This document shows, one piece after another, positions 1 to 64,000 of a DNA stretch of 64,000 nt. The position numbers and the translations under genes are program-made. Within the stretch, counting starts at the first letter, position 1; every line of letters starts with the position of its first letter. The notes beneath the pieces were generated by a model. It saw nothing but the letters and a program-made list of their open reading frames with translations. It made no database searches and had not been told where the DNA came from. Location: assembly GCA_019745975.1 (NCBI GenBank), contig JAIESQ010000035.1, positions 1 to 64,000 on the forward strand, written 5' to 3'. The DNA is from Pirellulales bacterium (GTDB lineage Bacteria; Planctomycetota; Planctomycetia; Pirellulales; JAEUIK01).

Positions 1-255
1 GCGAGGTTCGCGCAACACAACTGGCTCTTGTCGCTGCGCGACCCAGATGCGGCTGCGCCGTATCTGGGCCACCCGGCGGAACAAACTCAACCGCACGGGC
101 AGAGTACGTGGCAGACGCTCTTCGAACTGACCCACTACCAAGGCGGGTCATCGTTGGCACACATCCTCTTGTCGCTGCGCGACCCAGATGCGGCTGCGCC
201 GTATCTGGGCCACCCGGCGGTGTGCTTCGCACAGCAGCAGCAAGGCAGTTTCTGA
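1..255 (+). CDS. C-terminal part of an open frame running off the left edge; contains two in-frame copies of a palindromic repeat (hypothetical)
   Basis: Frame 1 is open from base 1 to the TGA at 253-255 (ARFAQHNWLLSLRDPDAAAPYLGHPA...QQQQGSF*); much of it is repeat-derived. Confidence 0.3.
   Translation, partial: ARFAQHNWLLSLRDPDAAAPYLGHPAEQTQPHGQSTWQTLFELTHYQGGSSLAHILLSLRDPDAAAPYLGHPAVCFAQQQQGSF
25..220. repeat. Perfect 55-bp direct repeat (25-79 and 166-220), each copy holding the imperfect palindrome CCCAGATGCGGC-TGC-GCCGTATCTGGG
   Basis: Direct reading; copies offset by exactly 141 bp (47 codons). Confidence 0.9.
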
Positions 256-295
256 TGATTCATTTTGGCAGATCGGTGAGATCGCGGCGGGCGGA

Positions 296-814
296 CTAAC
301 AGCCCAGCATCCTGGCGGTGACCAACCAATCGAGCCGACCGGAGCCGATCGTGGGCAGATCGGCAAACCAGAGCGACGCCACGGCTCCCTTGGCAAATCG
401 AATCCTCGCCCCTGCGTCACCGATTAATCTGGCACACAGTTGTTCAACATCGGGCGAATGCCCAACCCAGGCAACCTGTGCGCGTGTGATGTCGGTGTCA
501 GCCAGCTTCTGCCTGGTCCACAACAGAGCTTCGTCCAAATCCGAGCCGGGGGCCAGCGCGTCGAGTTCCTCGATCTGCGTGCTGTTCGACAACTGCTGGC
601 CAAACAAATCCGCGGTCTGACGGCAACGTACCAGCGGGCTCGTGGCGATCCACGTCGGGCAGACGTCGCGTTGTACCAAACGTCGCAGCACGCGACGGAA
701 GCGCTTAATGCCCTTGGGTTCAAGTGGACGAAGCCGATCGTCGGGAAAGCGTGCGAGATCGCGCTCGAATGCCCAGGCATGACGCACGATATAAAGCTGC
801 ATGCGAAACCTCAC
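296..814 (-). CDS. sixA: SixA-like phosphohistidine phosphatase (histidine phosphatase superfamily)
   Basis: N-terminal LYIVRHAWA (RHG-type motif), TSPLVRCRQTADLF, internal VGHSPD. Confidence 0.85.
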   Translation of the reverse strand: MRFRMQLYIVRHAWAFERDLARFPDDRLRPLEPKGIKRFRRVLRRLVQRDVCPTWIATSPLVRCRQTADLFGQQLSNSTQIEELDALAPGSDLDEALLWTRQKLADTDITRAQVAWVGHSPDVEQLCARLIGDAGARIRFAKGAVASLWFADLPTIGSGRLDWLVTARMLGC

Positions 815-820
815 GGGGCG

Positions 821-1867
821 TTATCGCGACCGCCAGAGCGCGGCGTCGTCGATTCCCAACTCGGCCTGCGCTCCGGCGATGGCCCGCTTAAAACGCTGCG
901 CATCGCCGGGATAGCCCGCCGTTGGGCGCAACTGCGGCACACGCGCACACCAGAATTTGTTGAAGGCCCGCATCGAAAGCTCGCGCAGGTACTTGGCGAA
1001 CATCGACGCCAGCGCGGTCGGCAACGATCGCTCGCCACGAGCACGGAAAACTACTTCGACGCGGCGCTCGGGTGGACCGAAACGATATAAGCTGCGTGCG
1101 GCACCCTCGTCGTGGACTTCGACGAGCCACTCGGGGAACTGATGCTGCAAGAGCGGCCCGTAGTAGTGTCGGCCGCCGTGCTTATCGCCCAACACGCGAA
1201 TGACCTCACCGCCGCGGCACGTCGCCAAGCATTCTGCCATGAGGGCAACCGACAAGTGCGAAAGGGCTGCCCCCTTTGAGCCAGCGTCCGCGACACACTG
1301 ATTGAATTGCGCCGGAAAAAGTACGGTGGCACGAGCACCGAGGAATCGCAGTCCCGCGACTTCAAGGCCCGCGGCCACGCGTTGGCCCAGCCGGGCGATC
1401 GTCCTGGCGTCAGCTTCAAGCGGCAATTGCGGATTGAATTCGCGATTCCAAACTTCGGCGTCGCGGTGCGGCACCGCCTGCGGTGCGACGGTCTGCCAGA
1501 AGGCCAGGCAGTCCGTCGGCAACGCACCAGCGGCGGTCGACATTGCCAGCACGTTGAGTTCGAGTGGTGCTAGGCCCAGATGCGGTTTGTAAATTGCCTT
1601 GGAATCGGCGATGCGGACGCGTCGCGCTGCGGTGGAACGTGCAACCGCGTCGGTCGCTGCGCCCGCCTTGACCAGCGCGCGCCGTGCTCGCGGTGCCTGG
1701 CGGCTGATCACCTGGGCCACCCGCGCATCAAGTTGATCGTCGTCGGGCAACGGGCCATCGATGCGCCAGAGGGTAGCAGCGATTACAAGTGGCCCCAGGT
1801 TCGGACCGTATCCCGCCTCGTCGATGCCGATCAAAAAAGGCACAGCCGGCGCCCTCGCGGTTGTCAT
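821..1867 (-). CDS. Divergent ribonuclease HII/HIII-like protein
   Basis: N-terminal FLIGIDEAGYGPNLGPLVIAATLW resembles RNase HII GIDEAGRGPLAGPVVAAAV; RIADSKAIYKP resembles the DSK segment; C-terminal AGYPGDAQRFKRAI. Confidence 0.6.
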   Translation of the reverse strand: MTTARAPAVPFLIGIDEAGYGPNLGPLVIAATLWRIDGPLPDDDQLDARVAQVISRQAPRARRALVKAGAATDAVARSTAARRVRIADSKAIYKPHLGLAPLELNVLAMSTAAGALPTDCLAFWQTVAPQAVPHRDAEVWNREFNPQLPLEADARTIARLGQRVAAGLEVAGLRFLGARATVLFPAQFNQCVADAGSKGAALSHLSVALMAECLATCRGGEVIRVLGDKHGGRHYYGPLLQHQFPEWLVEVHDEGAARSLYRFGPPERRVEVVFRARGERSLPTALASMFAKYLRELSMRAFNKFWCARVPQLRPTAGYPGDAQRFKRAIAGAQAELGIDDAALWRSR

Positions 1868-2077
1868 CCAAGGGTTGACAGGGATGTCTGTCGATCGACA
1901 GGCAGCCCTGCGCGTGAAGCATTGGCCTGACGGGCGTCAGCTTAGGAGAGAAGGCGCGGCGCGGCAAGCGCCGCGGCGATGAGGGTTCGCCTTGAGCCGG
2001 CGCACCGGGCGGCCTATGATTCCCAGCGAGGGAGGCGGCCGGCGCCACCGGATTCGAGCACTCGCGAGCCAGACCTG

Positions 2078-3313
2078 ATGCGCGCCTTCGACGCGACGAC
2101 GCACTACTTCAATCGCGCTGCCGACCTGATCGATCTCAGCGACAACATGCGGCGCCTGCTGCTCACTCCCAATCGCGAGGTGCAGGTGCAGGTAGCCATC
2201 AAGCGCGACAATGGCGAGCTGACCACGTATCTCGGTTACCGCGTGCAGCACGACAATGCGCGCGGGCCGATGAAAGGCGGCCTCCGTTATCACCCGCAGG
2301 TCGATATCGACGAGGTGCGTTCGCTGGCGGCACTGATGACCTGGAAGACCGCCGTTATGAATCTGCCTTACGGCGGCGCCAAGGGCGGCGTCGCGGTCGA
2401 CCCTCGGCAATTGAGCGCCAACGAGCTCGAACTGGTGACGCGGCGGTTCGTCGATGCTATTCACGACCTCGTAGGCCCCGACGTCGATATTCCCGCTCCC
2501 GACATGGGGACCAATGCCATCGTGATGGCTTGGTTCGCTAATCAGTACTCGAAGTATCATGGCTTCAGCCCAGCCGTTGTCACGGGCAAGCCCGTCGAGC
2601 TGCACGGATTGCCGGGGCGCGAAGAAGCGACCGGCCGGGGCGTGGGCGTGTTTGCATACAAACTCGTGGGCCGACTCGGTCGCAAACCGGCCGACACGCG
2701 CGTGGCGATTCAGGGCTTCGGCAACGTCGGATCGCACGCGGCCAAGTTTCTGCACGAAGCCGACTTTCGACTCGTGGCCATCAGCGACTTGAGTGGAGCT
2801 TACTATCGCCCCGAGGGACTCGACGTCCCGGCCATGCTTCACTACGCGCTGGGGAATAAAGGGAGTCTGGAAGGCTACTGCGGCGCCGAAAAGGTCGCCG
2901 CCGAGAAGCTCCTCGAACTGGACGTGGAGCTGTTGATCCCTGCGGCGCTGGGGGGCGTGATTACCGCGGCCAACGCGCCGCGCGTCAAAGCGCCGTTGAT
3001 CATCGAAGGCGCCAACGGCCCGATTGACTCCGATGCCGACGAGTTGCTCGAAACGCGTGGCACGATCATCCTACCCGACATCCTGGCCAACGCCGGTGGT
3101 GTGACCGCCAGCTACTTCGAGTGGGTGCAGAATCGACAGCACTACAGTTGGGGAATTAATCGCGTGCGCCAGGAGCTCGATCACTTGCTCTCCGAGGCCT
3201 TCGAGAAGGTTTGGGAAGTCAAGCAGGAACGCAAAGTCAGCCTACGCACCGCGGCCTACATTCTGGGCATCAGCCGGGTCGGCCGTGCGACGGTGTTGGG
3301 GGGAATCGCTTGA
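2078..3313 (+). CDS. gdhA: Glu/Leu/Phe/Val dehydrogenase (glutamate dehydrogenase family)
   Basis: [70 protein letters not shown]; start moved to the ATG at 2078 ([11 protein letters not shown]). Confidence 0.95.
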
Positions 3314-3380
3314 GGCCGCGCGTTGATCGCAGTAAATCCCAAACCAGGGCACGATCGTCATTTCAGGCAACCACGTCGCC

Positions 3381-3923
3381 ATGAACCTACCAGCGTCGAT
3401 CGAGCGTTGCCTGGCGGAGGCGCCCCTCTTCGCGGGGCTAACACCGGCCGAACGCGCCGAACTGGGCGCAATTGCCAAAGTGCGCAACTGCGATGCTGGC
3501 GAGACGATCGTGCGCGAAGGGGAAATCACCGCTACGCTATGGCTCGTGCTGGCCGGCCAATGCGAAGTTTTCCGTCGGGTGACCGCCGCCGGCCGCACCA
3601 GCGATGTTGTCCTCGCGACACTCGATCCCTTCGAGAACTTCGGCGAGATGGCCTTCTTCCATCCTGGCCCACGCGCGGCACACGTGCGGGCGGTTACCGC
3701 CAGCGAGCTTTTGCAGTTTGAGCGGGCCGACATCGAGCCGCTCGTGGCAGCGCGGTCGTCGGCCGCGCAGAAGCTGGCCCTCAACACCATTGGAATTCTG
3801 GCGGAGCGGTTGCGGCGGATGGACTCGTGGGTGGCCGAGCTCGTGGCACAAGACGGCCGCCCGAGTCATGTCGACGAGTGGGACGCCTTTCGCGAGAAGT
3901 TGTTCCAGACGTGGACGCTGTGA
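3381..3923 (+). CDS. Cyclic nucleotide-binding domain protein
   Basis: LFAGLTPAERAELGAIAKVRNCDAGETIVREGEITATLWLVLAGQCEVFR...NFGEMAFF pattern. Confidence 0.8.
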   Translation: MNLPASIERCLAEAPLFAGLTPAERAELGAIAKVRNCDAGETIVREGEITATLWLVLAGQCEVFRRVTAAGRTSDVVLATLDPFENFGEMAFFHPGPRAAHVRAVTASELLQFERADIEPLVAARSSAAQKLALNTIGILAERLRRMDSWVAELVAQDGRPSHVDEWDAFREKLFQTWTL

Positions 3924-3932
3924 GAAACCTTG

Positions 3933-4619
3933 TTACCCCAGAAGCAGCCCCGTGACCGCGATCGCGCCGCCGAAGCACACCGCCACGTCGTGCCCTGGCA
4001 TCCGTTGACGATCCTGATAGACGCCAAAGTAGCGGAAGGTGTTTTCCTGGGCGATGAACTGCACCGGCAAGGGATGCGGATCGAGCTGGCAGAACACCAC
4101 GTCGGGAGGGCGGCTGTCGGACGGCAAGTGAGGCAGATTCACGTTCCAAAGCGCCCCGCGCTGCGGATACCGGGCCAAGAGCAACTCGACGACGGTTCGC
4201 GTCCAACGCGCGGCGCAATCCCAATCGAGCGGCAGGCCGCGCCGCACATATTGCGAAACGGCAATTCCGCTGCGACCCAATAGCGCCGCCTCGCGCGCCG
4301 CGGCCACGGTTCCGGAGAGATAGACATCCGCGCCGAGATTGCCCCCCGCGTTAATGCCCGACACCACCCAACTCGTTTCAGGGGCGACGTGCAACAGGCC
4401 CACACGCGCGCAATCGACCGGCGTGCCATCGAGCGCCCAGCGCTGCGGGCCGTGCGGCGTCAGTGTCAGATCGCGATGAGTCGTCGCCTGATGACTGCAG
4501 CCCGACAGGTGCTGATCGGGAGCGACCGTCGCCAGGCTCCCGAGTCCTTCGAATGCGCGGGCCAGCGCGGCTAGACCGGGGGCTTCGATGCCGTCGTCGT
4601 TGGTCAACAGGAAGTTCAT
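3933..4619 (-). CDS. surE: 5'-nucleotidase SurE
   Basis: MNFLLTNDDGIEAPGLAALA, APDQHLSGCSHQ, GTPVDCARVGL, VVSGINAGGNLGADVYLSGTVAAAREAALLG. Confidence 0.95.
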   Translation of the reverse strand: MNFLLTNDDGIEAPGLAALARAFEGLGSLATVAPDQHLSGCSHQATTHRDLTLTPHGPQRWALDGTPVDCARVGLLHVAPETSWVVSGINAGGNLGADVYLSGTVAAAREAALLGRSGIAVSQYVRRGLPLDWDCAARWTRTVVELLLARYPQRGALWNVNLPHLPSDSRPPDVVFCQLDPHPLPVQFIAQENTFRYFGVYQDRQRMPGHDVAVCFGGAIAVTGLLLG

Positions 4620-4703
4620 GCGGGCGCTAAAGCGCTAGGTCTCGGCTGCCAACCCTGCTTTCGCGACGCGAGCAAGTCGAAATGCGTTCGTGAGTCGCGG
4701 GTT

Positions 4704-7700
4704 TCACGGGCGATTCTTCCAGACATCGCGCTTGGCCTTCAAGAGCCGCGAGGTATAGCTCGGCTCAGTTTCCGCCGCCGGCTTGGTGCTGGCGCGTTCT
4801 TCTTGAGCTGCTTCCGCGGCGGTCGCACACGTTATCTCGTTCGCCTCGACGACCACTGGCGGGGTGCCGGCCGGAGCGGGCGGAGGATTCTCGCTACTAG
4901 AAATCGCTTCGAAGCGCGTGGCAGCTTGGCGAGCTTCAAGGTCGTCGGCAACCGCGGCCTTGGCTTGCTGCAAGCGACTGAGCGAAGCCAATTCGCGTTC
5001 GTGCTTCTGCCGTGCCAGTCGGCGTTGGAAGTGCTGCCACACGATAGCTGGCTGCAAGCGCACGGCGACGCGGCGATTAAACACATCGGCAAAGAACAGG
5101 AGCGCCGCCATGAACAGGCAGATATGCCACACATCGCGCCGGCTGGTCGCTCGCGCCAATCCGCCGCGGAACGTATCGGTCTTCAACAGCGCAGAAAGGT
5201 CGTTGAGCTCGCCAAGCGGATTGATGACCACGCCAGCCTCTCCGCCGCGCGGGCGCAGCGCGGCCAGTTCGCGCAAAAGCAAGTCATTACTTTCGCGATT
5301 AGCATACTCCACCGAGTACGGCACGGTAACGCCCATGCGCAACGGAGTTTGACCCGCGCCGGGAACGATCGAGATCAGGTACGTGCCGGGCGTGGCACTG
5401 CCAAACTGCCCGACATACCTCCCGGGCGCCGTCTGCACAAGTGACAACTCACTGCTGGTGAGATCGGGCCGGACGACGCTGCCGACCATCCCGATAAAAT
5501 TCAGAAAGCTGTCGTCGCTCCCCAGCGCGGTGACGACCAGTTCGATCCGGTCGGCCTGCACATTGGCAGCCATCGTAAACTGACCGGTCTCGGCGTCGGG
5601 GCGTAACGACCAGCGCACAAGCTGCGAAAAAAGTTTCTCATAGTTGGGCCAGGCGGGCCATGGCTTCGCCCAGCGGGCGCCGACGTCGGTGGTCCAGGCG
5701 GCGCTGCGCCCCAGGCCGTACGTCCAGGTGGCCAAAATCGCTGTGTTCGGGCCGGCCGGCTTGGGTGAAACCAGAGGAACTTCGACAAGCGGGTTGTCCT
5801 TGACCGTGGTCATTACGAACCCGGTCAACGGTGGCAATGGCTCGCTGATTCCGGAAACGATCTCATGAAATGTCGTCACGCGCGGCACAAACCCGTTGGC
5901 GTCCTCGAAAATCAGCGGTCGCGCGACCCGACGCGCTTCCTTCATGAAGATCTTGGGGACACTCGACGGCTTGTCGACGTGATAGAACCGGCCCCCGCCC
6001 GCCCGTGCGATGCGGTCCATGAGCGCGTTGTCGGCGTCCTGTCCCAGCGCGACGCAAGAGACGGTCATCTTCATCTGCCGCATGTCGTTGGCGAGTTTCT
6101 CGTAGTCGCCGGGAGCGGTTTGACCGTCGCTCAGGATGATCATGTGCTTGGCCGCGGCCTGCACCTTGCGCAAAGCGTGAAAACCCTCGAGCATCGCGGG
6201 CCACATGTAGGTGCCACCGCCGGGACCGAGATCGGCGATTTGCGCAGCCATGCGTTCCGGGCGACGCACAGCCTGCATGGGAGCTACCCACTCGGCTTGG
6301 GAATCGAAGGCCACGACGCCGGCGTGATCGTTCGGCCCGAGCACCTTGATCGCCTCGATCGCGGCCCGCTTGGCGAGCTCGAGCTTCTCCCCGACCATTG
6401 AACCCGAGCGATCGACGACAACGGCCAGGGCGCCCGATGGAATCACCTTCAGACTCTTGATCTGAAAGTCAACTGGCATGGCCTTCTCAAGTTCCGAATT
6501 AGCCCAACCGCCGGCGCCGAAGCTGTTCGGCCCGCCGAGCATGATCAGCCCGCAACCCAACTCGTGAGTGTTGCGGACGAGCATCTGAATCTGCCGGTCG
6601 GTGATTTCGGTGATCTCTTCGACGGCATCGCCGCTGGTGCGGGGCACGTTCGACAACATCACGCAATCGTAGCGCTGGAGTTCGCCGAGCGTGGTGATCG
6701 CGGCGTTGGATGGCGCGACGTCGACCGACAAGTTCTCGCGCTTCAGCCGCTCGACGAGCGCCGCCGCCTCGCCCGGCGCCGACCAGTCCTCGATCAACAG
6801 CACGCGGCCACGCCCGCGGACGTGAGCCGGAGTCGTCGCGCGGTTATTCTGCGCGAAGCGATCTCCGGCTGGATTGTCGGGAATGAACTGTGCCTCGTAG
6901 GTGTAGAAATCGGGTTGATCGAGCTGCTCGCGCACCGTGAACACCTGGCGGCCGCCGCCCAGCGTGACCTGCTCTTCGCTCAACAAGGTCGTTTCGCCGC
7001 CGGCGCGGCGCACGACGCGCAACCGCCCACTCGGAGGCGCGGTGGGGCCGCCAGGGCCCACCGAGTTGTTTATGACAATCCGCAGATCAAACGGCGCGCC
7101 CTGACGGATATCGGTCGGAACGACGAGCCGTTCGATCGATACATCGCTGCGTGCCGACGTCTGCACCGGCACGACGTCGATGCCAATACCCGATTGTGCG
7201 GCCTGCAGCGCTTCGTCACGGGCGGAGCCCAAGTTCTCGTTGCCGTCGCTAATAATGACGACGCGCTTGGCGCCATCGGCGGGAAAGGCAGCTTGCGCGA
7301 GCCGCAGCGCCTTCGCCAAGTCGGTATGATCTCCCTCGATCGGCGCCTCGAATTGCTTGGCGGGAGGCGCGTTGCCCTCCAGCGGCGGGTATTCAACCGC
7401 CGCGTCTGAGCCGAACGTGACGATGCCAGCCCGATCGCCGCGCGCCACTCGCAACTGCTTGGCTACGGCGGCATTGATGTAGTCGGTAATCGGCCTGGCC
7501 GCGTCGTCGGGCATGCTCAACGACCGATCGACCAGAAAGAAGACGCTCAACCGCTGATGAGAGCGAACCCATTGCAGCTCGGCCAGCGCCAACACCAGCA
7601 GCAGCGCGACAGCGCTGCGCAAGAGCAGGGCTAGCCCGCCGCGAAGCCGCCCTAATCCGCTTAGGCTGCGTCGCCCCACAAACCACATGGTTGGCAACAG

Positions 7701-7790
7701 CGGCACCAGTAGCCAGAGGTAGTTCGGGCTGTCGAAGCTGAAGCCGTAGTCCAAGTGGAAAGCTCCCGCGCTGCCGTATCGAGCGGTCAC
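4704..7790 (-). CDS. Large membrane protein with two VWA domains and an intervening glutamine amidotransferase-like region
   Basis: FFLVDRSLSM and VVVDRSGSM (two MIDAS DxSxS motifs), N-terminal TM segments, LIMLGGPNSFGAGGW, C-proximal TM (ICLFMAALLFFADVF). Confidence 0.85.
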   Translation of the reverse strand: MTARYGSAGAFHLDYGFSFDSPNYLWLLVPLLPTMWFVGRRSLSGLGRLRGGLALLLRSAVALLLVLALAELQWVRSHQRLSVFFLVDRSLSMPDDAARPITDYINAAVAKQLRVARGDRAGIVTFGSDAAVEYPPLEGNAPPAKQFEAPIEGDHTDLAKALRLAQAAFPADGAKRVVIISDGNENLGSARDEALQAAQSGIGIDVVPVQTSARSDVSIERLVVPTDIRQGAPFDLRIVINNSVGPGGPTAPPSGRLRVVRRAGGETTLLSEEQVTLGGGRQVFTVREQLDQPDFYTYEAQFIPDNPAGDRFAQNNRATTPAHVRGRGRVLLIEDWSAPGEAAALVERLKRENLSVDVAPSNAAITTLGELQRYDCVMLSNVPRTSGDAVEEITEITDRQIQMLVRNTHELGCGLIMLGGPNSFGAGGWANSELEKAMPVDFQIKSLKVIPSGALAVVVDRSGSMVGEKLELAKRAAIEAIKVLGPNDHAGVVAFDSQAEWVAPMQAVRRPERMAAQIADLGPGGGTYMWPAMLEGFHALRKVQAAAKHMIILSDGQTAPGDYEKLANDMRQMKMTVSCVALGQDADNALMDRIARAGGGRFYHVDKPSSVPKIFMKEARRVARPLIFEDANGFVPRVTTFHEIVSGISEPLPPLTGFVMTTVKDNPLVEVPLVSPKPAGPNTAILATWTYGLGRSAAWTTDVGARWAKPWPAWPNYEKLFSQLVRWSLRPDAETGQFTMAANVQADRIELVVTALGSDDSFLNFIGMVGSVVRPDLTSSELSLVQTAPGRYVGQFGSATPGTYLISIVPGAGQTPLRMGVTVPYSVEYANRESNDLLLRELAALRPRGGEAGVVINPLGELNDLSALLKTDTFRGGLARATSRRDVWHICLFMAALLFFADVFNRRVAVRLQPAIVWQHFQRRLARQKHERELASLSRLQQAKAAVADDLEARQAATRFEAISSSENPPPAPAGTPPVVVEANEITCATAAEAAQEERASTKPAAETEPSYTSRLLKAKRDVWKNRP

Positions 7791-7804
7791 GACCGCCGCT
7801 TCGA

Positions 7805-8446
7805 TTATAAGAGACCCGCGGCTGGCGGCGACTCGCCGAGCGGAAATCCCGCTGCCGCCAGCGCCGCCGCGTAATCGGCAGGCGAATTGACGTTTTGCAG
7901 GCTGAGGAGTTGAGGATCGGCGTCTAGCAGCTCATCAGGGCCCACAAGGCGCACATGACTGGCTGCGATCAGATCCAAGAGCCGTGGCTTTCCGACTGTG
8001 AGAAGTTCGTCGGCGCGGGCGGACAGTGCGGTGCGATACACGCCGGCCAACGGATGCAACCGCTCGGCAAACCTCACGACTGCGGCATCGTGTCCAACAG
8101 CCAGCGATTTCATTCGCGCGATGAAAGCGGGCAAAACGAATGGGTAGTCGCATCCCACAACGAACGCGAATGAGGCGCGGCTGGCCAGCGCGGCAAGACC
8201 TATGCGCAGTCCTTCGAGTGGACCGCGTCCCGGTCGCTGATCGCTGGCGACTTCGACATCCATGGCGAATGCCGGCAGCGTGGCGTCGGAGGAACCGACA
8301 ACGACGATGGGCGCGACCACTCCATGAAGTTGCCGCACGACGCGCTGGAGAAGCGACTCGTCGCCAAACGGCAGCGAGCCCTTGTCGCGGCCCATGCGCT
8401 TGCTCTGGCCACCGCACAGCACGACGCCACCGCAAGTGTCAATCAT
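7805..8446 (-). CDS. mobA: Molybdenum cofactor guanylyltransferase (MobA-like)
   Basis: VVLCGGQSKRMGRDKGSLPFGDESLLQRVV; VVGCDYPFVLP. Confidence 0.9.
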   Translation of the reverse strand: MIDTCGGVVLCGGQSKRMGRDKGSLPFGDESLLQRVVRQLHGVVAPIVVVGSSDATLPAFAMDVEVASDQRPGRGPLEGLRIGLAALASRASFAFVVGCDYPFVLPAFIARMKSLAVGHDAAVVRFAERLHPLAGVYRTALSARADELLTVGKPRLLDLIAASHVRLVGPDELLDADPQLLSLQNVNSPADYAAALAAAGFPLGESPPAAGLL

Positions 8447-8862
8447 TGTGGCCGTACGACTCTGAGCAGCATCGATGTCCTATCCGCGATCACTAGCTAG
8501 AGTTTATATTCCCGAAACGCAAAAGAGGACCGCCCGTGGTCCGATGTGGTCCATAACGGCTCGATTCGACACCGCTTCGTCGTAGCAAGTCCGCGTAGCC
8601 ATGCCGCTGACGTTCGTCGCTCGCAACCTTGACGGCATACCGATTGAAATGCAAGGCGTGCTACCGAACGCGCTCGCCGGCAAGCTGTTGGCTGAATCGC
8701 TGTCAACCGAATCTCTTGCGCTTGCTCGCTCGCCATTTGGCGCAGTTCGACGTCCCCTTTTCGCTCACCGACGCCGCGGCCGAGTGCGAATCCTACGTGG
8801 GCGACTTGCTCACGGTTGGCAAAGGGGAGATTCTAGTACGCGCTACGGATTCGCGACTTCGC

Positions 8863-9450
8863 TCAGCGGCCCGCGCAGCGCAACCAGCCCAGAAATGGAC
8901 GCGGAGCAGGCAACGGATGACATCGAATCGTAGGCAATTGACTCAAACCCGCGGACGCGCGTGCCTTATTCACAATCGCAAAGATACGCATCACGTCGGG
9001 GCCCAAGAAAGCCGGCTGGCCTGTGAATTCAAAGATCCGTCCATCCATCGTTGTGACGCGAATCCACCCCACCGGCTCCCCCTCCAAACCGAGCGAACTT
9101 CCAAAATCAAGCGCCGTGAAATCGGACAGGGGCACAATGCGAGGCTGCCCGACAGCAATGAAGCAGACCGTCGACTGAATCGTCAGGTTGTCAGTCGCCT
9201 CACTGAAAACATATCGTCGACGATGAGCCAGCGCCCCAACGACGAAGGGTGTGACGATCGGACCGAAAATCGCAACTGGCAACAGCGCGATTGGAGGATG
9301 ACTCATACGACTGATGACCGTGAGCGCAATCGCCAGGTACAGCGGCGCCGCGATCACGCCGGCGAGAATGCTCCACCCACTCACGATAGAAAATCGCACC
9401 TGGGAAGCTACACGAGACATTGGCGGCCGCCACGAACGAAGGAATTTCAA
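8863..9450 (-). CDS. Hypothetical membrane protein
   Basis: 195-aa ORF with two N-proximal hydrophobic segments; no family recognised. Confidence 0.5.
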   Translation of the reverse strand: MKFLRSWRPPMSRVASQVRFSIVSGWSILAGVIAAPLYLAIALTVISRMSHPPIALLPVAIFGPIVTPFVVGALAHRRRYVFSEATDNLTIQSTVCFIAVGQPRIVPLSDFTALDFGSSLGLEGEPVGWIRVTTMDGRIFEFTGQPAFLGPDVMRIFAIVNKARASAGLSQLPTIRCHPLPAPRPFLGWLRCAGR

Positions 9451-9518
9451 CCGGGCCGTTGAAGTAACTTCGGCCGGCTCGCACCTGTCATTCTAGCTGC
9501 CCGATACAACGCGGTCAC

Positions 9519-10901
9519 TCAGCGTGTTTTCGTCGGCAAGTCGCGGTACGGCTTCTGGGCGGTGTAACAATCCAACCGCGACTGGAAGGCAGCCCGGTCC
9601 TCTGCGGGGATCATTTCCTGTGCCTTCGTCTGCCAATGCACGGCATCCTCGAAGTTGCCAACTTCGGCGTTGGCCGCCGCCAACGCCATTAAACACGGCG
9701 GTTGCTTCCAATCGGTCAACAGGCATGCTTGGCGTGCGGCCTCCAGGGCACGCTGGCCATCGCGATACTTGTCGACCGGACAAGTCGCCCAGATCAGTGC
9801 TAGCTGATAGTGGGCTAGCGCGTGGCGCGGCTCGAGGCGAACGATTTCCGCCAAATCACGCAGCGCCTTGTCGTAACGCTCGAGCTTGAGATAAACCGCC
9901 GCCCGCGCAAGATAGGCCTCGGTGTTTACGATGTCGCGCTCCAGGATTGCCGAAAAATCGGCCAGCGCCTTGTTGTGATCCTGCGCCTGCCCGTAGGCCA
10001 GGCCGCGGAGGTAGAGGACTCGCGTGTCGCCGGGGCGTTGCTTGAGAATATCGCTCAGGTCGGCGATTCCCTCGGCCGTTCTTTTGGCGAGCAGCCGCAA
10101 TTCGGCGCGGGCCCGGAGGATTTCAGGATTGCCGGGATTGCGTGCCAACAATTTACTGAAGTCTTCGGCGGCACGATCAAACTCGCCGGACAACGCCAAG
10201 AGCTTCGCGCGTTCGAGCAACGCTATTAAGTCGTCGGGCTCTAGCGCGATCACCGCGCCGAGATCGTCGATTGCGCGCTGCGCATTGCCGGACGCCAACC
10301 AGGCGTCGCTGCGCCGCCGGTAAGCGTCGAGAAACTGCGGATTGACTCGCAGCGCCTCGGTGAAAGCCTCGAGGGCAGGCTCAACTTCGCGTCTCGCCAT
10401 CAGCAACACGCCGCGCTGGCAATGCAGTTCGGGATCGCGCGGCGTCAAGTGCAATGCTGCGTTGACATCGGCCAGGGCGCCGTCGAAATCCCCCTCCCAT
10501 TGCCGCGCCAGGCAGCGCAGTTTGTGCTTCCAGGCCGTGGGCTGCGCCTTGATTTCGGCGCCAAAAAACTCGTTCGCCGCGTTGATCGCCACGACGTCGA
10601 TCGCCAGCACCTCAACTTCGTTGGCAGGCGACTTGACGCGCAGCCATTTCCCCTCGCGCTCAATGACTGCGGCGGGCCACAACAACGCATTGCTCGGAAG
10701 GTTCTTCTCTTGGCCGGCCTCAAGTACGTGCACCGTTTCGCGGCACGGCAAAACCTGGTCACCAACGATCGCCGACTTGGGTACTTTCGCTTGTGGCCCG
10801 GTTGAAGCGTCGGATTGAGGATCTGCCGCGCGGAGCGGCGTTGTTAGTACTAACAGCGCCACCGTGCAGAGCAACGCCTTAAAGTGTGGTTGGCGTGCCA
10901 T
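9519..10901 (-). CDS. Secreted tetratricopeptide-repeat protein
   Basis: N-terminal signal peptide (KALLCTVALLVLTTPLRA); successive TPR-like repeats (ALADVNAALHLTPRDPELHCQRGVLL...). Confidence 0.85.
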   Translation of the reverse strand: MARQPHFKALLCTVALLVLTTPLRAADPQSDASTGPQAKVPKSAIVGDQVLPCRETVHVLEAGQEKNLPSNALLWPAAVIEREGKWLRVKSPANEVEVLAIDVVAINAANEFFGAEIKAQPTAWKHKLRCLARQWEGDFDGALADVNAALHLTPRDPELHCQRGVLLMARREVEPALEAFTEALRVNPQFLDAYRRRSDAWLASGNAQRAIDDLGAVIALEPDDLIALLERAKLLALSGEFDRAAEDFSKLLARNPGNPEILRARAELRLLAKRTAEGIADLSDILKQRPGDTRVLYLRGLAYGQAQDHNKALADFSAILERDIVNTEAYLARAAVYLKLERYDKALRDLAEIVRLEPRHALAHYQLALIWATCPVDKYRDGQRALEAARQACLLTDWKQPPCLMALAAANAEVGNFEDAVHWQTKAQEMIPAEDRAAFQSRLDCYTAQKPYRDLPTKTR

Positions 10902-10971
10902 GAAAGGTCCCTCGGTACAGCGTGTTCGTGGCGTCGCGGCTTGCGGCGCATAGGACAGTTTCTGCTCGCGA

Positions 10972-13959
10972 CTACGCGTCTCGTTCGCCCCGCGGTCGAT
11001 GGTCGACTGTTTGTTCGTCTTGCACTCGGGAGAGCCAATGCGGACGTTTTACTGGAGGATGCGTGCCATTGGCACGACGCACGGGGCGCTGTAACTGGCC
11101 GGTCGTCATTTCGGCGGCGCTTTCGGCCAGTTGGCGGGCGATGGCGGCCGCCGACGTCCAGGACTGGCGAACCCGCGCCTCGGACTCGGTCTCTGGCGCC
11201 ACGCCGACGACAGCGCGGGGCACGGTGCGTCGCAGGTGTGGCGGAGGCACAGAAAGCTCGGTTTCGGCCGGCTTGGCGGCGTTTTCGGCCGGCTTACGAT
11301 TCCAGCTCATCCAGACCAAGAGCGCCGGCAACATGACCATCGACGTGAACAGGCAGCAGCTCACGCCGATCGATAACACGCGCCCCAGGCTTTGCAGTCC
11401 TTGATGGCTGGCGACCATTAACGCGCCGAAGCCGACGATCGTGGTGAGCGAATCGACCATCACGGCCACCGCAGTTGACGGGCTCATGCGATACCGCCCC
11501 GACTGTTCCCGATAGTCATGAATGATATGTACGCCGTAATCGACGCCGATGCCCAGGATCAAAGGTAGGGCGATCAAGTTCGCTGGATTGAGTGGAATGT
11601 CCAAAAGCCCCAACAGCCCGAACATCTGCAGCATGCCCAACCCCAGCGGCAGCGCCGCCAACAGAGCGTAGCGAATGCTGCGCAGGTCGAAGACGAGCAC
11701 CACGCTGATGACGATCAGGGCGTACAGCGCCGCCTGCTGGTAGCTTTCCTTCATCTCGAGCGATGCTTCGTGCGCTTGTAGCGGATTGCCCGTCACGCGC
11801 GAGTCGACCATGCGCACGTCATGCACGAAACGGGCCAGCGCTTGCATGTCCCAGATGTTCCCCTTGCCGTAGATTTTCAGCAGGTGCCGGCCGTGCTGAC
11901 CAACGAAGCGATGGACCAGGCTCGGCGGCAGGTCGGCAAGCTGCGGCGGTTCGGGATTGGCCATCGTCCGCAGCGCGTGCAGCCGGCTGAGCATGTCGCC
12001 CGCCATCTGCTGTTGAAAACCGGACAGTGCCCGATAGCAATCCGAGACGGCCAAGCGCCGCAATCGATCGCGGACCATCTCCAAATTGCGCACGGTGCGC
12101 GGCGAACGGCGGTTGCGCACCAGCTTGTCTTGCAATTGCGAGAGCACGCGCCCCAAGCTTTCAGGCCGATCAACGGGAATCAGCGGCGGCCGTTCGGGGA
12201 GCGTTGCCAACATGCTCCCCAGTCTGGCAATGATCGGCTGCTTGATCTCATCGGCCACAGGCAGCATCGACACGATCTCTTCAGTGCGCTCGACCGACGG
12301 CAGTTCGAGAAATCGCGCCTTGCGCTCGAGCAGTTCTTCGCGGCTATCGGCAATCGACAGCGCGTACCAGACACTTTGCTTCGTTTCCGCCAGCAGTTTG
12401 CGCTCCAGCGCCACACTCTCCAGCCCGTGCGCCTGCATGTTCAACAGGTTGTTGTCGTACCACAAGCGACCCAGACCCAGCGAAATCAGGCATGTGCCGA
12501 CGGTGGTGGCGATAAAGATCAGCCGCGGCGTTCGCATCAATGGTTCGATCCAGCGATGCACAGGCAGCGGATTCGGCATGACGTGCGCCCATGGGGTGCG
12601 GTCGACCAGATAAACGGCCGCCGGCAGCACCACCAATTGCGCGACCGCGCACAACAGCAAGCCTCCGCCGGCGATGATCCCCAGCTCGGCTACGCCCGTA
12701 AAATTCGTGAAGCCGGCGCAGAAGAAGGCCGCGGCCGTGGTGACGGCACCGGCAATGATCGCGGGGCTGATCGACCGCGATGTCTCGACCAGCGCCGAGC
12801 CGCAATCCATCCGCTTGTTGCGCAGCTCCATGTACCGCGAGACGTAGTGAATGCCGTAGTCGATGCCGATCCCGATCAGCGTGACGGTGAACGACACGCT
12901 GAGGATGTTCAGGTGGCCGACCGACAGCGTGACGTAGCCGAACGCCCAGGCCATGCCCAACAACAGCACCAGGTTGGCCAGCACGGCGTGCCGCAAACCG
13001 CCAAAGCCCGCCACGAACAGCAGCCCCACGCCGACGAACGAAATCACGCTGGCCCAGAGCATCGACGACTGGCTGGCGCGCATCTCGTCGTCTTCCATGA
13101 TCGGCAAGCCGGTGAGGCCGATTTTCACCTCGGGGTGTCGGACGCCGGCTTTGGCAATCAGCGCGCGCAGAGCGTCCGTCGCATCGCTCCGGCTAGTGAA
13201 GCTGTCCGACTTCTCGGCCAATCGCAGCAGCACGAAACCGAGTCGGCCTTCGTTGGTCAGCAAATACTCGGAACCCAACTCACTCAACGTGGCGACCGAC
13301 TCAGGCATGACTGGCCACGGCGACATGTACGCGGCGCGGCCTTCGAGTGCGTTGAACAAGCTGGCAGTCAGCCGTTCCAGCTCGCGCTCGGCTGGCGTGG
13401 ACTCGCCCCAGGCGGGATTTGGTTTGGCTAGCTCCGCTTCAAGCCGCCCGGCCAGCCCGGCTGACATGTAGCCCAAGCTCAGTGGAGACCAATTCCCTTT
13501 GAGCACTGGGCTCAAACCGGTCAGGAATCCCTCGACGCCGGCGAGTTCTTCGACCGGCAAGTAGTGCAAGCCTTTGGAGCGGATCGCCGAAAGATCGACT
13601 TCGTGCAACACGGCGTGGAAGAGCTGATCTTCGCGCGCCAACACCAGCGATAGCTCTTGCAGCACCGGCACGACCGCTTCGCGGCTAGCGCCTTCCACAA
13701 CGATGACCGCGTCGTCTTCGGCGCCGAACTCCTGGATGTAGTCGATCCAGAGCCGGTTATAGTCGCTCTTGGGGTTCAAGAGATCGAGCCGGCTCGTGCG
13801 GTAGCCGAGCCGCGTGGCCGTGAGCAACAGCGCGGCCAGTGCCAGGGCGATCGCGACCACGACCGTCGCCACCGGAAATCGCAACACCAGTCGCGTGATC
13901 GCGGCCATCGGCCGCGCAAGATATGAGCCCGTGGCCTGCGGCATCCCTTCCGCCGACAT
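10972..13959 (-). CDS. MMPL/RND family exporter (HpnN-like)
   Basis: 995 aa, duplicated TM blocks; IGIGIDYGIHYVSRY and ILGIGVDYGVHIIHDYR repeated signature. Confidence 0.85.
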   Translation of the reverse strand: MSAEGMPQATGSYLARPMAAITRLVLRFPVATVVVAIALALAALLLTATRLGYRTSRLDLLNPKSDYNRLWIDYIQEFGAEDDAVIVVEGASREAVVPVLQELSLVLAREDQLFHAVLHEVDLSAIRSKGLHYLPVEELAGVEGFLTGLSPVLKGNWSPLSLGYMSAGLAGRLEAELAKPNPAWGESTPAERELERLTASLFNALEGRAAYMSPWPVMPESVATLSELGSEYLLTNEGRLGFVLLRLAEKSDSFTSRSDATDALRALIAKAGVRHPEVKIGLTGLPIMEDDEMRASQSSMLWASVISFVGVGLLFVAGFGGLRHAVLANLVLLLGMAWAFGYVTLSVGHLNILSVSFTVTLIGIGIDYGIHYVSRYMELRNKRMDCGSALVETSRSISPAIIAGAVTTAAAFFCAGFTNFTGVAELGIIAGGGLLLCAVAQLVVLPAAVYLVDRTPWAHVMPNPLPVHRWIEPLMRTPRLIFIATTVGTCLISLGLGRLWYDNNLLNMQAHGLESVALERKLLAETKQSVWYALSIADSREELLERKARFLELPSVERTEEIVSMLPVADEIKQPIIARLGSMLATLPERPPLIPVDRPESLGRVLSQLQDKLVRNRRSPRTVRNLEMVRDRLRRLAVSDCYRALSGFQQQMAGDMLSRLHALRTMANPEPPQLADLPPSLVHRFVGQHGRHLLKIYGKGNIWDMQALARFVHDVRMVDSRVTGNPLQAHEASLEMKESYQQAALYALIVISVVLVFDLRSIRYALLAALPLGLGMLQMFGLLGLLDIPLNPANLIALPLILGIGVDYGVHIIHDYREQSGRYRMSPSTAVAVMVDSLTTIVGFGALMVASHQGLQSLGRVLSIGVSCCLFTSMVMLPALLVWMSWNRKPAENAAKPAETELSVPPPHLRRTVPRAVVGVAPETESEARVRQSWTSAAAIARQLAESAAEMTTGQLQRPVRRANGTHPPVKRPHWLSRVQDEQTVDHRPRGERDA

Positions 13960-14373
13960 GCAGTAACCTCAGTTGGATAACTATGTTGAGACCGCTGGCT
14001 GCCATGCCGCGGGCGGGGCATTCTATCCGCACTGGCAACGAGGCCACAAGACAAGTCCTGAGGGCTTGCCACGACCGCAACTCGCTTGCCTGTTGTGGCT
14101 TATGTCGATCGCCTGAGTCTCAAGGGGACCCCAGTCGCGACAATTGAGTCGGTAGGGAGTTGCAGAACTTCGGCGTGGAAGAAAACCACTGATGGCCGAT
14201 TTCCAAGATTCTGTGCCGTGCGGCGAACTAGCAACGGCTGGCGGCCGCAGCGTTTGGCATTGCACGCGAGCGGCCGGCCGAGGAATCGACTAGCATGTCA
14301 GCATGCGCGGTCACCTCGCGGCTGGCGGTGATTTCGGCGCCGCGATGCAATCTCCCGTCAAGAGGTACGTGCC

Positions 14374-14643
14374 ATGGATAAGTTCATTGACGTATTGACC
14401 GAGGACGCCGGGATCGCGCTGGGGGCGCTAGCCATCGTGTGCGTGACGCTCGTGTTTGTCGTGGCGATTGTCTCCATCCAATGGCGGTCACTGCGCAGGA
14501 TCGAGGAGCTTACGAAGCTCAAGCACTCGCTTTTGGATCGCGGACTGTCGCCCGAAGAGATCGCCTTGATCGTGGAGGCTGGAGGGCGGCGTGGGTTCCG
14601 GCATACCGCGGCACACCTGCATCGCGAGCTGGCGCGCTGTTGA
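14374..14643 (+). CDS. Small single-TM protein with C-terminal SHOCT-like helix
   Basis: ALGALAIVCVTLVFVVAIV TM; LLDRGLSPEEIALIVEAG. Confidence 0.6.
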   Translation: MDKFIDVLTEDAGIALGALAIVCVTLVFVVAIVSIQWRSLRRIEELTKLKHSLLDRGLSPEEIALIVEAGGRRGFRHTAAHLHRELARC

Positions 14644-14695
14644 ACCGTGACCCTGCGACGGTAGTCTCCTGTCCAAATTGCCGCGGCCCGCGGCT

Positions 14696-15550
14696 TCATA
14701 GCGACTCCAAGAACGCCAGCGTCAGGCGAAGCGTCGCTTCGGTCGCTTGCCAGTGCAACAGGTGCCCGGTCTCGGCGACCCGCACGTGCGTGACGCGCGA
14801 AAGCAACGCGCTGGCCATCGTGGCGTCGGTGTCGCTCAACATGCCTCCTAGCGCGGCATTACCCTGAAGTAACAGCACTGGGCATTTCACCCTTTCGGCC
14901 AGACGTTGCCAGGAGAAGCCGTCAAGCCATTGCCCCGCGACGAGCGGTGGCAACACCGCCGGGTCGAGATCCACGAGACAGCGGGCCATGAACCGCAGCG
15001 AGGCGGGGTCGCGCAAGCGACCGAGTTTCATCTTCGGCCCACCAGCCACGGATGCCAGCAGCACGTCGGCGAGCGCCGCCGCCAGAATATCAACGTCGGG
15101 CGTGCTAGCCTTGATCAAGTCGTAATAGGCCGTGAACATCGCTTGATAGGGCGTGTGGGCGATCTGGTCGCCTAGCGTATCGAGCGGCGGATCCTCGAGA
15201 ACGATCGCGCGCACCGCCAAGGGCAATTCGGCAGCCACGGCCAGCGCAACCATCGCGCCCAGCGAGTGTCCGAAAATTACCGCCGGCTCGCTGACGTTCT
15301 CGCGCACGAAATCGACCGCGTCGACGGCGTAGTCGACGACGCGATAACGTTCGGCGCGAGTCGACCGCCCGTGCCCTCGATGATCGACCGCCAGCAACTT
15401 CCAGCGCGTGGCCAGCGCGGGCACGAGCGGCACGAAGTCTTGCCAGCGCCTGGCAACGCCGTGCAACAGCACCAACGGTGGGCCGTGATCCGGCCCCACC
15501 GCGTAGGCGAGTTGGTGGTCACCGCGACGAAAGAATCGCTCCGTGAACAC
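14696..15550 (-). CDS. Alpha/beta hydrolase
   Basis: PLVLLHGVARRW, DHRGHGRS, IFGHSLGAMVAL (GxSxG), AETGHLLHW; start placed at a GTG near 15550 because the upstream part of the ORF lacks family features. Confidence 0.85.
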   Translation of the reverse strand: MFTERFFRRGDHQLAYAVGPDHGPPLVLLHGVARRWQDFVPLVPALATRWKLLAVDHRGHGRSTRAERYRVVDYAVDAVDFVRENVSEPAVIFGHSLGAMVALAVAAELPLAVRAIVLEDPPLDTLGDQIAHTPYQAMFTAYYDLIKASTPDVDILAAALADVLLASVAGGPKMKLGRLRDPASLRFMARCLVDLDPAVLPPLVAGQWLDGFSWQRLAERVKCPVLLLQGNAALGGMLSDTDATMASALLSRVTHVRVAETGHLLHWQATEATLRLTLAFLESL

Positions 15551-15570
15551 GACTGTTCCGTGGTTGGTGG

Positions 15571-15735
15571 CTAGTGGTTCGTGTTGCCAACGCTCAACAA
15601 ATAGGCGACCACGTCGGCCAGCTCGGCCGGTGTCTTGACCAGCCCTGCCGGCATGGCCGACAGCTCTTCGCGCTGCCGCTCGACGATATGCTTCGCGGGC
15701 ACTTCGACACTCCCCTGCGACGAGCATGCACTTCT
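15571..15735 (-). pseudogene. 3' remnant of a PVC-type heme-binding/cytochrome c protein
   Basis: Minus-strand frame ...GSVEVPAKHIVERQREELSAMPAGLVKTPAELADVVAYLLSVGNTNH* resembles the tail of that family; no intact upstream CDS. Confidence 0.55.
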
Positions 15736-15811
15736 TGCACGAAATCTCCACGAGCGGTTTCGCGCGACCGAGCGCAGTGCATTGAGCCTGTCACCTCGGG
15801 CAACGGACGCT

Positions 15812-17458
15812 TTACCCGGCAGCCGCGGCGATGCGCTCCGGTTCGTTGGCGTGCCACCAGGCGGCGGCTTCCTCGCGGCTCCAGCGGTCGGCGACCGACG
15901 TGGCCGCCAGCGATGCTTCAAAGCTGGCCGCGTCAGCGAAGCGCTCGTCTGGGTTCTTTGCCAACGCCTTGAGCACGACGGCTTCCAGATCAGGAGGCAC
16001 GTTCGGCACTAGTTCCGACGGCGGCCGAACCGGATCATGTGCGTGCGCGATCAGTACTTTGATCGGACGTTCGCCTGTGAATGGCGGCTGCCCTGTGAGC
16101 AGATAGTAGGCCACGGCCCCTAGTGAGTAAATGTCGCTACGCGCGTCCGGTTCGTGGCCACCGAGTGCCTGCTCCGGCGCCATGTATAGTGGCGAGCCCG
16201 CCAACCGAGGACTCGGCCCCCAAGGGCGTGCCTCCCCTTCGCCCATCAGTTCCACGACGCCGAAGTCCATCAGTTTCACCACATCGAATACACCGCCGCG
16301 CTCAGACGCAAAGAGATTGCCCGGCTTCAGGTCGCGGTGAATGAGACCCTGCGCGTGGGCTTCGCGCAGGGCGTCGCAAGCCTGACGCAACAGGTCGACG
16401 ACGCGCGGGGCCGGCAGCGGACCGTGCCGCTCGACGATCTCCTGGAGCGTCAATCCGGGGAGGAATTCCATCACGTAATAGAACATGCCGTCGTCGGTGC
16501 GGCCGTAGTCGAAGATTTCGACCGTGTTCCAATGCGAAAGGCGCGCGGTCGCCCGCACTTCGCGCTCGAAGCGCAGTTGCGCCTCGTTGTCGGCCGCGCG
16601 CCGTGGGTCGATCAGCTTGATCGCGCAGGGGCGCTTGAGTAGTTGGTGTTCGGCCAGGTAGACGTCGCCCATGCCCCCCGATCCCAGTAACTCGCGCAGG
16701 CGATACTGCCCGAGCTGTCGCGCCTCGAAGGCTTGCAGTCGCAGATTGTTGGTCACGTACGTGCCGTAGACCGCGACGACGGCCGACGTCAACAGCAGCA
16801 AGCCCGCCGCCGTCAGCAACTGGATCTGGCCGGCGGGCACTTGCGAAGCGCCCCACACTTGCACGCCCCAGAGCAGAATCGGCGCCAACGCGAGCGCCAC
16901 GAGTACCCGCGCGCCGCGTTGCCAAGGGTTGGGGATAAACATGCCATAAGTAAAGATCAGCCCGCACCAGGCCGCCGCGCTAATCGAAAGCGGATTGCGA
17001 TTCACTGGGTTGCCGCCATCGAGCGCCAAGAGCACCAGGGCAGGCATCCCAAAGACAGCGGCCTCGGCCAGTCGCAGCATTCGCCAACTTGGGAGCGCGG
17101 GGCGCCAAAGCACGTACGTCGCCAGCGCCGTGACGGGCACTAGCGCAATGTGCAACCAAGAGGCGTAGCCTTGTTTGCTGCTCATCCGCATCGAGCCGGT
17201 AATCAAAGCGTAGATGAGAAAGACCGTTGAACCACCAAGCACCAAGGGCGCGGCGACGCGGAGTCGCGCGCGCAATAAGAGTCGCGTTTGATCCGAAAGG
17301 CCCTTGCCCGCCCCGTCGACAACCGCCACTCGGCGACGGTGCCGCGCGGCTTCGGCGTCGTCGTGCGGAGGATTGAGCTGCGTCGCGACGTCGGGAGTCA
17401 GCGCTTCGGCCGCGAGCGGCGGTGCGGTCAATCGGGGCTGTCGCGAAATGGTGCTCAT
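15812..17458 (-). CDS. Transmembrane serine/threonine protein kinase
   Basis: LLGSGGMGDVYLAEH, AIKLI, LIHRDLKPGNLFA, KLMDFGVV, GSPLYMAPEQ; hydrophobic N-terminal half. Confidence 0.9.
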   Translation of the reverse strand: MSTISRQPRLTAPPLAAEALTPDVATQLNPPHDDAEAARHRRRVAVVDGAGKGLSDQTRLLLRARLRVAAPLVLGGSTVFLIYALITGSMRMSSKQGYASWLHIALVPVTALATYVLWRPALPSWRMLRLAEAAVFGMPALVLLALDGGNPVNRNPLSISAAAWCGLIFTYGMFIPNPWQRGARVLVALALAPILLWGVQVWGASQVPAGQIQLLTAAGLLLLTSAVVAVYGTYVTNNLRLQAFEARQLGQYRLRELLGSGGMGDVYLAEHQLLKRPCAIKLIDPRRAADNEAQLRFEREVRATARLSHWNTVEIFDYGRTDDGMFYYVMEFLPGLTLQEIVERHGPLPAPRVVDLLRQACDALREAHAQGLIHRDLKPGNLFASERGGVFDVVKLMDFGVVELMGEGEARPWGPSPRLAGSPLYMAPEQALGGHEPDARSDIYSLGAVAYYLLTGQPPFTGERPIKVLIAHAHDPVRPPSELVPNVPPDLEAVVLKALAKNPDERFADAASFEASLAATSVADRWSREEAAAWWHANEPERIAAAAG

Positions 17459-17642
17459 CGAGCGGCGCGAATCTTTCCAAGGGTCCCGCGCGGGCCATCG
17501 ACCCACGCTTTCCGCGCCGGTCAGGCCGGAACCATCATCATAGTCGGCTGCGCAGCGGCACCAAGCAAATTGAAGAATCTTAGCCGAGTGCACGCGCACG
17601 ATTGTTGTGACTACGAGCGACCTAGTACCACTTGAACGCCCG

Positions 17643-19673
17643 TTACGTCCGCTTGAACTGCCGGTCTAGTTCTTCCCGCGTGAAGACCAGCTCGGTCGGC
17701 CGGCCATGAGGGCAGTGGTGGGTATCCGGGAGCTGGCCGCGCATCTCAAGCAAGGCGTGGACTTCGTCGGTCGAAAGCCGATCCCCGGCCTTGACTGCGG
17801 CCTTGCAAGCGACCATGTGCAGCATTTCGTCCAACAGATCGCGGCGCTGGGGTTGGCGCGCGCCGGAGGCCAACTGCTCGACCAGCCCGCGCAAAATCTC
17901 GACGGGCCGCAGATTGGCGAGTATGGCCGGATAGCCGACGATCAGCAGCGTGCCGCCGCCGAACGGCTCAACCTGCACACCGAGCCGCGCTAGCAGTTCG
18001 CGATGTTCCAGGACCAGTGCCGCTTCGCTTGCGGCCAGATCGACCGGCTCGGGAACCAAGAGCGACTGCGTTTCGACCGCGGAGGCCAGCACTTTGTCGC
18101 GTAGCTGTTCGTACAACACGCGCTCGTGCAGGGCGTGCTGGTCGATGATTGCCATGCCGTCGGCGGTCTCAGCGATCAGATAGCGATTGTGCAGTTGCAG
18201 CGCCGGGCGATGCGCTAACGCGCCGTTTGCTTCGGCCGTGGTGACGGTCGCGGGGCCATCGACCCGGTACCCTTCTCGTTGATCGAGCTGCGCTATGCCG
18301 CCGCGTGTGCCTTCGCCGTTCGCACCAGGCACGACAGGCTCATGCTCGTCTTCATGCGGATCAACGGCAGACCAGGCGCGCGGCAAGTCGGCGATTGTCA
18401 AGGGAGCGTGATTTGGCGCCGGCGACGGAGTTTCGTCCGACGCGCGCGACCGATTCCAGCCCGCGACTTCGTCCTTCGCCCAGGCAACAAGCTCATCGCG
18501 GGCAATCGCGGCACCCGGATGTAGCAGGCCACGACCGGAAACAGCCGAAAACTCCAGCTCCGGCTGCCTCAGGGTGGCGGATGGTGCCGTTGCGACTGGT
18601 GCAACACGCCCAGCCGCGGACTCCATCGAGGCGTCTCCGCCTGCGCGCGCCGCATTGAGCTCGGTCGTCAGATCGGTGGTCAGAAACTTCGTCCGTAGCG
18701 TGCTCAACAACTGGCTGTAGAGTCGGCCGGCATCCTGGAAGCGGACTTCGAGCTTTGTTGGATGGACGTTGACGTCGACCATCTCGGCTGGCATCTCGAA
18801 TTGCAAACAGGAGATTGGGTAGCGACCAGTCAGCAATAAGCCGCGATACGCTTCTTGCAGCGCGTGTCCCAGCGCGCGGTCGCGGATGAAGCGACCGTTG
18901 AGAAACAGGTACTGCGAGCGAGCATTGCTGCGACTTTGACTAGGGTGGGCGACGTAACCCGACAGCCGCACAACGCCCCCGCCCGAATCGTCGCTACTTT
19001 CGACCCAAATCCAATGGCTGGCCAGTTCCTGCCCCAATAACCGCTCGATGCGCACCAGCCAAGGATCGACCGGCGGCAGGTCGAGCACTTCGCGATCGTT
19101 GTGACGCAACGTGAAATGAACGCGCGGGTGGGCCAGGGCCAGTCGCGTGAGCGCTTCGACCACGTGCCCGATCTCAGTTTGCGTCGAGCGCAGGAACTTT
19201 CGTCGCACCGGCGTGTTGTAGAACAGCTCCGCGACTTCGATCGTCGTGCCCGGCGAGCAGCCGCACGGCGCAACTTGGCCAATCGTTCCACCAGCCGCCG
19301 TGATCTCGGCGCCGGCCGCCGCAACGGGTGTACGGCTGCGCAAAATCAGCCGGCTGATCGAAGCGATCGAAGCCAGCGCCTCGCCGCGAAATCCCAACGT
19401 CGCCACGCGAAACAGATCGTCGGCGTCGTGTAGCTTGCTAGTGGCGTGGCTGGCCAGCGCCAGGGGCAGATCGACCTCGTCGATGCCGTGTCCATTGTCC
19501 GTAACGCGCACCAGTTCGACGCCACCGCGCACAACGGCGACGTCGACGCGCGTGGCGCCAGCATCAAGCGAGTTTTCGACGAGCTCCTTGATGACGCTCG
19601 CCGGGCGCTCGATGACCTCGCCGGCGGCAATCTGATTGACCACGGTGGCCGAAAGTTGACAAATGCGACCCAT
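17643..19673 (-). CDS. mutL: DNA mismatch repair protein MutL
   Basis: QIAAGEVIERPASVIKELVENSLDAG, DNGHGI, GFRGEALASI; C-terminal DQHALHERVLYE and CPHGRP. Confidence 0.97.
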   Translation of the reverse strand: MGRICQLSATVVNQIAAGEVIERPASVIKELVENSLDAGATRVDVAVVRGGVELVRVTDNGHGIDEVDLPLALASHATSKLHDADDLFRVATLGFRGEALASIASISRLILRSRTPVAAAGAEITAAGGTIGQVAPCGCSPGTTIEVAELFYNTPVRRKFLRSTQTEIGHVVEALTRLALAHPRVHFTLRHNDREVLDLPPVDPWLVRIERLLGQELASHWIWVESSDDSGGGVVRLSGYVAHPSQSRSNARSQYLFLNGRFIRDRALGHALQEAYRGLLLTGRYPISCLQFEMPAEMVDVNVHPTKLEVRFQDAGRLYSQLLSTLRTKFLTTDLTTELNAARAGGDASMESAAGRVAPVATAPSATLRQPELEFSAVSGRGLLHPGAAIARDELVAWAKDEVAGWNRSRASDETPSPAPNHAPLTIADLPRAWSAVDPHEDEHEPVVPGANGEGTRGGIAQLDQREGYRVDGPATVTTAEANGALAHRPALQLHNRYLIAETADGMAIIDQHALHERVLYEQLRDKVLASAVETQSLLVPEPVDLAASEAALVLEHRELLARLGVQVEPFGGGTLLIVGYPAILANLRPVEILRGLVEQLASGARQPQRRDLLDEMLHMVACKAAVKAGDRLSTDEVHALLEMRGQLPDTHHCPHGRPTELVFTREELDRQFKRT

Positions 19674-19765
19674 CGCAAATCCATTCGCACCGAAGTATCG
19701 AACGACACGCCCCGGCAACCCCAGCCACTGTCATCGACCCCGATCAGACCAACCAGAACGATCTT

Positions 19766-21193
19766 CTACAGCCCAAACTCTTTGATCTTGCGGTACAGGG
19801 TGCGCTCGCCGATGCCCAGCATGCGCGCTGCCTCTTCGCGGTTGCCCCCGGAGCACGCCAGGGTCTCGGCGATGAATAACCGCTCGACTGCGTCCAGCGG
19901 CTTGCCCACCAGCGAAGCCAGCGAGCCGGGGACCGCTGGCGCTGTTGGCTCGTGCCCGACGAGTTCGCTGGGAAGATCGTCGACATCGAGCACTTCGTCG
20001 TAATCGACAACCACCATGCTTTCGACGACGTTTCGCAGTTGCCGCACGTTGCCCGGCCAATCGGCCGCTAACAGTCGCCGCCGCGCCGCCGCCGACATGC
20101 TGCGAATCGCTTTGCCGTGTAGCGCCGAGAACTGCTTGCTGAAGTGCTCGATCAACAGCGGAATGTCTTGCTGCCTCTCTCTCAATGGTGGCAACTGGAT
20201 CGTGACCACTTTCAGGCGGTAATAAAGGTCGCGGCGAAAGGTACCTGCGGCGATCGCCCCTTCCAGGTCGCGATTCGTGGCCGACAGAATCCGTACGTTG
20301 ACCTTGATCGGCTCGTTCGAACCGACGCGGGTGATCTCGCCATTTTCTAATACCCGCAATAGCTTGATCTGCGTCGGCATCGGCATATCGCCGACTTCGT
20401 CGAGAAACAGTGTCCCGCCATGGGCGTATTCGAACTTGCCGACCCGATCCGCCGACGCATCGGTGAAGGCGCCACGCACGTGCCCGAACAGCTCGCTCTC
20501 CAGGATGTGCTCGCTCAAGGCGGCGCAATTGAGAGCCACGAAGGGCTTGTTCTTCCTCGGGCTGTTCTGATGGATGGCTTGGGCGACCAGTTCCTTGCCC
20601 GTTCCCGTCTCTCCTTGGATCAGCACGGCAGCGTTGCTGGGAGCGATCCGCTTTAGCCGGTCGATGACCTCGTTCATCTGTGGGCTCGACCCGATGACCC
20701 CCTCGAAGCCGAAGCGCTCGTCAAGCCGGCGATTGAGCTCCGCATTGGTGCGCCGCAGCCGCAAGCTTTCACAGGCCTTGTCGACCACGGCCCGCAGTTG
20801 TTTGAGGTCGAGTGGTTTTTCGAGGTAGTTGAAGGCCCCTTGATGCAAGGCGGTGACCGCCGAGGGGATCGACCCGTGCCCGGTGACGACGATGACTTCG
20901 GCATCGGGCTGAGCGTCCTTGGTGCGGCGCAAGATTTCCAGCCCGCCGAGGTCGCTCATCACCAGGTCGGTGATGACGATGTCGAACGCATCATCCTCGA
21001 TTAGCTGCGCGCCGGCGGTGCCGCTGGTGGCCACCGCGCAGGCATAGCCCGAACGTTCGAGACTCTCGGCGACCGCCTCGGCATGGGCTGCTTCGTTATC
21101 GACGATCAGCACCCGAACCGGCGGGCTGGTTTGGGCGGCCGTCAAGGGCTCACTGGTCCGATCTTGGGCCGCCGCGCGCGAGGTGGAAGTCAT
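19766..21193 (-). CDS. Sigma-54-dependent response regulator (NtrC family)
   Basis: Receiver domain ([19 protein letters not shown]...[18 protein letters not shown]), AAA+ [20 protein letters not shown]-terminal Fis-type HTH. Confidence 0.93.
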
Positions 21194-21302
21194 GTGGCGA
21201 TGATAGCGAACCGATGGACAAGCGACCAGCGGCGCGGCGAATGATCGAGCATTAGGTCGCATCGCGACGGGTATGATCTGCTGTGTCAGCGCTCGCTCGG
21301 CG

Positions 21303-21644
21303 TTACCCTTCGGCCTCTTCGATCGGCGTCGCGCCGGGCGGGGGCGTGCCACCACCGGCACGCACATAACGGGCGCGCATGCGGGCGTATTCTTCCGCGG
21401 TCGGCTCTTCGGCGGAATCGGCCACAAGCTCGCCGGTGACGGGAGTTTTCAGGGTCGATTCAGTTGAGGCGGCGTATTCGCGAAACAGCTTTTCGAGATA
21501 CGTGCGACACCAGCCGCAACCGGTGCCAGCGCCATAGCACTCGCTCAACTGCCCTGCGCGTCGCGGCCGCTCAATGCGAAGGTAGTTGAGCACTTTGCGC
21601 TTGCTGACGTGAAAGCAAAGACAAAGTTCGTCGTCGAGTTTCAT
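21303..21644 (-). CDS. BFD-like [2Fe-2S] protein
   Basis: [16 protein letters not shown] ... [17 protein letters not shown] cysteine pattern. Confidence 0.75.
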
Positions 21645-21814
21645 GCGAACATTTCCGCGGCAGGGCAGGCAACGGTCGCTCAGCGATGGTACTTAAATTG
21701 TAGCCGCTTGTTTGGTGGGCAAATTCGTACTAGCGTGAATAGTTTGCCCCAGTACGCCCAGAGTCGGCTGGGGACAACTGGTATCACGCGACATTAGCCA
21801 CCCGATCGACCGGT

Positions 21815-24715
21815 ATGAGCGATCCGTCCCACACGCCTGAAGCCGCCGGCGTCAGCAGCGCTGTCGCCGTGCCGAACGCCAATCCCGACGTCATCTGTAT
21901 CCGGGGCGCTCGAGTCCACAACCTGCAGAACATCAATCTCGATATTCCGCATCGTCAGTTGGTCGTGATCACTGGTCTGTCTGGTTCGGGAAAGAGCTCG
22001 CTGGCCTTTGATACGATCTTCGCCGAAGGGCAGCGCCAGTACATCGACAGCCTGTCGGTCTACTCACGTCAGTTCTTGCAGCAGCTCGAACGTCCCGACG
22101 TCGACGAGATCGAGGGCCTGCAACCGACGATCGCCATCGACCAGCGGCAAGGAGCCCGCAATCCGCGCAGCACCGTGGCCACGGTCACCGAAATCTACGA
22201 CTACCTGCGGTTGCTCTATGCGCGGCTGGGCGAGGCCACCTGCTACCAATGCGGCGCTCCGATCCGCCAGCAATCGCCCGACCAGATTCTCGAGGAACTT
22301 CAGCAGCTTCCCGAGAAAACCCGAGCAATGATCATGGCCCCCTTCGTCCGCGGCCGCAAAGGACAGCATCGCGAAGTGTTCGAGGCGATCCGCAAGGCGG
22401 GCTTCGTGCGGACCCGCGTCGACGGCGACGTTTACGATATCGACGTCGTGCCCGAACTGGTCCGTCAGCGCAATCACACGATCGAAGCCGTGGTCGATCG
22501 CGTAGTGGTCCGGCCCGGGCTCGAATCGCGCATTGCCGAATCGTTGCACCTGGCGCTCAAGCATGGCGAAGGGGTGGCAGTCGTCGCCTGGCTGCCCGCC
22601 GACGAAACCGCAAAGGGCGCGGGAGCACAATCGGGCGTCTGGCAGGAGAAGCTCTTCAGCACGGAAGCGGCCTGCCCCGATTGCAAAATCAGCTTCGCGC
22701 AGCTCGAACCGCGCTCGTTCAGCTTCAACAGTCCGTACGGCGCTTGTCCCACGTGCGAAGGGTTGGGCTACCGCGTCGAATTCGACCCCGAGTTAGTATT
22801 GGCCGAATCGCAAAGCCTGGAAAGCGGAGCGATTTTGCCCTGGCGCAATGGCGCGGGCAAACTCGCCCGCCAACACAAACAGCTCGTGGCCGATTTTGCG
22901 GCCGAGCAGGAGATCGCGTCCGACGCTCCGCTCGCCAATTGGAAAATCAAGCATCGTGAACTGCTCTGGAACGGCGACGGACGGGAGTTTCTCGGGTTGG
23001 GCACGTTGCTCCAGCAGGAATATGTCACCGCGACCGACGCCCACGAACGTGAGCGACTCGAACGCTTCCGCGGCCAGGTGCGCTGTGCCGACTGTGGCGG
23101 CGCTCGGCTGCGGCCCGAAGCCTGCAGCGTGCGCGTCGCCGGCCGGGCGATTCACGAAGTTGTCGCTTTGTCGGTCGAAGAGGCCCGTGGATTCTTCGCG
23201 GGCCTGCACTTTGCACGGACAGCGGCGCTTGTGGGCGACCCGCTGTTAACGGAGATCCGCCGACGGCTCGATTTTCTCTATCGAGTTGGACTCGCCTACC
23301 TGACGCTTGAGCGCGCGGCTGACACGCTCAGCGGCGGCGAGAGCCAACGCATTCGGCTCACCAGCGGGCTGAGCTCCGGGTTGGTCGATGTCTGCTATGT
23401 GCTCGACGAACCCTCAATCGGACTGCACCAGCGCGACAACCAGCGTTTGATCGCCGCGGTCCGCGAACTCGTCGAGCAGGGCAACAGCGCCGTGGTCGTC
23501 GAGCACGACGAGTCGATGATGCGGGTCGCCGATCGCTTAATCGACCTGGGTCCCGGAGCGGGGCGTCACGGTGGACGCGTCGTCGCCGAGGGTACGCCCG
23601 ACGAGGTCGCCAGCCGCGGCGACTCGCTGACGGGGCGCTATCTCAGTGGGCTTGCGCGGATCGAAGTGCCGGACGCCCGCCGCGCCACCTCGGTCAAACG
23701 CTCGATCGTTCTTGAAGGGGTAACGACGAATAATCTGAAGCAGGTCGACGCACGCTTCCCGCTGGGGGCTCTGGTGTGCGTGACGGGTGTGAGTGGCTCG
23801 GGCAAGAGCTCGCTGATCAATGAAACGCTCGGTCCAGCACTCATGCGTCGCCTGGGTCAAGCCGCGCCCAAGCCCGGACCGCACGCCAGCCTGCGCGGCG
23901 CCAGCCAAATTGAGAAATTGATCGAGGTCGATCAAAGTCCAATCGGTCGCGGCCCGCGCAGCAACCTGGCGACGTACAGCGGCGTGTGGGACGAACTGCG
24001 CAAGGTGTTTGCCGGCACGCGCGAAGCCAAGCTGCGCGGCTACCGCGTCGGCCGCTTCAGCTTCAATGTCGCGGGCGGGCGCTGCGAGCAGTGCGAAGGA
24101 CAAGGGCTCAAGCGCATCGAGATGAACTTCCTGCCCGATATATACGTCCCATGCCCAGTGTGCGGTGGTGATCGTTTTAATCGGCAAACGCTCGAGGTGC
24201 GCTACCGCGGCTTGAATGTCGCTGACGTGCTAAAGCTGTCGGTCGACGAGGCCCTCGAGTTCTTCGCTAACTTCCCGGCCATCGTGCGCTTGCTGGCGTC
24301 GTTTGCCGACGTCGGCTTGGGCTACCTTACCTTGGGGCAAGCATCAACATCGCTATCAGGAGGCGAAGCACAGCGCATCAAGCTGGCCACGGAATTGGCC
24401 CGACCGAGCACAAACCGCACGCTCTACCTGCTCGATGAACCGACCACCGGGTTGCACTTCCAAGACATCAAGCGACTGCTGGCAGTGCTCGGCCGGTTGG
24501 TCGACGCCGGGGGCACGGTGATCGTCATCGAACACAATCTTGATGTCATCAAGTGCGCCGATTGGGTCATCGATCTTGGGCCAGAAGGTGGCGCGCAAGG
24601 TGGATACGTCTTGGCTGCGGGCGCGCCGGAACAAGTCGCCGCGACCGGGGGCAACGAAACCGGCCGATTTCTCGTCCCCATGCTGCCAGCCAGCGCGCGC
24701 ACGCCACGAGGCTGA
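21815..24715 (+). CDS. uvrA: Excinuclease ABC subunit A
   Basis: ITGLSGSGKSSLAFDTIFAEGQRQYIDSLSVYSRQFL, zinc-finger cysteines, two ABC signatures (LSGGESQRI, LSGGEAQRI). Confidence 0.98.
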   Translation: MSDPSHTPEAAGVSSAVAVPNANPDVICIRGARVHNLQNINLDIPHRQLVVITGLSGSGKSSLAFDTIFAEGQRQYIDSLSVYSRQFLQQLERPDVDEIEGLQPTIAIDQRQGARNPRSTVATVTEIYDYLRLLYARLGEATCYQCGAPIRQQSPDQILEELQQLPEKTRAMIMAPFVRGRKGQHREVFEAIRKAGFVRTRVDGDVYDIDVVPELVRQRNHTIEAVVDRVVVRPGLESRIAESLHLALKHGEGVAVVAWLPADETAKGAGAQSGVWQEKLFSTEAACPDCKISFAQLEPRSFSFNSPYGACPTCEGLGYRVEFDPELVLAESQSLESGAILPWRNGAGKLARQHKQLVADFAAEQEIASDAPLANWKIKHRELLWNGDGREFLGLGTLLQQEYVTATDAHERERLERFRGQVRCADCGGARLRPEACSVRVAGRAIHEVVALSVEEARGFFAGLHFARTAALVGDPLLTEIRRRLDFLYRVGLAYLTLERAADTLSGGESQRIRLTSGLSSGLVDVCYVLDEPSIGLHQRDNQRLIAAVRELVEQGNSAVVVEHDESMMRVADRLIDLGPGAGRHGGRVVAEGTPDEVASRGDSLTGRYLSGLARIEVPDARRATSVKRSIVLEGVTTNNLKQVDARFPLGALVCVTGVSGSGKSSLINETLGPALMRRLGQAAPKPGPHASLRGASQIEKLIEVDQSPIGRGPRSNLATYSGVWDELRKVFAGTREAKLRGYRVGRFSFNVAGGRCEQCEGQGLKRIEMNFLPDIYVPCPVCGGDRFNRQTLEVRYRGLNVADVLKLSVDEALEFFANFPAIVRLLASFADVGLGYLTLGQASTSLSGGEAQRIKLATELARPSTNRTLYLLDEPTTGLHFQDIKRLLAVLGRLVDAGGTVIVIEHNLDVIKCADWVIDLGPEGGAQGGYVLAAGAPEQVAATGGNETGRFLVPMLPASARTPRG

Positions 24716-25042
24716 ACGGCGCGCAGGCCCAACGATTTTGCGGGTTGGTTGAAGTTTGCGGGTGGGGCAGTCCGATATAGGCGTAGCCGGTAAGAGTGCG
24801 CCCAAGGTTTGGGCGTCGGCAGTTTGGCTTTGCGGCGAAAGCAAACAGAGGCTGGTCATTGCTCACGTCTTTATCTTCCAAGGACTTACGACGACGTAGC
24901 TGCTGCGCCGGACTTTACGGCGCACGAATTGTGGTCAACGATCGGCTTAAAGCATTTCAGACAAACAGGTAAGGAGTTTTCTTGGACGTCGTGGTCTTAT
25001 TACGACAGCGTGTCGTAACCTGGGTCAATGGTGGGAATCCTG

Positions 25043-25071
25043 TTGACTCTAGTGCTTGTGGCACCTACACT
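25043..25071 (+). promoter_or_regulatory. Candidate sigma70 promoter upstream of the HU gene (TTGACT-N17-TACACT)
   Basis: -35 at 25043-25048, -10 at 25066-25071, 17-bp spacer. Confidence 0.5.
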
Positions 25072-25156
25072 TGGAGCGCTAGCAGCGTTGGCGTGCGGGG
25101 CCCCTTGCTCGCCCCCCCGTGCGGCATCGACGAGCCGTTCCAAGGAGACCTGAGTC

Positions 25157-25534
25157 GTGACCAAGAAAGAAATCGTCAAGACCATCTCAGACGAGATCGG
25201 CCTCACCCAACTCAAGACCAAAGAGATCGTGCAGAAGACGTTCGACGCGATCGTCGAAACGTTGGTCGAGGAGCGGCGAATCGAACTACGCAACTTCGGT
25301 GTCTTCGAGGTGAAGAAGCGGGCGGCCCGCAAAGCGCGCAACCCCCGTACTGGCACCAAGGTATTTGTGCCCGAGAAGTTCGTGGTGACGTTCAAGCCAG
25401 GCAAGGAAATGGAAGAGCGCGTGCGGCAGTTGGAAGAGGCGGAAGCAGCCAAGGCGGCCCAGCGTGCTTCGGCCGGCGAGGCGGCGATCGGCAGCTCGCA
25501 ACCTGCCGAAACTGCTGGCACGCCCACGTCGTAA
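25157..25534 (+). CDS. HU/IHF family DNA-binding protein
   Basis: [85 protein letters not shown]; Ala-rich tail. Confidence 0.95.
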
Positions 25535-25692
25535 GTCGATTACTCACAATGGAGTTGCTCGCTGGCGGCAGGCCGAGCGAGCGACGCAGGCGACCCGTCC
25601 GCTTCTGGACGAGGGTGCTCGAGTTTCGCAGTCGGAGCTAGTGGCGATACGCGCCGGCACAGCGTCGGCTGCGACTCATGGAGGAGTGGCAA

Positions 25693-25911
25693 ATGCGTCG
25701 GTTGCTCTTGGCCCTTACCGCGACCCTCTGTTTGGCCTCGGCGGTCGGCTGCATAATCCCGGCATACTCCGCGGTGCCGGCGCGCCGTAACCAGCAATTG
25801 ATCTTTACGTCAGAAAACCTGCGACTCTTCCTCGACGACTGGGAGCGGTTCTGGCTGCTGAACATGCCTTCGCACCAGACGCCTTATCGAACACATGGCG
25901 GGATCATCTAG
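25693..25911 (+). CDS. Small secreted protein/possible lipoprotein, overlapping pyrD
   Basis: [20 protein letters not shown] signal region; ...[42 protein letters not shown]; ends 17 nt inside pyrD. Confidence 0.6.
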
Positions 25912-26830
25912 CCGGTCTACGATCGAGTTGGACGTGCAACTTGGTCGACTGCGCTTGAAGAATCCGATCCTGGTCGCCTCGGGCACTTTCGGCTATGCCC
26001 GCGAGATGGCGGGGCTCGTCGACTTATCGCGCTTGGGCGGCATCTTGCCCAAGACAATTACTCTGGCACCCCGCCCGGGTAACGCCCCCTGGCGCACCGT
26101 CGAAACCCCCGCCGGATTGCTTAACTCCATCGGCCTGGACAACGACGGCGTTGAAGCTTTCATCACTGGGCACTTGCCCTACCTGGCGTCGCTGGGCACC
26201 GCGATCATCGTCAGCCTGGCTGGTCGCACCTACGAAGAGTTCGTCGAGATCGCGGCGCGGCTGGACGGACAACTTGGGATCGCGGCCCTGGAGCTGAATA
26301 TCTCCTGCCCAAACGTCTCTTGCGGCGTCGATTTTGGGATCGACCCGGCGATGTGTGCATGCGTAGTCGCTGGGTGTCGAGCCGCTTGTCGCTTGCCGAT
26401 CCTCGCCAAATTGACCCCGAATGTGACTGACATTGCCGTGATCGCTCGCGCCGCGGCCGACGCGGGGGCCGACGCGCTATCCGTAATCAATACCGTGCAG
26501 GGGATGGCGATCGATTGGCGGCGCCGCCGACCGCTCTTGGGAGGCATTCTGGGAGGCCTGAGCGGCCCAGCGATCAAACCGATTGCATTGCGCTGCGTCT
26601 ATCAGGTCGCACGAGCGGTCAGCGTGCCGGTGATCGGCATCGGCGGCATTAGCACGATCGACGATGTGATGGAGTTTTTCGTCGCCGGCGCATCGGCAGT
26701 GCAGATCGGCACGGCGAACTTCTACAATCCGACGGTCTCGACGCGGCTGCTCGACGCACTGCCGGCCGCTTTGGCCGAGGCCGGCGTCTCGAGCATTCGC
26801 GAGTTAGTCGGCACGTTGAAAACCGAGTGA
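25895..26830 (+). CDS. pyrD: Dihydroorotate dehydrogenase
   Basis: [74 protein letters not shown]. Confidence 0.93.
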
Positions 26831-26845
26831 TGTCGAGTCATCAAT

Positions 26846-27817
26846 ATGCGAGTACTTTCCGGCATTCAGCCGACCGGCCGCTTCCACTGGGGCAATTACT
26901 TCGGCGCCATCCGCCAGTACATCGACTTGCAGACCGAGGACGAAGCGTATTACTTCATCGCCAACCTCCACGCCTTGACCACCGTGCGCGATCCCGAGCA
27001 GTTGCGGCAACTGACGCTCGACGCGGCGCTCGACTTATTGGCGCTCGGGCTCAATCCCGAACATGCCGTGTTGTTTGTGCAGTCAGACGTGCCCGAGGTC
27101 AGCGAGCTCTGCTGGCTGCTGATGACCGGGGCGCCGATGGGCTTACTCGAGCGTTGCCACGCCTACAAGGATAAGAAGGCCAAAGGGCTCGTGGCCGACG
27201 CTGGGTTGTTCACTTACCCCGTGTTGATGGCCGCCGACATCCTTGCCTACGACGCCGACATCGTGCCCGTCGGCGAGGACCAGGTGCAGCACATCGAGGT
27301 CTGCCGCGACCTGGCCGGCAGCTTCAACCATCACTTCGGCGAGACTTTCGTGTTGCCCAAACCGAAACTCTTGGACGGTTCGGCCAAAGTGCCGGGCACC
27401 GACGGCGAAAAAATGTCGAAGAGCTATAGCAACACGATCGAGCTGTTCGAAGAGCCGAAGGAAGCCCGTAAGAAAATCATGCGAATCACAACCGACTCGC
27501 GCCCCATGGAACAGCCGAAGGAGCCCGACGGAGACCATCTCTATCAACTGCTGTCGCTGTTTGCCGACGAGGCGCAGCGCCGCGAAGTCGCAGCGCTCTA
27601 TCGCCGCGGCGGCTTCGGCTACGGCGAAATCAAGAAGGCACTCGCCGAGTTGGCCGAGAAGTATTTCGCCGAAGCGCGGGCACGGCGGGCGGAACTGGCG
27701 GCCAGTCCCGAGACCGTGAGCGAAATCCTGGGCGATGGCGCGGCGCGAGCCCGGCGCAAGGCGGGTACCGTGCTGCGCCGCGCGCAAGAAGCCTGCGGCG
27801 TGAAACCACGCGGGTGA
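26846..27817 (+). CDS. trpS: Tryptophanyl-tRNA synthetase
   Basis: [29 protein letters not shown]. Confidence 0.97.
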
Positions 27818-27896
27818 TCGAATGACGTCAGGTGAGCGGCGCATCGCGCGCGGAGTCATGGAGGCTCGGTCGTTCCGTTGACTTCGGAGGTCGCCT

Positions 27897-28469
27897 TTGT
27901 CTACACAGCGCCGTTGGCAAGCCTTCGGATTTTGGTTGCCGCCGGCACTCGGGCATGCGCTCGTGGTCGCCTGGGCGTCACTGCGCGTCGAGCCCTACTT
28001 CGCGCCTTGGCTGGTCTTTCCCCTGCTCATTGGCGCCGCGATCGGCGCTGGGCTCGCTTGGCTGGCGCGATTCCGTCAACTGGCTGATCTCAAGCTGCTG
28101 GTCGCTGGCACGCTGGCCGCAGGGATGGTGTGCGTCGCGATGCAGCATTGGTTTGCCTATCGTCAAGCGATCCAGCGGTATCACCAACGCGAAGCCGCGT
28201 TGCTCGAGAAGGCGCCGCTGGCCGGCGCGGGGGCGTTGGCCCTGGCGGGCGAGCGCCCGCCAACGAGCGTGTACGACTTTTTGCGCGGGGATGCCCAGCG
28301 CGGTCGCGTCCTCATCGCCGGCTGGCAGGCGACCGGCGTTGCCTGTTGGCTCTCGTGGTTTCTCGACGCTATGTTGGTCGTAGCGACTGCGTTGGCGATG
28401 GTTTTCCTCTGGCGGCCACGGCTGGCGCGGTCGTCCGCTCTTGATCAAGCCATCGTTCCAGCGCCCTAG
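27897..28469 (+). CDS. Hypothetical membrane protein
   Basis: Multiple hydrophobic helices; lies between trpS and acpS. Confidence 0.6.
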   Translation: MSTQRRWQAFGFWLPPALGHALVVAWASLRVEPYFAPWLVFPLLIGAAIGAGLAWLARFRQLADLKLLVAGTLAAGMVCVAMQHWFAYRQAIQRYHQREAALLEKAPLAGAGALALAGERPPTSVYDFLRGDAQRGRVLIAGWQATGVACWLSWFLDAMLVVATALAMVFLWRPRLARSSALDQAIVPAP

Positions 28470-28514
28470 TAACGGCCTGAAAGCAACCTTCCGTTCGTTG
28501 AGTTTGTCGTCTTC

Positions 28515-28916
28515 ATGCGCACGATCGGCATTGGCACCGACATCATCGAAACGCTGCGCATCGCGCAGATGATCGAACGGCACGGCGAGCTCTTCATCAA
28601 TCGCGTCTACACGCCGGACGAAATCGAGTACTGCCAGAGCCGCAAGGAATCGACGCAACATTTCGCGGGGCGCTGGGCCGCCAAAGAGGCCATTCTCAAG
28701 TCGCTGGGGACCGGCTGGGTCAAAGGGATCAGTTGGCGCGATGTCGAAGTGCGCAACTCCGGCGGCGGACAACCCATCGTGCACCTGCACGGCGGCGCAC
28801 TGGAGGCCAGCGACAAGCTCGGCATCACGCGGATGCTGGTGAGCATTTCGCACTGCCGCAGCCACGCGATTGCCTTCGCCCAGGCGGTGGCCGACGACGC
28901 GATCCTTCCCGAGTGA
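28515..28916 (+). CDS. acpS: Holo-[acyl-carrier-protein] synthase
   Basis: IGIGTDIIE, HFAGRWAAKEAILKSLGTGW, VSISHCRSHAIA. Confidence 0.95.
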   Translation: MRTIGIGTDIIETLRIAQMIERHGELFINRVYTPDEIEYCQSRKESTQHFAGRWAAKEAILKSLGTGWVKGISWRDVEVRNSGGGQPIVHLHGGALEASDKLGITRMLVSISHCRSHAIAFAQAVADDAILPE

Positions 28917-29182
28917 ATTCAAACTCGTGTTCTGGCGCGCCACATTGGTGTGACAGCGCCACGCCGGCGCGAATCGAACGGCGCGAGCTTCGATTCGGGC
29001 GCAACTGACAAGTGGCCAATCCTTTATGAAGTCGTCTCGTCGCCGAGCCCGCCACGAGATCCCTGCGAATCGTGACGTGCCGCGGTTCTGTGAATCGTCG
29101 CGCACCAATAGTCAGGTAACGACTCACGCGAGCCAGCCCTCGCTGTGGCAACGACTTACTTCCCCAGTTGGCAGCACGATAG

Positions 29183-29611
<429 letters not shown>

Positions 29612-29667
29612 CTTCAGGCGGCGGCTTAACCGTGGCGGCGCGGAACCGACGGGCCACTTGCGAAAAG

Positions 29668-29851
29668 CTAGCCCGCATTTCTCACCAACTTCGTCGCGAG
29701 CGGAGTTAAGTGCTTGGATGGCAAGAAGCAGGGTGTGGATCGACCGGAAGCGTATTGGCTCATACGTTGAGGATCGAGACGCACCCGGCGACGCCGCCAT
29801 CCAAGGACTTGGGCTCCGCGTAGCAGATGGCTGGTGAGAAATGCGGGCTAG
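29668..29851. mobile_element. 184-bp MITE-like element, copy 1, perfect 20-bp TIRs
   Basis: CTAGCCCGCATTTCTCACCA ... TGGTGAGAAATGCGGGCTAG; near-identical copy at 56965-57148. Confidence 0.85.
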
Positions 29852-29994
29852 AACTATTGAAACAGCGCACCGGCCGCGGCGGCGAGAGGGCTTCCGCGGC
29901 CGGATTGTTCTATTGCGCCCGCCGTCGAACGGTCCGCGGCGATCGCCTTTCGAGTTTGACGAGTCGTGCGGGCACGCCGGCGAGCGCGGGCAAA

Positions 29995-30228
29995 TCAATA
30001 AAACCCGTAGCCGACGCCAAACCCGGGCCCATAGCCCGGCCCAACATTCAACGGAGCGTAGTAGCCCGATCTTGTGAAATAATACGGACCGAAGCCGCGA
30101 GCGCCTTGCACATAGCCGCGGCAGCCGCTCTTGCAGCCTGAGCAGCTCGTGCCGTGTGCGTCGGCCGTGCTCGGCGCGGCGAGCCATGCGGCAGCGAACA
30201 TCGTCAAGGCGAGCGCCAGGCGTTTCAT
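29995..30228 (-). CDS. Small secreted Gly/Tyr-rich protein
   Basis: MKRLALALTMFAAAWLAAPSTADAHG signal peptide; GYYAPLNVGPGYGPGFGVGYGFY; AGGAG-like RBS just upstream. Confidence 0.55.
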   Translation of the reverse strand: MKRLALALTMFAAAWLAAPSTADAHGTSCSGCKSGCRGYVQGARGFGPYYFTRSGYYAPLNVGPGYGPGFGVGYGFY

Positions 30229-30509
30229 CTTCGATCTCCTTGAAGCGATGTTGGCAGATCGCGCTGATCCGCAGCAGGATGGCGCGCGAACGGACGTCCA
30301 CGATCCGGTCTCTGAATTCATCGTGCCAAGCGCCCATTCGGGCTGACAAATCGATCCCGCAAGCGAACGTTCGGCACAGTTGGCGCCAACCGTAGAAACG
30401 GTCGGCTTTGCCAATCAGGGCCAAATACTTGGCGCGGCAAGTACTCGCCGATATCGCGCTGCTAGCACGTGCGCTTGTCGGCCCCACCAACCGGCAGAGC
30501 TTCGCGCCG

Positions 30510-31955
30510 TTAGCTCATTTCTCCCGACGCCGCAACGACCTCGTCTCCTGGTGTCTCGATCGCGTCGGGAATGTCGTACGGCTCGATGACGCGCATTGTG
30601 CGCCAGCTCCCCTGCATGAATCGCCCCATATACGTCACCCCTAGGATGCACACCCAAAGCGTCGCCACGCTCCAGCAGCCGACGAGCCCGAAGTCGAAAT
30701 ACGTGAGCCCCACCCAGGGGAGCACAATCGGCACCAGGCACAAGCAGAGCGACGTGAGCAGGATGAATCGCGTGTCGCCGGCCCCTTTCAGTGCGCCGAC
30801 GAAGACAATATTCATTGTGTCGAACAGGCTGTAGGCCGCCACGAAACGCAGCAGAATCGTGACCGCGTCGCTGATGCGGCGAAACTGCGCGGGATCGCTG
30901 TTGGCCTCGTGGGCCAGCAGAAACCAATGGGGCGTCGCCAGGTACAGGACCGACACCGCGGCCATGTAAATCGTTGCCAGCACATAGGCCGACCAGACCC
31001 CGCGCGCGGCTACTTGTGGCCGGTCCTCTCCCAGGTGTTGACCGACCAGCGTGGTGACTGCCAGTCCGAAGCCCAGCATCGGTACGAACGCCAAGGCGTT
31101 GATCGTAAACGCCAGGTTCGTCGCCGCGTGCTCGTCGGGCCCTAGCCAGCCGACCACCATCAAGAAGCCCGTGAAGCCCGACACTTCGAGCAGCATCTGA
31201 ATTCCGGCCGGGTAGCCGAAGCGAAACAACCGCCGCAGTAGAGGCAGGTCGATTCGGCACCCCCGCACCGTTCCATAACGCTCGCGGTTCGCCGGGGCCA
31301 AAAACAGCACGAAATAGGTGATCGTGCGCAGCCACAGGCTGACGACCGTCGCCCAAGCGGCGCCGGCGATGCCCGCCTCGGGGAATCCCCAATGCCCGAA
31401 TATCCAGGCGTAATCGAGGACGATGTTCGCCAGCGCGGCCAGTGAATCGACGACCATCACCGTGCGGACATGCCCGCGCCCAGTAAAGAAGCTCGACAAC
31501 GCGGCGGAGATGACCAGTCCGCCACCGCCGCAGCAGAGCACCTGGTAATAGGTCACTTCGTACTGGCGCACGCTCGGCGCATGGCCAACGACCTCGAACA
31601 AAAATGGCGCCAGCGGTATCGTCGCCAGCAAGATCGGCGCCGAGACGAAACCGAGGGCTACCCCTTGCCAGACCGCCAGTCCGATCCGATGGTGCCGTCC
31701 CGCGCCGTAGTACTGCGCCACGAACGTGTTGACGTAGGCTGCCACGCCCAGAAAGAAGCACTCGATCGTAAAGCTGAGCATGCCGGCAGGCAGGGCCGCC
31801 GCCACGGCATCGGCCGAGTACCAGAACAGGAACACCCGGTCGATGAAGTGCATGATCGTCCACGACGATGTGGAGACCACCAGCGGAATCGCCAGCGACA
31901 GCACTTCGCGCCCGCCGCCAGGGGTGTGCCACCATTGTTTCAACGCGGGGCGCAT
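30510..31955 (-). CDS. MATE family efflux transporter
   Basis: About 12 hydrophobic helices; IPLVVSTSSWTIMHFIDRVFLFWYS...VNTFVAQYYGAG; second half VGQHLGEDRP. Confidence 0.88.
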   Translation of the reverse strand: MRPALKQWWHTPGGGREVLSLAIPLVVSTSSWTIMHFIDRVFLFWYSADAVAAALPAGMLSFTIECFFLGVAAYVNTFVAQYYGAGRHHRIGLAVWQGVALGFVSAPILLATIPLAPFLFEVVGHAPSVRQYEVTYYQVLCCGGGGLVISAALSSFFTGRGHVRTVMVVDSLAALANIVLDYAWIFGHWGFPEAGIAGAAWATVVSLWLRTITYFVLFLAPANRERYGTVRGCRIDLPLLRRLFRFGYPAGIQMLLEVSGFTGFLMVVGWLGPDEHAATNLAFTINALAFVPMLGFGLAVTTLVGQHLGEDRPQVAARGVWSAYVLATIYMAAVSVLYLATPHWFLLAHEANSDPAQFRRISDAVTILLRFVAAYSLFDTMNIVFVGALKGAGDTRFILLTSLCLCLVPIVLPWVGLTYFDFGLVGCWSVATLWVCILGVTYMGRFMQGSWRTMRVIEPYDIPDAIETPGDEVVAASGEMS

Positions 31956-32234
31956 GTAATCTCCATCCCAGGGGCGGCAAGGTCGCGGCACCGGCTAGAT
32001 TGAAGCAACTGGCAATCGTTTTGACCATGCCGCTGGCGGGGACACTCGGGCTTCGCTGGTGGGCGCCAAGAGCCCGGTCGGAGTGCCTTCGGGCGCACCC
32101 CTGGCGCAAGCGTTCCCGCCAAGACACGCCAGGCAGCACCCAGGTTCGGGGAGAAGCTCCCGATAAGTTCGGCTAGAATAGCATGCTGAGGATTCTGAGA
32201 GTTCCCAGGGCGATTTGCCTGGAGATGCCGACCA

Positions 32235-32795
32235 ATGCTCGAACGCCCGAGCTTGCTGATGACCGCCGACGAGCTGTGGAACCTGCCGCACGAGCAGCAG
32301 AAGATGTGCGAGCTGGTGCGGGGAGAGCTGCGCATGATGACTCCGGCCGGCGCCCGCCATGGTGACATTGTGAACAACCTGGCATACGAGCTCACCTCCT
32401 TCGTTAAGCGTGGCCGATTGGGCAAGGTGTTTAGCGCCGATACCGGATACCGAATTGCCAGCGATCCCGACACTGTCGTGGCGCCCGACGTATCGTTCGT
32501 GCGGCGCGAAGAGATTCCCGCCGAGGGCTTGCCCGTGCGGTTCTGGAACCAGGCGCCGACCTTGGCGGCCGAGGTGATTTCGCCTTCCGACACGGCCCCG
32601 GCCGTGCGCCAGCGCGCCCAGATGCTATTGGAAGCTGGCACGCTCGTCGTCTGGATCGTCGAACCGGATTCCAAATCGATCGAAGTGCATCGCCTCGGGC
32701 AAAGCGTAGTGAAGATCGAGGTGCGCGATCGCTTGAGCGAAGACGATGTGCTGCCGGGCTTCTCGTGTCGCGTGGCCGAGCTGTTCGGCGGCTGA
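32235..32795 (+). CDS. Uma2 family (DUF820) restriction-endonuclease-fold protein
   Basis: HGDIVNNLAYELTSFVKRGRLGKVFSADTGYRIASDPDTVVAPDVSFV...LAAEVISPSDT...LVVWIVEPDSKSIEVH. Confidence 0.88.
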   Translation: MLERPSLLMTADELWNLPHEQQKMCELVRGELRMMTPAGARHGDIVNNLAYELTSFVKRGRLGKVFSADTGYRIASDPDTVVAPDVSFVRREEIPAEGLPVRFWNQAPTLAAEVISPSDTAPAVRQRAQMLLEAGTLVVWIVEPDSKSIEVHRLGQSVVKIEVRDRLSEDDVLPGFSCRVAELFGG

Positions 32796-32900
32796 ACGAA
32801 CCAGGCCGGCGCGATCGTCGTCGTTGTATCTTGGTGGACGATGTCAGCTCCAGACGAATCACACACGACTTAAATCCCACGGTAAAGAGGAGTACTCAGC

Positions 32901-33203
32901 ATGCCATCGCTTGCCATTACTGTTCCACATGGCCTCGATCAGCGCGAGGCCGCCGAACGGCTCAAGCGTCTGATTGAGGACGCCAAGGCGCAATACGGAA
33001 TGCACCTCTCCGAGTTGCACGAAGAGTGGGTCGAACACACGGGCAGCTTCCGCGTCGGCGCGATGGGGTTCAAAAGCACCGGCACCGTCGAAGTTCGCGC
33101 CACCGAAGTCCACATCCAAGGGAGCTTGCCGCTGGCGGCGATCATGTTCCGCGGCAGAATCGAAGAGACGATCCGCCAGCAGGTCGAGCGGCGTCTGACG
33201 TAG
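32901..33203 (+). CDS. Polyhydroxyalkanoic acid system family protein
   Basis: MPSLAITVPHGLDQREAAERLKRLIED...GFKSTGTVEVRATEVHIQGSLPLAA. Confidence 0.7.
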   Translation: MPSLAITVPHGLDQREAAERLKRLIEDAKAQYGMHLSELHEEWVEHTGSFRVGAMGFKSTGTVEVRATEVHIQGSLPLAAIMFRGRIEETIRQQVERRLT

Positions 33204-33257
33204 CACATGTCGGTCGGCCGCTGGCGCCCCCCTCCCAGAATAAGATTGTCCGGGAAT

Positions 33258-33385
33258 TTGCGTCCTAACCGTCCTAAGCGGCTGTCAAAAGTAGTTAAGT
33301 CTTTTCTCAGACACGAGTTATTTTAGGACGCAAAATCCTGGACCGTTGCGTCCTCGATCGTCCTAAGCGAGGTTTTGCGTCCTAA
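33258..33385. repeat. Cluster of TTGCGTCCTAA-type direct and inverted repeats
   Basis: 33258-33280 TTGCGTCCTAACCGTCCTAAGCG; 33323-33335 TTAGGACGCAAAA; 33346-33369 TTGCGTCCTCGATCGTCCTAAGCG; 33373-33385 TTTTGCGTCCTAA. Confidence 0.8.
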
Positions 33386-33561
33386 GAGGGTTTTCACCGC
33401 AGAGCGGCTGTGTTGGCCATTCGTGTTCGGGCATGGCACCCGTGCGTACGGCGATCCGCAGCCGTTCGCGGTGTCGGCTCATTTCATCCTAGCAACCGGT
33501 GGCTATCTGTAAACCATTATTGTGAACATATTTATGATCTTTTATGACGACCTAGGTCTCT

Positions 33562-33725
33562 GGGTGCCACTGCTGGCTTGTCCAGCAGTGTCCGAAGGAT
33601 CGCAAAGCGTGTCGTGAGCGGCCCCGGCAGGGCCGGCTTGGGAAAGAAAGGAATGAGATTCGCGCGGTCATTGGACCCAGGCCTGACGGCCTGGGCTGGT
33701 GTGAAGCGGCCCTGCAGGCCGCCAG
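33562..33725. repeat. Run of palindromic repeats, starting with family A (GGGTGCCACTGCTGGCTTGTCCAGCAGTG)
   Basis: 33562-33590 family A; then CCCAGGCC-TGAC-GGCCTGGG and GCGGCC-CTGCA-GGCCGC hairpins. Confidence 0.7.
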
Positions 33726-33972
33726 TTCAGGGGTACGATTCACGCACCGTAGAATTCCCTCGCTGGCGCGTCGGGTTAGTGTTCTATCGCAGCGTGGCGG
33801 CCGGCTTGGCCAAGATCGTCAGGGGCGTCATGATGACGGCCGGAGGTCGCGCCGTGCGATGCAAATGAGAGCCTTCCTCGCAACCTCGAGGACAGTCTTG
33901 GAATTGAACCCCGCCCCCTTTGGATTCTCACGCATTACCGAGCCCACGACGGAACAATCTCAGCAAGTCGAC

Positions 33973-34944
33973 TTACCGCTTCCTGAACCGCATCTGCAGC
34001 AGGCACAGTACGCAGCAACCGATCGCAGCCATGACGCCGGTGCTGGGCTCGGGGATGACCGCGGCTACCCGGAATCCAACGTACGCGAGTTCAAATGCCG
34101 GAGTCGAGCCCCCCCTGAAGGTGGAAAGAAGATCATCGGAAGTCGAAATCAAAAAAGCCCCACCGCGCACGCCACGATCAAAGCGGCCGATCAACGCCTC
34201 ATTCCATTGCCAAATATTCCCTGCCATGTCATATGCACCATATGGGCTCGTTGTCCCTGTGTAAGCGCCTACGTCGGTTGGCTGATTTGGTCCGCTTGGA
34301 TTGTAAAAGTTGGCGGAGTTCGGACTGGACGTCGGGCCTGTCGCAGTGGGGGCCGAGTTGCTGCTCGTCGGATAACGAAAGTAAAGCTTCGTCGACGGAT
34401 CGTAATAGGCCGCCTTGTACCACTCGTTTTCGCTTGGCAGAAACACGACTGCATTTGCACTGCGCGCAATGGTGTACGAATTGCTCGGGGTCGGCGTTCC
34501 GCCCAGCAGCACATAGGCGCCCGTCTCCGTGCTTCCCGGAATCTGGCCGTTGTTAATCCAATTGGCAAAACGCAAGGCGCTGTACCAGGTGATATAGTTT
34601 GTAGGATATTTTTCAGCGCCAGCTGTCACGCTGTACTTACTGCCGTTTGCGGCTCCAGCGTCGAACTGAATGTTCCCAAAGTTCGAGATACTCATCTTAA
34701 GGTTATAGAGCCCAAGCTTGTTGGCGCCGGTGGGATCGTTGGAGTTGAGAAAGTCCGCGTATTGGCTCATCGTCACATCATATTTGGCGATCCGATACGA
34801 TTGGTTGACTTGGCCGAACCCTGTTAGCGGATCAGGTGCGTTTCCCGACTCGCCAACCGTCACCCAATCAATCGTAACGGCCGATGCGAATTGCGGCGCG
34901 CAGAGCAGCGCGCCAAGTAGAACAAGCGGAAGTACACGGTTCAT
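33973..34944 (-). CDS. SUMF1/formylglycine-generating-enzyme-fold protein with PEP-CTERM anchor
   Basis: Signal peptide; YDVTMSQYADFLN, LPSENEWYKAAYYD, YGAYDMAGNIWQWNE, VRGGAF, VGFRVA; C-terminal VIPEPSTGVMAAIGCCVLCLLQMRFRKR. Confidence 0.88.
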   Translation of the reverse strand: MNRVLPLVLLGALLCAPQFASAVTIDWVTVGESGNAPDPLTGFGQVNQSYRIAKYDVTMSQYADFLNSNDPTGANKLGLYNLKMSISNFGNIQFDAGAANGSKYSVTAGAEKYPTNYITWYSALRFANWINNGQIPGSTETGAYVLLGGTPTPSNSYTIARSANAVVFLPSENEWYKAAYYDPSTKLYFRYPTSSNSAPTATGPTSSPNSANFYNPSGPNQPTDVGAYTGTTSPYGAYDMAGNIWQWNEALIGRFDRGVRGGAFLISTSDDLLSTFRGGSTPAFELAYVGFRVAAVIPEPSTGVMAAIGCCVLCLLQMRFRKR

Positions 34945-35150
34945 TAGACAGAAACCCCCAACTGAGAAACCAAATGGACAAACTGACCGAACGGTCACGA
35001 TGTGATCGGTTTTCTCAGTAGCGGCTTCTTTGCCTAGCGAACCTTGCTGCGATGGCCCCGGAGAGATGCTCCTAGGATAAACGCGACCGGGCGCAGGTCA
35101 AGGGAATTCGACTTATAGCGCGGCCGCCCGGCCGCGGTCTGGCACGGCGC

Positions 35151-36719
35151 TTACGGCATGGCGGTGGAGCCGTGGCGGGCGTCGGTGCGCACGCCGCGGG
35201 CGACTTCGCGCGGCGACGCGCCGGCCGGCGACTGATCGCGCACCACGCGCACTTTGCGCGCCGGTGACAGCGTAGCCGGTGATAGTGGCGCCGCCTCCCA
35301 AGCCGCGCGATAGCTCTCAAGATCGGCCAGCGCCACCGCCGCGCTCTGGTAACGAGCGCGTGGATCGGGCTGCATCAAGCGCTCGACGATCGGCCCCAGC
35401 GGTGGCTGCAAGTCGGGCGCACGGTCGGCCAGCCGGCGCGTGTGGCCGTTGGCTACTTTCGCCATCAGTTCCGCCGGGCTCGACGCCTCGTACGGCACTT
35501 CGCCCGACAAAAGGTAAAAGAACGTTGCGCCCAGGCTGAACAAGTCGCTACGGGCGTCGAGCAGCTCGCCTCGTGCCTGCTCGGGGGCCATGTACATGGG
35601 AGTGCCGCGGACGCGCCCGTCGGGGCCCAACACGTACGCCAACCGCCACAACTGGCTCAGCCCGAGATCGCCGACCTTGAGGTTCTGGCGGGCGTCGAGC
35701 AGCAGGTTGTGGGGCTTGATGTCGCAGTGAATCATCCCCAAGTCTTCGTGAATGCGGCGCAGGGCTTCGAGCGCGTCGCGCAGCCAGCGGCAGGCCTGGC
35801 CCAGCGAGGGGGTGCCGTAGCGTTCCACCCAATTCGAGAGGTCGCCGCCGGGGAGATATTCCAGCGCGATCCAGCAACGGTCGTCGGTCACGCCAGCCGC
35901 GTAGACGTGGACCAATTGCGAAATGTGCTGGGCCTGCGCCAACAGCCGCGCTTCACGCTGGAAGCTCTCGAGGAAGCCGTCGCGCGCGGCGCACTCCTCG
36001 CGCAGCAGCTTGACCGCCACGAGACGATCGAGATCGAGCTGTCGCGCCAGGTAGACCACGCCCATGCCGCCGTCGGCCAATGGGCGCAACAGTTCGAAGC
36101 GGCCCTCGAGCTTCGTGCCGACGAGCTCGTCCTGGCCGAGCGCTTGTTGATGCGCTTTGGGAAGATCGCCGCGCACCAGGTGGAAGTAGGCCGCGTGCAG
36201 ACGGGTGTTCAGGTCGTCGCAGAGCTTCTGGGCGGAACAGCGCGGATCGCCCCCCGACGCGCGGAACACCATCACGAACTTGTTCTCGACTTCGAATTGC
36301 GGCGGGCTGCCGACCTTGGTGCTCGAATCGCCTTCGCTGTCGTAGGTGACGACGTCCAACTGCCGGATCATCAGCCCCAGCGAGGCCAGTGCGATCGAAA
36401 TGCAGGCGCTCACGCCCACCAGGTCGACGCCGGCCACGAGGATGTCGACCTCGGCGTCGTTGGGCGCGCGTTGCACTTCGGCGCGCACCAGGCGCGAATC
36501 GCTCAACTGCGCGAGACTCGACACGTGATCGGCGATCTGCCGGGCGGAAAAATCGCTGAGATAGCGGCGCGGATCGCGGACGCGACGAAAGTGCTCGATG
36601 ACGCCGTGCGTGTCGAGATGACGGCAACAGTCGAGCACGCCCTGCACGACGTGCAGCTCAACGGCGGCGCCACGTTCTTCGATCTCCAGGACGACCTGTT
36701 CAAGGACGCTCATGCCCAC
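35151..36719 (-). CDS. Serine/threonine protein kinase with about 200-aa N-terminal region (ACT-like segment)
   Basis: LADGGMGVVYLARQ, AVKLL, MIHCDIKPHNLLLD, KVGDLGLS, GTPMYMAPEQ; N-terminus VDILVAGVDLVGVSACISIALASLGLMIRQLDVVTYDSE. Confidence 0.88.
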   Translation of the reverse strand: MGMSVLEQVVLEIEERGAAVELHVVQGVLDCCRHLDTHGVIEHFRRVRDPRRYLSDFSARQIADHVSSLAQLSDSRLVRAEVQRAPNDAEVDILVAGVDLVGVSACISIALASLGLMIRQLDVVTYDSEGDSSTKVGSPPQFEVENKFVMVFRASGGDPRCSAQKLCDDLNTRLHAAYFHLVRGDLPKAHQQALGQDELVGTKLEGRFELLRPLADGGMGVVYLARQLDLDRLVAVKLLREECAARDGFLESFQREARLLAQAQHISQLVHVYAAGVTDDRCWIALEYLPGGDLSNWVERYGTPSLGQACRWLRDALEALRRIHEDLGMIHCDIKPHNLLLDARQNLKVGDLGLSQLWRLAYVLGPDGRVRGTPMYMAPEQARGELLDARSDLFSLGATFFYLLSGEVPYEASSPAELMAKVANGHTRRLADRAPDLQPPLGPIVERLMQPDPRARYQSAAVALADLESYRAAWEAAPLSPATLSPARKVRVVRDQSPAGASPREVARGVRTDARHGSTAMP

Positions 36720-36895
36720 GATTCCCTGCGAGAAAAGGCCTGCTGCCCGTGACTGTCGCGCGGCGTGGCGACGGCCGCGCGTGGCGCCATTCTAACTGGT
36801 GGGGGGAAGCCGAGACAATTTGACGCCGGCAGCGTGGTTGGGGTTCACGGGCGAGGCCAATTCTTTCGCCGGCGGCAATCTGTAGCCGCCGCAAT

Positions 36896-36949
36896 CTGTA
36901 GCCGGCCTCATCGAGGCCGGTGGTCCGGGTTCACTGAACCCGGCTACAG
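36896..36949. repeat. Family B double-hairpin repeat (CTGTAGCCGG...CCGGCTACAG); supplies the stop codon of the pyrophosphorylase gene
   Basis: 10-bp outer inverted repeat enclosing CCGGCCTC-AT-GAGGCCGG-type and CCGGGTTCA-C-TGAACCCGG hairpins. Confidence 0.85.
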
Positions 36950-38386
36950 TCGGCGAAGATAGACCGGCTGGTTGATCGGCTGGGCGGACGCCGGGCCCAG
37001 CTTGCGGCGGATGTCGGCCGCTTGGGCGCGCACGTCCGCGGCATCGAGGGCCAAGAGCGGGCTGATCTCGACCGGCGTGCCAGGCGCGACCTGCAGGCCG
37101 GCCTCGCGCAGCCAACTGGCGTAAAGCTCCGACATTTGGGCTTGCACGCTTTCGGGCGTGTCGCGCGGCTCGCCTGGGGTGTTCTTCAAGGGGGCGAAGG
37201 CCAACTGTTCGTCAACTTCGACGACCAGCGCGGTTTCGGCCGACGGCAGCAGATCGAAGATGAACCGCTCGAATTTGAGCGCGTTGGGTTGGCCTGGCTC
37301 GACGAGTTTGCCTGCCTGGTCGACGAACGGGACTTTCTTGTGCGCTCGGTGGAACGGGAGCCGCTCGGCGTCGACCTCCATGCGCACGAGGAACGCGACG
37401 TCGAAGGCGTGCACCGCGGTGCTGCCGGCCCAGAAGACGAGCGCGCCATCGGCAGCGCGGCGGGCGATCAGCTCGTCGCCGAGCGTGTTGAATTCACTGT
37501 ATTCGCAGATCTCCAGGCGGCTGTCGATCGACAGAATATTGCCGACTTTGTCGCGCGGCGCGCGTTTGGCCACGGCCTGCGTCACGAGATCAGCAGCGGC
37601 CAATCTCTGGTAGCCGAGGAATTCGGCGTCGCACACGGAGACCAGCGGATTGTCGACCTGCATGTAGAAGAGCTGCTCGATGCCGCGGCCGCGCAGCTCG
37701 GTCAGGCCGCCGGTGCGCTCGAGCGCTGCGAGCATGCCGCCGTGCCCGTCGGGCGAGAGGGCGATCTCGCCAGGGGCGGCGAGCAAGACGCGGCCGGTTG
37801 CCGCGTCGATGGCGGGCATCGTCCCCTGGCAGAAGACGAACAGGTCTTCGGCCGGCAAGCCGAACCGTCTGACATGATCGAGGTATTCGACTGTCTCTTG
37901 ATGGGTGGCGGGGCTGGTCATCAGGAACAACGGGATCGCTGCCCCATAGCGCCGCCGCACGGCCAGCAGTTTCTCGAACAGAATCTGAAAGAGCGAAGCG
38001 CCTGAGACCGGCCCGATCGGGTACATTCCCTTGGCGTGCTCGAAGCCGAGGCGGGTGCCTTGTCCGCCGGCGACCAACAGCGCGGCGACGCGGCCGGCGC
38101 GGAGTGCTTGTTGGCCGGCGGCGCGCGCGTCGGCGGCTGAGATGCGATTGGCGCCATGCAAACGAATGGCCGGCGGCGGTGCGGCGCGGGCGAGCCGGGT
38201 TGCCCAATCGACCGTGATGTCGTCGCCGCGCGCCAGTCGCTCGAGTAGCGGAAAGTCGATTTCGTTGATCTGGTCGGCGAGTCGGCGGCGCCGGTCGGCC
38301 GAGAGTTGATCCCAGCCGGCCAGCAGATGTTCTTGATCGTGCGCGCGCAGCAGGCGCGCGAGTTCGCTCGGGTCAGGCTCGGTCAT
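36944..38386 (-). CDS. UDPGP-type uridylyltransferase (UDP-GlcNAc/UDP-glucose pyrophosphorylase family)
   Basis: VAALLVAGGQGTRLGFEHAKGMYPIGPVSGASLFQ, SPDGHGGMLAALERTG, MQVDNPLV. Confidence 0.92.
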   Translation of the reverse strand: MTEPDPSELARLLRAHDQEHLLAGWDQLSADRRRRLADQINEIDFPLLERLARGDDITVDWATRLARAAPPPAIRLHGANRISAADARAAGQQALRAGRVAALLVAGGQGTRLGFEHAKGMYPIGPVSGASLFQILFEKLLAVRRRYGAAIPLFLMTSPATHQETVEYLDHVRRFGLPAEDLFVFCQGTMPAIDAATGRVLLAAPGEIALSPDGHGGMLAALERTGGLTELRGRGIEQLFYMQVDNPLVSVCDAEFLGYQRLAAADLVTQAVAKRAPRDKVGNILSIDSRLEICEYSEFNTLGDELIARRAADGALVFWAGSTAVHAFDVAFLVRMEVDAERLPFHRAHKKVPFVDQAGKLVEPGQPNALKFERFIFDLLPSAETALVVEVDEQLAFAPLKNTPGEPRDTPESVQAQMSELYASWLREAGLQVAPGTPVEISPLLALDAADVRAQAADIRRKLGPASAQPINQPVYLRRL

Positions 38387-38460
38387 GCTGGTTCGATGCT
38401 TGGACACAGTCGCAACACTAGTGAACGTCGCGATGCAAGCCGACCGACCAGTGTGCCAGA

Positions 38461-38572
38461 AGAACTGCAAAGTCAAAATGCGAGGGGGACAGGTACATGT
38501 TTTCGGCCGACGTGAGTTGGCGAGGAATGCAGGTGAGCCGAAAAATGTACCAGTCCCCGACTTTGCAGTTCT
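38461..38572. repeat. Family C long inverted repeat (112 bp)
   Basis: AGAACTGCAAAGTC ... GACTTTGCAGTTCT (14/14) enclosing GGGGACAGGTACATGTTTTCGG ... CCGAAAAATGTACCAGTCCCC. Confidence 0.85.
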
Positions 38573-38621
38573 CTAGCCTAGCCTGTCGCGGCCGTCGACT
38601 TCGAAATTCTACGTCAGCACT

Positions 38622-39428
38622 CTACGTCAGCGGGAGCCGCAGGCCGTCGTAGGCCAACTGCATGCCCAGCGGCAGGGCGGCATTGGTGGCCACATGCTCC
38701 AATTCATGCGACATATGCGTGAAGTAGGTCTGCCGGGCGCCGATCTGCTGCGCCGTGGCGATCGATTCTTCGAGATGGAAATGCGTGGGGTGCGAACGGT
38801 GCCGCAGGGCATCGAGAATCAGCACGTTGAGACCGGACAAGAGCGACCAGCTTTCCTCAGGAATGCGATTCGTGTCGGTGCAGTAGGCGACGTCGCCGAC
38901 GCGAAAGCCGAGGATGTCGAGTCGGCCGTGCCCCAGCCGGATTGGCGTGACTTGGGCGCCGAGCACTTCGAAGGGGTCGAGTCCGATCGGGTGGAACTCG
39001 ACTTGCGGCACACCGCCGGCGGCGATCGAGGCCAGCGCCGGATCGAAGGCGTAGTCGAACGTGCGACGGATGCGCTCCTCGACGTTTGGCTCGCAATACA
39101 GCGGCAGTGGGCGCCCCAAGTAATAAGGAAACAGCCGCAGGTCGTCGAAGCCAAACAAGTGGTCGGCGTGAGCGTGCGTGAAGAGGACCGCGTGCACGAT
39201 CCCCAGCCGCTCGCGAAGCATTTGCGCGTGCAGGTCGGGCGGGGTGTCGATGAGCAGGTTTCCCTCGGGGAGCCCCAGGGCGACACTGGTGCGCGTGCGG
39301 CGGTTGTGCGGGTTATCGCTGGCGCAGGTGGGGCAGTCGCAACCGATGACCGGCACGCCCATCGAGGTGCCGGTCCCCAAGAAGAGAAGCTGGCCGGCAA
39401 TGTCGGTTGATTGTGGGATGCGGGTCAC
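38622..39428 (-). CDS. MBL-fold metallohydrolase (PhnP-like)
   Basis: LFLGTGTSMGVPVIGCDCPTC, DTPPDLHAQML, LFTHAHADHLFGFDDLR. Confidence 0.9.
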   Translation of the reverse strand: MTRIPQSTDIAGQLLFLGTGTSMGVPVIGCDCPTCASDNPHNRRTRTSVALGLPEGNLLIDTPPDLHAQMLRERLGIVHAVLFTHAHADHLFGFDDLRLFPYYLGRPLPLYCEPNVEERIRRTFDYAFDPALASIAAGGVPQVEFHPIGLDPFEVLGAQVTPIRLGHGRLDILGFRVGDVAYCTDTNRIPEESWSLLSGLNVLILDALRHRSHPTHFHLEESIATAQQIGARQTYFTHMSHELEHVATNAALPLGMQLAYDGLRLPLT

Positions 39429-39651
39429 GGGGCGCGATGCCTGGCGCTAGCGAGTAGAGGTCGGCTGGCGTCGTGAGAGTCGCAGATTCGCGCTTGGGGG
39501 ACAAGGCTCCGCGCGTAGCACAATTCTATGTGGCAGGGCTGGCGTGGCATTTTTGTAGGCTGCGTCGAGCCGTCATCGAATTGGGCCGGCAACTCCGGCG
39601 GTGGCGGTTCGCGGTCCTGGACCAAGGGCCCGCGGCGCCGAACAATCCTTA

Positions 39652-39680
39652 TTGACCCTCCGTAGTAAACGGCGTAGATT
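39652..39680 (+). promoter_or_regulatory. Candidate sigma70 promoter for secA (TTGACC-N17-TAGATT)
   Basis: Direct reading; about 105 bp upstream of the secA ATG. Confidence 0.45.
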
Positions 39681-39785
39681 ACGCGACACGCACGGACTGC
39701 GCGCACAGAACTCTCAACCTGCCAGCAACTTGCGCCGCCGCGCACTCTCTCCGGCAACCGATTCTCGAGCCAGGCAAGCCGCGCC

Positions 39786-42700
39786 ATGGAAGTACTAGAA
39801 CGTATTTGGGAAATCCTCGGCGAAATCATGGGTGGTTTCGCGCGAGCGATCGAGCGCGGCTTGACGTCGTTGTTCGGTTCGTCGAACGCTCGGTACGTCA
39901 AGCGTTTGCAGCCTAAAGTGGCCGCCATCAACGCGTTGGAGCCGACGTACCAGGCGATGAGCGATGCCGAGTTGCGCGAGCAAACGGGGCTGTTTCGCAA
40001 GCGGCTGGCTGAGGGGGAAGCGCTCGACGACATCCTGGTCGAGGCTTTCGCCGTTTGTCGCGAAGGGGGCCGGCGCTATCTGGGGATGCGGCATTACGAC
40101 GTCCAGATGCTCGGCGGCATGGTGCTGCACTCCGGCGCGATCGCCGAAATGGTGACCGGCGAAGGCAAGACCCTGGTCGCCACGCTGCCGGCTTACCTCA
40201 ACGCGATTGAGGGCAAGGGGGTGCACGTCGTCACGGTCAACGACTACCTGGCCCGTCGCGACATGGAATGGATGGGCCCGCTTTACATCGGGCTGGGGCT
40301 GACGGTCGGGGCGATTCAGGCCGGCATGGATGGCGACGCCCGGCAGCGCGCCTACGCCTGCGACATCACGTACGGCACGAACAACGAGTTCGGCTTCGAT
40401 TACTTGCGCGACAACATGAAGCCGGCGGCCCGCGGCGATCGCAAGTATCCGCCGCAGTTTCAGCAGTGCCAGGGACCGTTGAACTACGCGATCGTCGACG
40501 AGGTCGACAACATCCTGGTCGACGAGGCGCGAACGCCGCTGATCATCTCGGGCCCGGCGCACGACGACGTCACCAAGTATTCGAAGGCCGATCGTATCGC
40601 CCGGCAGCTCACGCGCGAGCTGCACTTTGAGATCAAGGAGAAAGAGCACACGGCGCATCTGACCGACGAGGGGGTGCGCGCGGCCGAGAAGCTGGCAGGC
40701 GTGGAGAGTTTTTACACCGCCGGCAACATGGAATGGCCGCATCTGATCGACAACTCGCTCAAGGCGCATCACCTTTACAAGCGCGACGTCAACTACGTCG
40801 TGCAAAATGGCGAGGTGATCATCGTCGACGAGTTCACGGGGCGCCTGATGCCGGGGCGCAACTGGAGCGACGGCCTGCACCAGGCGGTCGAGGCCAAGGA
40901 AGGGGTCCGCGTCAAGGAAGAAAACCAGACGCTGGCCACGATCACACTGCAAAACTTCTTCAAGCTTTACAAGAAGATCGCCGGCATGACGGGCACGGCC
41001 ATGACCGAGGCCGCCGAGTTCTGGAAGATCTACAAGCTCGACGTGATCGCGATACCGACCAACCGCTCGTTGTCGCGAGTCAACCATCCCGACGTGATCT
41101 ATCGCAGCGAAACCGAAAAGTACAAGGCGATCGTCGACGACATCGAGCGGATGCACAAGTGGGATATCGTCGAGCTCAAGGGGGGCAAGGAGCTGGTCGG
41201 CCAGATCGCGGGCGAGAACGACCAGGAAATCGAGATCGAAACGACCGACCTGGCCTCGGGCAAGCGGCGCACGCAGCGCGAGAAAGTCGCGCGCGGCCAG
41301 GTGGTCGAAGTCAGCCGCCGCGGCCGGCCGATCCTGGTCGGCACCGTGTCGATCGAAAAAAGCGAGCGCATCTCGGCGATGCTCAACCGCGTGGGCATCG
41401 AGCATCAGGTGCTCAACGCCAAGCACCACGAGCGCGAGGCCGAGATTATCGCCCAAGCAGGCCGCAAAGGCGCGGTCACGATCGCCACGAACATGGCGGG
41501 CCGCGGTACCGACATCGTGCTCGGCGGCAATCCCGAGACGATGGCCTGGGCCCAACTGCAGCACAAGTATCCCACGCGTCTCGACGTGCCGCCCGAGGAG
41601 TGGAGCGCGCTGGTTCGCGAGATCGAAGAGCGCGAGCAGATGAAGGCCGAAGGGCGCGAAGTGGCGTCCGTGGGGGGCTTGCACGTCGTCGGCACCGAGC
41701 GACACGAGGCGCGGCGCATCGACTTGCAGTTGCGCGGCCGCTGCGGTCGGCAGGGCGATCCCGGGAGCAGCCGCTTCTATCTCTCGCTCGAAGACGATTT
41801 GATGCGCATCTTCGCTGGCGAGTGGGTCAAGAACATCCTCACGCGGCTGGGCATGCAAGAAGGCGAAGCCATCGAAAGCCGGATGGTCAGTCGCCGCATC
41901 GAGGGCGCGCAAAAGAAGGTCGAAGAACGCAACTTCGAGATTCGCAAGAACCTGCTGGAATATGACGAGGTGATGGACGAGCAGCGCAAGCGCGTCTACA
42001 GCTATCGCCAGCGGATTCTCGAAGGGCGCAGCGGCAAGGACCTGGTCTTCGAGATGCTCGATCGCCAGATCGATCGCTATCTCGATCAGTTCCTGGTGAA
42101 GGACTACGGCGCGGCCTCGTTCGCCACTTGGGCGGGCGAGCTGTTGGGTGCCCAGTTCGAGCCGAACGATTTCCGCGGACAGGAATTCGACGGCGCCGTG
42201 GCGCTGGCTCGCGACGAAGCGGCGCGCCGCACTGAAGGCCAGATCTTCGAATCGATTGAAGAGAATCTGCCCGAGGACGAAGAGCCCGATCAATGGAATT
42301 GGGAGGCGCTAGCCAAGCTGGCCAACACGCGGTGGGGCCTTAACCTGCGTGACCGCGATCTGAAGCGCGTCGGCCGTGACGGCGTGACGGAATTGCTCAT
42401 GGAGCGGGCACGCGAGGCGATCGGCCGCGTCGATATGAGCGAGGGGGCCCGCTTCCTGCAGGACGACTTCGGGTTGCGCACGGCGCTGGGCTGGGTGCAG
42501 TACAAGTTCGGCCTGGCGCTCGACATCGACGCGGTGCGCACGCTCGACCCCGCGGCGCTCAAGGAGCTGGTGCGCGGACGTGCGAAGCAGGCCTATGTCG
42601 AGCGCGAGATCGAGTTCCCAGTGCTGGCCGGCTTGTATCGCTTCACCACCCGCGATGCCCAGGGCCAGAAGCGTTACGACCGCGAGAAGCTCATCGCCTG

Positions 42701-43502
42701 GGCCCGCGACCGCTTCGACATCGATCTGGACAACGAGGATTTCAAGAATCGCCAGCGCGACGAGATTCAAGAGCTGCTGTTGCGGCACAGCCGCGCCTGG
42801 CACGAGCGGGCCGAGGCCGCCGTGCAAGCGGCGCGCGGTCGAGTCGCCGAGCTGTTCCCCGATCACGAGTCGCAACAAACCGTGGGCACGGTAGTCAATG
42901 GCGAGCTCGATTCGCTGGCCGGGTGGTTCCGCGGCGAACTGAAGCACGAGGTCTCACCCGAGCGGCTGGCCTCGCTCACGCGCGACCAGTTCGAGCAAGA
43001 GGTCAACGAAGCGCTCGACGACCGTTATCGCCCTGAGATGCGGCGCATGGAGCGGTCGCTCGTGCTGCAACTGCTCGACGCCGCCTGGAAGGATCACCTG
43101 CTGGCGATGGACCACCTGCGGAGCAGCGTCGGGCTGCGCGGTTACGCCCAGGTCGATCCGAAGGTGGAATACAAGCGCGAGGGGATGAAGGCCTTCGAGG
43201 CGATGTGGGACACCATCGGCGAGCGCGTCACCGAGCTGGTGTATCGCATGGAACAATTGGACGAAGGCTGGGTCGGCTCGCTCTGGACCGGGGCCGAAGC
43301 GCGTCACGAAGAGGCCGGCTCGACCGCCACCGAAATCGCCAACCAGCAGCGCGAAGCAGTCGAGGGCTCGGAGCAAGCCGGCCAGGTGAAGATCGAACCG
43401 ATTCGCCACCGCGGCGAACGCGTCGGCCGCAACGACCCGTGCCCTTGCAACAGCGGCAAGAAGTTCAAGAACTGCTGCATGCGGAAGACCGGCGTGGCAT
43501 AG
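39786..43502 (+). CDS. secA: Preprotein translocase ATPase SecA (large, with insertions)
   Basis: MLGGMVLHSGAIAEMVTGEGKTL, VDEVDNILVDEARTPLIISGP, NMAGRGTDIVLGG, LRGRCGRQGDPGSSRFYLS; C-terminal CPCNSGKKFKNCC zinc motif. Confidence 0.97.
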   Translation: MEVLERIWEILGEIMGGFARAIERGLTSLFGSSNARYVKRLQPKVAAINALEPTYQAMSDAELREQTGLFRKRLAEGEALDDILVEAFAVCREGGRRYLGMRHYDVQMLGGMVLHSGAIAEMVTGEGKTLVATLPAYLNAIEGKGVHVVTVNDYLARRDMEWMGPLYIGLGLTVGAIQAGMDGDARQRAYACDITYGTNNEFGFDYLRDNMKPAARGDRKYPPQFQQCQGPLNYAIVDEVDNILVDEARTPLIISGPAHDDVTKYSKADRIARQLTRELHFEIKEKEHTAHLTDEGVRAAEKLAGVESFYTAGNMEWPHLIDNSLKAHHLYKRDVNYVVQNGEVIIVDEFTGRLMPGRNWSDGLHQAVEAKEGVRVKEENQTLATITLQNFFKLYKKIAGMTGTAMTEAAEFWKIYKLDVIAIPTNRSLSRVNHPDVIYRSETEKYKAIVDDIERMHKWDIVELKGGKELVGQIAGENDQEIEIETTDLASGKRRTQREKVARGQVVEVSRRGRPILVGTVSIEKSERISAMLNRVGIEHQVLNAKHHEREAEIIAQAGRKGAVTIATNMAGRGTDIVLGGNPETMAWAQLQHKYPTRLDVPPEEWSALVREIEEREQMKAEGREVASVGGLHVVGTERHEARRIDLQLRGRCGRQGDPGSSRFYLSLEDDLMRIFAGEWVKNILTRLGMQEGEAIESRMVSRRIEGAQKKVEERNFEIRKNLLEYDEVMDEQRKRVYSYRQRILEGRSGKDLVFEMLDRQIDRYLDQFLVKDYGAASFATWAGELLGAQFEPNDFRGQEFDGAVALARDEAARRTEGQIFESIEENLPEDEEPDQWNWEALAKLANTRWGLNLRDRDLKRVGRDGVTELLMERAREAIGRVDMSEGARFLQDDFGLRTALGWVQYKFGLALDIDAVRTLDPAALKELVRGRAKQAYVEREIEFPVLAGLYRFTTRDAQGQKRYDREKLIAWARDRFDIDLDNEDFKNRQRDEIQELLLRHSRAWHERAEAAVQAARGRVAELFPDHESQQTVGTVVNGELDSLAGWFRGELKHEVSPERLASLTRDQFEQEVNEALDDRYRPEMRRMERSLVLQLLDAAWKDHLLAMDHLRSSVGLRGYAQVDPKVEYKREGMKAFEAMWDTIGERVTELVYRMEQLDEGWVGSLWTGAEARHEEAGSTATEIANQQREAVEGSEQAGQVKIEPIRHRGERVGRNDPCPCNSGKKFKNCCMRKTGVA

Positions 43503-43527
43503 GCGGAGGTTCCTTTGGAACGAAGTT

Positions 43528-43617
43528 GGGTGCCATGGCCACGCTCGCCGTGGCCATGCGGCCAGCGCGATGAGACACTGAGCCAACATGCCCACGCGCT
43601 GCGTGGGCATGGCACCC
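43528..43617. repeat. Family E palindromic pair downstream of secA, outer GGGTGCCATG/CATGGCACCC
   Basis: CATGGCCACG-N5-CGTGGCCATG (43534-43558) and CATGCCCACGC-N3-GCGTGGGCATG (43587-43611). Confidence 0.85.
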
Positions 43618-43707
43618 AGGTGGCATGAGTACGCTTTGAGGGAGTGACATCGGCCGGCGCGCCGCTTCAGGGTTTACCAGCGCCAATAGCGGGGAAGGGA
43701 TGCCCGC

Positions 43708-45285
43708 ATGAGTTACCTGCTTAACGCACTCTATCTCGTGGCCCTGGTGGCCTGCGCTCCGTGGCTCGCCTGGCGAGCCATTGTTCAAGGCAAGAACCGC
43801 TCAGGCTGGTCCGCGCGTTTATTGGGCCTGGTGCCACGGCGGCATTCGCTGCGCCCTTGCGTCTGGCTGCACGCGGTGAGCGTCGGCGAAGTGAATTTGC
43901 TGACGGCGCTGGTGCGCGAGTTCGAGCGCCGCGAAGTCGATTGCGACTTTGTCATTTCGACGACGACCGTCACCGGATTCGAGTTGGCGCGCAAGCGGCA
44001 CCCGCAACGCACGGTCTTCTACTGCCCCCTGGATTTCAGTTGGGGAGTGCGGCGAGCGATCGCGCGGCTGCGTCCCGAGCTGCTGGTATTGGTCGAGCTC
44101 GAGTTGTGGCCGAACCTGGTGCGCTTGGCGCGGCGCGCGGGAGTGCGCGTGGCCGTCGTCAACGGTCGGCTGAGCGAAAAGAGCTTTCGCGGCTACCGGC
44201 GCATTCGCCCGCTGGTCGCCCACTTGCTCGGCGAGATCGACCTGATCGCCGCGCAGAACACTACGTATGCCGAGCGGTTTCTCGCGCTGGGCGCCCCGTC
44301 CGCGACCGTGCACGTCACCGGCTCAATGAAGTTCGACGGCGTCGAAACCGACCGACGCAACGCTGCCACCGTGCGGCTCGCCGAGCTGGCCGGGATCGCG
44401 GCCGAAGACGTGGTCCTTTTGGCCGGCAGCACGCAAGAGCCGGAAGAGGAGATTGCCGTCGAAGTGTGGCGTTCGCTCGTCGCGCATTGGCCGCGACTGC
44501 GATTGATCCTGGTGCCCCGGCATGCCGAGCGGTTCGATGCCGTGGCGGCGCTGCTGCGCGCCCGCGGCGTGCCGTTCGTGCGCCGCAGCGGATTGGGGGA
44601 ATGTAGGGTGCGTGAAACGCTCCAGTCGGACGGACGTTGCAGTTCGCCTGGAACCCTCACCCCCGACCCCGCTGCCGCAAGGGGAGAGGGGAGCAATGGC
44701 GTGCCTGAAACGCACCAAGAGACGTCGTTTCCCCTGCTTTCGCCTGTCGAGGCCGATGCGGATGCGGCAGCGCGCGACAACGACGCCGCGATCAGCGCTT
44801 CGCACAGCGGGTTTCCGCCCGTCCTGCTGGTCGACACGATCGGCGAGTTGGGCGCTTGGTGGGGAACGGCGCAGATCGCTTTTGTCGGCGGCAGCCTGGG
44901 AAATCGCGGCGGGCAGAACATGCTCGAGCCGGCCGCCTACGGTGCGGCCGTATCATTCGGCCCGAACACGCGCAACTTCCGCGATATCGTCGCCGCGCTC
45001 CTGGAGGCCGAGGGGGCAGTCGTCGTGCACGATGGCCAGGAGCTGACGACGTTTGTACGACGCTGCCTCGCCGATGCGGAGTTTGCCGGCGACCTGGGAC
45101 GTCGCGCACAGCAACTCGTCGTCGCGCAGCAGGGAGCCACGCGGGCGACGGTCGATCTGTTGTTGCCACTGGTCCCCAGCGCGGCCCTGGCCAGCGAAGT
45201 GACCGAGGTGGTGCGTCGCGCCGATCCGCCGGCGGGCGCACGCGTGCGACCGCAGCGCGGCAGTCAGGTGCGGCACGGTCGCTAG
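43708..45285 (+). CDS. waaA: 3-deoxy-D-manno-octulosonic acid transferase, with a repeat-containing insertion
   Basis: WLHAVSVGEVNLL, TTTVTGFELARK, YCPLDFSW, LVELELWPNLVRLARR, LVDTIGELGAWWGTAQIAFVGGSLGNRGGQNMLEPAAYG. Confidence 0.95.
   Translation: MSYLLNALYLVALVACAPWLAWRAIVQGKNRSGWSARLLGLVPRRHSLRPCVWLHAVSVGEVNLLTALVREFERREVDCDFVISTTTVTGFELARKRHPQRTVFYCPLDFSWGVRRAIARLRPELLVLVELELWPNLVRLARRAGVRVAVVNGRLSEKSFRGYRRIRPLVAHLLGEIDLIAAQNTTYAERFLALGAPSATVHVTGSMKFDGVETDRRNAATVRLAELAGIAAEDVVLLAGSTQEPEEEIAVEVWRSLVAHWPRLRLILVPRHAERFDAVAALLRARGVPFVRRSGLGECRVRETLQSDGRCSSPGTLTPDPAAARGEGSNGVPETHQETSFPLLSPVEADADAAARDNDAAISASHSGFPPVLLVDTIGELGAWWGTAQIAFVGGSLGNRGGQNMLEPAAYGAAVSFGPNTRNFRDIVAALLEAEGAVVVHDGQELTTFVRRCLADAEFAGDLGRRAQQLVVAQQGATRATVDLLLPLVPSAALASEVTEVVRRADPPAGARVRPQRGSQVRHGR
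44654..44693. repeat. Family D repeat (CCCTCACCCCCGACCCCGCTGCCGCAAGGGGAGAGGGGAG-type) inside waaA
   Basis: Imperfect palindrome; lies in an insertion between family-conserved blocks. Confidence 0.6.
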
Positions 45286-45381
45286 ATGCAGTGGCACCCA
45301 AACCGATAGCCGCGATTTGCCCCGGCGAGAGCCGTAAGCCAGAATTGCTCTGGATCACTCGGCTTCGTGGGGAGCACGACC

Positions 45382-45663
45382 ATGACCATCTGGCAAATCT
45401 TCTTGCTGTTGTTGATCGCCGGCATTTGCGGCAGCCTAGGCCAGGCGATTGCCGGAGGCGGTTCGCGCGGCTGCCTGGTGTCGATCGTGCTGGGCTTTAT
45501 CGGTGCGATGCTTGGGCTGTGGCTCTCGCGGTTGATGGGCCTGCCTGAGCTGTTCACGGTCGAGATCGGCGACGAGCCGTTTCCGATCGTCTGGTCGATC
45601 ATTGGAGCGGCGATTTTCGTGGCGGTGCTCAGCCTGTTCACGAGACGGGGACGTGGGGAGTAG
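45382..45663 (+). CDS. GlsB/YeaQ/YmgE family membrane protein
   Basis: MTIWQIFLLLLIAGICGSLGQAIAGGGSRGCLVSIVLGFIGAMLGLWLSRLMGLP. Confidence 0.75.
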   Translation: MTIWQIFLLLLIAGICGSLGQAIAGGGSRGCLVSIVLGFIGAMLGLWLSRLMGLPELFTVEIGDEPFPIVWSIIGAAIFVAVLSLFTRRGRGE

Positions 45664-45835
45664 CCGCGAGGGGGACTCGGCTGGCCTCGGTTCGTCGAGC
45701 TGGCGCTAGCGCAAGCAAACGGCCCGTCCACCACGGCTCGTCGGAATCGCTGGATCGTCCCCTCTTGGTGGTAATACACGGCAAAACCGGCGGCAAACGC
45801 GTGCTACCAGTGCATCAATTGCCCTCGGGCTAAGA

Positions 45836-45864
45836 TTGACACTTAGCGACAGGCGAGTTTATAC
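45836..45864 (+). promoter_or_regulatory. Strong candidate sigma70 promoter upstream of the mre cluster (TTGACA-N17-TTATAC)
   Basis: -35 45836-45841, -10 45859-45864, 17-bp spacer. Confidence 0.6.
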
Positions 45865-46152
45865 TTGACGGGTTAGCCCAAGCTGCCTATCTCTCGTCTG
45901 TGTAATCGTTTGAGTCGGGTTGAAGTGCCAGGCTGCGGGGCTGATCGCGAGCTGTGGGCGCGTTACTCGCCCGCGAGCGCCGACAGGAGATCGGCGCTGG
46001 GACCTTGAGGGTGACGAACCGGAACCGTCGCCGCCAGGCCCGCTTGCGTGATCGAACTTCAATGAACTTGAGAGGCTCCGCAGCAACCACGTGGCTGCCG
46101 GCGACAAGGAGGTTCAACGGTCGGGCCACGCTCTTTCGGGGAATCAGGCGCC

Positions 46153-47019
46153 ATGAACCTGTTCGGCAAGATCCTGATCATTGGCAACCTCGTGGCAAGC
46201 ATCGTCTTCATGGCCTGGGCCATGGTCGTCTACACCACGCACAAGAACTGGAAGGACGAGGTTGAGCGAACGCAAGCCGGGCCCGGTCAACAGATCGGGT
46301 TGCGAATGCAATTGCAAGACGCCCGCCGGCGCGAGCAGGAACTGCAGTCCCAGGTACAAGGGCTCGAGCAAGACATTCAGAAGCTGACCGAAGCCCGCGT
46401 GCAGGAAGTCGCCAAGCTGCAAACCGAAAAGGACAATCTCGATCGCCAGTTCAACGAGCAGCGCAAGGAGCACGAGACGCTCGTCGCCGAGAATCGCCGG
46501 CTGACCGCCGAGATCGAAGCCACGCAGAACAATGCCACGGCTCAGTTGAAGGAGCTCGAACAACTGCGCGCCAATATCGCCAAGGTGCAGACGGAGAAAG
46601 AGCAGACCTTTGCCCGCGCCGTCAAGCTGACCGACGAACTGCATCGCACGGAGGGGGAGATACGGCTGCTGCAGAACCGCAACCAACAATTGGGCGAGGA
46701 CCTGGCCCGCACGCGTGGCGTGCTGGGTGCCCACGATCTTGACGAGCACGAGCCGGTCGACGGCGTCGCCCCCAAAGTCGATGGCCGAGTGCTGGCGGTT
46801 AACAGCGAAGGGCTGGTCGAGATTTCGCTCGGTTCGGACGACGGCATCCGCCGCGGTCACACGCTCGACGTGTTCCGCCGGGGGGCGAGCAACAACAAGT
46901 ACATCGGCCGCATCGAAGTGATCACGACCCGCCCCGACAAGGCGGTCGGCAAGATTTTGCCAGAGTACCGCAAAAGCTACATCCAAAAGGAAGACCGTGT
47001 CGCGACTCGACTCAACTGA
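46153..47019 (+). CDS. TM + coiled-coil + beta-domain protein, MreC-like architecture
   Basis: N-terminal TM, long coiled coil, C-terminal VDGRVLAVNSEGLVEISLGSDDGIRRGHTLDVFRRG...YIGRIEV. Confidence 0.75.
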   Translation: MNLFGKILIIGNLVASIVFMAWAMVVYTTHKNWKDEVERTQAGPGQQIGLRMQLQDARRREQELQSQVQGLEQDIQKLTEARVQEVAKLQTEKDNLDRQFNEQRKEHETLVAENRRLTAEIEATQNNATAQLKELEQLRANIAKVQTEKEQTFARAVKLTDELHRTEGEIRLLQNRNQQLGEDLARTRGVLGAHDLDEHEPVDGVAPKVDGRVLAVNSEGLVEISLGSDDGIRRGHTLDVFRRGASNNKYIGRIEVITTRPDKAVGKILPEYRKSYIQKEDRVATRLN

Positions 47020-47218
47020 CCGGCCAGTTGCCTCGACCAAGTGGAAGCCCGACATCTACTTCATGATGCTCGTGCTGTCGCTGTTGGCGCTGCTGATCGG
47101 CACCGTGGCCTTGATGCTGGAAGTACGCTCCTACGAATGGGACATCAAGGGGACCGGCGCGCGAGTGCAGTCGATCGAACAGGTTCCGCAATTTGGATCC
47201 CTGGTTGAAATCGTCTGA
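46997..47218 (+). CDS. Small single-TM protein, start overlaps the preceding gene
   Basis: MLVLSLLALLIGTVALMLEV TM segment; 23-nt overlap with the upstream CDS. Confidence 0.65.
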   Translation: MSRLDSTDRPVASTKWKPDIYFMMLVLSLLALLIGTVALMLEVRSYEWDIKGTGARVQSIEQVPQFGSLVEIV

Positions 47219-47324
47219 CGCACAGTCGCTGGCGAGCGAGTTTGCGGCACAGTGCGGCCAGTGACGCCAAGGAAGTGCGGCCAGTTCAAATTCAATTCCT
47301 CCTGACGCGGGTTGAAGAGCACGG

Positions 47325-48374
47325 ATGCTCCGCCACCTGGTATCTCGATTCCGCCCCGAGTTGGCTATCGACTTGGGGACCGCTAACACGCTGATCAGCG
47401 TGGTCGGCGAGGGGCTCGTCTTGAATGAGCCCTCGGTCGTCGCGGTCGAGCAAGGGACGCGCAACATTCTCTCCGGCGGATGCGCTGTCGGTCACCTGGC
47501 GCGGCAGATGTTGGGGCGCACGCCGAGCTCGATCTCGGTGGTGCGTCCGCTGTCGGCGGGCGTGATCACCGACTTTCAGTTGTGCGAGGCGATGCTGCGT
47601 TACTTCTTTCGCAAGGCGCAGCGGCAGACCGGCTTCGCGCGGCCGCGCGCGCTGGTGGCCGTGCCTGGCTGCATCACGCCGGTCGAGAAGCGGGCCCTCT
47701 TGGCAAGCACGCAGCGGGCCGGCGCCGGGCAGGTGTTCTTGATTCCCGAGGCCAAGGCCGCGGCACTGGGCGTGGGGCTGCCGATCGCCGAGCCGATGGC
47801 CAGCATGATCTGCGATATCGGCGGCGGCACCACCGAGCTGGCGGTGATCAGCATGTCGGACGTGGTCGCGAGCCGGTCGATTCGCGTCGGCGGCGACACG
47901 TTCGACACGGCAATCGCCGACAGCTTGCGCCGCCGCTACAGCCTGCGCATCGGGCCGTCTGCCGCCGAAGAACTGCGGATCGAAATCGGCAGCGCCTGGC
48001 CCTTGGATCACGAACTGGCGGCCGAGGTGCGCGGCGTTGACACCGTGACCGGGCTGCCGCGCAAGAGCACCGTGACCAGCGAGGAGGTTCGCGAGGCTCT
48101 GGCCGATCCGCTGGAAGCGATCGTAGAAGCGATGCACGCGGTGCTCGACGAATGTCCGCCCGAGCTGGCGGCAGACCTGGTCGACAATGGGCTGGTGCTG
48201 GCCGGCGGCGGGGCCCTGCTGCGCGGGTTCGATCGCTATTTCACCGAACGGCTGGGCGTGCCGACGCGGGTATCGCCCAACGCGTTGGAAGCGGTCGCGC
48301 GCGGCACGCTCAAGTGCCTGGAAGAGCTGTCGCTGTGGCGCGGCAATCTGGAATCGAGCGATGACGACGTATAG
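47325..48374 (+). CDS. mreB: Rod shape-determining protein MreB
   Basis: ELAIDLGTANTLI, SVVRPLSAGVITDF, VAVPGCITPVEKRA, CDIGGGTTELAVIS, DNGLVLAGGGALLRGF. Confidence 0.95.
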   Translation: MLRHLVSRFRPELAIDLGTANTLISVVGEGLVLNEPSVVAVEQGTRNILSGGCAVGHLARQMLGRTPSSISVVRPLSAGVITDFQLCEAMLRYFFRKAQRQTGFARPRALVAVPGCITPVEKRALLASTQRAGAGQVFLIPEAKAAALGVGLPIAEPMASMICDIGGGTTELAVISMSDVVASRSIRVGGDTFDTAIADSLRRRYSLRIGPSAAEELRIEIGSAWPLDHELAAEVRGVDTVTGLPRKSTVTSEEVREALADPLEAIVEAMHAVLDECPPELAADLVDNGLVLAGGGALLRGFDRYFTERLGVPTRVSPNALEAVARGTLKCLEELSLWRGNLESSDDDV

Positions 48375-49446
48375 CGAGCGCCGCAGAGCGAGCCGGGTCG
48401 GGCTGTTGTTGTGGCCGCTGTGCGCCGCGGCATTGTTGTTGCTACCGGATCGCGCGACCAGTGCCGCGCGCTGGGCCTGGCAACGCGCGATCGAGCCGGC
48501 GCGGAGTGCTGTATCGCGGGCTTGTGATCAAAGCGTTGACTACGCTCGTGCCTGGGGGGCCACGTGGGGCGATGCGCGCGAAGTCGCCGATTTGCGGCTC
48601 GAGGTGGAGCGGCTGCAAGCTGAGCTGGCCGAACTTGAAACGGGCCACCGCGTGGCGCTCGCGGCGACGAGTTTTGGCAGTCAGGGAAATACACCCGCCG
48701 ATCCAAAGGCCGCACTGCTGGACAAGCCAGCAGTGGCACCCGCTGACGTGGCGAATTCTGTGGCCGGGGTCATTGACCCCGGAAGTCTCGGCTCAACTCC
48801 GGCCTCCGTGAGGCCGGCTACAGGCTCTGCTGACGCGCTCTTGCGAGCGGCTGCCGTCGAAGCTCGCGTGCTCGGTCCGCTGGCTCAAGCGTGGCTCGTC
48901 GAGCGCCGGCAAATCGATCGCGGGCGCCGCGAAGGCGTACAGGACGGCGCGCTGGTGCTGACGCCAACACGGACGCTGTTGGATCGCGGCCGCGATGCTG
49001 CCCTGACGATCGATCATGTCGTGCTGGCGGGCGGTCGCGTGTGGGGGCGCTTGGCGCAGATCAACGAATGGACCAGCGAAGTGCGCCGCGTGACCGACGA
49101 AGGTTATCGCGACCTGGTGGAACTTCGCGCGTCGGGTGGCAAGCGCGCCTCGGTTGTCGCCCCGCGCGGAATTCTTGAAGGCCACGGCGGTACGCTCTGC
49201 CGCGTGCGGCTCATCGCGGCCGACGAGCCGGTGGCGGTCGGCGACGTGGTCGTTTCAGCATCGGCTCAAGGCTACTGTGACGGCCCGCTAGTCTACGGTG
49301 AGGTGGAGCGAGCCGAATGCCCGGCAGGAGCCAACCACTGGGACGTATGGGTGCGGCCAGCATTCGATCCACAAAAGGTGCCCGATCGCGTGGCCGTGCT
49401 GCGCGTCGAGTTCAATCCGGCGCGGGTGGCGATCCGCGAGAACTAA
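48361..49446 (+). CDS. mreC: Cell shape-determining protein MreC, with in-frame repeat-derived linker
   Basis: ATG overlaps mreB end by 14 nt; N-terminal TM, coiled coil, C-terminal beta domain; syntenic between mreB and mreD. Confidence 0.8.
   Translation: MTTYSERRRASRVGLLLWPLCAAALLLLPDRATSAARWAWQRAIEPARSAVSRACDQSVDYARAWGATWGDAREVADLRLEVERLQAELAELETGHRVALAATSFGSQGNTPADPKAALLDKPAVAPADVANSVAGVIDPGSLGSTPASVRPATGSADALLRAAAVEARVLGPLAQAWLVERRQIDRGRREGVQDGALVLTPTRTLLDRGRDAALTIDHVVLAGGRVWGRLAQINEWTSEVRRVTDEGYRDLVELRASGGKRASVVAPRGILEGHGGTLCRVRLIAADEPVAVGDVVVSASAQGYCDGPLVYGEVERAECPAGANHWDVWVRPAFDPQKVPDRVAVLRVEFNPARVAIREN
48713..48823. repeat. Family A (48713-48741) and family B (48758-48823) palindromes inside mreC
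   Basis: 48713-48741 is the exact reverse complement (29/29) of 33562-33590; 48758-48823 is homologous in inverse orientation to 36896-36949. Confidence 0.9.
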
Positions 49447-49465
49447 ATGAGTCGATCGGAGGCAA

Positions 49466-49538
49466 GGGGACGGGAGTCGTTTCTGGCCAGCGGCGTAACG
49501 GAATTCGGCACCGAAGCTCAGAAACGACTCCCGTCCCC
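49466..49538. repeat. Family C long inverted repeat between mreC and mreD, perfect 20-bp arms
   Basis: GGGGACGGGAGTCGTTTCTG (49466-49485) / CAGAAACGACTCCCGTCCCC (49519-49538). Confidence 0.9.
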
Positions 49539-49548
49539 GTAGGCCGCG

Positions 49549-50079
49549 ATGCGAATTATCGGTTTAGCAATTTTGCTGGCGGTTGCAGCACTGGTCGACG
49601 GCACCGTAACCGCGCGCGTGGCGATCGGCGCGGTAGTGCCCGATGGTTTTCTCGCGGCGCTCTTCGTTTGGCTCGTGTTGAACCGTGGAACGTGGGTCGT
49701 TGTCGGCGCGAGTGCTCTGGGTCTAGCGTGCGACCTGTCGGCCGGCAGTCGCTTGGGAATAGTGACGCTTGTGTATTCGCTGGCCGGCGCGGCTTGCGCC
49801 TGGTTCGACGACGAGCGGCCTGCGAGCCGACTGAGTCGACGGGCAGTAGTGACCGGGTTATCGGTGGCGACGCCCGTCGCGCTAGCGATCATTCTGGTAC
49901 TCACGGGTAATGCGAACGCCGCTTGGGCTCGTTCGTGCCTGCAGGGGGCGATCGTCGGCGGCTATAGCGTGGCGTGCGCGCTGCCGATCGTGTTGGCCTG
50001 GCGTTGGTGTGGCGAGTTGTGGGGCAGCGCGCACGTGACGGACGAGTTTGGCGGCAACCGTCGAGCGACGATGTTTTGA
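49549..50079 (+). CDS. mreD: Rod shape-determining protein MreD
   Basis: Multi-TM 176-aa protein directly downstream of mreC. Confidence 0.75.
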   Translation: MRIIGLAILLAVAALVDGTVTARVAIGAVVPDGFLAALFVWLVLNRGTWVVVGASALGLACDLSAGSRLGIVTLVYSLAGAACAWFDDERPASRLSRRAVVTGLSVATPVALAIILVLTGNANAAWARSCLQGAIVGGYSVACALPIVLAWRWCGELWGSAHVTDEFGGNRRATMF

Positions 50080-50217
50080 TTAGCGCTCACGCTGGCGACC
50101 CTCGCTCTCGATACATGTCCACTCATTAGTTGACGGAGGTCGGCGATGCGGCAGAGTGGTCTTGGTAGCGATTCAACGCGGGCCATACTGACAATGTTCA
50201 ACGCCGCCGAGCTTCTA

Positions 50218-50341
50218 GCCGCGCAGCGGCGACGGCGCTTAGCCGTGGGCGCCAGCCCACGGGAACCTGGCTTGATTGTTATTACTCGCTTGGTGTCCGT
50301 GGGTTAACACCCACGGCTAAGCGCTGCGGCCGCTGCGCGGC
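50218..50341. repeat. Family F BIME-like inverted pair between mreD and PBP2 gene
   Basis: GCCGCGCAGCGGC/GCCGCTGCGCGGC (13/13) and CGCTTAGCCGTGGG/CCCACGGCTAAGCG (14/14) enclosing two further hairpins. Confidence 0.9.
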
Positions 50342-50369
50342 CAACGAAACCCACAGTTACAAATTCACC

Positions 50370-52595
50370 ATGCCGCGACCCGACCGACATTTCGACTGGC
50401 ATCGCGTGCTGCCCGACGTCGCGGACGATGGCGCCGTTATCGATCCCCGCGCGCGGCTCAGTCTGTGGCCCGTGGCGGTCGGGCTCATGTTGTTGCTGGT
50501 GTGGGCGCGCATGGCGTGGCTCGAGCGACGGGATGGCACGGCCTATCGCGAGTTGGCGACCCGGCCGATCGAGCGAGTGGAGGTGCTACTTGCGCCGCGC
50601 GGCCGCATTCTGACGCGCGACGGTACCGTATTGGCCCAGGATGAACATCGGCTGGCGCTAGCTGTCTCCTACCGTTGGTTGGAAGAACCTCCCAATGAAG
50701 GCTGGCTGCGACTCCAGGCTCGCTCGCGACTGGGGCTCGCCGAACGACGTGATGCCGGCCGGGTGGCACGCGAAATAGCGCGATTGCGCGACGAGCGTGC
50801 CGCACTGCATGCGTCGCTGGCAGCACTTTGCGGGCTGTCGGCCCAACAATGGCGCGCCGCCACGTGGCGCGTGCAATCGCGCGTCGCGGCAATTCACGGC
50901 GAGGTGAACGCCGCGCGAAGACGCGCGTATGAGATCAATGCGGCGGCCTCGGTATCGCCAAACACTAAGCCGAGGTCTGCGCAACCGGCTTCGCTGGCAC
51001 AGCACATTCGGCGCTTGCTTTTTCCTCCCGATGATCGCCGTCCGCCGGCCGAGATCGCGGTGGCCGAAGAACTAGAGCATCATGTCGTTTTCGAAGGTCT
51101 GACGCTCGAAGCGGCCGCGGCCATCGAGTCGCGCTCGGCTGCCTACCCCGGCGCGCGGGTCGTGCAACTGCCGCATCGCCGCTACCCGCAAGGATCGCTG
51201 GCAGCCAACTTGATCGGGCACTTGGGCGTTGCCTCGGCAGGATCGTCCACCGCCGAGATCAACTCGGCGTCGGCGCCGCGCGGCGGCGTGATGGGCATCG
51301 AACGGCAGCTCGAATCGCGGCTGCGCGGCCGCGCGGGCGCGGACGTCGAAGTCGTCGATCGCTCCGGCCACAGGCTGGCCAGCTTTCGACGCGCCGAGCC
51401 CGTGCGCGGTCGCGATGTCATGCTGTCGATCAATGCCTCACTCCAGGCTAGCTGCGAGCAATTGATCGAGCGCGCGCTGGCACGGCGGACGACAACCGCC
51501 GGCCTCAAGGCGACGCGAGGGGGCGGGGCGATCGTCGTGCTCGAAGCACGCAGCGGCGCGATCTTGGCCGCGGCCTCGGTCCCGACGTTTTCGCCCGAGG
51601 GCTTCACGCACGGAGTGCGCGCGTCGATCGAGCAAGTGCTGGCTGATCCCGGTCGACCACTCGTGGACCGCACCTGTCGGATGGCACTGCCGCCGGGTGG
51701 CATCTTCAAAGTGATGTCGACCCTGGCTTTGCTGGATTCAGGCAAGGTCCAATCCCACACGGTGCTGGCTTGCCAGGGTTACTGGCGACAACCCAACGAG
51801 CTGCGCTGCGCGGTCTATCGCCGACACGGACGCGGTCATGGCGAAGTCGATCTAACCCAGGCGCTGGCCTGTGGGTGCAACGTCTATTTCTTTGAGCATG
51901 CGGCGCGAGTGGGCGCTGGGCCGCTGGTTGATTGGACCGAGCGCTTTGGCTTCGGTCAGCCGAGCGGAGTGGACTTGCCTGATGAATCGGCCGGCCACGT
52001 TCCTGATGCTGGCGAAGCAACGCCTGTCGACTCGGACCGATCCCGGACAACGGCGCAACTTCTGGCGATCGGGCAGGGAGCGCTGACGGCCACGCCGCTG
52101 CAAGTGGCGCGGGCGATGGCCGCGATCGCCAACGGCGGACAGCTTGTAACGCCCTACGTCGTCAGTACGTTAGGAGTAGCCGAAGCGCCCTTGGGCGATC
52201 GAGAAGCCGGCGAGCCGATTCGTGTGGACTTCGACAGCGAGTTCCCAGAACTGATTGCGCGCGCGCCACGCGCAATCGAGGGGCTCGATCAGCTCCACCT
52301 GCAAACGTTGCGCGAGGCATTGCAATACGCGGTCGACGATCCGGATGGTGCGGCGAACGCCGTGCTCGCGGGGTCGACAACATCGATCGCTGGTTTGTCG
52401 GGGACGGCACAAGCTGGCTCAGGGCTAGGCGACCACGCCTGGTTTGCCGGCTACGCGCCGGCCGAGGCGCCGCGCATTGTCGTCGTCGTGGCACTGGAGC
52501 ACGCCGGCGAGGGAACCGTCGCGGCGGCGCCGGTGGCGCGGCTAGTCTTCGAGCGGCTGGTCGAACTCGGCTTTCTCAAAGCCGACGCGACCTAG
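50370..52595 (+). CDS. mrdA: Penicillin-binding protein 2-like, transpeptidase motifs degenerate
   Basis: N-terminal TM; dimerisation-domain NLIGHLG, GVMGIERQLE, RGRDVMLSINASLQ; transpeptidase fold GGAIVVLEARSGAILAAASVPTF; LPPGGIFKVM, GCNVYFFEHAARVG, AGLSGTAQ...HAWFAGYAP. Confidence 0.9.
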   Translation: MPRPDRHFDWHRVLPDVADDGAVIDPRARLSLWPVAVGLMLLLVWARMAWLERRDGTAYRELATRPIERVEVLLAPRGRILTRDGTVLAQDEHRLALAVSYRWLEEPPNEGWLRLQARSRLGLAERRDAGRVAREIARLRDERAALHASLAALCGLSAQQWRAATWRVQSRVAAIHGEVNAARRRAYEINAAASVSPNTKPRSAQPASLAQHIRRLLFPPDDRRPPAEIAVAEELEHHVVFEGLTLEAAAAIESRSAAYPGARVVQLPHRRYPQGSLAANLIGHLGVASAGSSTAEINSASAPRGGVMGIERQLESRLRGRAGADVEVVDRSGHRLASFRRAEPVRGRDVMLSINASLQASCEQLIERALARRTTTAGLKATRGGGAIVVLEARSGAILAAASVPTFSPEGFTHGVRASIEQVLADPGRPLVDRTCRMALPPGGIFKVMSTLALLDSGKVQSHTVLACQGYWRQPNELRCAVYRRHGRGHGEVDLTQALACGCNVYFFEHAARVGAGPLVDWTERFGFGQPSGVDLPDESAGHVPDAGEATPVDSDRSRTTAQLLAIGQGALTATPLQVARAMAAIANGGQLVTPYVVSTLGVAEAPLGDREAGEPIRVDFDSEFPELIARAPRAIEGLDQLHLQTLREALQYAVDDPDGAANAVLAGSTTSIAGLSGTAQAGSGLGDHAWFAGYAPAEAPRIVVVVALEHAGEGTVAAAPVARLVFERLVELGFLKADAT

Positions 52596-52766
52596 TCTCC
52601 GCCGTTTGCGCGAGTTTCATCCCGCAGTTTCGCGCGCCCAGTTCGGACGGGCGATTCGAACTGAAGAAACCGGCCTGATTTTGGGACGCTCGAAGACGGA
52701 CCTCTTAACTGCGAATTGTCAATTGCAAGTGATTGAAAATAAATGACTTGCGACGCTCCCGGCCCA

Positions 52767-52795
52767 TTGCGAATCGGCCCCAAAAACGGTAAATT
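52767..52795 (+). promoter_or_regulatory. Candidate sigma70 promoter for gyrA (TTGCGA-N17-TAAATT)
   Basis: Direct reading, about 75 bp upstream of the TTG start. Confidence 0.4.
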
Positions 52796-52869
52796 ACTGG
52801 GGCCTCAAACGAGCCATTTTTTGCTCGCGATCCGAGTGATCGGCGGGCCTTCGGCCAAAGGAGTGCAGG

Positions 52870-55722
52870 TTGTCCAACGACCCTACCGACCCCGACGATC
52901 TTGAGCCCTCGGACGCGGATGAAACCCCCGAACTGCCTGCGGGCGCCACGGCCGGCGACTCCAATGCCGGCAAAATCATCGGGATGTCGATCGAGGATGA
53001 GCTGAAGGACAGCTACCTCACCTACGCGATGAGCGTGATCGTGAGCCGCGCCCTGCCCGACGTGCGCGACGGGCTAAAACCCTCGCAGCGGCGGATTCTC
53101 GTGGCCATGAACGACCTGAACCTGGGCCCGGGCGCCGGCCGGGTCAAGTGCGCCAAGATCTGCGGCGACACGATGGGCAACTATCACCCGCACGGCCAGG
53201 AGGTGATCTACCCCACGCTGGTGCGCATGGCCCAAGAGTGGAACATGCGCTACGTGCTGGTCGACAAGCAAGGGAACTTCGGTTCGATCGCGGGGCTGCC
53301 GCCGGCGGCCATGCGATATACCGAGGCGCGGATGGCGAACTTCGCCTCGCTGCTCTTGGAAGACTTGAAGCTCGACACCGTCGACTTCGTGCCGACGTAC
53401 GACGAGGAGCGATCGGAGCCGTCGGTCTTGCCGGCGCGATTTCCGAACCTGCTGGTCAACGGCGCCAACGGCATCGCGGTCGGCATGGCGACTTCGATTC
53501 CGCCACACAATCTCAGCGAAGTTTGCGATGGCTTGATCAAGGTGATCGACGAGCCCGACGTGTCGATCGACGAGATCATGGAGATCATTCCCGGTCCCGA
53601 CTTTCCCACGGGGGGGATCATCTGCGGGCGCGTGGGCATTCGCCGCGGCTACTACACGGGGCGCGGCAATGTGACCTTGCGCGCCCGCGCCACGATCGAA
53701 GAGCACGGAAAAGGCCGACACCGCATCGTGGTGCACGAGATTCCCTTCCAGCAGGCGCGCGACACCGTCGAGTTGCGGATCGCCGAGCTAATCAACGAGG
53801 ACAAGATCAAGGGCATTTCGAACCAGCGCAACGAGAGCGATCTCAAGGAGCCAGTGCGGCTGGTGCTGGAGCTGAAGAAAGACGCCGACCCCGAGGTGGT
53901 GCTCAATCAGCTCTATCAGTTCTCGCCGCTACAAGACACGTTCTCGATCATTCTGCTGGCCTTGGTCGATGGCCGGCCGCGGCTGTTGAACATCAAGGAG
54001 ATGCTGCAAGAGTACGTGCGGCATCGCACGACGGTGATTCGCCGTCGCACGCAGTTTCTGCTCAACAAGGCGCGACAGCGCAAACACACGGTCGAAGGTT
54101 TGTTGTTGGCCTTCGCCGACATCGACGAAGTGATCCAGACTATCCGCACGTCGAAGACGCAAGCCGAGGCCAAAGCGCGGCTGATGGGGATCGAGGTGCC
54201 CGCCGCGATGATGGAGCGGGCGCTGGGGGCCGCGGGCTACGCCGATTTCCAGTCGGAGCGCGGCGTATCCACGACCTACACGTTAACGGCCGTGCAGGCC
54301 GACGCCATCCTGCGAATGACGCTCGGCCAGTTGGTCAATCTCGAGCAGGAAAAGCTCGGCGGCGAGTATCGCGAGCTGCTCGACGAAATCGCCGAGTACG
54401 TGCGCATCCTCTCCGACGAGAAGCACGTCTTGGCGATCGTGCGGGCCGACTTGCTGGAGATCAAGCGCCGCTTCGGCGACGAGCGCCGCACCGAAATCAG
54501 CGGTGAAGAGCTGGGGAATATTGATCTCGAAGACCTGATCGCCGAAGAGACGATGGTCGTGACGATCAGCCAGCAGGGCTACATCAAGCGGACCCCGTCG
54601 AGCGTCTACCGTGCGCAGCGCCGCGGCGGCAAGGGGTTAATCGGCGCCCGCACCGACGAAGAAGACCCGATCCGGCACCTGTTCGTCGCCAGCACGCACG
54701 ACTATCTGCTGTTTTTCAGCAACCTGGGCAAATGCTACTGGCAGAAGGTGTACGATCTGCCGCAAATGAGCCGCGAAAGCCGCGGTCGGGCGGTGGTGAA
54801 CCTGCTGCGGTTTGCCCCGGACGAGCGCGTTGCGGATTGCCGGGCGGTGCGCAATTTCAACGAGCCAGGTGCTTCGCTGTTGATGGCCACCAGTGGCGGA
54901 GTCGTCAAGAAGACCTCGCTCGAACAGTACAGCCGTCCACTAAAAGGGGGCATCATCGCGATCAAGCTGCGCGAGGGGGATGAACTGGTCGACGTCGTGG
55001 TCACGCGTCCCGGCGACGAAGTCGTGCTGGCAACCACGGGGGGGATGGCGATTCGCTTTAGCGAAGCCCAGGCGCGCCCGATGGGTCGCAACACCACCGG
55101 CGTCAAAGGGATCACGTTGTCGGCGGGAGACCGCGTTGTCGGGATGGTTGTGGCCGACCCCGAGGCCACGCTGCTGACCGCCTGCGAAAACGGTTACGGC
55201 AAACGGACATTCTTCGGACCCAATAGCGCAATTGCCGAATCCGACGCCGACGCAGGGAGCGAAGTCGACGAGTCGGCCGACGATGTCGCCACGGGGGCGG
55301 AGGAAAGTGACGAACTCGGCGAGGGAGAGGAATCGGGCGAAAGCTCCACGAGCCAGCGGTACCGCGCGCAGCGGCGCGGCGGGCGCGGGTTGCGCGACAT
55401 CAAGACACAGCCGCGCAATGGCCCCGTCGTGGGCGTCACCTCGGTCACCGACGACGACGAACTGCTGATGATCACGGCCCGCGGCAAGATTCAGCGGATG
55501 GCTGCCCGCGAGATCAGCATCATCGGCCGCAATACGCAGGGGGTGCGGATCATGAGCCTCGACGAGGGAGACACCCTGGCCGCCGTAGTTCGCGTGCCGC
55601 GCGAGGCGGGTCGTGCTGCAGACGAGGAACCGAACGAGACCATGCCTCCAGGGGCCGGCGCGACGGATTCGGATGAGTCGGCGGCCGAGGGGGGCACCAC
55701 GCCGCCGGCCGCCGAAAACTAG
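52870..55722 (+). CDS. gyrA: DNA gyrase subunit A (TTG start)
   Basis: [70 protein letters not shown]. Confidence 0.96.
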
Positions 55723-55741
55723 CCTGGCGGCGTGAAAGTGA

Positions 55742-56773
<1,032 letters not shown>

Positions 56774-56793
56774 TTCGGATTGGTTTTTTCCGT

Positions 56794-56964
<171 letters not shown>

Positions 56965-56967
<3 letters not shown>

Positions 56968-57148
56968 GCCCGCATTTCTCACCAACTTCGTCGCGAGCAG
57001 AGTTAAGTGCTTGGATGGCAAGAAGCAGGGTGTGGATCGACCGGAAGCGTATTGGCTCATACGTTGAGGACCGAGACGCACCCGGCGACGCCGCCATCCA
57101 AGGACTTGGGCTCCGCGTAGCAGATGGCTGGTGAGAAATGCGGGCTAG
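56965..57148. mobile_element. 184-bp MITE-like element, copy 2
   Basis: Same TIRs; two differences from copy 1 by eye. Confidence 0.85.
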
Positions 57149-57208
57149 TCATTGCACTGCTTCTGCGAAGCAGTGGCACACCACGACCAGCGATTCGCGG
57201 GCGGGTTG

Positions 57209-58546
57209 ATGATGCTCACGGTTGACGAAGCGCTCGAGTTGGTCCTGTCGCGCGTGGCGGCGCGGCCGGCACGGCGCGTGCCGCTGGGGGCCGCGTTGGG
57301 GCTGGTGCTGGCCGAGGACGTAGAAACCGATCTCGATTCTCCTCCTTGGGACAAATCGATTGTCGACGGTTACGCGGTGCGGGCGGCTGATCTCGCGGAT
57401 ATCCCGGCCAAATTGCGCGTGATCGACGAAGTGCTGGCCGGCGGCGTGCCCAGCCGGCCGCTGGGGCCGGGTGAAGCCTCGCGCATCATGACCGGCGCGC
57501 CAGTACCTGTTGGCTGTAACGCGGTCGTCATGGTCGAGCACACGAGAGCCGCCAGTTCCCTCTTGGTATCCGATGCCAGATCAGAGGGCTCTTGGGGGGA
57601 TCGCGCGGCGCGCGGCAACAAAGCACTGGGTACGGTGTGGGTCGATCGCATCATCGAGCCGGGACAGAACATTCTCAGACAGGGAAGCTCGATGCTAGCC
57701 GGGGACGTGGTGCTATCGGCGGGCAAGGTGCTGCGACCGGTCGATTTGGGTCTGGCGGCCGAAGCAGGGCGCAGTGAATTACTTGCGATCGAACGGCCGC
57801 GCGTGGCGGTACTGTCGACCGGCGATGAGTTGGTGCCCGCTGGCACGGTGCCGGCGCCCGGGCAGATACGCAACTCCAATGGCCCGATGCTCGAGGCGCT
57901 GGTGACGCGGTCCGGCGGCGTGCCGATTTCCTTGGGAGTTGCGCGCGATGATCAACGCGATCTCGCCGAGCGCGTATCGGCAGGGCTGAACTTGGCCAAC
58001 ATCCTGGTGCTGTCGGGAGGCGTATCGGCTGGTGCTGTCGATCTCGTGCCGCAAGTTCTTGCCGAACTAGGTGTCGAGCAAGTATTTCACAAGCTGCGCT
58101 TGAAGCCGGGAAAGCCGCTGTGGTTTGGCGTGTTGCCGGCAAAGCGGGCTGCCGAAATTAAACCACCGGACCTGATGAGCGATGAAGTCGCGGCCGATTT
58201 GGGCGATCGTCTCGTCTTCGGTCTGCCAGGCAATCCGGTCAGCTCGCTGGTGAGTTTCGAATTGTTCGTGCGGCCGGCGATCGATCGTTTGGCGGGGCGC
58301 ACGGCGGCCGGACCGCGGCGAGTCCGCGGGCAATTGACCGCCGAGTTTATCCATAAAGGAGACCGGCCGACCTTCCATCCGTCGCTGGCGCGAACAATGC
58401 CCGACGGACTCGCGGTCGAGCCGCTGCGGTGGAAAGGATCTGCCGATCTGCGCACCGCGGCCGCAGCCAATGCGCTGGCATATTTTCCGGCGGGCGACAA
58501 GCGCTACGCCGCGGGGGACGCGGTCGAGGTGATGATGCTCGACTGA
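57209..58546 (+). CDS. moeA: Molybdopterin molybdenumtransferase MoeA
   Basis: DSPPWDKSIVDGYAVRAAD, IMTGAPVPVGCNAVVMVE, STGDELVPAG, LSGGVSAG, GLPGNPVSSLVSFELFVRP. Confidence 0.95.
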   Translation: MMLTVDEALELVLSRVAARPARRVPLGAALGLVLAEDVETDLDSPPWDKSIVDGYAVRAADLADIPAKLRVIDEVLAGGVPSRPLGPGEASRIMTGAPVPVGCNAVVMVEHTRAASSLLVSDARSEGSWGDRAARGNKALGTVWVDRIIEPGQNILRQGSSMLAGDVVLSAGKVLRPVDLGLAAEAGRSELLAIERPRVAVLSTGDELVPAGTVPAPGQIRNSNGPMLEALVTRSGGVPISLGVARDDQRDLAERVSAGLNLANILVLSGGVSAGAVDLVPQVLAELGVEQVFHKLRLKPGKPLWFGVLPAKRAAEIKPPDLMSDEVAADLGDRLVFGLPGNPVSSLVSFELFVRPAIDRLAGRTAAGPRRVRGQLTAEFIHKGDRPTFHPSLARTMPDGLAVEPLRWKGSADLRTAAAANALAYFPAGDKRYAAGDAVEVMMLD

Positions 58547-58594
58547 AATCTCGCGCGACGCGCGATGGTTCTATCAGTCAACGCGCCGTACGAG

Positions 58595-58841
58595 CTAGCG
58601 CGCGGACTTCGGCACGCTCAGTCGAGTCGAGTAAGCTCGGCGGCGAACGTTGCGCTTTCTCCGTCGCAGCGCCGCGCCGAAAGCCACGGCCAGCCCCAAG
58701 GACGCTAGCACGATGCTCGACGGCTCGGGGACCGCCGCGGCCCAGATCTTGGCCGCCGCCACGACCATGCCCCCACACGCGGGCAGGTTCAAGAGCTGTC
58801 AACAAAACAAGTGCGCAGAACGCGAGAATGCGAAAGTTCAT
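58595..58841 (-). pseudogene. PEP-CTERM protein remnant (signal peptide and anchor in different frames, no cargo)
   Basis: MNFRILAFCALVLLTALEPARVWG in one frame; AAAVPEPSSIVLASLGLAVAFGAALRRRK in another. Confidence 0.65.
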
Positions 58842-58929
58842 AACGCGTAAACCTCAATGAACGATCGTGATTGAACGGGTAAGCTCGAGCGCTATTGCTC
58901 GGGCCTGGCGAAGTTCGTTCCATTCGCAG

Positions 58930-59095
58930 AGTCCTCATCAGCTCAGCGGCGAACGGTTTCGACGGGAATCGTCTCCACGTGGGCGTCGGCAAACAGGTAG
59001 TTACTGGTTCCAAAATGACGATCGGGTTGAATCTCCAGGAGCATGTACGGCCACAAGCCAGTTTGTCGCAGTTGCCGCGATGTGGCGAAAACTCA
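58930..59095 (-). pseudogene. C-terminal remnant of an H-X9-DG/prepilin-like protein
   Basis: Minus-strand translation SRQLRQTGLWPYMLLEIQPDRHFGTSNYLFADAHVETIPVETVRR*, preceded by an in-frame stop. Confidence 0.5.
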
Positions 59096-59352
59096 CGGCC
59101 AATGTTGTCTGCCGGGGCTCGGTTGGGGGACCAGTCGCGAGTTGCATGTCGATGCCAGCAGTCCGCCGACTTGCATCGCAAAGGCCGATGGATTAACGGA
59201 TTGCGCATGCTGGTCTCGGGGACATGCGAGACAGTTCTGGGCCCGCGTTGGCGGCAAAATCGTCAAATTCTCGCGCGGTGCCGCGTCGATGAAACTACGA
59301 GGGTACCCGGCCGCGCTCTGGCACTGGGCTCGCCAAGAAGTGCGCCTGCGAA

Positions 59353-60822
59353 TTGCCATCCGTGACGATCAACGAGACAGTCGTGTCCTGCTCGCTGCCG
59401 ACAAGGTGTGACGTGCGAAACGCGGACGGCGGCCAGATTGCGCGCCGCTGGCGGCGAGGACTGGCTGCCTGGTGCGTGTTGTTGACGTTGGTGGTTGTTG
59501 ATCAGACCGCGCGCGCCGATGCGCTGCGACTGCTTTCCACGCACATCGAAGCCGGCCAAGCGCGCATCGATCTGGTGCAGCAGGCGCGCCGTGAGATCTC
59601 GCTGGCTACCTACACGCTCAAGTACGACAACTATGGTGTCGCCATGCTATCGCTGCTGCGCGACGCCGCGCGGCGCGGTGTGCGCGTGCGCGTGGTGATG
59701 GACGACTATCGCAGTCACTTGCCCGACGCGCTGGTGGCGCACCTGGCTGATAGCGGCGTGGAGATCCGCGTCTACCATCCGCTCACTTGGACGCGGCTGG
59801 GTGGGGCCAATCGCCGGCTGCACGATAAGCTGCTGGTGGTGGATCGCCGCGAAGCGATTGTCGGCAGTCGCAATGTCAACGATCCGCACTATGGATTGTC
59901 GATCAGCAACTTCGTCGATCGTGACGTTTATGTGCGTGGCGCCGCGGCCAACACCGTGCAGGATTGCTTCGATCAATTGTGGGCCAGCCAAGAGGCCGCG
60001 CCGATTGAGCCGGCCAACTATGCCGCCGAACCGCCCGACGTATCGCCCGGCCGCAATTGGCTCGCGGCGCCGGCCCCACCCGCGGGAACGATCGCGGCGA
60101 GCGATCGCGCGGCAGGGGTGCGCTGGGCCGCGGGTGTGCTCGATCAAGGGCTGGCAGTGCTCGCACGCGGCGAGCTGTGGCACCTCAGTACCCACAACGA
60201 CTGGAGTGCCGGATTGTCGGACGCTGGTGGCGCGCGGTTTCTCTACGACGCCGGAGGCGTCAAGCAGCAGCCCGACCCGATCACGACCGAGATGATTCGC
60301 CTGATCGATGGTGCACAGCGATCCATTTGGCTGGAAAGCCCCTACTTCGTTCCGCCCGAAGCGATGGAAGCGGCGTTGTTGCGTGCCCGCCGGCGTGGCG
60401 TGGCAGTGCGACTACTGACCAACTCGCTGGCGAGCACGAACGTCATGTTCGCGCATGCCGGCTACACGAACGATCGCCCGCGGCTGCTGGCTGCCGGGAT
60501 CGAAATCTACGAATACAGCGGGCCCGAGCACTTTCACAACAAGAGCGCGGTGTTCGACGAGCGCGTGGTGATCGTCACGTCGCACAATTTCGATTCGCGC
60601 AGTGAGAACCTCAACACCGAAGTGGCGATCGTGGCGAGCGATCCGCGGCTGGCGTCCGCGCTGTTGCGGTCCATCGAAGCGTTATTGCGAGGCGCCGACC
60701 GCCTGGGGGCCGACGGTGTGCCGCAGGGTGCGACCGACCCTTATCCAACCGCGAATCCGGCGCGAGTCCGCGAGCTCGATCAATTGCGCTGGCCGGCGAT
60801 GCTGTTGCGCCGGCATCTGTAG
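59353..60822 (+). CDS. Phospholipase D family protein (cardiolipin synthase-like, secreted)
   Basis: Two HKD motifs: HDKLLVVDRREAIVGSRN and HNKSAVFDERVVIVTSHNFDSRSENLNTE; N-terminal hydrophobic segment; true start may be internal (GTG near 59411). Confidence 0.9.
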   Translation: MPSVTINETVVSCSLPTRCDVRNADGGQIARRWRRGLAAWCVLLTLVVVDQTARADALRLLSTHIEAGQARIDLVQQARREISLATYTLKYDNYGVAMLSLLRDAARRGVRVRVVMDDYRSHLPDALVAHLADSGVEIRVYHPLTWTRLGGANRRLHDKLLVVDRREAIVGSRNVNDPHYGLSISNFVDRDVYVRGAAANTVQDCFDQLWASQEAAPIEPANYAAEPPDVSPGRNWLAAPAPPAGTIAASDRAAGVRWAAGVLDQGLAVLARGELWHLSTHNDWSAGLSDAGGARFLYDAGGVKQQPDPITTEMIRLIDGAQRSIWLESPYFVPPEAMEAALLRARRRGVAVRLLTNSLASTNVMFAHAGYTNDRPRLLAAGIEIYEYSGPEHFHNKSAVFDERVVIVTSHNFDSRSENLNTEVAIVASDPRLASALLRSIEALLRGADRLGADGVPQGATDPYPTANPARVRELDQLRWPAMLLRRHL

Positions 60823-60902
60823 TAACTGGTTCTCCGGATCAGGATTGTGTGATGGCGTTGCGCCCTGGCCCCCCAGCGCCGCTGATTGCCATCGCTCAAC
60901 GG

Positions 60903-60931
60903 CACTGTTGGACAAGCCAGCGGCGGCGCCC
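60903..60931. repeat. Degenerate family A repeat copy
   Basis: CACTGTTGGACAAGCCAGCGGCGGCGCCC, about 25/29 to the 48713 copy. Confidence 0.6.
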
Positions 60932-60939
60932 GTCTTCAG

Positions 60940-61410
60940 CTATCGCATCCGCTTGCCAAATACGACCATGTCATCGCCGTCGGCATAGTAGTCGGGGAGC
61001 AGGGCGGCCGTCTGATAGCCATGCTTCAAGTAGAACTTGCGGGTCAGGTCGTAGTGCGGCAGCGACGAAGTCTCGATCAACAACAGTCGCCCGCCGGCTT
61101 CGCGGATCGCGGTTTCGCAATGTCGCAGCATCTGAGCGCCGATGCCGCGAGCCTGCAATTGTTTGCTGACGGCGATCCAATACAGGTACCAGGTGCGATC
61201 GGTCATGGCGGCCGGCGCGAAGTAGGCGAAGCCGACGATTCGTCCGTCGTCAAGGCAGGTGACGCATTGATGCCCTAGCGCGCGATTGTGCGCATGGTAG
61301 TCGCGGAGCACCTCCTCCAGCGCGGTGATTTCGATCGGGCGGAAGACGCCCGTGTCCCGGGCCAGAATCAGCAGCGCCGCGTCGTCGGCCGGTACAGTGG
61401 GGCGAAGCAT
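60940..61410 (-). CDS. GNAT family N-acetyltransferase
   Basis: LYWIAVSKQLQARGIGAQMLRHCETAIREAGGRLLLIETSS...FYLKHGYQ. Confidence 0.9.
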   Translation of the reverse strand: MLRPTVPADDAALLILARDTGVFRPIEITALEEVLRDYHAHNRALGHQCVTCLDDGRIVGFAYFAPAAMTDRTWYLYWIAVSKQLQARGIGAQMLRHCETAIREAGGRLLLIETSSLPHYDLTRKFYLKHGYQTAALLPDYYADGDDMVVFGKRMR

Positions 61411-61470
61411 GCCAGAACGTAACCGAAAACCGCGGGCTAGGGGATGGCTGCACGTCTCGTTCGCTACCGG

Positions 61471-62058
61471 TTATTTTCGCGGTGCGAACGTTGAGCGGAT
61501 TTGCACGCCCCAATGCCCATTAATCTTCGTGACGACGTACAAGGCGTCATACGTGGCGATCTTGCTGCCGTCGGCCCGGTAACGCGTGAAGCGCACGGCG
61601 ACATGTGCCTTATCGGGAGCGCGCTGCACCACCTGCTTGTAATCGTACCGGCTATGGTGCCAGCCGGTGCGGCGCGTGAACTCGGCGAAGTCCCACTCGC
61701 GCTCGTACTCGTCCGGGGTTTGGGAAACGACCACAGTGCCTTCGGCCAGCCGCACGTGCGGGTAGTTGAGCGTGCGCCGCCAGGCGGCCATGTCGCTGGC
61801 GTTGAAGGCCGCCATGAATTCGTCACATGCGGCGAGGGGCGGCGCGTCGAGGTCGGCGTTGGCAGCGTCTGGCTGGCTGGGCGGTTGCTCGGTGGCCGCG
61901 ACGATACCGACCGGCGCGGTAATCGCCAGGCAAGCCCATGGACCAGCAACCGCTAACAACACAGTAGTCCCGCACATCGAACGCCATCCGCATGGCAGCA
62001 TCGGATTGTCTCCGCTGTCGAATTGCGCGGCCGTCGCGAGGCAAAGCGTACCACGCAC
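61471..62058 (-). CDS. Hypothetical secreted NTF2/SnoaL-like protein
   Basis: ACDEFMAAFNASDMAAWRRTLNYPHVRLAEG...DALYVVTKINGHWGVQIRS. Confidence 0.55.
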   Translation of the reverse strand: MRGTLCLATAAQFDSGDNPMLPCGWRSMCGTTVLLAVAGPWACLAITAPVGIVAATEQPPSQPDAANADLDAPPLAACDEFMAAFNASDMAAWRRTLNYPHVRLAEGTVVVSQTPDEYEREWDFAEFTRRTGWHHSRYDYKQVVQRAPDKAHVAVRFTRYRADGSKIATYDALYVVTKINGHWGVQIRSTFAPRK

Positions 62059-62147
62059 GGGACGCGCCGTGTGTAGTGTAGCGAGCGCTGGTTGGCATTG
62101 CTCTCAGGCGCTAGTTTGGCGACGCCGATACCGCCGCCGGCGCCTGA

Positions 62148-62651
62148 TTAGAAAGGCGGATTCGGCGGCGGGACGATTGCAGGCGGTGGCGGAAGCGCTG
62201 CATCGCTCGCCGACGCCTGCTCAAAAAGAACCACTAAATGCATGCTGCGGGCTTTGGCTTGCTCGGCCAACTCCTCGGCGCGGAGCTCCGTCATGTCGAG
62301 AGCACTTGTGGCGATCGTGCCCGTGGCAGGACGCCGCACAACGGTCGCCAACGGCGAAAACTCACGCATTAGTTTGGGGAGTAGCGGCGAGCGAAACCCG
62401 CTGATGTCCTGCGTAAGGTACACGTCGCTTGGTCCCTCGCCTGATGGTGTGGCGTCAGTTAGCGGGGCAGGTATTGGTGGAATCGATTCGGCAGGCTTAG
62501 TGGGCAGATTCAAACGATCCGTCGCTCCGTTCTCAAACGCATGTTGCAAATCCGTTGTTCGCAGACCGCAACGTTCTCGCAGAGCCGGCGAGCCGTGCGA
62601 CCCAAACTGGACACTTTGGCCTCCGCTGTTGCCACCTGGGCGCAGGGTCAC
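62148..62651 (-). CDS. Hypothetical protein
   Basis: 167-aa ORF with Pro-rich C-terminus; no family recognised. Confidence 0.3.
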   Translation of the reverse strand: MTLRPGGNSGGQSVQFGSHGSPALRERCGLRTTDLQHAFENGATDRLNLPTKPAESIPPIPAPLTDATPSGEGPSDVYLTQDISGFRSPLLPKLMREFSPLATVVRRPATGTIATSALDMTELRAEELAEQAKARSMHLVVLFEQASASDAALPPPPAIVPPPNPPF

Positions 62652-62874
62652 AGCGCAGCCACGGGCTGCGCCGAGCCATGCGGCGCTAACTATTACGTTG
62701 GCTATCCGCCAGTGGATTCATCGGCAGCGAGATTTTTTTGGAATCGTAGCCGACGTAACGTCGCCTGTGCCTTACTGTTGTTGCCCCCGTAAATCCAGCA
62801 AGCTATTCTCAGCAGCGGACAGCAGCAGCCAGGTTTCGGAGCGACCGTGATCACCTGGCAAGAGGCCGCCTACG

Positions 62875-63414
62875 ATGACCGACACTCAAATGCTCGATCG
62901 CATCGCCCATGGCGACCAGCAGGCGTTCGCCGCCTTTTACGATCGGCATGCTCCGCGCGTGTTTGGTCTGCTGATGCGCTGGCTGCGAGTGCGCGTGGAT
63001 GCCGAAGATGCCTTGCAAGAGATCTTCTGGCAGGTGTGGCGCAGCGCGAAACAATACGATCCGGCGCGGGCCGCCCCGGAGGCGTGGCTTGTGCTTTTGG
63101 CCCGCTCGCGCAGCGTCGATCTGCTGCGACGGCGCCGCCGCACGGCACTGCCGATGAATCCGATCGAAGCAGAATCTGTCGACCCACTGGCACGGTTGGC
63201 ATTCGAAGAGGCCACGGCGCAGGTGCAAACCGCGTTGGGCCAACTGCCGCGCGAACAGCGCGACGCGATTTGCCTGGCGTTTTTCGACGGACAAACCCAC
63301 GAACAGGTCGCGCGAAACCAGGCGGTGCCACTGGGCACGGCCAAGACGCGAATCCTGCTCGGCATGAAACGATTGCGTGCGCTGCTGCACGCCGAGAAAC
63401 AGGTCGTGCTGTAA
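62875..63414 (+). CDS. ECF-type RNA polymerase sigma factor (SigK-like)
   Basis: FAAFYDRHAPRVFGLLMRWLRVRVDAEDALQEIFWQVWRSAKQYDP; QTALGQLPREQRDAICLAFFDGQTHEQVA. Confidence 0.92.
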   Translation: MTDTQMLDRIAHGDQQAFAAFYDRHAPRVFGLLMRWLRVRVDAEDALQEIFWQVWRSAKQYDPARAAPEAWLVLLARSRSVDLLRRRRRTALPMNPIEAESVDPLARLAFEEATAQVQTALGQLPREQRDAICLAFFDGQTHEQVARNQAVPLGTAKTRILLGMKRLRALLHAEKQVVL

Positions 63415-64000
63415 TGCCAAGTCAACATCCGATCGGCGATCCGACTGAACTCGCAGAGCTGTATGTCGTGGGTGCCATGAATCACGATGAATTCACCGCC
63501 TTCGAAGCTCATCTGGCCGAGGGTTGCCCGCTCTGCAAGGCGGAATTGCGGGCGCTCGAAGCACTTACCACGGCCCTGGCGACGGTAGTGCCGAGCGAAG
63601 CGCCACCGCCGCGGGTTCGCGAGACGCTGCTTGCGCGAGTCTCCGCCGACAGCCGACAAGAGCTTGACGAAATCGCTATTGAAGCAGCGATGACCCGCCA
63701 ATTGGCACGACAGCAGGCGGTGGCCGCGGCAGAGGACGCGGCAGCGGCGAGTTTAGTCTCGGTGGCCACCAGTAGCGAAGCGGCGGCTCCACGAGCGCGG
63801 CGCGAGCCGGGCTGGTACGTCACCCACGGCGCCGAAGACGAATGGGTTTCGATCGGCGCGAGCGGGGTTTCGATGCGAGTTTTGTTCGTCGACCCGCGGC
63901 GTCGTTCGATGACGTGCTTGATGCGCGTGCCGCCGGGCGCGTCGATTCCCGGTCACATGCACCAAGGAGCCGAGGAGTGCCTGGTGCTCGAGGGGGCGTT
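63414..64000 (+). CDS. Anti-sigma factor with zinc-finger-like N-terminus and cupin C-terminus (ChrR-like), truncated by window end
   Basis: ATG overlaps sigma stop (TAATG); FEAHLAEGCPLCKAEL; PPGASIPGHMHQGAEECLVLEG. Confidence 0.8.
   Translation, partial: MPSQHPIGDPTELAELYVVGAMNHDEFTAFEAHLAEGCPLCKAELRALEALTTALATVVPSEAPPPRVRETLLARVSADSRQELDEIAIEAAMTRQLARQQAVAAAEDAAAASLVSVATSSEAAAPRARREPGWYVTHGAEDEWVSIGASGVSMRVLFVDPRRRSMTCLMRVPPGASIPGHMHQGAEECLVLEGA

Follow-up and report, generated by a model that had tools for sequence, protein, structure and literature searches.

The two roles of PBP2, the cross-linking of peptidoglycan (PG) and the activation of RodA, have to our knowledge been separated so far only by engineered mutants and by beta-lactams. 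A search of the open-access literature for natural pseudo-PBPs yielded no case. Changes in the pedestal of PBP2 activate RodA (PMC6207328), and PBP2 activates the polymerisation performed by RodA via interface I in an assay in which cross-linking is inhibited (PMC10257715). The S309A form of PBP 2B from B. subtilis supports division without catalysis, and inactive PBP 2B requires a second, active transpeptidase (PMC5656894). In Planctopirus limnophila, both pbp2 and rodA are dispensable (PMC10632474).

The locus described here belongs to a Pirellulales bacterium with a draft genome of 204 contigs (99.94% complete, 1.1% contamination) and is carried by a 127-kb contig, of which the first 64,000 nucleotides make up the stretch that was analysed, referred to as the window. 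Downstream of mreB, mreC and mreD, and on the same strand, this contig harbours a gene for a PBP2 in which the residues required of an active D,D-transpeptidase, i.e., the Ser of SxxK, the Ser of SxN and the Lys of KTG, are all three replaced.

The PBP2 gene and its catalytic motifs

The open reading frame begins with an ATG, is devoid of internal stop codons over its 741 codons and displays a normal coding GC pattern. All of the elements of the class B PBP architecture, namely the N-terminal membrane helix, the PBP_dimer pedestal and the transpeptidase fold, are present according to PF03717, PF00905, the AlphaFold2 (AF2) model and Foldseek (Table 1). The best NCBIfam match of the protein is TIGR03423 pbp2_mrdA (E=7e-113), with a score of 378 bits that lies under the curated cut-off of 455; intact orthologues from the order also fall short of it (402 and 386 bits). 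The AF2 model (pLDDT 84.8, pTM 0.81) shows the expected transpeptidase elements in place, and its top fold match in the PDB is 6pl5_B, the PBP2 of the RodA-PBP2 complex of T. thermophilus. Judged from its sequence, the protein is a class B PBP of the PBP2/MrdA type and an orthologue of the elongasome PBP2. The 290-base gap that separates its gene from mreD holds a 50-nt inverted repeat (50218-50341), 82% complementary with a 24-nt spacer, the core of which occurs a single time within the window.

Table 1. Position of the mre genes, the PBP2 gene, and the domains and motif sites of PBP2 in the window.
Feature	Positions	Strand	Evidence and remarks
mreB	47325..48374	+	PF06723 E=5e-122
mreC	48361..49446	+	PF04085 E=1e-12; start inferred from the ORF sequence, ORF listed from 48187
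mreD	49549..50079	+	PF04093 E=2.6e-6
Class B PBP of the PBP2/MrdA type (741 aa), catalytic motifs dead	50370..52595	+	ORF, PF00905, PF03717, TIGR03423, AF2, Foldseek
N-terminal membrane helix, residues 26-64	50445..50561	+	AF2 secondary structure
Pedestal / PBP dimerisation domain, residues 75-336	50592..51377	+	PF03717 E=9e-21
Transpeptidase domain, residues 386-725, fold kept	51525..52544	+	PF00905 E=7e-53
SxxK site, GIFK: Ser to Gly444, Lys447 kept	51699..51710	+	Alignments; Gly444 codon GGC, 51699-51701
SxN site, GCN: Ser to Gly502, Asn504 kept	51873..51881	+	Orthologue alignment; Gly502 codon GGG, 51873-51875
KTG site, LSG: Lys676 to Leu, Thr677 to Ser, Gly678 kept	52395..52403	+	Orthologue alignment; codons TTG TCG GGG

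The segment PPGGIFK aligns on the PPGS.vK of solved PBP2s in the HMMER alignments, and the three sites align without any gap with the S(444)VFK(447), S(502)CN(504) and K(676)TG(678) of the orthologues. A sequence-only reading of this locus had already pointed to a recognisable fold within an otherwise intact 741-aa frame, and to the replacement of Ser by Gly in both SxxK and SxN. The domain matches, the model and its PDB counterpart bear out the fold, the lack of stop codons bears out the frame, and the two replacements are found as Gly444, in the alignments to solved PBP2s and to orthologues, and as Gly502, in the orthologue alignment. The same reading had considered all three motifs as lost, which is accurate for the two Ser and for the KTG Lys but too broad for the other motif residues, with Lys447, Asn504 and Gly678 still in place. 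Within KTG, the change that counts is that of Lys676 to Leu; the change of Thr677 to Ser is rated conservative because KSG is a normal variant in some class A beta-lactamases. Without its nucleophilic Ser and two other catalytic residues, this PBP2 is expected to escape acylation, be it by D-Ala-D-Ala stems or by beta-lactams.

Orthologues and sequence constraint across the order

Among 347 genomes of the same order, an orthologue of PBP2 was identified in 42 (about 12%), the other 305 being devoid of it; a pattern scan of the contigs of other genomes made use of motif-bearing patterns, which are ill suited to dead copies. A SEDS protein of the RodA/FtsW type accompanies PBP2 in 42/42 of the positive genomes and occurs in the absence of PBP2 in three others, one of these with a match under the cut-off, so that 302/347 genomes have no SEDS. 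In the 33 genomes checked for MreB, a full-strength match tracks PBP2 and SEDS nearly exactly, and the tested genomes negative for both PBP2 and SEDS have, with one exception, no such match. Across the sampled order, PBP2 and the SEDS polymerase, and true MreB where checked, are kept or lost together.

For the catalytic motifs, 43 loci that represent the 42 genomes were inspected, some of these loci being partial. All readable motifs are intact except in three copies, which belong to the present genome (G000), to G294, a member of the same family that reads STFE, DCN and KAG, and to G302, in which all three motifs are gone from a frame still 698 aa long and the AF2 model is weaker (pLDDT 76.9). 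Since nearly all orthologues are intact, dead motifs are, at the level of sequence, not a general trait of planctomycete elongasomes, and the sequence-only reading, which placed its pseudo-transpeptidase in a planctomycete elongasome, is to be corrected in this respect. The SxxK losses of this genome and of G294 look separate because the Ser was lost here and the Lys in G294. Only this difference argues against a shared origin of the dead motifs; the tree leaves the sisterhood of both copies unsettled, and their constraint as a clade is not rejected (p-AU 0.4).

The constraint exerted on the rest of the protein was estimated from conserved columns, defined by a conservation of at least 90% in 35 intact full-length orthologues, with the nine motif columns kept in 35/35. 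The present copy keeps 35/35 conserved columns in residues 1-345 (the pedestal half), 74/77 non-motif conserved columns of the transpeptidase domain and 5/9 motif columns, to be compared with average fractions of 0.94, 0.945 and 1.00, respectively, for the intact orthologues in a leave-one-out comparison. Changes thus affect 4/9 motif columns versus 3/112 other conserved columns (109/112 kept; Fisher p=0.0005), when a gene-wide drift at the rate of the motifs would predict about 28 non-motif changes. The corresponding figures are 35/35, 68/77 and 6/9 for G294, and 31/35, 42/63 and 1/5 for G302. For the three degenerate copies pooled, 101/105 conserved columns are kept in the pedestal half versus 184/217 non-motif columns in the transpeptidase domain (Fisher p=0.002); the case having been picked for its odd motifs, both p-values describe a contrast and are not discovery statistics. 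The terminal-branch rate ratio of the transpeptidase domain to the N-domain (0.91, versus 0.81 for the sum over the order) gives no clear signal either way. A whole-gene pseudogene is ruled out by the open frame, the coding GC pattern and this conservation. The pattern fits a PBP2 that may be retained for the sake of RodA, which would require a class B PBP as a partner.

Proposed partnership with RodA and competing explanations

The PBP2 under study is the only PF00905 match of the genome. Profile searches of the genome found neither a class A PBP glycosyltransferase (Transgly, PF00912) nor VanW (PF04294), and S11 (PF00768) gave no match over the cut-off and a 39-residue match under it, such family profiles being prone to miss very divergent enzymes. 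A single RodA-type SEDS protein, encoded on contig C158, keeps its catalytic Asp (HSDFIF), as do the SEDS proteins of G294 and G302. With one PF00905 protein only and no Transgly domain, the searches leave RodA as the sole PG polymerase of known type in this genome. The genes murE, murF, mraY and murG lie together on contig C161 with open frames. MraY (L102:9250-10467) possesses an Asn at the third catalytic Asp (FMGD motif), which we take to be the Asp267 of E. coli. This Asn is possibly a sign of general erosion; it is shared with three relatives that have an intact PBP2 (G309, G320 and G331), and other lineages of the order keep the Asp. The only YkuD L,D-transpeptidase of the genome (L032) retains its His and Cys (HGS...ERGCIR). 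In many genomes of the order, some of them with an intact PBP2, the YkuD Cys is replaced by Thr, Ser, Trp or Tyr, e.g., at loci L087-L100 in G294, G302, G304, G317, G222, G412, G404, G210 and G114.

On balance, and by a modest preponderance of the evidence, PBP2 has probably been retained as a pseudo-transpeptidase that continues to act with RodA, with cross-linking either absent or left to YkuD. This reading is based on the loss of the motifs, the conservation of the remainder, the intact predicted fold and the presence of a RodA-type gene along with PBP2 across the order. Having kept the membrane helix, the pedestal and the fold of the transpeptidase, PBP2 would persist as a non-catalytic partner of MreC and of the single RodA-type polymerase. 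It would hold or switch the latter in such a way that lipid II is still polymerised into glycan strands. Cross-linking would then be absent at the RodA-PBP2 step or would depend on the single YkuD enzyme. We infer in this manner the binding and activation of RodA by PBP2, the identity of the cross-linker and the adaptive character of the retention. Of the scaffolding pseudo-transpeptidase proposed by the sequence-only reading, the pseudo-transpeptidase part is supported, whereas scaffolding would be a plausible role. The other enzyme that this reading suggested for cross-linking would narrow to YkuD, the only candidate found, with its Cys kept, and the suggested search for L,D-transpeptidases or other PBPs brought to light no second PBP. 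This last result weighs against a retained partner, as the inactive PBP 2B of B. subtilis needs a second active transpeptidase. Selection on the PBP2-RodA pair may moreover be weak, given the dispensability observed in P. limnophila. A more far-reaching version would make a naturally dead PBP2 the required activator of RodA in the polymerisation of PG by the elongasome, and would leave an L,D-transpeptidase as the sole cross-linker of the wall; in relatives that have lost the YkuD Cys as well, such as G294, there would be hardly any cross-linking. This version is rather doubtful.

An early stage in the loss of the elongasome offers a real alternative, given that PBP2 and RodA have disappeared from most genomes of the order, together with true MreB in those checked for it; it deserves serious, if tentative, consideration. 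According to this explanation, PBP2, RodA, true MreB and the synthesis of lipid II are being shed across the order, cross-linking has become dispensable in this lineage, the catalytic site has drifted first and the gene is a vestige that still awaits its loss. The joint absences of PBP2 and SEDS in the sampled genomes agree with it, as do the reported loss, by Pirellulales, Isosphaerales and Gemmatales, of the majority of their lipid II genes (PMC12283558) and the dispensability of PG genes in P. limnophila (PMC10632474, PMC6952346). In this respect, G302 would represent a later stage, with a decayed PBP2, a YkuD whose Cys is changed to Ser and, between murE and mraY, fragments only of murF (L110:10640-11600), rodA being still present; this genome fits better with a loss of the pathway than with a retained partner. 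Against an early stage of loss in the present genome stand a PBP2 conserved outside its motifs like the intact orthologues, up to a complete pedestal half, and murE, murF, mraY, murG and rodA that are all open. The two explanations are compatible, since retention as a partner may itself precede loss.

A selected loss of the beta-lactam target, by which a RodA partner beyond acylation would also be beyond inhibition, would account for substitutions that remove specifically the acylation site and spare the rest; it is nevertheless improbable, the intact relatives of the same family having kept the target. Still less credit can be given to an enzyme active through another nucleophile or a non-standard mechanism. 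Lys447, Asn504 and Gly678 do remain and a Cys503 occurs within the SxN motif, but this Cys is the usual residue of the intact orthologues and hence no replacement, the Ser position is occupied by Gly and the KTG Lys by Leu; the alignment, the check by which the earlier reading might have been overturned, reveals no alternative Ser/Lys pair in the pocket. A sequencing, assembly or binning artefact, conceivable in a draft genome, is hardly credible at all since the substitutions affect three separate sites within an open 741-codon frame with a normal coding GC pattern, on a long contig in a nearly complete genome of low contamination, and other degenerate copies exist elsewhere in the order.

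Significance and comparison with known systems

If the retained pseudo-transpeptidase reading is true, cross-linking and RodA activation would be found uncoupled in nature at this locus, and the prediction for the chemistry of the wall would be a lack of 4-3 cross-links. The locus also points to a possible order for the loss of PG synthesis in planctomycetes, this genome and G294 being devoid of the transpeptidase motifs with the polymerase and the lipid II genes remaining.

The closest described proteins are the PBP2/MrdA (TIGR03423) of E. coli, H. pylori and T. thermophilus (6PL5), which share with the present protein the domain order, the fold, the mreBCD neighbourhood and the best family match, but not the replacement of the SxxK Ser, the SxN Ser and the KTG Lys. 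B. subtilis PBP 2B S309A (PMC5656894) is likewise a class B PBP that lacks the nucleophilic Ser and yet continues to serve in its complex; however, it is an engineered protein of the divisome and relies on PBP 3 for cross-linking, whereas the present PBP2 is natural, belongs to the elongasome and has no second PBP found beside it. The PG-intermediate bacteria (PMC8406291) similarly lack class A PBPs, so that polymerisation would rest on the SEDS/class B PBP pair alone; they retain one or more class B PBPs presumed active, in contrast to the only one found here, which is dead. Finally, the reduced PG pathway of Pirellulales, Isosphaerales and Gemmatales (PMC12283558) reflects the same trend of PG gene loss at the order level, but this genome keeps murE, murF, mraY, murG, rodA and mreBCD, and it is the catalytic site of the transpeptidase that is missing.
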